DNA from: an uncultured Verrucomicrobia subdivision 3 bacterium
GTDB taxonomy: Bacteria; Verrucomicrobiota; Verrucomicrobiia; Limisphaerales; UBA11358
Assembly (NCBI GenBank): GCA_903850425.1
Contig: CAINLR010000101.1
Coordinates: forward strand, 1 to 40,671
Reading direction: 5' to 3'
DNA length: 40,671 bases
A program made the translations under genes and the position numbers. Every line of letters starts with the position of its first letter. The stretch's first letter is position 1. The notes below the pieces were generated by a model, which was not told the origin of the DNA, did no database searches, and saw nothing but the letters and a program-made list of their open reading frames with translations. Of this stretch, positions 1-40,671 are shown in pieces.

Positions 1-300
1 GTCATCGAACCCTTCTATCCCAAGGGCAAACGCGGGCGCCCGCCCATTGGTTTGGAGCGGATGTTGCGCGTCTATTTTCTCCAGCAATGGTATGCCCTCG
101 CCGACGAGGCGCTCGAAGACGCGCTCTACGACCGCCACGCCCTCCAGAGTTTTGCGCGGATTGATCTGGCCGCCGAAGGCGTGCCCGATGCCACCACGCG
201 GCTGAACTTCCGGCACTTGCTCGAAACCCATGACCTCTGCAAAAGCCTTTTCACCGCCATCAACGCCGACCTGACCGCGCGGGGTTTATTCCCGCTACGC
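1..300 (+). pseudogene. IS5-family transposase, internal fragment
   Basis: The frame is open from the first base of the window. It encodes an arginine/glycine/proline-rich stretch (KGKRGRPP) followed by LERMLRVYFLQQWYALAD and then a DATTRLNFRHLLE segment, which is the typical N-terminal part of IS5-group DDE transposases. Only about 100 of the usual 300-plus residues are present. The similarity stops near LTARGL, around position 290-300, before any of the catalytic DDE motifs, and the frame then runs into unrelated sequence. The 5' end lies outside the window. No terminal inverted repeat is visible at the internal break, so this is a truncated element and not a complete insertion sequence. 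The family assignment rests on remembered motif style and is fairly secure. Confidence 0.75.
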
Positions 301-304
301 GATC

Positions 305-448
305 ATTTTGAGTGCGCCTGCCAGCTACGGCTTCACGGTTTCGACCATCGGCGCATTGGACGATCCAGCCTTGGTGGATTTGAGTTTTAACGGGCCGGGC
401 CGGAACTATGTGTTTTGGGACGCGATCCATCCAACCACCAAGACCCAT
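305..448 (+). pseudogene. SGNH/GDSL esterase, C-terminal fragment
   Basis: Directly after the transposase similarity ends, a different plus-strand frame reads PASYGFTV, then DDPAL, then YVFWDAIHPTTKTH. The F-W-D-x-x-H-P-T-T motif is the catalytic Asp-His block V of secreted GDSL/SGNH lipases and esterases. About 45 residues are recognisable. There is no start codon and no upstream catalytic Ser block, and the similarity fades after THG near 448. The following 449-593 is G/C-rich and then A-rich and shows no convincing gene. This is the relic of an esterase gene whose 5' part was lost at the junction with the IS5 fragment. It could alternatively be an assembly chimera. Confidence 0.6.
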
Positions 449-593
449 GGCCCAGCGCCGCCGGCGCCGGGAAGAAAACCAAAAGCAAAAAACCAGCCCA
501 CGAAAAACAAACAAAACAACAACAATGCCCGCCGTCCTTGTAGCGTAATTATACCGCGCTTGAGGTCATTGATTCAAAAACGCGCCGAAACCA

Positions 594-1907
594 TCATTCA
601 AACTGCCACCAATCCACTAGTGGCCCGTCTTCGCCTTGGACTTGAAAGTTCAGCGTCACGGCATGCACGCTGCTGACATCGGCCACATCGCAAACAATCT
701 CGGTCCATTGCCCACTCGGACTCCCCAAGATTTTAGTTTCTGCAATCAGGTGGTTCAAATCTTGATCCAGGCGAACGATCACGGTGCTGTCGGACTTTCC
801 GGGTTTGACGCGGAAGCGCATTTTTTTGGGGGCAGTTTTAAAATCGAGATATTTATATGTGGCCCGGTCACTATCACGGATGCCCGACAGGATCTCATTG
901 GCTTCTTCTCTGGGCGAAACACGCACATTCCCCCACAACAAGCATGCCTGTTCAGCTTCGATTCGCAGGCTGGCGTCTATCGGTCCTTCTGCACCCTGGG
1001 TCGTCATTTCAACCTCCGGGATGCTACCGTTTTCACGGAAGGTAATGGGTTCGACACAGGCCTTGCGCATCATGACGACACCTTGGGTCGAGCGATGGTA
1101 GAACACATACCATTTTCCGCCGAACTCGGCGATGGAGCCGTGATTGTTCCAGTTGCCCGGGTTGCAGTGGTTGTTGTCAATGATCACACCGCGATACTGA
1201 TAGGGGCCGAATGGCGATTTGCTGGTGGCGTAGCCAAGACAACTGGGCCGGTATTCGCGACTGTTGTCCGCGAAGACAAGGTAGTAGAGGCTATTGCGCT
1301 TGGTCATGTAGGCGCCTTCGTGGAAATGATGCTCTTTCTCGGTCAGAATGTTGTCTCGAATGGACTCGGCGTCGAGTGTCCGCATGTCCTTGTTGAGCTT
1401 GGCCATCTTCATGGTGAATTGCCCCCAAATGTAATACGCCTGCCCGTCGTCATCCACGAACGCAGAAGGATCAATCTCCGGATATTTGCCGACATTCAAG
1501 AAGGTGGCATTGGTGAACGGTCCGGTAGGACTTTTGGAAACGGCCACGCCCGGCGGAATTTTTCCAGGTTGGCAGAAGTAGAGATAGTAGTTGCCATTGC
1601 GATACTGGCAGTCCGGGGCGTAAAGGATGGAGTCGTTGTCCGGAAGCATGTCGTTTGTTCCGGCGGTTACAAAGCTGTTGGGATGCCATTGCCACGTGCG
1701 CATGTCGCTCGTGGAAAGAACGACATTGGCTTGGGAGCAGTAGTAATTGGTCGCGATGTCGAGTGAACAATAAACGTAAAGGCGTCCGTAAGCACCGAGC
1801 TTGGCGGAAGGGTCGGCTGGAAAAGTCAGAGCTGGTCCAATGGGATTGCGGGCGAATAGGCAGGCAGTGCTGACAAAAAGAATAGTTAGAAAGAACTTTA
1901 GTTTCAT
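594..1907 (-). CDS. Secreted family 43 glycoside hydrolase with C-terminal CBM6-like domain
   Basis: Predicted extracytoplasmic alpha-L-arabinofuranosidase or beta-xylosidase of 437 aa. A signal peptide ends near residue 19 (LFA). The five-bladed propeller follows, to about residue 310, with the three GH43 acids in order: base Asp32 in PADPS, pKa modulator Asp146 in EIDPSAFVDDDG, and acid Glu197 in HFHEGAYM. Residues about 315-437 (RIEAEQA ... VDWWQFE) resemble a family 6 carbohydrate-binding module. The ATG at 1907 is chosen because it gives the signal peptide; no Shine-Dalgarno sequence is seen. It is the last gene of the downstream hydrolase group, separated from GH120 by 172 bp that holds a gene remnant. 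Family call is secure. The exact substrate (arabinan, arabinoxylan or a galactan side chain) cannot be told from sequence alone. Confidence 0.9.
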   Translation of the reverse strand: MKLKFFLTILFVSTACLFARNPIGPALTFPADPSAKLGAYGRLYVYCSLDIATNYYCSQANVVLSTSDMRTWQWHPNSFVTAGTNDMLPDNDSILYAPDCQYRNGNYYLYFCQPGKIPPGVAVSKSPTGPFTNATFLNVGKYPEIDPSAFVDDDGQAYYIWGQFTMKMAKLNKDMRTLDAESIRDNILTEKEHHFHEGAYMTKRNSLYYLVFADNSREYRPSCLGYATSKSPFGPYQYRGVIIDNNHCNPGNWNNHGSIAEFGGKWYVFYHRSTQGVVMMRKACVEPITFRENGSIPEVEMTTQGAEGPIDASLRIEAEQACLLWGNVRVSPREEANEILSGIRDSDRATYKYLDFKTAPKKMRFRVKPGKSDSTVIVRLDQDLNHLIAETKILGSPSGQWTEIVCDVADVSSVHAVTLNFQVQGEDGPLVDWWQFE

Positions 1908-1931
1908 GGCGATTGGCGGACTCGGATTCGT

Positions 1932-2057
1932 TTACAAAAATTTCATCACAGCTTGCAGCAGCACTTCAGGACCGTCGATGTTGCCAGGGAAAGTGACATA
2001 ACAGGAGATGCGCGATGGCCGACCGTTGGCATTTCTATTTTCAGCGAAGAAATCAAG
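1932..2057 (-). pseudogene. Orphan C-terminal gene remnant, 41 codons
   Basis: This is an open minus-strand frame between the GH120 and GH43 genes. It begins right after a stop and ends at TAA. It reads like a genuine protein C-terminus, with AENRNANGRPSR, SCYVTFPGNIDGPEV and then LLQAVMKFL. It has no start codon at its head and is preceded by a stop, so the rest of the gene is missing. I do not recognise the family. It may be the tail of a hydrolase deleted from the operon, or chance coding-like sequence. Confidence 0.35.
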
Positions 2058-2079
2058 TTACGTATGTGGATGCGCATTA

Positions 2080-4041
2080 TCACCAGATATTCAGTTTGAG
2101 ATTACCCAGGCTGGGATCTTCGATCGGTCCGGGCGTGGGGTGGCTCTTATTCCGTCGCCTGCCAAAATAATCCTCGTCAATCTGCAACGGCGAGCCGTCG
2201 GCGTTTTCGAACGCCAGGCCAGCAATCTTCGCCTTGCCCAGCAACGCGGTCGTGACGGGCTGGGTGGAAACTTGCTTGAGCTCCGGACCGAAGTTGAACT
2301 GGATAAATGTCTGTCCACCCTCCACCACGACTTTCACATTGGGATTGGTGGAAGGCAGGATTACCGGATTTGATTCTTTGGAATATGGTTGCGCCCCGTA
2401 GTAATAGACGTTGCCGCCCGCTTGCAGCAGGAAATCCCTGGTATCATACACCCAGAGACCAAAGCCGGTGATGCTCCTCTGGGGATTGACAGTCCGCAGC
2501 GGCGTGTCGCCAGGCAGACCTTGTCCGACGAAGATATTGTTGAAAAAACGGTTGTCTCCGCCCTGCGTGACGGTCAAACCGGCGATGGCCGTGGAGTGTG
2601 ACTGCATGTGGGGGGTAAGACGTTTCATATCAAACCAGTTGTCAATTTTTCCGGTGATCAAGTTATGCACATAGGCTCCGCCTTCGGACATGTCCAACAG
2701 ACTTCGGGATGACAGCAGGAGGTTGTGATCCACGAGAAACGGACCGTGATTCACCTCGACATAAATGTCTTCGGCGCTGTTGTCATGAAACACATTTCCA
2801 GAAACCCGCGTGCCTTGCGCCATCCAATCGAGCCAGAGTCCACGGTAGGCGCGGTAGATGTGATTGCCGCGAATGTCGGTATCGATTGCACCATGAAGCT
2901 TGATGCCCGCCTGCTCGTAACCGGTGAATAATTGCCGCACATGGATATCATGGATGGTGTTGCCGGTGATGGTGCTGAAGGCTGCTCCAAGACTGCCGAC
3001 GATGCCAGCTTGTTCACAGTGGGATATGTTGTTGTTGCGGACGATGTGGTGGCCGATGTTTTCCCGGGTCCAGGGGATCGTGAACGCATGGGCGCGCTCG
3101 ATAGTTTTGACATAGCCATCGGCGCTGTTGGCGGAGGTGTTGTCAAAATTGTCACCATGTTTTCCCAGGGCCACGCCGGAGCAAATGGAATGACTGATGA
3201 CGTTGCTCTCGATGATCCAGCCCTTGCTCCAATGTGTGCCGATCAAACCGATCTGTTCCGCCGTCGGCGGCGACCAAGGCGTTGCGGCATCGCGCAGCGT
3301 GAAACCGCGCACCGTGATGAAGTTACAGCCCGGTTGGTTGGGATAGAACACCGACTGGCGCACGTTGATCTCCACGATTTGCTCGTTCGGGTTCACGCCC
3401 TTGAACTGCGCCCAGATCGTCGTGCTATCGGCCTCAACTTTGCCAAACCACAACGGGGTCTCACCTGTCGGCTTTAACACATCCTCCACCTTGGCCGCCT
3501 CGGCCAGCCAGTCGCCGTTGAGATAGACCGCACCAGTGTGATGCTCACGACCTTTCGCGTTGAACCAGTCACCGCGAATGAGGTCGCGATAGGGATTGAA
3601 ACTGCCGAAGAAGGAATTCGGCAGCGTCACTTTCCAAACATCTTCCCGAACCTGCACCCAGTCTCTGATGACCTCGGAACCTTTGATCTCGACCGGTTCG
3701 CCCCGCGCGGCTTGATACACGATGCGCATTGCATCGGAAGTGCCGCCACGCGGCGGACTGACGCGTTCGCGATAAACGCCGGCATGGACGGTGACGACAT
3801 CGCCCGGCTGCACCATGTCTGCCGCGTGCTGGACGGTGCGAAAAGGAGCTTTTTTAGTGCCTGGATTGGTATTACTGCCGCTGGTGGCGACGTGAAATTC
3901 AGCGGCTTGCAGATCGCAAATAAGCGTGAACGCAGTTAAACCAGGAATGAATTTTGTTGGCCTGCCCCAGCTCCTACGGCGCAGTAGTTGTGGCGAAACA
4001 GAGAAAGGCAAAGCTGATAATGAGGTTATAGCCGTTTGCAT
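2080..4041 (-). CDS. Family 120 beta-xylosidase (right-handed beta-helix)
   Basis: Predicted to release xylose from the ends of xylo-oligosaccharides. The protein is 653 aa from the ATG at 4041. An upstream in-frame start at 4170 is rejected because it would overlap the GH16 gene by 122 nt and bury the hydrophobic leader. A hydrophobic leader ends near residue 47 (DLQAA), preceded by an RRR cluster. Residues about 49-92 form the Asn-Pro-Gly-Thr entry of a parallel beta-helix. Close agreement with my memory of the Thermoanaerobacterium GH120 enzyme XylC is seen at LPNSFFGSFNPY, INVRQSVFYP, ATPWSPPTA, SKGWIIE, GLWLDWMAQGTRVS and YVEVNHGPFLVDHN. Asp405 (LWLDW) and Glu429 (YVEVNHG) match the family nucleophile and acid/base. 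It starts 7 nt after the GH16 stop, implying co-transcription. GH120 has few described members. Confidence 0.88.
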   Translation of the reverse strand: MQTAITSLSALPFSVSPQLLRRRSWGRPTKFIPGLTAFTLICDLQAAEFHVATSGSNTNPGTKKAPFRTVQHAADMVQPGDVVTVHAGVYRERVSPPRGGTSDAMRIVYQAARGEPVEIKGSEVIRDWVQVREDVWKVTLPNSFFGSFNPYRDLIRGDWFNAKGREHHTGAVYLNGDWLAEAAKVEDVLKPTGETPLWFGKVEADSTTIWAQFKGVNPNEQIVEINVRQSVFYPNQPGCNFITVRGFTLRDAATPWSPPTAEQIGLIGTHWSKGWIIESNVISHSICSGVALGKHGDNFDNTSANSADGYVKTIERAHAFTIPWTRENIGHHIVRNNNISHCEQAGIVGSLGAAFSTITGNTIHDIHVRQLFTGYEQAGIKLHGAIDTDIRGNHIYRAYRGLWLDWMAQGTRVSGNVFHDNSAEDIYVEVNHGPFLVDHNLLLSSRSLLDMSEGGAYVHNLITGKIDNWFDMKRLTPHMQSHSTAIAGLTVTQGGDNRFFNNIFVGQGLPGDTPLRTVNPQRSITGFGLWVYDTRDFLLQAGGNVYYYGAQPYSKESNPVILPSTNPNVKVVVEGGQTFIQFNFGPELKQVSTQPVTTALLGKAKIAGLAFENADGSPLQIDEDYFGRRRNKSHPTPGPIEDPSLGNLKLNIW

Positions 4042-4048
4042 TGCAAAC

Positions 4049-7000
4049 TTATGGATAGACCATGCGATAAAATTCACTCCCGTTCGTGATAACAATGGGA
4101 ACAAAAACTTGATTAGTATTTGAGGAATTTGCCACGGTCGCCCAGTCGTTGGTGTTGCTGCTGACACCATTCTGCAGGTTGTTAGTCTGAATAAGCAGCC
4201 GCCAACCCGTGTGATCGGACGGCCAATTCAACACCAGATTTGTTCCCCCATTTACGCTATTAGTCAGATACGGTTGGGTTTGGTTGGGCTGCAAGGTCAA
4301 GTTCACGGTGTAAAGGTTTGTCGTCAATCCGTCCTGCGCTGTAACGAGCACTTTTACCGCATTCGCAGCTCCTTGCGTCAGAGTCAGTAGCGAACTCGTC
4401 GAACCCGACACCAAACTGCCCTGCGATGTCCCGTTGTAAATCAGAGAGTTCGTCGCCATCAGATCCGCGTTGGTAACCGTCACTGTTACTTGATTATTCG
4501 GCAAGTAGTTTGTGGCTGCGTAAGTAAATATATTTGAGGCAAAAGCAGGGATGTAATTGGCCGGACTTACAACCAGTGAAAGCAGGTAGGCGTTGGTGCC
4601 GCCGGCCGAAGCCGGAGACACTGTGCTGGCAGCCGTCGCTATCGTTTGAGCGGTCGCGCCGCCACCGGCTACAGTGATGTTTCCGGAGTATGTTCCCACC
4701 GCCGTCGTCGCCGCCAACCGCACATAAACATTCGTGCTGGCCAGCGTGCTGCTGCTGTAAGGAACCGACAGACTGGTGCTATACCCTGAATTATTCGTGC
4801 GAGAAACCTCATAGCCAGACGGCGGGGTAACCGTCAAATTGCCGGGGGCACCAGTGAGATTGCTGCCGGCAATATAAAAACTGGTCGGCGTAGCGGATGC
4901 CGTGCCGTAGGTCGTGTTCACCGAGCCAAGCGTCCCCGTGATTGTGATAGTTGGCGAAGCGGTAGATAAGATTTGGAGGTTGTCAATGCCAACATTACCC
5001 ACACCTCCGACAAATCCAATGTAGCCTTGACCCGAAGTGAGTTGTCTTAAAGTAGCGGTGCCCAGCAGAGTTCCACTCTGATAGTAAGCAACCTTGCTGC
5101 CGCTGCTTCCGAAAGCCGAACCCGTTCCGTTGGTGTCTGAAAGAATGACTTTATAATCCACCAGGACATTTTCACCAAAGTTGGTGCCGTAAGTGCCGGC
5201 AGTGGCGACACCATGATCATAAATGGTCGTGGTTCCGTTTCTGCGAAGATGGAAGGTAAAAGCGGTATTAGTGGAATTGTAGCCATCGGAACGGTTGCCA
5301 ATAGTTAGGCTGTTTGAGTTGGCAAAACCATACCAGTTCATAATTACGGACCACCTGATCTCGAGGGGGGCACCAACGGTGGAAAAATCGTAGTCAACCC
5401 TGACTCCTGCGTCGCCGCGCAAGAACAGCACATTGGTTGTCGTGGTAAACGCGGTTGTATTTCCCACTTGTTGTAAATAGGCATTTGCTCCCGTATATCG
5501 TGTCAGATAGGACAGGGGAAACAAAGAGCCGGCTTGGCGCCCCAAAGTATTCTCGAAATCTATATTGACCGAGCCGGCAGACACGCTGTAGTTGTCAGTG
5601 AACAATAGGTTCACATTGACGATTGTAAACGCCGTCGGACTAGATATGGAACTATTGAAGTTTGCATCCGAAGTCAGCGCTGTTACCTGTGCCGTGTAGT
5701 TGCCCGCTGCCGTCGGCCGAGTAACGCTAGGTCCATAAGTCGTGCCACTCACCCCGACATAGCTCCAGGTTGCTGTTCCAGTGTCACCAGAAGGAATTGT
5801 GGTAAAAGTGTTTGGTCCTTGGGGAGAGCCGGTGTTGGTGTAACTTCCCACCGTGACCAATACCGTCGGGGTGACCTTGCTGATATTGTTTGAAATCGTC
5901 GTGCTGCCGATGTCGTTGTAATTCGCGCCGCCCGTCAAAGTCCAGGAATCGCTGGGATACGAACCGGCAGCCGTGTGTGTCGTGCCGCTCAATGTGACCG
6001 TGCCAACCGTGGCACCCGTCTCACCGTTGACACCCGTGACCGTTCCGGCCGTCGCCGAGTGTGAACTGCCGTCATACGTCACCGAGTAGGGCGTGACCGT
6101 GACCGTCGGCGTCGCCTTGTTCACTGTCTGCCCGCCCGCCAAGGTGCCGGTGCTGCTGGCGAAGTTGCCCGTGGCAGTGTAATCCGCCGTGATCGTGTGA
6201 GGCGAACCCGTGACCGGCAAATTGGTCGTGCTGATGCTCGCCGTGCCATTCGGACTGGCCCCGGTCGTCACGGTGACGGGCGAACCCAGCGCCACACCGT
6301 CGGCCATGAATTGCACCGTGCCAGTCGGCACTACCCCGCCGCTTGCCGGGGCGATGGTGGCGGTGAAGGTGACAGAATCGCCGTAGGTGGCAGGACTGCC
6401 GGAAGTAGCCACCGTGGTCGTGGTAGTGGTGCTGAAGTTTAGATTGGAGAACGTGTTGGTGGTAGTTGTGCTGGCACTGCCGCTGGCGACAGCGAGACCG
6501 ACAAGAGCGGGGTCGTTCAGGGTGAATGTCCGCGAGCTGCCAAGCTGGGTCCAAGCGCTACCATTCGTTGAATAATACGCCGCGAAGACGTTGGACGAAG
6601 CGCCCGAACGGGTGAGCCGCAGCCAAATTGGCATCGCGGTGGTGGTGACTTGTGCCATCAGCGCTGCATTGGTGGTTTCGCGCGTGGCCCACTCAATGCC
6701 GGTCACAGTGCGCCAGATGCCGGCGTAGCGGGCACCTGCGTTGGGGAAGACGTCACTGGCGTTGATTGAATCGCGGATCACCAAACCCGCCTGCGAACCG
6801 CCCAGCGAATTAACCCTCACGGTGTTCGTGCCGTTGCCGCTCATCGCGGAAGATACGAATCGGAACCAATCTTGGGTGCCGTTGGTCGAAATGCCCGTTC
6901 CGCCGCCCACAACCGTCCAGACGCCCGAAGCCAACCCCGCATCACTCGGAGGCGTGTGGACGAGGCTGGGAACCGACCACGGGCTGGGCAGGACGACTGC

Positions 7001-8743
7001 GATCATGCTGGTGACGACATTGGTGCCGAACACTGCTTTGATGATGGCCGTCCCCGTGCCCATCAGTGCGGGGGCGGTGTAAACTCCATTGGTGTCAATC
7101 GTGCCACCGCCGCTGGCCACAGACCACGTTACCGGGCCGGTTGAAGTCGGGCTGCTGGTCAACTGATTGATGAGGGACGCGGTGAAGGCCATCGTCTGGC
7201 TGGTAACGACGCTCCCGGTCGCAGGCGCAATCATGGGAGCGAATTGGCCGACGGTCACGTTGTTGAAGATGGCGCGTCCCAACTTTGGGTCACCGGTATT
7301 TCCGCCCTCCACGAGACCTGCCAGAACGGTGCTGCCCATCGTGTTCGTCAGAGCCGTGCCGACAGTAATCCAGTTGACACCCCCGTTCGTGGAGTATGCG
7401 GCCGTATAGGTATTGGTGGCGGTGCGAAGCAGGCGCAGTGTCACTGGCGCGCTGACATTGGAAACGGTGAGTGAAGTCGTCGTCGCGCTGGTGTTGGTGC
7501 GGGAAAGCAGGGTCAGAAAGGCGGGGCTATTGAGTGGAGTGGTATAAAAAAGAGAGATTTGACGCGCGCCCTGTGCTGTGCTTTCGCGAATCATCACGCC
7601 GCTGTTCCCATTGACTCCGGTCGCGTCCTGCACGGTCGCGATGACGGCACCATCCCCAGCAAGCGACGTGCTCGCAAACTGATACTGATTACCGTTGGCG
7701 TAACTGGTGCCCTTTAGCATCCACTCGCCAGTATTGGTGTTCCAAGTGGTGGAGCCGAGATAAGCCGCCGGCGAGACGATGTCGCCTGCAGTCCAACCGG
7801 AGGGCAATGTCGCGGTGGTCGGGGTCACCTCGACCGTGCTTCCATCGGGAATTGTCGAGGCGCTGTATCCTGAATCAGGGGTTACGCTAGGCAAAGATGG
7901 ATCGGCGGAATAAACGTGGAAGTAATCCACCTCCATATTCGCCGGCCAAGGAGTAGTGCCGTCGGGACTACCAGGCCAGGTGGTAGGTGGATCATTCCCC
8001 ACGGCCAGATCAATCAGGACATAAATCGGCTTATTAACCCGATTGTCCTGCTTCAGGGTGGCGACCCCATCCACATACCACGTGATTGTCTTCGCATCCC
8101 AAAGAAAACCGTAGGTGTGGAAGTTGCCATCGGTGGCATTGATATTGATCGCAGTGGGAGGAAGACCATCAATCCCGTGCGAGGTGCTGGCATTTCTAAA
8201 ATGGGTAGTCTGGTGGACGGGACTGGGATTCTCGCGACCAAGCACCTCAAAGATGTCGTATTCACCCTCACCCGGCCAAGCACCGTCATCGCACAACAAC
8301 CAGAACCGTGACCAAAGCCCTTTTCCGGGCGGCAACTTCGCCCGCAATTCGTAGTAGCCGTAGCGCTGCGTGAACTTATGAGCGGAAGTTAATTGGCCGG
8401 ACACATAGGGCTGTGGCTGGGCATTGGGAGTCGGCGCGCCGGCGTAGGTATTGGTAGTCGGCGTGGGCATGGCCTGAATGGTCAGCACGCCATTGGTGGC
8501 ACTGAATGGGTTGCTCGTGGTGTAGCCGCTGGGCGCATAGGTGGGATCGCAAAACCATTGCCCTTGATAGTCTCCGCCGTTGTTACGAGTGCCCCAGAAA
8601 TCCGCTGTCTGCCAACGGGAGCTATTGTAGCTGTTGAACTCATCGTCAAAAGTCAGGTGATAATTAGCCGCCAAGAGCGGCGTGGCCAGCAGCAGCGAAG
8701 CCGCCGCCAGTTGCATTGCGAAATGTGAAGCACGAATTGTCAT
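4049..8743 (-). CDS. Giant secreted GH16 endo-glycanase with beta-sandwich, Ig-like and cadherin-like domains
   Basis: 1564-aa exported protein. The signal peptide ends near residue 26 (LLAANYH). The N-terminal catalytic domain, about 27-280, is GH16, with the active-site signature E161-Y-D163-I-F-E166; members cut beta-1,3/1,4-glucans, agar or related galactans. Two DUF1349-like beta-sandwiches follow at about 315-490 and 590-770, then an Ig-like repeat (770-880) and MBG-type repeats (880-1050). Next comes a LamG-like module whose DNA recurs at 31.6-32.8 kb and 38.1-38.8 kb. A cadherin-like beta-sandwich (about 1390-1490) precedes a C-terminal tail ending FYRMVYP. The long Thr/Ser/Asn-rich filler suggests a surface or extracellular spacer. 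The ATG at 8743 lies 42 nt after the GH2 stop. Catalytic call is firm; the substrate is unknown. Confidence 0.88.
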   Translation of the reverse strand: MTIRASHFAMQLAAASLLLATPLLAANYHLTFDDEFNSYNSSRWQTADFWGTRNNGGDYQGQWFCDPTYAPSGYTTSNPFSATNGVLTIQAMPTPTTNTYAGAPTPNAQPQPYVSGQLTSAHKFTQRYGYYELRAKLPPGKGLWSRFWLLCDDGAWPGEGEYDIFEVLGRENPSPVHQTTHFRNASTSHGIDGLPPTAININATDGNFHTYGFLWDAKTITWYVDGVATLKQDNRVNKPIYVLIDLAVGNDPPTTWPGSPDGTTPWPANMEVDYFHVYSADPSLPSVTPDSGYSASTIPDGSTVEVTPTTATLPSGWTAGDIVSPAAYLGSTTWNTNTGEWMLKGTSYANGNQYQFASTSLAGDGAVIATVQDATGVNGNSGVMIRESTAQGARQISLFYTTPLNSPAFLTLLSRTNTSATTTSLTVSNVSAPVTLRLLRTATNTYTAAYSTNGGVNWITVGTALTNTMGSTVLAGLVEGGNTGDPKLGRAIFNNVTVGQFAPMIAPATGSVVTSQTMAFTASLINQLTSSPTSTGPVTWSVASGGGTIDTNGVYTAPALMGTGTAIIKAVFGTNVVTSMIAVVLPSPWSVPSLVHTPPSDAGLASGVWTVVGGGTGISTNGTQDWFRFVSSAMSGNGTNTVRVNSLGGSQAGLVIRDSINASDVFPNAGARYAGIWRTVTGIEWATRETTNAALMAQVTTTAMPIWLRLTRSGASSNVFAAYYSTNGSAWTQLGSSRTFTLNDPALVGLAVASGSASTTTTNTFSNLNFSTTTTTTVATSGSPATYGDSVTFTATIAPASGGVVPTGTVQFMADGVALGSPVTVTTGASPNGTASISTTNLPVTGSPHTITADYTATGNFASSTGTLAGGQTVNKATPTVTVTPYSVTYDGSSHSATAGTVTGVNGETGATVGTVTLSGTTHTAAGSYPSDSWTLTGGANYNDIGSTTISNNISKVTPTVLVTVGSYTNTGSPQGPNTFTTIPSGDTGTATWSYVGVSGTTYGPSVTRPTAAGNYTAQVTALTSDANFNSSISSPTAFTIVNVNLLFTDNYSVSAGSVNIDFENTLGRQAGSLFPLSYLTRYTGANAYLQQVGNTTAFTTTTNVLFLRGDAGVRVDYDFSTVGAPLEIRWSVIMNWYGFANSNSLTIGNRSDGYNSTNTAFTFHLRRNGTTTIYDHGVATAGTYGTNFGENVLVDYKVILSDTNGTGSAFGSSGSKVAYYQSGTLLGTATLRQLTSGQGYIGFVGGVGNVGIDNLQILSTASPTITITGTLGSVNTTYGTASATPTSFYIAGSNLTGAPGNLTVTPPSGYEVSRTNNSGYSTSLSVPYSSSTLASTNVYVRLAATTAVGTYSGNITVAGGGATAQTIATAASTVSPASAGGTNAYLLSLVVSPANYIPAFASNIFTYAATNYLPNNQVTVTVTNADLMATNSLIYNGTSQGSLVSGSTSSLLTLTQGAANAVKVLVTAQDGLTTNLYTVNLTLQPNQTQPYLTNSVNGGTNLVLNWPSDHTGWRLLIQTNNLQNGVSSNTNDWATVANSSNTNQVFVPIVITNGSEFYRMVYP
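4612..5880 (-). repeat. Shared LamG/Ig module, copy 1
   Basis: This part of the GH16 gene encodes VNLLFTDNY, DFENTLGR, SLFPLSYLTRYTG, LFLRGDAGVRVD, YDHGVATAG and GFVGGVGNVGIDNLQ, followed by a second beta-sandwich. It is collinear at DNA level with 31574-32829 and with 38144-38800. Aligned stretches such as the one around 4970-5040 differ at only about one base in ten by eye. Confidence 0.85.
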
Positions 8744-8785
8744 AAAAAAAATTTAGCGGCAGTTGAACAATAATTTACCACACGC

Positions 8786-11629
8786 CTATTCGACCGTCAC
8801 TGTGCCGCCCAGTCCGGCTTGCGCGCCCATCGTTGGAGTTTCGACGAGGACGCTGACAATTCTTACGCCATCACCGGGAGGTAATGGGACGGTGATGTCT
8901 TTTTTGCTGGCGTCTGATTTTTCAGCGGCAAGTTTTCCGTCAATCCAAACTTGGGCTTTGCCGGTAACATCACTGAACTTCAGCTCGCCGCCAGATTTTT
9001 GCACGCCGCTGCGTGGTGTGAATTGCGCCCGATAGATTGCAAACGGGCCCTCTTTGAAAGTAGGCAAGCCGTGACCGGGCTGAACATTCGACCAACTATT
9101 CATATCGGTGTCGGCAATTTTTTGATTGGGATCGGGATGCTCGTTTGAGATTGGAGACATTCGCCAATTCCCGATCACGAAAGTCGGATAAGCAACCGGC
9201 ACGGCGGGACGCGCGGGAGCGGGCGTCACCTCAATTGTAACTTCCGCCGGAGTGAGTCCATCGCTCGTGGCGCGCAGCACGAATTTTCCGTGACCGGCAA
9301 ATGCACTTTGCAGAATCACTTGGGCGAGGCCGTGAAAGACGCTGTGTTGATTGCCTTTTTCCGATTCTTGACAATTGGGATTGCCGTTGTTCAGGCCAAT
9401 GATCGCGCCTGGACCATTCAACTCAAACTCCACCAACTGGTTTGCACCCGGCACGACGCGGCCTTCCGCATCCACGACTTGCACCGTGACTGGCTGTGCA
9501 TCGTAGCCATCACCAGCAAGGCTTGCGCGATCAGGAATAAGATTTATTCCGACCGCAGCGCCCGTCGTTTCCACGGCAAAGCGCGTGACTTCCTTGTCTC
9601 CGTTGAAACCCACGGCTTCCAACTTGCCGGCTTCGTAAGGAACTTCCGTCGTGAGCATCTGAAATTTGTCCACCGGCTTTTGCCCCAGCGATCGGCCGTT
9701 CAGAAAAAGTTCCACCTTCTCAACATTGGCCAGCGCCATCACCTTGATGGGTTTGCCTTCGCTACCCGCCCAGTTCCAGTGCGGGATGAGATGCAGGATC
9801 GGACGATTCTGAATCCATTGCGCCTGATGAATCCAGTAAGCCGACTTGGGAAATCCGCACAGGTCTATGCTGCCAAACGATGAGCCGGCGGCCGGCCACA
9901 CCAGCGGCTGCGGTTCGCCGCGATAATCAAAACCCGCCCACACCATCGTGCCCGCCACAAACGGACGGGTGGCAATTTCCTTCCACGCGTTCCGATGCGT
10001 GAGTCCCCACGGCTGCGGATTATCGTCGTAGGAATCCAAAACCGGATTCGTCCCAGTCCGCTCGGAAGTGTATTCATCGCGCGTCATCACTGATGAAGTA
10101 TCTTCCGAACTGAAAATCGGCTTGGTCGGATTTTTCGCGTGATAAGCATCGTAGTCGCCGGCGTGATAATTAAACCCCGTCACATCCGCCGCTTGGGATG
10201 CATTGATCGGGTTTAAGGTGGCTTCGCTTTGCGCTGCCGTGACCGAGCGCGTGATATCGCGCGCTTTGACCACCGCGCTCATCCGGCGAACCATCTCGTA
10301 ACCCATCTCCGTGCCCTGCGACGTTTCCTCATTGAACACCGACCACAGAATGATGCTGGGGTGATTCCGGTCGCGGCGCACCAGCCAATCAAGTTGCTTC
10401 AAGTATTCCGGTGACGAACCGAAATTGCGGTTCTCGTCCATCACCAACATCCCCAGCCGATCGCACGCGTCGAGAAATTCCGACGACGGCGCGTTGTGCG
10501 CGCAGCGATAGGCGTTGCAACCCATTTCCTTCAACCGGCGCAAACGGAATTCCCAGAGCGAATCCGGCACGGCCACGCCGACGCCGGCGTGATCTTGATG
10601 ATTACAAGTGCCGAGCAGTTTGAGCGGCTGGTCATTCAGGAAAAATCCTTTGTCGGCGTCGAAACGGATTGTGCGAAATCCGCAGCGCGTAGTGACTTCA
10701 TCCACAACCGCACCGTTGCGCTTAACGACCGTGCGCACGGAATACAAGGTCGGCTCATCCACCGACCAAAGTTTTGGCGACGAGACAACGAGCGCGAGTT
10801 TAGCGACCGTCTCTTTCAGCGGTTCAACAGTGGCTTTGGTTTTCTTGCTTACCGCCGTTTTGCCTGATGAATCAATGAGCGTAGATTCCACTTCCACATT
10901 CGCTGCCGCTTTGTCGCTGCTGTTGAGCGTGACTTCGACTGGGATTGACCATTTGCCTTTCGCATCGCGGACAGGATTCGCATAAACGCCGTCGGTTGAG
11001 ATATGCACCGGGTTACGCTTCACCAGCCAGGTGTGGCGGTAAAGTCCCGCGCCTTCATACCACCAGCCTTCCTGCGCCACGGCATCCACCCGGATGGAAA
11101 TGACATTCACATCCTCGCCGAACCGGGCGAACGGCGTGATGTCCATATAGACCGAGGTGTAGCCGCACCAGTTGCGCTCCGCCAACACGCCGTTGACCCA
11201 GATCGTGGCGTGCGTGGCAATGCCATCGAGTTGAATTTCCAGATACTTGCCGTGATCGGCGGGATCGAGCTTGAAATATTTGCGATACCAACCGATTCCG
11301 CGCGCGCGATAACCTTCCCCGATGCTGACCTTCTCATCGAACGGCTGCTCGACCGCCCAGTCGTGTGGCAGATTGACCGGCTTCCACGCCGAGTCATCAA
11401 AGCCCGGTGATGCCGCGCCCCACGAACTGCCAGCCTTGGCGTTGAGATACGAATCTCCGTGGCTGATGATCGGCGGAAAAGGAATGTCGCCTTCGTGAAA
11501 CAACCACTCGCGGTCGAGCAAAAGCCGCTCGCGTCCGGAGGCGGCGGAAGCCGGACCGTTCATGAACAGCGCGCCAACGAGAAGCAGCAATGAACCAACC
11601 AATCGGGCTGAACAGAAAGTTGATTTCAT
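8786..11629 (-). CDS. Family 2 glycoside hydrolase, probable beta-galactosidase
   Basis: 947-aa exported enzyme predicted to remove terminal beta-galactosyl or related residues. The ATG at 11629 is preferred to a TTG five codons upstream at 11644, because it leaves a compact signal peptide ending near PASAA. Order of domains: sugar-binding jelly roll (about 30-210, NLPHDWAVEQPF, GIGWYRKYF), immunoglobulin-like sandwich (210-330), TIM barrel (330-600) and C-terminal Ig-like/DUF4982-type regions. A last small jelly-roll-like domain (about 840-947) contains VWIDGKLAAEKSD. The acid/base is Glu434 in FNEETSQG and the nucleophile is Glu509 in PIFSSEDTSS. Its start lies 15 nt after the GH106 stop, so the pair is almost certainly translated from one message. 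Beta-glucuronidase or beta-mannosidase activity is possible but less likely. Confidence 0.88.
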   Translation of the reverse strand: MKSTFCSARLVGSLLLLVGALFMNGPASAASGRERLLLDREWLFHEGDIPFPPIISHGDSYLNAKAGSSWGAASPGFDDSAWKPVNLPHDWAVEQPFDEKVSIGEGYRARGIGWYRKYFKLDPADHGKYLEIQLDGIATHATIWVNGVLAERNWCGYTSVYMDITPFARFGEDVNVISIRVDAVAQEGWWYEGAGLYRHTWLVKRNPVHISTDGVYANPVRDAKGKWSIPVEVTLNSSDKAAANVEVESTLIDSSGKTAVSKKTKATVEPLKETVAKLALVVSSPKLWSVDEPTLYSVRTVVKRNGAVVDEVTTRCGFRTIRFDADKGFFLNDQPLKLLGTCNHQDHAGVGVAVPDSLWEFRLRRLKEMGCNAYRCAHNAPSSEFLDACDRLGMLVMDENRNFGSSPEYLKQLDWLVRRDRNHPSIILWSVFNEETSQGTEMGYEMVRRMSAVVKARDITRSVTAAQSEATLNPINASQAADVTGFNYHAGDYDAYHAKNPTKPIFSSEDTSSVMTRDEYTSERTGTNPVLDSYDDNPQPWGLTHRNAWKEIATRPFVAGTMVWAGFDYRGEPQPLVWPAAGSSFGSIDLCGFPKSAYWIHQAQWIQNRPILHLIPHWNWAGSEGKPIKVMALANVEKVELFLNGRSLGQKPVDKFQMLTTEVPYEAGKLEAVGFNGDKEVTRFAVETTGAAVGINLIPDRASLAGDGYDAQPVTVQVVDAEGRVVPGANQLVEFELNGPGAIIGLNNGNPNCQESEKGNQHSVFHGLAQVILQSAFAGHGKFVLRATSDGLTPAEVTIEVTPAPARPAVPVAYPTFVIGNWRMSPISNEHPDPNQKIADTDMNSWSNVQPGHGLPTFKEGPFAIYRAQFTPRSGVQKSGGELKFSDVTGKAQVWIDGKLAAEKSDASKKDITVPLPPGDGVRIVSVLVETPTMGAQAGLGGTVTVE

Positions 11630-11644
11630 CGATGAATGGTTCAA

Positions 11645-14600
11645 TCAGTTTTGCACGGCCGGAATAATTTCCTCCGTGCGCAACACCACCGGGCCGAGCA
11701 GACCTGATTCCAGCGGCTGCATTTCCTTGGTCCAATGATGCCAGGTGGTGAAGGTGAGCCGGCCGGTCGGACTCGGCTTGCCATCGAGCACCCACTGCGG
11801 GATGCGTTTGATCTGAATGCCGTCCCACTCCGTGTCCGGCGGCAACTGTTCATCGCCAATCAGCCGGTTGGGCCAGAGGTTGGTGACCTTGATTTCAAGC
11901 TTGTTCTTGCCGGGCCGAGCCACGCTGGAAAGATCCACGCGAAAAGGCGGTTTCCACAAAATGCCCAGCGGTTGTCCGTTCACGAAAACTTCCGCGAGAT
12001 TTTTCACCTTGCCGAGATCCAGCCACAGCGAGCGCAGCGAGTGATTCGCGCCGAGCCGGTCGGCGGGAATTTCAATTTCCTTGGTGTAAGTGGCCGTGCC
12101 GGAAAAATATTTCACGCCGCTGTTCGTGTTTTCCGTCCACGAAGTGAGCGTGGGCAAGGTCACCTGCGCGGGTGCGCCCCAATTTGGCGGGAAGTTCAAG
12201 TCCCACGAGCCGGCGATTTCAATTGGCGGCGACACGGTGCGGACATCGGCCTGAAAAAATTTCCCCGCAGCGGTCTTCAACTCAACAGCGACAGGGCTAG
12301 GCGAACTCACGAGAATATTTCCGACCTCGCTGTTGACGATTTCCCAAGCAGGCGCGGACGACGCGGCGGATTTATCCTCGCTGACGGATTTCGCCGAGAC
12401 GATATGATCTGTGCCGCTGGCCGGTTCGCGGAACACGACAAACACCGAGCTAACTTGCTCCAAGGTCAGCGACACGGTGGTGCGTCCATCCTGCTCGCGC
12501 CAGACGGGCGCGCGGCTGATGCGGCCGGTTTCCGCGTCCCACAACTCCGGCACTTTGCCGCTGACGCGGAAGGTGCAATCCACCCGCACGCGACGATCTT
12601 GCTGATTGGAAACAAAGTAAAGGTCGGCATCGCCATCGAGGCGATGAAGGTAAAGAAGTTTCGCGCCGCTGTTCGCAGCATAATCAAAGTCCGGCCTCGC
12701 ATTCAGTCCGTTGAACACCTGCGCCATCGCTTGCCCCCAGACAACTTTGCCTTTGCCAAGTTTATTTTCCGTAACGGTCTTGCCATCGGCCTTGCCCCAC
12801 ATTTCGGCGGCAAGTGATTTTATTTCGGCATCGCATTGCGGATAATGATCGAGACTTGGTGACGAGGTCGGCGGCGCACCCACGAGAGTGAGTCCGTCCG
12901 CAACAAACCCACGCAGGCGACGCAACAAGCCCGGCGTCATCGCGCGGTCGTCGGGCGGCAAAATCAGGACGCGATAGCGCATACCGTTTTTCAAAACAAG
13001 TTGACCGTCATGCACGGAAGCAGTTTTCAGCACATCGGCATTCACGCCGTCGTAATCGTAGCCCGCAGGCAGCGCGGGATCGCCAATGCGCAATTCTATC
13101 GGCGCGCTTTCGCCGCAGAAATAGGCGGCATCAGCCACGAAGCGGCCTTGCTGTAATAAGTATTGGCAGCGCGCGATATATTTCAACCACGCGCGGCCCT
13201 GCTCCCACCAAGTGCTGGTGCGGTCGAAGTGCGTGCCCCACTGGCCCATCGTCATACCGGGCCAGCGATTCGTCCACGGCTGCATGGCGAAGCGGTGAAA
13301 GAAATAACGATTCACGCCCTGACAGAAAACGGAGTCGCCCAGCGCCTTGAGCGAATAAGGATCTTCCTGCCAGCGGCCATGCGCCCCGGGCGCGCAGGTA
13401 AAAGATTCCGCACCAATGATATTGCGCCCATAAATGTGACCCACACTTGCTGGCAGCTTGACGATGACCCACGGTTGATCCACCCAGAATTCGCCCATCG
13501 GAATGTCCGCCGCACCGCCGGCCTGCAACGACTCGAACGGGCCGGTGTAAGGTTCGTTGTAGGCGATAAGACCGGCCTGGTGACAAAGGGTTTGAAAATG
13601 ACCGTAATAATTTTCGGCAAATAAATCCGCGATGGTGCGCCGAACATCCCACAGGAAACGCTCGGTGACGGCGGAGTTGTCCACGACGCGTCCGGTGAAC
13701 GCAGGCAGGAAAAGTAACGGATCATAGCCGCGACGTTTCTGAAATTCCGCGCGAAATTTCGGCGTCCAGTTCTGGCCGCCAACTTCGTAGCTGTCAATGA
13801 GCGAACCGGTCAATGACTTTCCTGCCAGCGGACCAACATCATCAAGCACCGGCTTCATCATGCCAGCCCAATGGGCATCGAGCGCTTCCTTGCTGAACTT
13901 GTCGCACTCAAGTCCCATCCCTTCGGAAGGTGCTGTGCCATTCTTGACTCCGGTTGTGGTGTGACCAATCCGCAGAATCGTCCAGTTGCCTGTAGGCACA
14001 TTCCAGTCGAGCCGACCGTCGGGCTGAAGCTGGTCCGTCAGATTAGTCGTATCGCCACGCGAGACCGCGAGCGTGGATGAGGCTGCGCCATTCTTCTCGG
14101 CGGAGGCTACGACGTTCCCGTTGAAGCCAGCCTTGGCGGCAAGATTCTCCAGCGACAGCCGCGGACTGATTTGAAATTCTGCCACGGGAATCTGTTTCAC
14201 ATGGCTGCCAGAGCGGGTAAAAAGTGCGCGAAAAAACTTCGCCGATGCAGGCGAGTCAGCCAGAGAGAAATTTAACGGACTCAATGCCCGATCCGATGGG
14301 AAAGAAAATTTGCACAGGTCGCGAAAATTCACGCCGTCATCCGAGGCTTGGATGACACCGCCACAATCGCCCATGAACCAGTCGCGCGCACTCGGTCCGA
14401 GCGTGAGCGTGACGCCGCGAACCAAAAATGGCTGGACGAATTCCAACTGCACAAATTGTGGATGATCAGCTTTCGGCGCGGGCAAAGTGACGAACGTATC
14501 GTCCGAACCGTCATAGAATTTGGTGTTGTCCTGTCCTTCTGCACTCGTGGCTGCCTTCGCCACCAACGATTTCATGTCCACCGCCTCGCCCTCGGGCGTG

Positions 14601-15103
14601 CGGAATGCCAGCACAGCAATGTCGCGATAAAAACCAAGTTGCGTCGGCGGTTGCGACAAGATGGCAGAAAACGTCTTCGGCCCAGTGACGCACAGTTCAC
14701 TGGTGGTGACTTGCTGCATGGAATTAGAAACCACATTCCACGGCCCGCCGCTGCTCGACCAGCCGCCGCAATTTTCTATACAGAGTTCGAGGCCGATCCG
14801 ATTTGCCTCCGACACGGCAAATTTAACATCCTCCCGCCACTCCGGGCTCATAAAGTTCACCGGCCCGTGCGGGATGCCGCAGTCCGCGTTCACAATTGTC
14901 GCGCCCCCAATGCCGACGCGCTTCATGGATTCAAGATCGGCGGTGATACCTTCCTTCGTAACATTGCCATTCATCCAATGCCACCACGTCTGTGGCTTGG
15001 CGGAGTCGGGTGGATTTAGAAAACCATCATCCAGCGGCGCGGCAAAGGCAGTGAGAGCCAGACCGAGCCAGACTGCGGCGAGAAGATTTTGAGGGGTTTT
15101 CAT
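11645..15103 (-). CDS. Family 106 alpha-L-rhamnosidase
   Basis: 1152-aa exported enzyme expected to release L-rhamnose from pectin-type or other rhamnose-capped glycans. The ATG at 15103 is chosen over an upstream in-frame start at 15238 because MKTPQNLLAAVWLGLALTAFA is a clean signal peptide. The mature N-terminus carries the GH106 hallmark PQTWWHWMNGNVTKEGIT, then GIGGATI. Glu440 (DSYEVGGQNW) and Glu566 (GAESFTC) occupy the positions I recall for the catalytic pair of the Bacteroides thetaiotaomicron GH106 enzyme, with similar separation. The C-terminal 150 residues form a GH2-like sugar-binding jelly roll (LWLDLGKVKNLAEVFVNG, GILWKPPF). It follows the pseudopilin gene by 141 bp and precedes GH2 by 15 nt. 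Family is secure; a non-rhamnose substrate cannot be excluded. Confidence 0.9.
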   Translation of the reverse strand: MKTPQNLLAAVWLGLALTAFAAPLDDGFLNPPDSAKPQTWWHWMNGNVTKEGITADLESMKRVGIGGATIVNADCGIPHGPVNFMSPEWREDVKFAVSEANRIGLELCIENCGGWSSSGGPWNVVSNSMQQVTTSELCVTGPKTFSAILSQPPTQLGFYRDIAVLAFRTPEGEAVDMKSLVAKAATSAEGQDNTKFYDGSDDTFVTLPAPKADHPQFVQLEFVQPFLVRGVTLTLGPSARDWFMGDCGGVIQASDDGVNFRDLCKFSFPSDRALSPLNFSLADSPASAKFFRALFTRSGSHVKQIPVAEFQISPRLSLENLAAKAGFNGNVVASAEKNGAASSTLAVSRGDTTNLTDQLQPDGRLDWNVPTGNWTILRIGHTTTGVKNGTAPSEGMGLECDKFSKEALDAHWAGMMKPVLDDVGPLAGKSLTGSLIDSYEVGGQNWTPKFRAEFQKRRGYDPLLFLPAFTGRVVDNSAVTERFLWDVRRTIADLFAENYYGHFQTLCHQAGLIAYNEPYTGPFESLQAGGAADIPMGEFWVDQPWVIVKLPASVGHIYGRNIIGAESFTCAPGAHGRWQEDPYSLKALGDSVFCQGVNRYFFHRFAMQPWTNRWPGMTMGQWGTHFDRTSTWWEQGRAWLKYIARCQYLLQQGRFVADAAYFCGESAPIELRIGDPALPAGYDYDGVNADVLKTASVHDGQLVLKNGMRYRVLILPPDDRAMTPGLLRRLRGFVADGLTLVGAPPTSSPSLDHYPQCDAEIKSLAAEMWGKADGKTVTENKLGKGKVVWGQAMAQVFNGLNARPDFDYAANSGAKLLYLHRLDGDADLYFVSNQQDRRVRVDCTFRVSGKVPELWDAETGRISRAPVWREQDGRTTVSLTLEQVSSVFVVFREPASGTDHIVSAKSVSEDKSAASSAPAWEIVNSEVGNILVSSPSPVAVELKTAAGKFFQADVRTVSPPIEIAGSWDLNFPPNWGAPAQVTLPTLTSWTENTNSGVKYFSGTATYTKEIEIPADRLGANHSLRSLWLDLGKVKNLAEVFVNGQPLGILWKPPFRVDLSSVARPGKNKLEIKVTNLWPNRLIGDEQLPPDTEWDGIQIKRIPQWVLDGKPSPTGRLTFTTWHHWTKEMQPLESGLLGPVVLRTEEIIPAVQN

Positions 15104-15151
15104 TTGTGTTTTGATGGGCTTGACCAGAGATGAACTTGAAGTGCAATCGGA

Positions 15152-15166
15152 GCGCGACGTTCGCGC
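15152..15166. other. GC-rich perfect hairpin in pseudopilin-GH106 gap
   Basis: GCGCGA and TCGCGC pair around a three-base loop in the 141-bp gap between the pseudopilin stop and the GH106 start. No T-run follows on the minus strand, so it is a weak terminator at best. It may be an attenuating or mRNA-stabilising hairpin, or a small dispersed repeat. Confidence 0.35.
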
Positions 15167-15244
15167 CGCGCCCCGCTCTGGTTTCCAAACAGCACGAATT
15201 TTTAGTGGTTTTTCGCAGTATCCATCCGGCACTGGCATTCATGG

Positions 15245-16051
15245 TTACTCCAAGTTCTTGGACCAATAATATTTATTTGCGTCATTGAGTTTCATCGCCT
15301 CCACGTGACCGTCCACCATAGCCGTATTCACGCTGCCTGGAAGGGGCGAGCCGGCTGCCACACTCCGGGGCGCACTGCCGGGACTTTTACTGCCGTGCCG
15401 AGCAAGACCGAAGATGCCAAGACCCCAAGCGTTTGCATTGAAGGCTCCGGTTTTACCATTGTAAAGATCCGCAACCCCAACTGTTGGTAGCGGTGGCGAA
15501 AAAACCCATCCGTCCACCCAGCTGGCATCCATAAATGCCGGGGTCTCCGTGGGATGCTTGACGTTGGATACCTTTTGAAAGCAAGCATACCAGTTATAAT
15601 TGGGGTCGCCATATAAAGCCGAATTAAATGCGTAGCTGCCCGAGGTTTTCCAGCCCTGCCAAGCGCGTTCGGCGGTCCCATAGTTGCTTTGGCCGTTGGA
15701 ATTGGCCGGCTTATTGGTATCCGCCGCCACCGGACACAAACGCACTGCTGCACAATTTGCTTGATAGGCAATCAAAGCGTTAAGCCAGACGCCATTTGTG
15801 TAGCCAGGATCATTCCAAGCTTGCAGTGGCGATTTATCACCAGCCGTATCACCCACATACATAATATAGGCTAGGTCTATTTGCTTAAGATTACTGGCAC
15901 ATTTAATGTTTTGCGCCCGAAGTTTGGCACTCGCCAGCGCAGGCAGCAGCATTGCCGCCAAGATGGCGATGATGGCGATGACGACGAGAAGCTCAATCAA
16001 AGTGAAGGCGTTTTGAGTTCGCCGGTATGCGGCATGAAATGAAGTGGTCAT
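15245..16051 (-). CDS. Type II pseudopilin-like protein with H-X9-DG C-terminus
   Basis: 268 aa. A short basic leader is followed by A15-F16[16 protein letters not shown], the prepilin peptidase cleavage and N-methylation site. Cleavage is expected after Ala15, with Glu20 as the assembly glutamate. The hydrophobic helix runs to about residue 38. The globular part has four cysteines plus an ARHG ... [12 protein letters not shown] ending, the signature of the H-X9-DG pre-pilin family abundant in Verrucomicrobiota and Planctomycetota. Members are thought to be pilus- or pseudopilus-like surface proteins, but no function is established for most. It is the first gene after the palindromic leader at 16105-16221 and precedes GH106. 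That placement suggests co-expression with the hydrolases, perhaps in secretion or polysaccharide contact. Confidence 0.85.
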
Positions 16052-16104
16052 AACTAGTGGTTGATTTGCGCTTTTGCTTATTTTCTTCTTTTTTGCTCTA
16101 AGAT

Positions 16105-16221
16105 CCGCAGCCCTTTTCGCTGTGGCGTGTGTTATTCAGGCAACACGCTTTGAAAGAACAAGGCTGTGGAAAAGACAATAACCGCATCGTGTTTTTGAAA
16201 CCACCTAGCCATTAGGCTAGG
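16105..16221 (-). promoter_or_regulatory. Putative promoter/operator region A with palindrome
   Basis: The 238-bp gap before the pseudopilin holds an 18-bp palindrome, CCTAGCC-ATTA-GGCTAGG (16204-16221). It lies about 153 bp upstream of the ATG. A block GGGCTGCGG (minus strand, 16105-16113) sits 99 bp nearer the gene. Both blocks recur with one base less spacing ahead of the gene starting at 36286, and shared ATAAC/GCATCG and GGCTGT patches lie between them. Dyad symmetry of this size suggests a dimeric DNA-binding regulator; which one is unknown. Confidence 0.55.
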
Positions 16222-16289
16222 GGGGCGGAAGTCGGGACCAAATTCCAATTGAGCAAATGTTGTTCGCAGCGCCGCTACTGATTTACCGG

Positions 16290-17321
16290 TCAGAAGCGAT
16301 CCCGGCTGGCAAGGAAGTCGAAAACCGTGCGGTGATAGGGGTTGAACTCTGGGTCCGGGATTCCGCTGGGCGGAATGGCGGGCGTGCCATAACCGGTTTG
16401 AAACATGTCGTGGTGATAGGTCGGATAAGCGCCAACGCGCCGCACGTTGAGGATTTGGACAATGTGGTCGAAAGGCGAGGTCGCCGCTTCCGGCCCGCCA
16501 TTACGCGAAATGCCATTCCGCGCCGGTTCATCATCCACCACCGGTTTACGAAACTTCTCGCGTAGCGCCGCCAGTTCTTGCGGGGCGGTTTCCCAATACC
16601 GGCCCGAGCGGGTGGTGTGCGGTGTCAGATAGTCGAGCGCGGCATTTTCCGCATCACTACCGAGATCTCCGCCGTAGCCCGGCGAGTTCGAGACTAGGCG
16701 TTGCGGATCAATTGCCTTAATCATCTTGAGCAAGGGCAGCACGCGCGCATCTGAGTGCTCGTTCCAGATTTGAAAGGTTGCGTTGCGGAACGGAAGTAAC
16801 TCGCGCGTGAGCGCCGCCACGGCACGCTCATCGGACAGAGGGGCGAGGCGGATTTTTTCCAGATAGCTTTCTTGCGCGAAGATGACAACCTCTACGCTCA
16901 TGCCAAGCTGGTCGGCGTCGGAGAGAATTGCTTTGAGCGTGGCAAGATGTGTTGGGCGCAGCGTGCCTTTAGTTTCAAACAGCGTGTTCGTGGGTGAAGC
17001 GTCAACAAAGCCGCGCTTATTGTCCCATTGACACCAGACGCGCAGGACGTTGATGCCGTAACCCTGGAACTTATTTAGCCATTTCTGCCGCACCTTGGAA
17101 CTGGCGTTGAACGTCGGGTTGTAGATCGCATTGAAGAAGCTGAGACCGGTGTAAGGGAATGGTTTTTCATCAAGGGTGAAACGCGTGCCTGCGACTGCGA
17201 TACGATGGCTTGTAACCGTCGAGTTGGTTTGCGCTTGAACGTGGAAACCCGTCGCCAGAAGCAGCAGGCAGATGACTTTCCGGATGTAAATGAATGCAAG
17301 TTTGTCAGTGGTGATAATCAT
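16290..17321 (-). CDS. Putative clan GH-A (GH5-like) secreted glycoside hydrolase
   Basis: 343 aa from the ATG at 17321. A start 14 codons upstream would leave no proper signal peptide and would increase overlap with the preceding gene. The leader IYIRKVICLLLLATGFHVQAQ is a clear export signal. The rest reads as a single TIM barrel: KPFPYTGLSFF at strand 1, INVLRVWCQW, VEVVIFAQ, then acid/base candidate Glu188 in FQIWNEHSD and nucleophile candidate Glu265 in KPVVDDEPARNG. The order and spacing fit retaining clan GH-A enzymes, but I cannot name the family. The start overlaps the 3' end of the GH42-like gene by 17 nt, so expression is coupled to it. It ends the six-enzyme operon. Confidence 0.72.
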   Translation of the reverse strand: MIITTDKLAFIYIRKVICLLLLATGFHVQAQTNSTVTSHRIAVAGTRFTLDEKPFPYTGLSFFNAIYNPTFNASSKVRQKWLNKFQGYGINVLRVWCQWDNKRGFVDASPTNTLFETKGTLRPTHLATLKAILSDADQLGMSVEVVIFAQESYLEKIRLAPLSDERAVAALTRELLPFRNATFQIWNEHSDARVLPLLKMIKAIDPQRLVSNSPGYGGDLGSDAENAALDYLTPHTTRSGRYWETAPQELAALREKFRKPVVDDEPARNGISRNGGPEAATSPFDHIVQILNVRRVGAYPTYHHDMFQTGYGTPAIPPSGIPDPEFNPYHRTVFDFLASRDRF

Positions 17322-19395
17322 GTGTGCGGTTGCTGTTCCAGAGAGTATTTGATTTCCATTCAATCACCATGGTTTCTTCCGGTTGAATTCGCGCCTGTTG
17401 ACCGGCAACCGTTCCACCTTTGTCCGCAAATAGAATCTTTGGTTTGAGGTTTTTATTAGCGAGCAAAAAAGGAACGCGCTTAGTATCCGTGGATTTATTC
17501 ACAATGATGGTGAGATAGCCGAATTCCGTTTTCATGGTTCGCATCAACAGATTCGCCAGCCTCGTCTGGAAACGAATGGGCCAGTTCGCCAGGTTGGGTG
17601 CCAGCTCCTTCATCAGAAATTTTGACAAGGCTTCGTTGCCCTCGTGTCTGGCTCCCAAGCCAATCATTGACGGAATCCAAATCGCCCTGCCCTGACCATA
17701 GGCATTGCTCAAGGCGAGCACTACGCCATCTTGCGTTGCGAGTGGTTTTCCCGTCGTCATATGCAAGCTGCCTTTGAACAAGTGTGCGGGAAGCTGTATT
17801 CCATCATTCAACATCAGTGAAAAATCTCCACGCTTGGTGAACACTTCTTCCAAGGAACCGCCCATGACATCCTCCAATGGAAATCCGGCCTGCATGACCG
17901 AAAAATGGTTTTCATCGAAAAAGAAGGTCAAGCCATCCGCAATCAGCCTGCCGCCGCTTTTGACGAACTGTCGGACTCTTTCCCAGTCTTGCGAGGGGAC
18001 GGACAATTGGTGGGACAAGATGATTGTTTCGCCGGCATGGTTGGTTTTTCCCCAATTGAACTCCTGCATTTCTGCAACATAACAATTGATGCCGTTCTCC
18101 AGCAGGGTTTCATACCAGGCGGCAATAGATTTGATCATGCCGCCTGCCAATCGTCCTTCAGAAGCCGTCGCGTCGCCCGGATGTCCTTGCTTGGTTTGCT
18201 CCATCCAGAAAGATTCTTTGGCATAGAGAAGATAGATTGGAGCCACGAGTGGTTTTGCCGCAGAATAAACATCCTTGTTTTTTATCAACTCCCGCGCCGC
18301 AATGCTGGCAGCCTTCAGTCGATCCGATGGCTGTTGCTGGAAATTCAACATCCCCCACTCGCCCGCCTCACCGCCAACGGCCCGAGAATTAAGCGACCAG
18401 AAGACTACACCTTTTGCCCCGCACCCAACGGACGTCCAGATCCACTGCGTGATTTCCTCCTTGGTCGGGCAAAGCTCATGGTCTCCGCTGTAGGTCGTGT
18501 TCCCGCCCTGCAGCTCCGTCACACTGAACGGCAAATTCCCGGCGCCCTCCCGCGTGATGTCGCAGTTGAGTGATATGGCCATGGGATATTGCGGGCGATC
18601 AAAGTAGGCATAGTGATGACTGGGGTGACAGGACTCGCCCAGAGAGGTGATGGACTTCCGCCACGCCGCGAAATCATAGTCGGGCAGATTTTCATAAAGG
18701 TCGTGCGTGTTCACGTGAAGCTCGTGCTTCGAGTCGTATTGTCGAATCTGCAGGGAGATCCAGTTGAGATACCAGCTCATGAAATACCTTTGGAATCTCA
18801 GTTCATCGAGGCCACCGCTCCCCGTGTAGCCTTTACTATTGTAAGTTGGCTTTTCAGTTTCGGCTCGCCAAGAGGCCATCAGCTCGTTGGATAAGTCGCT
18901 TTGGGGATATTTTCCGTAAGAGCCGGGCTCGTTCTGTAGCGCCCAGGCATAAAGCGACGGATGTTTTTGAAACCGACTCACCACCTGTTTTATGTATTCG
19001 GCCCATTCCTGCAGATTGGCTTTGCTCTGGGGAAATTTGGTGAGCCGCCAGTCACCGATTTCCTTCGGATACAAATCCGCGAAAACCTTGATCCCATATT
19101 TGTCCGCCAGCTCAAAAGCCGTGTCGTAAAGTTTGAAATCCCAAGCGCCATCCGACTTGTGCATCTGCATTTCGTCCAACCGTAGACGACAATACGGCAT
19201 GCCGCAATCCTTGAGCGTGCGAAACCAGCCCTCCTGGTCTTCACGCGTCTGCCCCGGTTGAGTGAAGATTGTCGCGCCGATATAGGGAGCTTCCAATGGA
19301 TCGCCAGTTGCAGCCATGGCCGGCGTGCAAACTCCGAGCAGAAGGGCTAGTGCCAAAATGCAGATGGAGACGAATCTATCAGTGACAGTGTTCAT
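17305..19395 (-). CDS. GH42-like beta-galactosidase-type hydrolase
   Basis: 696 aa from the ATG at 19395; a TTG two codons upstream is less likely. The signal peptide ends near CTPAMAA. A clan GH-A barrel (about 40-370) contains AWALQNEPGSYG with acid/base candidate Glu156, and PFSVTELQGGNTTYSG with nucleophile candidate Glu294. A beta-galactosidase trimerisation-like Rossmann domain follows at about 385-600 (PIYLLYAKESFW, VRQFVKSGGRLIADG), then a small beta domain with MVIEW near the end. This is the three-domain plan of GH42 and close relatives. The barrel opening (IFTQPGQTREDQEGWF) is unlike classical GH42, so a neighbouring family is possible. It starts 27 nt after the GH39 stop. Confidence 0.78.
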   Translation of the reverse strand: MNTVTDRFVSICILALALLLGVCTPAMAATGDPLEAPYIGATIFTQPGQTREDQEGWFRTLKDCGMPYCRLRLDEMQMHKSDGAWDFKLYDTAFELADKYGIKVFADLYPKEIGDWRLTKFPQSKANLQEWAEYIKQVVSRFQKHPSLYAWALQNEPGSYGKYPQSDLSNELMASWRAETEKPTYNSKGYTGSGGLDELRFQRYFMSWYLNWISLQIRQYDSKHELHVNTHDLYENLPDYDFAAWRKSITSLGESCHPSHHYAYFDRPQYPMAISLNCDITREGAGNLPFSVTELQGGNTTYSGDHELCPTKEEITQWIWTSVGCGAKGVVFWSLNSRAVGGEAGEWGMLNFQQQPSDRLKAASIAARELIKNKDVYSAAKPLVAPIYLLYAKESFWMEQTKQGHPGDATASEGRLAGGMIKSIAAWYETLLENGINCYVAEMQEFNWGKTNHAGETIILSHQLSVPSQDWERVRQFVKSGGRLIADGLTFFFDENHFSVMQAGFPLEDVMGGSLEEVFTKRGDFSLMLNDGIQLPAHLFKGSLHMTTGKPLATQDGVVLALSNAYGQGRAIWIPSMIGLGARHEGNEALSKFLMKELAPNLANWPIRFQTRLANLLMRTMKTEFGYLTIIVNKSTDTKRVPFLLANKNLKPKILFADKGGTVAGQQARIQPEETMVIEWKSNTLWNSNRTHDYHH

Positions 19396-19422
19396 AAGCA
19401 ATTTGGGCTTTCTGGATATTCC

Positions 19423-21081
19423 TCAAGGCCATTCCAACTCGAGTAGCGTCACGCCTTGGCGCGCGAGGGTAAATGTGATTTCGCAATTTCCATCTGCGGA
19501 TTTCACTTTGGATTCATCATTCGCACTGGCCAGCTGGCTGGCCTTTTCCATCTCACGGATCTGATCGGCAGTCGGCGCTTGTGGAGATCCCTTCGCGAGC
19601 CAGGCGTTGTAGGAGTTCGAGTGAGTTGCGTCAATGAGTGTGCGGGTGAGTTTCGGATTACCAGACGGAGCCCCGGCGAGATCGATGGTGACCGCCGCGC
19701 TGGCTCCGGGGACATCGTCATCGTGATAATGCCAGACAAGGATAGTAATGCGTTTGCCAGAGCGCGCGGCGAGCGCGGAGACATCAGGCTTTCCACGCAC
19801 GCCGGTGTTCAAAAGCTCGTTGAGTAGCACGGCCCCATCACTCGTGACCGGAAGCCGCTGGCCGTCCATGCGGGAAAACATGCGAAAGACATTCAGCACC
19901 GGTTTATCAATACCCCGGGTGGCCAGCGTGCGAAAGCCGGCGAAGTAAGGTTGGCCCTCGAACTCGAAGGCCCAGGTAAGCGCACCTTCCAAATTGATGC
20001 CATACTTCTCGGCGAGGTCGAGCTTTCGCGGAAAAACCGCTGCCGTGTAGCTCGAATACATGGTGCCATTTCGATAGGAGAGATTCGCTCCTTGGCAGGC
20101 AGCGCAACCTTCCGGGTCAGACTCGCCGATGACGATGGGGGTGTTTTTGAGTTGGGGATACTTTGCGACCGCGCCAAAGGCACCATTGATGTCATTGAGC
20201 TGGCTGGAAATACCCATGCGCACGTGACCATCCACCTGAGTGGGACTACCCTTGGCATGAAAAGAAATAAAATCTAGCGGAGTGCCTTTCTCGCCACTGG
20301 CTAGGTTTGTGCCGTTGAGGCAATGCTTTAGAAAACTCTCTAGGAAATCCCCGCCCTTGCCGCCAGCGAGATCAGGGCCACCGACTTTGGCGCTGGGGAT
20401 GGCGCGGCGCACGGCACGGATGGCGTGGTCGTGGAGCTTGAAAAACTCCTCTCGCGTGCCTTTCCAATAGGGAACATTAGGTTCGTTCCAAGTCTCCCAA
20501 TACCAGTGGAATACTTCCCGGTCGCCGTATTTTTCAACGCAGTGTTTCGCCCACTGATAGACGAGTTCCTCCCACTTCGCGTAGTCCTTCGGCGGATAGG
20601 CCCAACCGACAAACATCTCTTCAAAAGTCGATTTTGGAAAATTATGACGATAAGGCTCTGGCTTCACCGAAAGCGCCTTAGGCATGAATCCAATCTGCAC
20701 ATACGGCCGCACACCATTGCTGCGATACGCATCGAAGATACGATCAACAATGGTCCAGTCGTAAATCGGATTTCCAGCCGCATCCTCATTGTAGGCATCG
20801 GTCGAACCCCATTTGAGACTATGCTCGCCCTTGCCGGTGACGAGCAGGCTGTGAGTGCGGAAAAAGACTTCATCCCTTTTGAGTTCGCCTAGCTCGCCCA
20901 ACAATTCGTTTCCATTTGGCATGTAGGCATAGTTCGGCTCGTCCGCGCCGAAGAAACGCCAGATGGGCTTGAGCGGCCCGGTTGGCTGCGCGGCGTCGAT
21001 TTTAATTTGAACCGGGAATGTTTCGGAGCAGGGAGCGCAGACGGAAAAGAGTAATAAGCCAGCAATAATTTTAATTTTCAT
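19423..21081 (-). CDS. GH39-like beta-xylosidase-type hydrolase
   Basis: 552-aa exported protein predicted to act on terminal beta-xylosyl or similar residues. The signal peptide ends near residue 18 (CAPCSE). The clan GH-A barrel carries [40 protein letters not shown] (acid/base Glu200) and [16 protein letters not shown] (nucleophile Glu320). WNEPN followed by a Y/W-rich segment, and a beta-sandwich wrap-up at about 410-552, are the GH39 layout. The ATG overlaps the GH140 stop as ATGA, so the two are translationally coupled. GH39 also contains iduronidases and other activities, so the xylosidase assignment is the likeliest rather than certain. Confidence 0.82.
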
Positions 21082-22547
21082 TTGGCAAATATTCCTGTTC
21101 CGGGTCTTGGATAATGTTTAGCAGCGGCGTCAAGCTCGAGCACCCAGTCCAGCGTTTCACCAACGTCTGGCGGTATGAATTTGCGCTCGCCCTTATTATC
21201 AAATTTGCCAATTAGTATTGCCTTGCCGTCGCGTGGATTGAACCACCAAGCTTTGACGGGCGAATTTTTTATTGCCTCCATGCGCACTTTGAAAGTCCGT
21301 CCCACCGGCGCATAAACCATTGCGTAAGTGCCCTCCGAATCGCGCGTGGCAACGAAACGATAGCGGCCTGCGCCAGGAATGCTGTTCGAGACCGTGTCCG
21401 TAACGATGACTGAATCATCCGGCACTCGCGTAAGAAAAGGTCGGGACAGCAGCAAATTTTTCGCGTGCTGCATTTGCGCCGCGCCGGGCTGGTTGATTGC
21501 TTCAAACCACGGCATGAGCGGGGCGTTGATCGGCTCGAAGCGCTTGGGGTCGAAGAACTGCCAGACCGCTTGATGGCCGTAAGTATGACCGCAGGCTCCG
21601 CCGAAAAGATCCCAGTAAAGCGGACGCCGCACATCGCTGGCGAGGCTGATGCCGAGTTCCGGCGCTTTGAAAGAAATCGGGTGGTCTTCGTAAATCGGTT
21701 CGCCATCGAGCACCGGTTTGATCGGCGTGCGTTCGTAATCCGCGTGAGTCTGGTCATAGCGACCGGTGAACTCCGCCACATGGCCATTCTGCCGCATATT
21801 AAAGTCGAGCCAATCCTCACCCTGCCACCACTCCGCCGAACCATGTCCGCCAGGCGGATGGAACGTGATGAGATGCGCGCCGCCGTCTCCCTCGCGCAGG
21901 CCGCGCGCCATGGCGCGGATAACTTCGCGCTGGTCGTCATTTTCTATCGGGCGGTCACCGCCGAGAACCCATACCACTCCGGCATCGCGGTAGCGCGCAC
22001 CCAGCCAGCGGCCATACGTTTCGGCATTAGTGGCATTGAAAATCTCCGGCCCCACGCCCCATTTTTTATTCCATTTGTCGCCCCATGTCGGCAGAAACGC
22101 GACGTAAAGACCAAGTGAATTTGCCTTTGCCACGACATAATCCACATGATCCCAATAATCATTTTGCAGGCCGTCCTTCACGTCGGGCCTGGTCGGATCC
22201 TTGTCACACAACGCGCGATGCCCGTAGAAATTTCTTCCATTCAAATCGTCCATCTCCGCGAGCGCAACGGCCTGAATCACCGTGAACCCCTTTTTCGCGC
22301 GATCCGCAAGATAACGATCCGCGTCCTCGCGACTGGAGCGGTGAAAAAGTTCCCACGCCGTATCGCCGAGCCAGAAGAAAGGTTGACCAGATTCGGTCAC
22401 GAGGAAACGATGATTATCGCTCACCTTCAACTTCGGCAGCGGCGCAGCGAAGGCGGCACCTGTAACGAGGATGAGCGTGAGAAGGAGCAGGCGAACCACG
22501 AGATGTAAACGCAAGGTCTGTTTTATTTGGAGCGGTAGTTTTGTCAT
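21078..22547 (-). CDS. GH140-like apiosidase (DUF4038 family)
   Basis: 489 aa from the ATG at 22547, chosen because [20 protein letters not shown] begins a long signal peptide ending near AAFAA; an in-frame upstream start would overlap the previous gene. The barrel opens with the family signature [21 protein letters not shown]. It continues with [20 protein letters not shown] (Asp198), [10 protein letters not shown] (Glu283) and the [15 protein letters not shown] block. Residues about 395-489 form the putative collagen-binding-like beta domain usual at the C-terminus. The characterised GH140 member removes apiose-containing side chains from rhamnogalacturonan II; Asp198 and Glu283 correspond to its proposed catalytic residues as I recall them. 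Many DUF4038 proteins are untested, so the apiose specificity is an inference. Confidence 0.82.
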
Positions 22548-22581
22548 GTGGCATCGACCTATCAGATCTCCGGACTCCCAC

Positions 22582-25500
22582 TTACGGTAGTGCTGGCAAC
22601 GTCCCTTGATACACGCGGACGTAATCCACCACGAACTCATCTTCGGCGGTCATTTCCTTCTCCCATAGCTTGCCATCACCGCCGGCCCACGCGGCGGCCT
22701 CGCAACTCAACTTTACATAGCAGGGCTTTTGGCAAGGCCCTTGCGACGGCGTCATGCCTGCATCCTTCTTTCCAAATCCGATCAAATCAGTTCGGCCAAC
22801 TTCCCGTCCATCATAAAAGGCCACGTAGCAATGTTCGTCCCAATACATTCCGTATCGGTGAAATTCCCCGTCACGCAGTTCTGGTGTTGGTGCGAGTTCG
22901 ATGCCTGCCATATTGTGCTTCTTGCCATAGCCATTCCAATGGAATGACATCGAGAGATTGGTCTTATACCAGAGTGGAAAACTTTCCAAGATGTCAGCTT
23001 CAATGGCTTCGCGAGTATCGGAAATAGAATCATAACGAACTTGGGAGCACATGAGCCAGAAGGCCGCCCAATAATCCGCCTTCAGATTTTTTGGCAACTT
23101 GGCACGAGTTTCGAAATACCCATAGCGCTGCTGAAACATCGCCTGCGATGGGTCGTAGTTCCGCTCCGTCCGCACCGCACCACAATCGTAGCGCAGCACA
23201 GGATCTTGCGTCAGCCGAATCCCCAGGTGCAGCGCGCCATCATGCACGGTGACTAATGATTTCACCCAACGACAACTTCCCTGCCGGGGCATCTCCGGTG
23301 CTTCCCATTTGTTGGTATCCAGTTGATCACCGTTAAACTCATCGTCAAAAGTCAGCTTAAACTTGCTCAGGTCAATCTTGCGTTCCGACTTTTTCGCAGT
23401 CATGGCAGCGTTCCAATCCAGCTTCTCCATCGAATTCAACTCGGGCGCGCCACCGCTGTTTGCAGAGCCGGCGACAGCGTAAAGGATGTCGCCAATCAAG
23501 CTTAACCCACCGCTATGACGGCCTTGTTGCAGGTCGGGAAGCGATGTCCACGTGCCGCTCTTTATGTTGAATGCTTCGACTTGGGCGTGCGCTTTATTTT
23601 GCGTCGCGCTCTCGCCACCCGCCACGACCAAGGTATCGCCCCGGGCAACTACCATCGCTCCTGCGCGCGGTGTCGGCAAATGTTGCGGCAAGGTTTCCCA
23701 TGTGCCTTTGGCGATGTCAAAGGCATCCACTGCGGGCATGGTGAGTTCGAAAACCTTGCCGATGGCACCATGCGTTGTGCGACCACCGGTGGCAATGATT
23801 TTCCCGTCCAGCACGGCGGCTTGAAAATGATCGCGAGGACGCGGCGCGTCGGCCAGAATTTTCCACTCGCCAGTTTTTATATTCCAGGTGTCGAGCCACG
23901 GCACAAATCCCTGCCAGTGGCCTTCGGTGATACCGCCAATGACATAAACCAAATCGCCCACAATAACCACGCCCGCGCTGCCGCGCCGCCTTGCCTCGGG
24001 AACCTCCGGCCCTTTGCTCCACTCGTTTTTTGTCTGATCAAAAAACCAAACATTGGGCAAAGGCTGCTCGTGCGGAAAAACTCCCGTGAAAGCACCGACC
24101 ACAGCAATGCGCTCGCCGACGACCACCGCTTGAAAATGGTTAATCTCAATGGGAGGCTTCGCAAGCTGTCGCCAAGCATTAATGTTCGGATCGTATTCCT
24201 CGACCGGCTTGTCGCCGCGTCCACCCAGCAAATAAAGTTTTTCGTGCAGCGCGACCATGCATGTCTCATGGCGAGCGGTGCAGGCATTGGTCGGCTGAAT
24301 CGTTTGCCAATGGGGGCATGAGTGCAAAGATTCGCAGCCGGTGATTTCTCCGAGGTAGTCGAAGAACGCCTGCTTGCGCGGAGAGGAAATGCCCCAACTC
24401 ACGGGCGGCGATTGATAGCCTTGTTCATTCGCCTCACCTGGACGACGGAAATCAAACCAGCCCCACGAGACGTGCTCGGCCACGGCAGCGGCGCAGTTGT
24501 TCGCCGGCTGATCAAAATTCTCGTGGTCGTCTTCATTGAACAGAATCGGAATCGGTCGGTAGCCAGCAACGCTACGAGTTTGCTGAATCATCTTGGTGAT
24601 GCGAGCAGAATTGCTAACTCCGTTACCGTGCAGTAATAGGAAGTCGGAGGCACGCACGACATTTTCCTGCGGAACAAAACCGCCTCCGTAACTGGTGCCG
24701 ACAAGGAGCCGCCGGCCATCGCGCTCGGTTTTGCGCACGCGCTCGATAAGCTCATGCACGCGGGCCGGACGCAGAATTTCGTGATGATAGCCTTGGTTCA
24801 CCTCATTGTTCACTTCGACAAGGACATTTTTCCAGCCGCCATCAAGCAGCCAGCGCGTGGCTTCATCGGTGGCCCGAATGACGGCGGCTTCGTCGCGCAA
24901 ATGTTGATCCTGTCCGAAATAGAAATAACCGAGGATGACGACCATGCCGTTGGCGTCGGCAGCATCAAGCACACGTTTCATGCGCGAAGTGAATTCAGGC
25001 CGAAGTGAGCCGTCCTCGTTGAAGGCACCGGTAATCCACGGCTGCGACTGCGAGTAGCCTTCCGGCGAGCCGCCTTGGAAATTTACCGTGACCGCGAGCA
25101 GGCCGTGATTTTTCCATTCCGGCATCGCGGCGATGAACTCTCTCACATTCCGTTCCGCGTCCCACTTGCCGGTATCGGCGTAAGCCCAGCGCTTCGCGGT
25201 GTCGGGATTTAGGTCGTGGAAAGTCGCCTGCACCATGCGCGAATTCATGAGCAACCCTTCGATGCGATGCCCATTCCACGCGCGACCTTCGTATGTGACC
25301 TTGCCGTTGATGTAAAAATCATCGCTGACAATGCTGACACTTGTTTTAGGTATAGTAGCAGCGATTTCCTTTTTAGATGTGGTGGTTGAATCAGATTTTG
25401 GCGGCGCGGGTAACATGCCTTCATACACTCGGACATAATCCACTACAAACTCATCCTCGGCGGTCATCTCTTTTTCCCAATCTCGACTCGCCCCCACCCA

Positions 25501-27135
25501 CGCGGCGGCCTCGCAACTCAACTTCACATAGCCAGGATTCTGACAGGGGCCTTGGGAGAGAGTTTTTCCACTATTCGTGGCTCCCAACCCAATCAGGTCA
25601 GTTCTGGCGATCTCTTTTCCATCGAGAAACGCCACGTAGCAATGCTCTTCCCAATACATCCCATATCGGTGGAACCCCCCATCCCATAATTGCGGTGTGG
25701 AAGGTGACTCAATTTCGGCTTGGTTATGCTTCTTGCCGTAACCGTTCCAATGGAATGTCAGTGGACAATTAGTTACCTTGGCAAGATGAAAGCTTTCCAT
25801 AATATCCGCCTCAATGCCTTCGCGGGAATCGGATGAGCCCGAATGAGCATTGCCGCACATCAGCCAAAAAGCAGCCCAATAGTCGGCCTGCAGATCTTTC
25901 GGCAGTTTGGCCCGCGCCTCGAAATAGCCATACCGCTGCTGGAACAACATCTTTGAGGGAGCCGGTCCTCGAAAGGTCCGCACCGCACCGCAATCGTAAC
26001 GCAGCACGGGATCTTTGGTCAGCCGAACTCCCAGATGCAATGCGCCGTCGCGCACCGACACCAATGATTTAACCCAGCGCGAGCTTCCCTGCCGTGGCAT
26101 CTCGGGAGCTTCCCACTTCGTGGTGTCCAGTTGGTTACCGTTGAATTCATCGTCAAACGTCAGCTTGAACTGGCTCAAATCAATCGCAGCTTCCTTGGCC
26201 GGCACTTGGTCAACGGGAGCATATTTCACGGGCGGGGTAATTGGCTTTGTGGTGATGTGTTTCAGCTCCGGCGGAAACTCGGTGATGCCTTGGATAGCAA
26301 TGTCACGGTAAAATACTTCAGCCCCTTCGGACTGAATTTGAATATAGCCAGAAGTCAGCGGTTCAATTCCAGAGTAGTCGGGAGTCGGCCTCTGGGCGTT
26401 GAAGAGAACGTTGTTGACCGTGCCGTTGACGATGAAGACGGAGGTTTGGGCGACGGTATAGACTTCCATGGTGTTCCATTCGCCAACCGGCTTCTCAACA
26501 CTTGGTCCATGGGTAACCGGCCCGGCACCGGAGCAGAAAATACCACTGGGATCGAAGTTGGCGCGCACGCCCGCGATTTGGGGCTTCACCGTTGAGTCAG
26601 CTTTTGATCCAAGCGGGAAGAAATCCCCGCAATCATTTTCCATCACCTGACATTCCAAACAATTCCGCCAGCAGTTCCAAAACGCACCGTGCGGGTCAAA
26701 GCAATGAATCAAGACGCCACTGTCCCGACGCTGGGTTTCTCTCGGCGGCCATTTCTTGGCACCCCAGCGGAATTGCCATCGCAAATGATAATTTTCAAAT
26801 ATCGCCTTGGTCGAAACACAGCCAAAGATTTGGCCACTGACATGCAGCACCAGCTTCCCATCTTCTTGAATGACGGTGAAAACTTTCAGCGGATCATTAC
26901 CAAGGCCCAGCGGTGTTCCTCCATGGATGCCATCTTCGCTTTGCGTGGCTGGCAGGCCGGGGATGTTCACGGTTTTATGAGGCACGCCGATAAAGATCTC
27001 CCATTGCGACAGATTGGAATCCAGCAAAGGTTTCCATTCCGCTGAAAGGGTTACCGGTTGAGTGTCACTGGCAACGCCCGGGAAGGCTGGAGTGATGGCC
27101 GTTATCGTTAGACAGAGGAAAATGGGGAGTCTCAT
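22582..27135 (-). CDS. Five-module secreted enzyme: DUF1080 - GH16 - GH-A barrel - Kelch - GH16
   Basis: 1517 aa with a signal peptide ending near residue 22. Residues about 30-290: DUF1080 (3-keto-disaccharide hydrolase-like) sandwich with [23 protein letters not shown] and [17 protein letters not shown]. About 318-572: GH16 with catalytic E-A-D-I-M-E near 441. About 599-932: a clan GH-A-like barrel with candidate acids in [11 protein letters not shown] (near 777) and [11 protein letters not shown] (near 866). About 950-1239: Kelch propeller repeats ([34 protein letters not shown]). About 1253-1512: a second GH16 with E-A-D-I-L-E near 1377. Both GH16 copies begin [11 protein letters not shown] and end [10 protein letters not shown], so one arose by internal duplication. 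GATTAGGAAG stands just before the ATG, and the GH3 stop is 4 nt upstream. I know no characterised enzyme with this layout. A single intact frame of 4.5 kb argues against an accidental fusion. Confidence 0.85.
22600..23375 (-). repeat. GH16 module duplicate, C-terminal copy
   Basis: Encodes the second GH16 domain of the five-module enzyme. It matches 25420-26184 over its whole length in protein ([46 protein letters not shown]) and clearly in DNA, with divergence concentrated around the active-site loop. Confidence 0.85.
25420..26184 (-). repeat. GH16 module duplicate, N-terminal copy
   Basis: First GH16 domain of the same enzyme, paired with 22600-23375. The two copies flank the TIM barrel and Kelch modules as direct repeats of about 760 bp, so recombination between them would delete both inner modules and one GH16. 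Confidence 0.85.
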
Positions 27136-27139
27136 CTTC

Positions 27140-29407
27140 CTAATCTTTGACAGTTTTTGCTTTTATTTGCGAGCCGATGGCAGCCGCCGAGACCGCTGCT
27201 GTGCTGCGAAGATTTTCTACCAGTTCAAACGTCAGCTTTTGGTTGCCGACCTGAATGTAGAAATCCCCCGCCTCCAGCAGCCGCTTGCCTTTGCCATCAG
27301 GATAACTAAGATCGCGCTGGGGATCTATTTCAAAGCTGAAAACCACCGTCTCGCCGGGATTAATTTCCTTCTTCTGGAAAAATTTTAATTCTTTCCCCGG
27401 TCGCGAAATCGAGCACACCGGATCAGAGATATACCAGAACACAGTTTCCGCGCCCTTCACCGTGCCAGTATTTTTCACCGGCACTTGCACAGTCAGTTTC
27501 TGGGCTCGCGTTAATTTATCAGCCGACAAAGTCGCCTTGCCATATTTGAAGGTGGTGTAACTTAACCCGTGCCCAAACCAATAGAGCGGTTCGGTGGGAA
27601 TATCCTGGTATTTGCCGCCCCAAGGCCGAGCGCTGGTTCGCATATTGTAGTATGTGGGGATTTGTCCCGTGGTGAGCGGGAATGTAATCGCCAGCCTCCC
27701 GGAAGGATTTACACGGCCCGATAAGATTCCCGCCAGCGGCGTGCCGCCGGCAATGCCGGGCTGCCAGATTTCCACGATCGCGTTGGCCATCGGTTCCAAC
27801 CGCTGCAATTCCAATGGCCGCCCATTCGATAGCACCAAGACGATTGGCTTGCCGGCCAGCTTGAGTCGGGCCACGAGTTTCTCCTGAATGACCGGCAGGG
27901 CGATTGTCGAGCGGGAAGCATTTTCACCGCTCCAGCTTTTCTTTTCACCAAGGCAAACCAGCACCGCATCCGCCCGGCTTGCGATGGCGACTGCTTCGTC
28001 AAAGCCAGATTCATCTTCGCCATCAAAAACACATCCCCGGGCATACGACAGCTTGAGACGCGTTCCAAACTCGCTGGCCAGTCCATCAAAAATGGATTCC
28101 ACATCCTGCTCCTTTCCATTGCCGGACCAGCAACCGAGCAGGTTCGCTTTGTCTTTCGCCAACGGCCCAATTATAGCGAGCGCCTTGATTTTGCTGGATA
28201 GCGGCAGAATTTCTTTTTCGTTTTTCAACAAGACCATGGATTCTTCCGCGAGCTTGGCCGCCACGATTTTGTCCACCGGTTGGAGATACCGTTCAGATTC
28301 GGCGACAGTCGTCGTATAGGGCTGATCGAATAAGCCGAGGCGAAACTTAACCCGCAATACTCTGGCCACCGACTCGTTGATCAAATCCATGCTTACTTTG
28401 CCTTCGTCCACCAATTCCTTGAGGTAATCCGAATATGCGCGATCAACCATGTCCATTTCGACGCCAGCTTGGAACGATTTCAGTCCCGCTTGCTTCCGAT
28501 CCTTGGCGACCCCCTGCGCGATGAGTTGTTCAATGGCATTCCAGTCGGAAACAACAAAGCCATCGTGACCCCAACGCTGTTTCAACACTTCCGTGAGCAG
28601 ATAATGATTGGCCGTCGCCGGCACGCCGCTGATGTCGTTGAAGGCGCTCATCAACGTCGCAGCCCCGGCCTTCACGCCAGCCTCGTAAGGTGGAAGATAC
28701 GTCTCCCAAAGTGACTGGGCAGAAATGTCGCTCGCATGGTAATCGCGTCCGCCCTCGGACATGCCATAACCCGCGAAATGCTTTAAACAAGCTGCGATGC
28801 TATTAGGTTTGGACAAGTTTGTGCCTTGATAACCTCGGACTGTCGCCACACAAAATGCAGAAGCAGCATAAGGATCTTCTCCAAATCCCTCGGCGACCCG
28901 GCCCCATCGAGGATCACGCGCAATGTCAATCATCGGAGAAAAAGTCCAGTCAATCCCGGTAAGCTTGGTTTCCCGGGCCGCCATGCCGGCGGCTTGAGAT
29001 ACCAAGGCCGGATTCCATGAGCAGGCTTGAGCCAGCGGAATTGGATAGACGGTTCTCATCCCGTGGATCACGTCGAACCCAAACAGAATGGGGATGCCGA
29101 GACGCGATTTGTCCATCGCCCGCCGCTGGATTTCATTCCGCAACACCGGGTCTTCCGACAGAAAAATCAACGAGCCGATCTCCGGCGGGATGTCGCCTAC
29201 CTTTTCACTGCGATTGTTCGGGTTCAGATTTTCCCCAAACGCAGATTGGTTGAGTTGCAGGATTTTCTCTTCCAAGGTCATCCGCCCGACCAGATCAGCG
29301 ATCCGGTGTTCCATCGGCTCATTCTGGTTTTTGTAAGCAGGCTGGGCCTGAACGGATTGAACCGCGAGCATGAAAGAGAGAATCAGATTAAAGCTTGTTG
29401 ATTTCAT
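27140..29407 (-). CDS. bglX: Family 3 beta-glucosidase, BglX type
   Basis: 755-aa exported (probably periplasmic) enzyme that hydrolyses terminal non-reducing beta-glucosyl or beta-xylosyl residues. The signal peptide ends at VQAQ. Domains in order: TIM barrel with GFDVIHGMRTVYPIPLAQA, KHFAGYGMSEGGRDYH and nucleophile Asp288 in GFVVSDWNAI; alpha/beta sandwich with SMVLLKNEKEILPL and GCWSGNGKEQD; and an FnIII-like domain (PLYWFGHGLSYTTFKYG ... GDFYIQVG). Length and motif order match Escherichia coli BglX closely. The short C-terminal extension (RSTAAVSAAAIGSQIKAKTVKD) is extra. The ATG overlaps the stop of a 43-codon upstream reading frame as ATGA. It heads the tightly packed group of six enzymes. 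Confidence 0.93.
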   Translation of the reverse strand: MKSTSFNLILSFMLAVQSVQAQPAYKNQNEPMEHRIADLVGRMTLEEKILQLNQSAFGENLNPNNRSEKVGDIPPEIGSLIFLSEDPVLRNEIQRRAMDKSRLGIPILFGFDVIHGMRTVYPIPLAQACSWNPALVSQAAGMAARETKLTGIDWTFSPMIDIARDPRWGRVAEGFGEDPYAASAFCVATVRGYQGTNLSKPNSIAACLKHFAGYGMSEGGRDYHASDISAQSLWETYLPPYEAGVKAGAATLMSAFNDISGVPATANHYLLTEVLKQRWGHDGFVVSDWNAIEQLIAQGVAKDRKQAGLKSFQAGVEMDMVDRAYSDYLKELVDEGKVSMDLINESVARVLRVKFRLGLFDQPYTTTVAESERYLQPVDKIVAAKLAEESMVLLKNEKEILPLSSKIKALAIIGPLAKDKANLLGCWSGNGKEQDVESIFDGLASEFGTRLKLSYARGCVFDGEDESGFDEAVAIASRADAVLVCLGEKKSWSGENASRSTIALPVIQEKLVARLKLAGKPIVLVLSNGRPLELQRLEPMANAIVEIWQPGIAGGTPLAGILSGRVNPSGRLAITFPLTTGQIPTYYNMRTSARPWGGKYQDIPTEPLYWFGHGLSYTTFKYGKATLSADKLTRAQKLTVQVPVKNTGTVKGAETVFWYISDPVCSISRPGKELKFFQKKEINPGETVVFSFEIDPQRDLSYPDGKGKRLLEAGDFYIQVGNQKLTFELVENLRSTAAVSAAAIGSQIKAKTVKD

Positions 29408-29535
29408 TTTTTGAGATGGTTGACCTCGGTCTCGAAAGTCTCGGTCGTCAAGGAAGCTGCCTTGGCGATGACAGCCAGAAGCTCAATCCAAGTAAAGCGG
29501 ATTGCACCAGATGTGGCGCAGTTTATTTTTTTCAT
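29404..29535 (-). CDS. Small pseudopilin-remnant frame coupled to GH3
   Basis: ATG at 29535, 43 codons, stop overlapping the GH3 start as ATGA. Residues 11-24 read AIRFTWIELLAVIA, plainly related to the pilin signal [12 protein letters not shown] seen at 16 kb, with Leu to Trp and Val to Ala changes. The hydrophobic helix is broken by Lys after IA and the frame ends charged (ETEVNHLKK), so no membrane-spanning helix or globular pilin domain remains. Either it is a decayed pilin gene whose truncated frame now serves as a translated leader for GH3, or it is a fully dead relic. TTGACA occurs a few bases upstream of its ATG. Confidence 0.55.
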   Translation of the reverse strand: MKKINCATSGAIRFTWIELLAVIAKAASLTTETFETEVNHLKK

Positions 29536-29612
29536 TTTGATTGTCAAGAAGGGCTAGGCGGCATCGCAATTAGGATACCTTCATGCTTTTTCTGTCGGTT
29601 TTGATGGATTCA

Positions 29613-29644
29613 GGTGGCAGTGCCAACCCCTTAGCACTGCCACC
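29613..29644. terminator. 11-bp stem hairpin, possible terminator
   Basis: GGTGGCAGTGC (29613-29623) and its exact reverse complement (29634-29644) flank a 10-nt loop. It lies 177 bp downstream of the PEP-CTERM stop and upstream of the GH3 leader frame. There is no T-run on the minus-strand side, so if it terminates transcription it is not a classical intrinsic terminator. Confidence 0.45.
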
Positions 29645-29676
29645 CACCCCAAACCGGAACCCATGCACCGGTCTTT

Positions 29677-29700
29677 GTGACGGGAACCCAAACCCGTCAC
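29677..29700. terminator. 8-bp stem hairpin, possible terminator
   Basis: GTGACGGG and CCCGTCAC pair exactly around an 8-nt loop, 121 bp after the PEP-CTERM stop. With the 29613 hairpin it marks the border between the two operons. The rest of 29536-29820 holds no convincing gene, only a 32-codon hydrophobic open frame with no good start. Confidence 0.45.
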
Positions 29701-29820
29701 GAAGTTCTTGCCTATCTTGATTTGCCCAACGTCCGGACACGGCGAACATTGAACAAAACCGCCGTCGCGACGGCCAGCCAGACCACGGTCTTCAGAACAA
29801 GCTCGGTGTATTACAAAAAC

Positions 29821-30474
29821 TCAAATGGCAGCGGCTTTGGACATCCGGCTATAACGACGGATGCCACCGGCACTAACCAGCACCACAGCGAAAACCACTA
29901 GCGCCACATTCACTGGTTCCGGCACCGCCGTGATGTCCAAACTCCAGCCGTTCAGCGTCGCATCGCCACCACCAGCCAGTGTGTCTGAAAAATAAAGTGT
30001 CCAACTGCTGTTCGGATTAATCCCGTTGAAATCCGATAAGTTGCCCGCCGCGTTGTAGGTTCCGCTCAAAACTGAACCGCTGATCTCACTCTGAATGGAA
30101 CCGTGCTCCGTGCTGCCGTCTTGCAAAGTGATATTCATCCCGGCCCCGGTCGCGCCGAATCCGTTCGCCGCGTAGCCCGGCTGGTTCATCAGCGTCACCG
30201 TGGTGGCACCGTTCACCAGATAGGCATAGATCCCATTGTTGTAACCGCCGCTGATGTTCAAGGTCACCGTGAAGCTCGAAAGCGATGAACCCAGCCCCGA
30301 CAAGGTCATCGTGTTCGCAACCACGATGGCCGGATTCCCATCCACGATGGTGGGATTCGCCACGGCACCCATATCGGCGCCGCTGCCAACGCCTGTGCCC
30401 TGGAAGTAAAGCGCCGCTTGCCCCGCCGTCAACGACCCGAGAAGCACCAGTCCGACTAAAATCTTTTTTTTCAT
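29821..30474 (-). CDS. PEP-CTERM protein with P-domain-like beta sandwich
   Basis: 217 aa. The signal peptide MKKKILVGLVLLGSLTAGQAA is followed by a single beta domain. The end of that domain, SSWTLYFSDTLAGGGDATLNGWSLDITA, resembles the proprotein-convertase P domain, which often accompanies exported hydrolases. The C-terminus is a textbook exosortase sorting signal: V-P185-E-P187, hydrophobic helix, then basic GIRRYSR. An exosortase processes such tails in the inner membrane; none is encoded here. It starts 34 nt after the stop of the 1477-aa surface protein and closes that operon. Ligand or function beyond surface or matrix attachment is unknown. Confidence 0.85.
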   Translation of the reverse strand: MKKKILVGLVLLGSLTAGQAALYFQGTGVGSGADMGAVANPTIVDGNPAIVVANTMTLSGLGSSLSSFTVTLNISGGYNNGIYAYLVNGATTVTLMNQPGYAANGFGATGAGMNITLQDGSTEHGSIQSEISGSVLSGTYNAAGNLSDFNGINPNSSWTLYFSDTLAGGGDATLNGWSLDITAVPEPVNVALVVFAVVLVSAGGIRRYSRMSKAAAI

Positions 30475-30508
30475 AATGTGTTTTCTAGTTAATGGTTGTT
30501 TCTCCGCA

Positions 30509-33500
30509 TCAGGGGTAGCTCAAACGATAGAATCCATCGGCAGGCGAGATCGTGTTCGTCCAACTGTAGGAACCGTCACCGGTTGGCGACAGTGTCACCG
30601 GGGCCGCATTCGTCCAATCCGCCGGACTCAACGTGGTGGCGCGCTGGACATGATAGCTGTAGCCGGGAATGCCGTGGAAACTGATTACCGCATGGCCGGA
30701 GCCATCCGTTCCCGGTGTGATCGCCGGGCCAGCCACGCTCGCAAAGTTGAGCGTCACTGTGCCGCTGCCCGAGACCGGGCCGTCCGTAACCGTGTAGGGG
30801 AAACTGTCGCTGCCCGGAACGAAGGACGGCGAGTTGGTGTATTTAATCATGGTGCCCGCGCCATTGGTAATGACCGTCCCCCCGTTACTGGTCGCGCCGA
30901 CAGTGATCGAGTAATTGTGAGACCCTTGCGAGCTGGTGAGGCCAGCAGCCTGAATGTCCGCCAGCAGAATGATGCGCGCGACCCCCGGCGCACTCGTATA
31001 AGTCAGGTTCGGCACTTGGACGCCGGTGACCGTCAAGGCCGTGCTGGTATCGGACGTGGCCGCATTCAGGTTGGCATCACCGGCATAGGCGTAGGTGATG
31101 GTATAGGCAGAGGACGAAGGCGGAATGGTTGCCGTCGGAAAACTCACGGAGAAACCGCCCGTGCCGCCGGAAATGGTGGCGCTTTGGGTGTTGCCATTGA
31201 TGGTGACGCTGACCGTCTCGCCGTCGGCAGGATAGCCCGAACCGGCGCTCACCGTGCCGCTCAAGGTCACGCTGGCTGTGCCATAACTGATGCTCTGGCT
31301 GGCGGTCAATCCGGAAATTGTCGGCGTCGCCTGGTTGATCGTGAAGCTCAGCGTGTTAGTCACACTAGTGTAGCTCGCATCCGACGCCACAGTGTTCGAG
31401 ACATAGTAGGTTCCAGCATTTGCTGGTGCGTTCACACTGGAATAACTGGTCGTGCCAGTGCCAACGAAGTTTGTTGTTGTTGCTCCAGTTGACCCGCTAA
31501 ATGTTATGCTTGGTCCCTGCCCCGAACCATTGTAGGTGAACGAAGCGCTGCCGTAAGTGATAGTCGAGGGAGCCTTGCTCACCGTGCTGAGAGCTGTCGC
31601 AATTGTTTTAGCATCGCCGCCGCCGGAAACGGTGATGTTTCCGTAATAGCTACCCAGCGCCGTTGTAGCCGCCAGCCGCACATAAACCGTGGTGCTAGCC
31701 AGTGTGCCGCTGGCAGTGATGGGCAGACTGGTGGTGTAGCCAAAACCGCTGCTGAGGGAAACTTCAAAGCCAGACGGCGGTGTGACCGTCAAATTGCCAG
31801 TCAGTGAAGTGCCGGAAACCGCGAAACTGCTCGGTGCGGGCGAAGCGTGGCCAACGAAGGTGTTCACCGCACCCAACGGACCGGTGAGAGTGATGCTGGC
31901 CGGAGAGACAGATCCGATTTGGAGGTTGTCGATGCCAACATTACCAACGCCGCCGACAAATCCGATGTATCCTTGGCCCGCAGTGAGTTGAGTTAAGTTG
32001 GCGGTGCCCAGCAGAACTCCACTCTGATAGTAAGCGACCTTGCTCCCGCCGCTGCCGAAAGGCGAACCCGTGCCGGCCGTGTCCGAAAGGACGACCTTGT
32101 AATCCACTAGGACATTTTCACCAAAGTTGGTGCCGGACGCGCCGGCAGTGGCGACACCGTGATCATAAATGGCCGTCGTGCCGTCTCTGCGGAGATGGAA
32201 GGTGAAAGCGGCATTAGTCGGATCGTAGCCATCGGAACGGTTGCCAATCGTAAGGCTGTTCGAGTTAGCAAAACCAAACCAGTTCATAACTACTGACCAC
32301 TTGATCTCAATGGGGGTGCCAACGGTGGAAAAATCGTTGTCAACCCTGACTCCCGCGTCGTTGCGCAAGAACAGCACATTGGTAGTCGTGGTAAATGCGG
32401 TTGTGCTCCCCACTTGCTGTAGGAAGGCGCTTCCGCCCGTATATCGAGTCAGATAGGACAGAGGGAACAAAGAGCCAGCTTCGCGTCCCAAAGTATTCTC
32501 AAAGTCTATATAATTCGTGCCGTAAGACACGATGTAGTTGTCGGTGAACAGCACGTTGACATTAAGGATTGAAAACGCCGTTGCACTGGATAAGGAACTG
32601 TTGAAGTTTGCATCTGAAGTCAGAGCCGTCACCTGCGCCGTGTAGGTGCCTGCGGCTGTCGGCGGAGTCGAGCTGGCCGTGTAAGTCGTGCTGCCCGTGC
32701 CCATATAGCTCCAGGTAGCTGTTCCGGTGTCACCAGACGGGCTCGTGGTAAAAGTGTTAGGCCCCTGCGCCGATCCGTTGTAGGTGTAAGTCCCCACCGT
32801 CACCGTCACCACCGGCGTCGCCTTGCCCACCGTCACCGTTCCGCTTGCACCCGTCAGCGTGTAGTTGCCAACCGCCGAACCGGCCAGCGTCAAACCGCCA
32901 AACGAACTGATGCTCGGCGAACCCACGTTGGCACTGGCCAGTGTCACGCTGCCAGACATCGTCAGATTTGCTCCGTCTAAATTGTTGCCAAACGTCAATT
33001 GAGCCGCCGTCGCCGAGGCGCTGCCGTCGTAAGTCTTGCTGCCGGTGAAGGTCAGCGCCCGCTGGCTGATCGTCTCCGTTCCGCTCGCCCCCGTCAGCGT
33101 GTAGTTACCCGCCGCCGAACCGGCCAACGTCAAACTGCCAAACGAACTGATGCTCGGCGAACCCACGTTGGCACTGGACAGCGTTACGCTGCCAGACATC
33201 GTCAGATTTCCACCGTCCACATTGTTGCCAAACGTCAACTGCGCCGCCGTCGCCGAGGCGCTGGCGTCGTAGGTCTTGCTGCCGGTGAACGTCAACACCC
33301 GCATACTCACGGTATTTCCGGTTGATGCCGTGGTGATGTTTTGACTGGTCGCACCGGTGCTGGACAGCACGATGTTTTGAGAATTGTAGGAGCCGGACAC
33401 GGCAGCCGTGGCGGCAAGGCGAATCCGCAACGTTCCGCTGGCAGTGCCACCGGTCTGCGTGAAGGTGGCCGTGCCGCCGTAAGTCGTCCCATGGCTGGAA

Positions 33501-34942
33501 ACTTCAAAACCGGTGGGCGCAGTGGCGACCAGATCGGCCGTCAGGTTGGCCCCGGAAACGGCGAACGATTGCGCTGCCGAAGCCGCGCCGTAAGTGGTGG
33601 TAAAGGCGGTAGCGGTGGCCGCTCCGGTGATGCTTGGCGAAGCCGCGTTCACCGTCACCGTTCCGCTCGCGCCCGTGAGCGTGTAGTTGCCCGCCGCCGA
33701 GCCGCCCAGCGACAAACCGCTGAACGATGTGATGCTCTGCGACCCCGCAGCGGCACCGGCCAGCGTCACGCTGCCCGACATCGTCAGATTCGCACCATCC
33801 AAATTGTTGCCGAAGGTCAACTGCGCCGCCGTCGCCGAGGCGTTGCCGTCGAAAGTCTTGCTGCCGGTGAAGGTCAATACCCGCGCACTCACTGTATTTC
33901 CGCTTGATGCCGTGGTGATGTTTTGACTGGTCGCGCTGGCGCTGGACAGCACTGCTGCGTTCACTGAATTGTAAGTTCCGCCGACCGCCGCAGTGGCGGC
34001 GAGGCGCACGTTTAGTGTGCCGCTGGCGCTACCGCCAGACTGGGTAAAGGTCGCGGTCGCGCCATAGGCACCTACACCGTTTGCGACTTCAAATCCAGTT
34101 GCTGCGGTGGCAATAAGGTTCGCAGTCAAGTTCGCGCCGGAAACACTAAAACCCTGCGCCGTTGAAGCCGTGCCGTAAGTCGTGGTAAAAGCGGTGGCAG
34201 TAGCTGCGCCGGTGATGCTTGGCGGAGGACCCGCCGAGGCTTGGGTCATGCTGAAGTTGTCATCGACAGGCACGCCTGAGCCTGCGTTCGACCGAAAATA
34301 GGCATAGCTTGCTGTGCTACCGTATACAGTTGAATTAACAGCGGTCGTGGTATACGAGTGGACCAGGGTGCCAACATTACCAGAACTGTCGCTATTATAA
34401 ACCGAAACGGTCATATTAAAAGTGTTGGCAGTTGCCGTTTTGGAAACAGTCAACCTAAAATCATACCAGTTGCCGGCGGTTAAAGTAAATGTGCTGCTGT
34501 CCGAGACTGTTGTGCCGCCATTGACTCGGATATCAAATGCTGTCCCGCTAGAATTATACCGGGCACCAAGGTCGTTAGCATCGCCCGTGTTTTGCGGTGC
34601 CAGTCCGAGCTGGGGCTCGGCAGCGCCAGAACCGCTGCTCTTCTTAAAGAAGAGGTCCATGGTGATGTCACCCGAACCGGGATTGACAGACACATCCTTG
34701 CGGATCAGTCGGTCATCCGAGACAGCTGGTGTTAGACTATTAGTCCCACCAAGACCCGTGCTGGAACCAATCGCGAAGGAGTTGGCATACACATTGTAAG
34801 CCGTCGTGAATGCGGTTGCAGCTGTTGAACTGTAGGTGTCAAAGGTGTCCGAAAACACCACGGTGGCATGGAGCGAACTGGTGATGGCGAGCGTAAATAC
34901 CAGGGCAAGCGTTTTTTTTATGGAGTTAGGTAACGTGTTCAT
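30509..34942 (-). CDS. Giant surface protein of YDG, MBG and LamG-like repeats, no catalytic domain seen
   Basis: 1477-aa exported protein; the signal peptide ends near SSLHA. An N-terminal LamG-like jelly roll (about 27-235) lacks the GH16 catalytic signature. Then come two composite units, each a sandwich beginning SITGAATATAFTTTYG plus a YDG repeat (LTFTGSKTYDG ... NYTLTGASGT), and a third YDG repeat. After these come an MBG-type repeat, the module shared with the GH16 proteins, Ig-like repeats (about 1170-1340) and a tail ending DGFYRLSYP. YDG and MBG repeats are typical of long bacterial adhesins and extracellular scaffolds. No enzyme motif was found, so an adhesive or polysaccharide-binding role is inferred. 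It starts 33 nt after the tandem-domain protein's stop. Confidence 0.8.
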   Translation of the reverse strand: MNTLPNSIKKTLALVFTLAITSSLHATVVFSDTFDTYSSTAATAFTTAYNVYANSFAIGSSTGLGGTNSLTPAVSDDRLIRKDVSVNPGSGDITMDLFFKKSSGSGAAEPQLGLAPQNTGDANDLGARYNSSGTAFDIRVNGGTTVSDSSTFTLTAGNWYDFRLTVSKTATANTFNMTVSVYNSDSSGNVGTLVHSYTTTAVNSTVYGSTASYAYFRSNAGSGVPVDDNFSMTQASAGPPPSITGAATATAFTTTYGTASTAQGFSVSGANLTANLIATAATGFEVANGVGAYGATATFTQSGGSASGTLNVRLAATAAVGGTYNSVNAAVLSSASATSQNITTASSGNTVSARVLTFTGSKTFDGNASATAAQLTFGNNLDGANLTMSGSVTLAGAAAGSQSITSFSGLSLGGSAAGNYTLTGASGTVTVNAASPSITGAATATAFTTTYGAASAAQSFAVSGANLTADLVATAPTGFEVSSHGTTYGGTATFTQTGGTASGTLRIRLAATAAVSGSYNSQNIVLSSTGATSQNITTASTGNTVSMRVLTFTGSKTYDASASATAAQLTFGNNVDGGNLTMSGSVTLSSANVGSPSISSFGSLTLAGSAAGNYTLTGASGTETISQRALTFTGSKTYDGSASATAAQLTFGNNLDGANLTMSGSVTLASANVGSPSISSFGGLTLAGSAVGNYTLTGASGTVTVGKATPVVTVTVGTYTYNGSAQGPNTFTTSPSGDTGTATWSYMGTGSTTYTASSTPPTAAGTYTAQVTALTSDANFNSSLSSATAFSILNVNVLFTDNYIVSYGTNYIDFENTLGREAGSLFPLSYLTRYTGGSAFLQQVGSTTAFTTTTNVLFLRNDAGVRVDNDFSTVGTPIEIKWSVVMNWFGFANSNSLTIGNRSDGYDPTNAAFTFHLRRDGTTAIYDHGVATAGASGTNFGENVLVDYKVVLSDTAGTGSPFGSGGSKVAYYQSGVLLGTANLTQLTAGQGYIGFVGGVGNVGIDNLQIGSVSPASITLTGPLGAVNTFVGHASPAPSSFAVSGTSLTGNLTVTPPSGFEVSLSSGFGYTTSLPITASGTLASTTVYVRLAATTALGSYYGNITVSGGGDAKTIATALSTVSKAPSTITYGSASFTYNGSGQGPSITFSGSTGATTTNFVGTGTTSYSSVNAPANAGTYYVSNTVASDASYTSVTNTLSFTINQATPTISGLTASQSISYGTASVTLSGTVSAGSGYPADGETVSVTINGNTQSATISGGTGGFSVSFPTATIPPSSSAYTITYAYAGDANLNAATSDTSTALTVTGVQVPNLTYTSAPGVARIILLADIQAAGLTSSQGSHNYSITVGATSNGGTVITNGAGTMIKYTNSPSFVPGSDSFPYTVTDGPVSGSGTVTLNFASVAGPAITPGTDGSGHAVISFHGIPGYSYHVQRATTLSPADWTNAAPVTLSPTGDGSYSWTNTISPADGFYRLSYP
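31574..32829 (-). repeat. Shared LamG/Ig module, copy 2
   Basis: Collinear with 4612-5880 and 38144-38800. Encodes VNVLFTDNYIVSYG, DFENTLGREAGSLFPLSYL, YDHGVATAGASGTNF and GFVGGVGNVGIDNLQ. This copy sits in a protein with no GH16 domain. Confidence 0.85.
32827..34226 (-). repeat. Tandem composite YDG repeats
   Basis: Two direct units of about 580 bp (roughly 33640-34226 and 33068-33640) each encode an SITGAATATAFTT sandwich followed by a YDG repeat. A third YDG-only unit lies at about 32827-33066. Phrases such as QLTFGNNLDGANLTMSGSVTL recur nearly unchanged, and the DNA is highly similar, as expected for recent expansion by unequal recombination. Confidence 0.85.
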
Positions 34943-34975
34943 TGTCGTTTGAGGGTTTGGTTGGCGGCAAGGTGA

Positions 34976-36286
34976 TTACTGCGGAGCCAGACGGTAGAAA
35001 GCAGCGCGATTGGCCGGATCAATCGGCACGACGACTGGGGGAGTGTCGCCAGCGGGCACGTCAGTCCATGCGGTCGGACTTAGGCTGGACGTGGTTTGCA
35101 ACTTGAAGCCAGTCGCAGTCCAGTCCAGCGTCAGATTGCCGCCACCGACGGTATAAGTGATGAGGGGACTGATTACAGTGGCAGGCTCAGGAGTAATTCG
35201 GATGTTGTCAATATAGACTACTCCGGAGGTGATGCCGGAGCCGTTTTGCAGGCCCAGTTCCAGATTCGCCCAGGCTCCCGAAGCTACGAAAGTGCCGCCA
35301 CCACCGGGTCCAGTGGCCGTAATCGGCAGGACAATGCTTTTGGTGGTTGCTCCACCACCCACCGGCAGAGGCGTTGTTGCCAGATTGTTGTCTTTCCACC
35401 CGCCCAACTCACTGTTGCCCACCACGATGAGTTGCAGCCACGCATTCCCCCCGGCCGTATAGACTTGATCACTGGTGCGAAAGGTAGCGTCGAAGGACAA
35501 GGTGCCGCCATTGGCCAGGGAATTGTTAAGTTTCGTCCAGATGGCGGGAGAGTTGCCAAGACCATACCCCACCATACTGCCGTGCCAGCCAGCGGTGTTG
35601 GTTAGAGCCATGCTGCCGCCGTTGACCGAGGACCAGCCAAAAGTTCCGCCGTTGCCGCTGCCGCCGAAACCTTGTAGGTCGGTGTCGAAACTGAAATCGG
35701 GCGTGGGGGAGTCGAAACCCAGAATCTTGACATTGTCAATATAGACTGTGCCGGAGGTTACGCCGGAACCGAATTGCAGACCGAACTGAAGTAATGCCCA
35801 AGCTCCGGAAACCACAAAATTGCCGTCCCCGCCAGTTCCCGTGGTCTTGATGGGCAGGAGGGCATGAATGGTATTCTGTGCCCCACTTATTGGGAAAGTG
35901 GTGTAGCCGATATTGTTATCCTTCCAGCCTCCCGTATCACTATTGCCGACGCAAATGACTTGGACAAACGGATTCCCGGTGTAGACCTGTTCATTGGTGC
36001 GGATGAAGATGTCGAAGGAAAGGAAGCCGCCGTTCGCTTGAGCTTTTTGCAGTTCCGCCCAGATGGCGGGATAATTGCCGAGATTCAAAGTCACCATGCC
36101 GTCGTGATAACCACTCGAATTGGTGAGCGCCAGGCTGCCGCCGTTGACGGACGACCAGCCAAATGTTCCACCGTTGCCGCCGCCGCCGAAACCTTGGAGG
36201 TCGCTGTTGAAATTCAAAGTCACACTGGCGTGGCTGGACAGGGCGAACAACGCCCCGGCGAAGATCGAAGGGATTAGTTTTTTCAT
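34976..36286 (-). CDS. Secreted protein with two tandem carbohydrate-binding-like domains
   Basis: 436 aa with signal peptide MKKLIPSIFAGALFALSSHA. Residues about 21-186 and 196-364 are two copies of the same jelly-roll-like domain. Each runs from DLQGFGG-GNGGTFGWSSVNGGS through QVYT, VVGNS, GGWKDNN and FVASGAWA to TSGVVYIDN(I/V). Family 4/11-type carbohydrate-binding modules look like this (YIDNI at the end), and the pattern of aromatic residues suits sugar binding. A C-terminal tail from about 378 ends AAFYRLAPQ. No catalytic domain is present, so it may act as a surface glycan capturer for group 3. It is the first gene behind the palindromic leader B. The CBM family cannot be named from sequence alone. 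Confidence 0.72.
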   Translation of the reverse strand: MKKLIPSIFAGALFALSSHASVTLNFNSDLQGFGGGGNGGTFGWSSVNGGSLALTNSSGYHDGMVTLNLGNYPAIWAELQKAQANGGFLSFDIFIRTNEQVYTGNPFVQVICVGNSDTGGWKDNNIGYTTFPISGAQNTIHALLPIKTTGTGGDGNFVVSGAWALLQFGLQFGSGVTSGTVYIDNVKILGFDSPTPDFSFDTDLQGFGGSGNGGTFGWSSVNGGSMALTNTAGWHGSMVGYGLGNSPAIWTKLNNSLANGGTLSFDATFRTSDQVYTAGGNAWLQLIVVGNSELGGWKDNNLATTPLPVGGGATTKSIVLPITATGPGGGGTFVASGAWANLELGLQNGSGITSGVVYIDNIRITPEPATVISPLITYTVGGGNLTLDWTATGFKLQTTSSLSPTAWTDVPAGDTPPVVVPIDPANRAAFYRLAPQ

Positions 36287-36314
36287 GTTTTTATTTGTTT
36301 TTGTGTTCAGTCAA

Positions 36315-36430
36315 CCGCAGCCCATTTCGAGATGGCATGTTTCGCGCGCGCATCGCGTTTTGCATGGGCTTGGCTGTTTGATAACACTAGCGGCATCGCG
36401 CCTTTTCAACCACCTAGCCATTTGGCTAGG
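36315..36430 (-). promoter_or_regulatory. Putative promoter/operator region B with palindrome
   Basis: Upstream of the tandem-domain gene is the 18-bp palindrome CCTAGCC-ATTT-GGCTAGG (36413-36430), 127 bp before the ATG. GGGCTGCGG (minus strand, 36315-36323) lies 98 bp closer. Region A ahead of the pseudopilin has the same elements, 99 bp apart, with the same ACCA flank and a four-G run beyond the dyad. The rest of 36287-36537 shows no gene. Confidence 0.55.
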
Positions 36431-36537
36431 GGCGGGGAGAAGGGTCATTTCTTGAGAAAACAAAACGGCAACTTTCCTTCAGTATTCCAAATTGAAACTG
36501 CCTTGCCGCACGGGCAGCAGGTTGGGGCTAAATGTTT

Positions 36538-38800
36538 TCAAGGAGTGCTCCAACGCAGGCGAAAATATGCTGCCGAATTTGTAGGTGTGATCACGAACGG
36601 ACTGCTCGGTGATGGCACCATATTGGTCCACGGGCCGATGCACAGAGCCGCTTGTTGCAAGGTGAACCCCGGCGCACTCCAGCTCAATTGAGGTCCGTTG
36701 ATCGTCGCGATGAGCGAAAGCAAGGGCGACCCGGGAGCGACGAGCGTGACGTTCACGCTGTTAGTTGCGCGATTGCCCGAAGTGTCTTGCCCCACCACCT
36801 TGAACGAATGTGCGCCCAACGAAAAGTTGGTCACGGTGAAATTATACGGGATGTTGCTCACGGCTGGCTGTATGTTAGTTCCATCCAGATACAATTGGGC
36901 AAAGGCTACGGCCACATTGTCGGTCACCGTCGCCGAAATCTGAAGCGGGAGATTGGCAAGCAGGTTGGCACCGTTGGTTGGCGTCACATTCAAAACCACC
37001 GGCGGGTTGGTATCGGGGAACAATTGATAGTAACGCACGTAATCTACTTTCAACTTCGTAGTGCTCGTCGCAAGCGAGCCGAATCCGCCAACGGGAATGG
37101 TGCCCACCCAATTGTTGTTCCACACTTCCGAACTCAAAAGTATAAATTGATTGGTCTGCGAAACCGGACTGGCGGGCGGCACCGGATCCTGTGCCGGGGA
37201 GTTGGTCGTCGTCCACACAACCAAACCATCCATAATGAATTTGTAAGAATCCGGCGTCCACAGCAACGCGCAGGTGTGAAAGCCCGTGGCGAAGCCGGAA
37301 TTGTAATTGCCGCTGGTTACAGACTTGGTCTGCGCGCCGTAACCATCCCAATGCAGGGTGGAAACGCCTAGGTTTGAAACATCCGCATCACTGACGTTAT
37401 GCGCCAAGTGCTCGATGATGTCCACCTCCACGCCATTGGTTTTTGGATTGCCAACCGTAGGCACACCGTAGTTATACATCCAAAATCCCGACCACACGCC
37501 AGGCGAATCGTTGAAATCAATGCTGGCCTCCATGTAACCGTATTTCGCGGTGAACTTGTTATAGGTGTTAAGTTCGCAAGTGAAGTTCGTGCCGTTTTCG
37601 GTGTAAGTCGTAATGATAAGCAGTCCATTCGTAACCGACACCCCATTGGGCGTATTGTAGCCATCACGCCATTTGCCCGGATTTTCATAACCCCATTTGG
37701 TCGTATCGAGCGTCGTGCCGTTAAATTCGTCCGCCCAGACCAGTTGATAGCCAGGAGGCGGATAGCCAACGGCAGGGTTGATGGTCGAGAAGTTGATGGT
37801 GGCGGCAGTGCCGGCGCTGCCACCGCCGCCATCCGACAAATAAGGGGTTCCCGTCAATGTGTGGGCACCGACATTGAAGACGCGTCCTGCGTAGCTGCCC
37901 CCTGAATCACCCGAAAGCGACCAAGGATAGGTGTTGTCAATCTGGGTTTGGGTCGTCGCACCCGTAAGATTAAAGGCCACACTGCCGAAGTCATTACTCG
38001 GCGACGTATTCGCGCGGATACTGAGATTCATGCCGGTAAGTGAAAGGTTTATCGTGGTGTTGTTGGTGATGGGATCGTAACCGGGCACCGGGCCACCGGT
38101 TCCAGGATACATCAGAGTGAACGAATTCACAACGGGCAGGCCAGCGGCCGGAGACACGGTGCTGGCAGCCGTCGCAATTGTTTGAGCGGTCGCGCCGCCG
38201 CCAGAAACGGTGATGTTTCCGGTATAAGTTCCCACCGCCGTCGTTGCCGCCAGCCGCACGTAAACATTCGTGCTGGCCAGCGTCCCGCTGCTGTAAGGCA
38301 CTGACAGACTGGTGCTGTAACCCGAATTATTGGTGCGAGAAACTTCAAAGCCAGACGGCGGCGTGACGGTCAAATTGCCGGGGGCACCCCTGAGACCGTA
38401 GGCCAAAATCTGAAAACTGGTCGGCGAAGCTGACGCTGTCCCGTAAGTGGTGTCCACCGCGCCGAGCGTGCCCGTGAGCGTGATAGTTGACGAAGAGGTA
38501 GATAAGATTTGGAGGTTGTCAATGCCAACATTACCTGCGCCCGCAACAAATCCGATGCATCCTTGGCCCGCAGTGAGTTGACTAAAGGTTTTTGGTGCCC
38601 AGCAGTGTTCCACTCTGATAGTAAGAAACCTTGCTGCCGTTGCTGCCGAAAGGCGGACCCGTGCCCGCCGTGTTCGAAAGGACGACCTTATAATCCACAA
38701 GGACATTCTCACCAAAGTTGGTGCCGGACGCGCCCGCCGTTGCGACACCATGATCATAAATGGTCGTGGTGCCATTTCTGCGGAGATGGAAGGCCAGAGC
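36538..38800 (-). pseudogene. GH16 gene disrupted by IS21 and a one-base frameshift
   Basis: Downstream of the break the frame encodes, in order: the shared module (38144-38800), a beta domain (PGTGGPVPGYDP ... LSIRANTSPSNDFG), a GH16 catalytic domain with E-V-D-I-I-E near 37408-37433, an Ig-like domain (LDGTNIQPAVSN, GAHSFKVVGQD) and a tail ending AAYFRLRWSTP. The 5' end is lost: similarity to copies 1 and 2 stops exactly at 38800, where IS21 begins. In addition, a run of five T on the plus strand near 38589-38593 has one base more than the other copies, so the upstream part (38582-38800) is in another frame and reaches a stop within a few codons. The GH16 domain itself looks intact, so the loss appears recent. 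Internal translation restart is conceivable but not supported. Confidence 0.85.
38144..38800 (-). repeat. Shared LamG/Ig module, copy 3 (truncated)
   Basis: Truncated third copy of the module, cut by the IS21 end at 38800/38801 and carrying the extra base near 38589-38593. Alignment with copy 2 around GGAAGG (38788-38793) shows collinearity up to the last base before the insertion. Confidence 0.85.
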
Positions 38801-38815
38801 TGTCACCGAGCGGAA

Positions 38816-38852
38816 CAAAACCGGCCAAGGGTGAGCGATTCAAAACCGGCCA
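38816..38852. repeat. IS21 terminal direct repeats
   Basis: CAAAACCGGCCA occurs at 38816-38827 and again at 38841-38852, 25 bp apart. Multiple short repeats near each end are characteristic of IS21 elements and are taken to be transposase binding sites. Confidence 0.75.
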
Positions 38853-38943
38853 CTCTGAGGTAAGGGATTCATATCATTTCTGTTTTTCGGATCAAGGGAT
38901 TTTCGCTGCGGGTTAGAACGAGCAGAACCGGACAGCGAGCCTT

Positions 38944-39735
38944 TTAGCTCGCCGGTTCTGCGGTCGCAGGTTCGTTGGGCTTTCTATTTTTCTTGTTTTC
39001 CTGGGTGATCACGGGCGCTTCTTTGACGCGATAGCTTTTGCCGTTGATGGCGATGACCTGGGCGTGATGCAGGAAGCGATCAATGATGGCTCCGGCGGTG
39101 GGCACATCGCACAGCAGCTTGCCCCATTCTTCGAGCGGCCGGTTGCTGGTCATGATAGTCGAACGATTTTCGTAACGGCGCATGATGACTTCCAGCAGGT
39201 ATTCGCCGGAATGTTTGGGCAGTTGTTTTAGTCCCATGTCATCAATAATCACCAGGTCAGGCTTTAAGTAACGGCGGAGCGTCTTGTCCTGTTGATTGAA
39301 CGCTTCATCTTTCATGAAGTCGCGCACCAGATCGAAGATGGAACGGTAGAGCACCAGGAAGTTCTGGCGGATGGCTTCGTAGCCGATGGCTTGGGCGAGA
39401 TGCGTTTTGCCGACGCCGGGCGGCCCGAGGAACAACACGTCCTTGGCTTCGCGGATAAACCGACCGCTCGCGAGATCATAAATCTCCTTTTTGTGGACGG
39501 AGGGATTGAAGCTCCAGTCGAAGTCGTCCAGGGTTTTCAAGTGGCGGAAATCGGCCAGCTTGGTGTGGCGTTCCATCAGCCGTTGCTGCCGGAGGTTGAG
39601 TTCATCCTGACAGATGAGCTCAAGAAACTCGGCGTGACTGAGCCGATTGGCGGCGGCTTCTTGCAGGCGCACGTCGAGCGTCTGGCTCAGGCCGGAGAGG
39701 CGGAGTTGTTTCAGGGTCGTTTGGAGGGCATTCAT
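38944..39735 (-). CDS. istB: IS21-family helper ATPase IstB
   Basis: 263-aa AAA+ ATPase that assists the IS21 transposase, remodelling target DNA. An N-terminal helical segment (MNALQTTLKQLRLSGLSQTL) precedes Walker A GPPGVGKTHLA (about 104-114). It continues with RSIFDLVRDF, Walker B LVIIDDMGL (about 160-168), sensor motif MTSNRPLEEWG and the late motif AGAIIDRFLHHAQVI. Length is normal for the family, and all ATPase motifs look intact. Its ATG overlaps the IstA stop as ATGA, the usual coupling. The tail after VKEAP is Lys/Asn/Pro-rich and variable. Confidence 0.95.
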   Translation of the reverse strand: MNALQTTLKQLRLSGLSQTLDVRLQEAAANRLSHAEFLELICQDELNLRQQRLMERHTKLADFRHLKTLDDFDWSFNPSVHKKEIYDLASGRFIREAKDVLFLGPPGVGKTHLAQAIGYEAIRQNFLVLYRSIFDLVRDFMKDEAFNQQDKTLRRYLKPDLVIIDDMGLKQLPKHSGEYLLEVIMRRYENRSTIMTSNRPLEEWGKLLCDVPTAGAIIDRFLHHAQVIAINGKSYRVKEAPVITQENKKNRKPNEPATAEPAS

Positions 39736-40580
39736 GTTTGGTTAATGGTCGAGGTGGCGGTGGTAAAGCAATCGGGCACATAGTCCCGGTAAGTATCGAG
39801 GTTGCGGATCAGCGGATGCGTTTCCAGAAAGTCCAGTTGCGGCGACGGCGCGGCTTGTGCCAACAGCGTCTGCAAGTCCCGCAGCCGCCAGGTGCCATGA
39901 TGCAAGGCGGTTTGTGCCGCCTGTTCCAGGGCTTTGACCGGATGCTTTTGCGCCAGCGCCAGCAGCCCATGCAAGACACGGGTGCCAATGGGACCGCGCT
40001 GCTGGGCCATCGCTTCGGCCCAACTGCCCGTATGGACGCCAATCAATCGCGCCCGATCCAGCAGGTGCTCCAGTCCCTCTTGAACGATCCGGCGGTAAGG
40101 CGAATGCAGATGGGTCGGGTCGGTGGTGAACTGGCCCGGTTCGGCCAGCGCGTGCACCGCGATGACTTCCCGGCGCTGGTTGATCACCCGCAGCAACCGG
40201 GACTCCCAGCGCACCCAGACTTGCCGGCCCACATACTCCGGCGGCACGGAGTAGTAAGCCCGTTTCAGTTCCACATAACCATCCCGATGCACCGTGCGCG
40301 GCGCTTCTTCAAACACCGGGAACAAACCCGCCGGCAACGGCAACAACTGGGCGCGTTCGACATCGTTGAATACTTTGCCGACCTGTTGCCGCGTGGTGCC
40401 ATGAATGCGCGTGTCGGCCACGCCGCTTTCCCACACCGAAAGAAACTGGTTTTGCGCCGCCAGACTTGCAAAGCTCCGGCCCTTGAGCGCGTTCTCCTGA
40501 CCATAATTGATGCCCGACTCAATCTTGCCTTTGGAGTCGGGTGCGGACTGCACCCGATGCGGACGGCGTAAAACAGTCAT
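39732..40580 (-). CDS. istA: IstA transposase, C-terminal part only
   Basis: 282 aa from the ATG at 40580. RPHRVQSAPDSKGKIESGINY matches the region around the last catalytic acid of the DDE core. The rest (TRQQVGKVFNDVERAQLLPLP, YYSVPPEYVGRQVWVRWE) is the Mu-type C-terminal domain. Intact IstA proteins are usually 350-500 aa, with an HTH and two catalytic Asp residues before this point. Here the in-frame codon just before the ATG is TGA, and the 90 bp further upstream do not resemble IstA in any frame. The copy therefore appears to lack its N-terminal half and to be unable to transpose by itself. A separate upstream gene supplying the missing part cannot be excluded, since the window ends at 40671. 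Confidence 0.8.
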   Translation of the reverse strand: MTVLRRPHRVQSAPDSKGKIESGINYGQENALKGRSFASLAAQNQFLSVWESGVADTRIHGTTRQQVGKVFNDVERAQLLPLPAGLFPVFEEAPRTVHRDGYVELKRAYYSVPPEYVGRQVWVRWESRLLRVINQRREVIAVHALAEPGQFTTDPTHLHSPYRRIVQEGLEHLLDRARLIGVHTGSWAEAMAQQRGPIGTRVLHGLLALAQKHPVKALEQAAQTALHHGTWRLRDLQTLLAQAAPSPQLDFLETHPLIRNLDTYRDYVPDCFTTATSTINQT

Positions 40581-40671
40581 TCACTGTGACTCACCCATTT
40601 CATCCATGGCGGGGTCGCCAATTTGAGCTGGTCGATTGCCAGCGGCGGTGGGGACAGTGGCGAGTGTATTA

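Follow-up and report, generated by a model that had tools for sequence, protein, structure and literature searches.

The question raised by this locus is whether a single bacterial protein joins several polysaccharide-degrading modules that are encoded separately elsewhere, and, if so, what such a protein would do. The window, which is the whole stretch of 40,671 nucleotides analysed here, contains an open frame that runs from position 27135 to 22582 on the minus strand, from an ATG to a TAA, and comprises 1517 codons including the stop. The encoded protein is referred to as P0001. No internal stop interrupts the frame, and the same stretch on the plus strand contains many stops in that frame. 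An earlier note, based on the letters alone, had proposed an uninterrupted frame of this length without giving a strand, and translation bears this out. The modules of P0001 are arranged in the order DUF1080, GH16, clan GH-A-like barrel, Kelch propeller and second GH16. The same note had listed these five parts, and its list stands: all modules but the barrel passed their Pfam cut-offs, and the barrel was settled by a structure model. The Pfam matches far exceed the chance level, with the exception of the barrel's own sequence match. P0001 is a true composite that combines known types of module, and it is unique in the genomes searched.

All features of P0001 lie on the minus strand. Residues 1-23 (27067..27135) form a hydrophobic, signal-peptide-like N-terminus with a guessed cleavage place; a signal peptide had been suggested before, and the N-terminus makes export probable. 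The eight most hydrophobic 14-residue windows of the protein are found at the N-terminus and inside the Kelch propeller, with none at the junctions, and the reading frame is kept across all four linkers.

The two GH16 modules occupy residues 318-579 (copy a, 25399..26184) and 1254-1517 (copy b, 22585..23376). P0001 belongs to the Pfam family PF00722 by two stretches, with 62.5 bits for the whole protein, and the copies score 36.8 and 33.1 bits against a cut-off of 22; the better of the two stretches covers residues 397-513. The motif E-x-D-x-x-E, the catalytic mark of the GH16 family, is intact in both copies, at residues 442-447 and 1379-1384. Matches to NCBIfam models, namely EglC, kappa-carrageenase, ExoK and BglS, are all partial and far below their cut-offs. 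A structure model of copy b (pLDDT 88.2) has the beta-jelly-roll fold, and its best structure matches are all GH16 enzymes, with Z up to 24.0 and rmsd of 2.6-2.7 over 218-220 residues. ZgLamC (4crq), the GH16 of MLGUL (5nbo) and SfGH16 (9xkt) share the jelly roll and the E-x-D-x-x-E motif with P0001 at Z of about 23-24, but are only ~19-27% identical to its GH16 modules. Glucanases, laminarinases and carrageenases are tied within about one Z unit, which leaves the substrate group undecided.

Over 262 aligned codons, the two copies are 75% identical in amino acids and 72% in bases, with 49% identity at third positions; dN is 0.16 and dS is about 3, which is saturated. Saturated synonymous change together with 75% identity indicates that the split of the GH16 copies is old and that both are still constrained, and a recent duplication is thereby ruled out. 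Copy a aligns with copy b right up to the latter's last residue, and the linker that follows copy a thus begins where copy b has its stop. We infer from this alignment that a former gene end may lie at the start of the copy a linker.

The nearest relative of both copies is a GH16 domain in genome G754, which belongs to the same class as the window's genome and to a different family (78% identity to copy b and 74% to copy a). It is followed by the C-terminal halves of SGNH-esterase proteins (L094, L096 and L097), with GH16 domains 44-49% identical to those of P0001, whose partner is an esterase and not DUF1080, a barrel or a Kelch propeller. One of these SGNH-GH16 frames (L094/L106, genome G531:C48) ends in a TAG that is the one stop in a 1502-codon frame, so that a long in-frame stretch continues beyond it. 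In a 20-row GH16 tree, copies a and b are sisters at 99/99. An 8-row tree with G754 added, for which 12 of those 20 rows, including two long-branch rows, were dropped and one row was added, does not settle how copy a, copy b and G754 branch; at the differing columns of the alignment, G754 agrees with copy a at 19 and with copy b at 31. Because this order is left open, the duplication may predate the split from G754.

The barrel (residues 597-934, 24334..25347) was placed by structure model and alignment. Its Pfam match, to PF00150 (GH5) at residues 706-818, reaches 16.6 bits and falls below the cut-off of 23.5. A model built from 24 aligned sequences has a mean pLDDT of 92.1 and matches the GH140 apiosidase 8t9w_B with Z 22.4 and rmsd 3.4 over 279 residues at 8% identity; GH5 mannanases such as 3wfl are tied with it (Z 22.3, rmsd 3.0 over 264 residues, 14% identity). 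These matches identify a (beta/alpha)8 barrel of the clan GH-A kind. In clan GH-A, an Asn-Glu acid/base follows strand 4 and a Glu nucleophile stands at the end of strand 7. In the model, N777-E778 comes just after strand 4 (residues 177-183 of the model) and E868 ends strand 7 (270-274), and both glutamates are invariant in all 24 aligned sequences. The GH5 mannanases and GH140 apiosidases thus share the fold and the places of the acid pair with the barrel, but only 8-15% of residues. The catalytic acids pointed out in the earlier note, in the barrel as in both GH16 copies, are present, with positions one or two residues away from its estimates.

The 24-sequence profile found no solved relative in the PDB at 0.01, and a single-sequence search of solved structures returned, apart from a chance match, Cellulase 5 (4m1r) at E 0.014. 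No NCBIfam match was found for two standalone relatives of the barrel, and all ten near relatives scanned score below the PF00150 cut-off of 23.5 (best 20.1 bits). Searches of solved structures, NCBIfam and open-licence PMC literature found no characterised member of this family. The barrel family is the part of P0001 most likely to be new, and the barrel could belong to a clan GH-A glycoside hydrolase family that has yet to be described, as the first of its members to be noticed, a proposal that we put forward tentatively, at somewhat less than even chance. The sober alternative is a branch of GH5: a distant relative, L141, passes PF00150 with 26.1 bits against 23.5, so the barrel may belong there and not to a new family.

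Record titles place the strongly conserved barrel in Verrucomicrobiota, Planctomycetota, Bacteroidota and Pseudomonadota, often standalone and recurrently joined to further carbohydrate-active domains; one match (L016) comes from a bin titled Planctomycetota. Hand counts, which take in partial matches and the genome of the window itself, give a match of at least 50% identity in 43 of the 320 genomes of the order and in 12 of 387 drawn from the phylum. Beyond the window's own, 45 loci match the barrel at 60-81% identity, 38 of them in open frames of 353-459 codons, of which two are truncated by the locus end, and seven in larger frames, including L056 with GH2 domains and L063 with DUF4380. More distant relatives (36-39% identity) are joined to beta-lactamase-fold (L141, L144), Sde182-like (L140), DUF6298 (L143) and TrmO (L139) domains. 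The last of these, at L139:920-2905 on the minus strand in genome G107, is a barrel-like frame that runs into a TrmO tRNA-methyltransferase domain, an odd partner for an exported enzyme. On plasmids, the barrel is matched at 53% in Persicobacter and at 57%, by an annotated hypothetical protein, in Marinovum algicola, where it lies within an ABC sugar transporter cluster that has genes annotated as beta-xylosidase and xylose isomerase. The window's genome holds a second, standalone copy of 67% identity on contig C77, near two GH106 genes; the cluster there (L123, G000) also encodes an 1818-codon protein with PATR repeats.

The DUF1080 / 3-keto-disaccharide hydrolase family domain spans residues 29-285 (26281..27051) and matches PF06439 at residues 33-281 (7.4e-26, 91.8 bits, cut-off 26.8), which makes it a member of that family. 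A profile search reached putative glycosylhydrolases only marginally, at E 0.002 for the best match. Frames of 292-313 codons (L025, L087, L089, L090) encode relatives of 47-54% identity. The Kelch propeller spans residues 943-1238 (23422..24309), with repeats at ~942-1223 assigned to Kelch_6 by five stretches (3.5e-30, 103.4 bits, cut-off 25.3), and its relatives of 42-51% identity are frames of 323-444 codons. No other P0001 module was found in the four listed DUF1080 frames or in the listed Kelch frames. NanM and mutarotase-type Kelch proteins have the propeller in common with P0001, but their matches are partial and below the cut-offs (PF24996, 41.5 of 45 bits; NF010730, 38.1 of 416 bits), and the Kelch module is not assigned to NanM.

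The earlier note knew of no characterised enzyme with this domain order, which holds within the genomes, PLSDB plasmids and literature searched; the domain-order search in other genomes produced no second case. In each of four sets, with 49 genomes of the family, 320 of the order, 387 taken from the phylum and 384 taken from the class, the five-part arrangement was seen in a single genome, which is always the window's own. It was seen in none of 213 genomes of G754's order and in none of 59 genomes of G754's phylum. These genome sets overlap, and at most two candidates per genome were scored in the sets of 320, 387, 384 and 213, 11 in the set of 49 and nine in the set of 59, and a diverged fusion may therefore have escaped these searches. 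Among PLSDB plasmids, 217 records have some match and none has 80% of P0001 in one place, and a contig scan with six exact peptide patterns returned 14 loci, all with the barrel only. An apparent continuation from barrel to Kelch in tblastn matches at L011, L013, L014 and L022 was rejected; the barrel frames there end in a stop, and no Kelch frame was found in those loci. In the genomes searched, relatives of the modules mostly stand alone as one-module proteins, and others are fused to different partners. One conserved operon as the source of the five parts was also rejected: two modules stand together in none of 34 loci (20 regions and 14 loci), so no operon link of the five is seen elsewhere. 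Layout-directed searches of open-licence PMC papers found no protein with the five-part order. Multi-domain, multi-activity glycoside hydrolases are a known general kind, as described in an excerpt of PMC4928363. P0001 resembles them in carrying several catalytic modules in one exported chain, but its combination and order were not met there in the excerpts that the searches covered.

Fusion of a different kind is seen in G754. At L158:10290-12716 on the plus strand, an 809-codon frame joins a GH16 domain directly to an apiosidase-like domain. The former is the relative of copy b described above, and the apiosidase-like half is 68% identical to the product of the gene immediately downstream of P0001 (PF13204, 21078..22547, minus strand; the start at 22547 is inferred, and the longest ORF starts at 22640). 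In the window, the GH16 of P0001 and this gene are separated by a stop, 34 nt and the inferred start, which has its own signal-peptide-like segment. Only a standalone barrel and the L158 GH16 match P0001 in G754 at an E value of 1e-8, with no DUF1080 or Kelch match at that level. L158 thus holds the closest GH16 to P0001, but with the fusion border elsewhere. The same neighbours are fused in G754 and split in the window, which indicates that fusion borders in such clusters shift between lineages.

Upstream, a GH3 gene (27140..29407, minus strand) ends in a TAG 4 nt before the ATG of P0001. The genes on the same strand encode a GH43-CBM6 protein, a beta-helix protein with a GH120 insert, a GH16 with a Big domain, GH2, GH106, GH42-like, GH39 and apiosidase-like proteins, P0001, the GH3 protein and another GH16; the GH2 neighbour matches the GalA model with 1073 bits against a cut-off of 900. 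Elsewhere in the genome, DUF1080 is part of a GH3-PA14-DUF1080 protein and of composites with arabinofuranosidase domains, which shows that large glycosidases of this composite type are no rarity there. At 6.9 Mb the genome is larger than the other 48 of the 49-genome set, which range from 2.3 to 6.5 Mb (rounded).

We consider it probable that P0001 is a real, exported, multi-activity polysaccharide degrader, built by joining modules that relatives mostly keep separate. Export would proceed through the signal-peptide-like N-terminus. The two GH16 modules would cleave a beta-glycan internally by the retaining mechanism of GH16, and the barrel, with E778 as acid/base and E868 as nucleophile, would trim the same or a decorating linkage. 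The DUF1080 and Kelch modules would either bind the glycan or process the sugars set free from it, and the GH3 and other cluster enzymes would finish the products. The export and activity of P0001 are putative, as are a substrate common to its modules and the functions given here to DUF1080 and Kelch, and we would infer only that the cluster would fit a beta-linked glycan decorated with rhamnose, arabinose or apiose. The earlier proposal of one endo-acting machine on one polysaccharide is plausible in view of the dense same-strand glycosidase cluster, the mere 4 nt that separate the GH3 stop from the ATG of P0001, and the two constrained GH16 copies; the endo-acting part of it is retained for the GH16 modules and not for the barrel.

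Three other explanations bear on this reading. The frame could have been assembled from separate gene pieces, given that the order is known from one genome, in one metagenome-style assembly of 197 contigs with 3.7% estimated contamination, and that GC3 differs slightly between modules (0.58-0.59 in DUF1080 and GH16, 0.63-0.65 in Kelch and barrel). However, all four joins are in frame without a stop, each between complete domains, the GH16 copies differ at half of their third positions and are too diverged for a collapsed or misjoined repeat, and module fusions occur often, both in this genome and among relatives; an artefact is very improbable. A more serious competitor, though still unlikely, is a loose fusion in which the modules target separate glycans in a cell wall of mixed composition and are united only by joint export. 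It would fit a cluster that mixes beta-galactosidase, rhamnosidase, GH39, GH43, apiosidase-like and GH3 types, as well as the unrelated surroundings of barrel relatives, including the Marinovum plasmid cluster, but joint export and a duplicated endo-type module equally suit one main polymer with side chains.

DUF1080 and Kelch could instead be the pathway-defining enzymes, carrying out 3-keto-sugar chemistry that GH16 merely feeds, which we regard as improbable. An excerpt of PMC9007349 describes the DUF1080 protein BT2157 as a 3-ketotrehalose hydrolase, and residues conserved in 14 aligned DUF1080 sequences are also present in P0001. Against this, another DUF1080 protein, THTE_1561, is described in an excerpt of PMC10881899 as an endo-xanthanase/lichenase, the DUF1080 domains attached to GH3 and arabinofuranosidases in the same genome fit a binding role, and general domain searches of the window recognised no LacABC-type oxidoreductase gene. 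What BT2157 and THTE_1561 have in common with P0001 is membership in PF06439. With both activities described in the family, as far as these excerpts go, a catalytic or a binding role fits, and the DUF1080 domain of P0001 may be catalytic or may only bind.

A fusion found in nature reveals the activities whose joint delivery was advantageous. P0001 as a degrader links a widespread barrel family and a DUF1080 subgroup with endo-acting GH16 enzymes, which allows the substrates of both to be tested on a single gene and its single-module mutants. If the barrel does represent a new family, its delivery with an endo-acting GH16 pair points to its substrate. Elsewhere in the window, two large repeat-rich proteins (30509-34942 and 4049-8743) have YDG or Big-type repeats and are alike in places by eye, and a small exported-looking protein (29821-30474) carries what is presumably a PEP-CTERM-like tail. 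At the contig end (38944-40580), two ORFs resemble IstB and IstA of what we take to be an IS21-type element.
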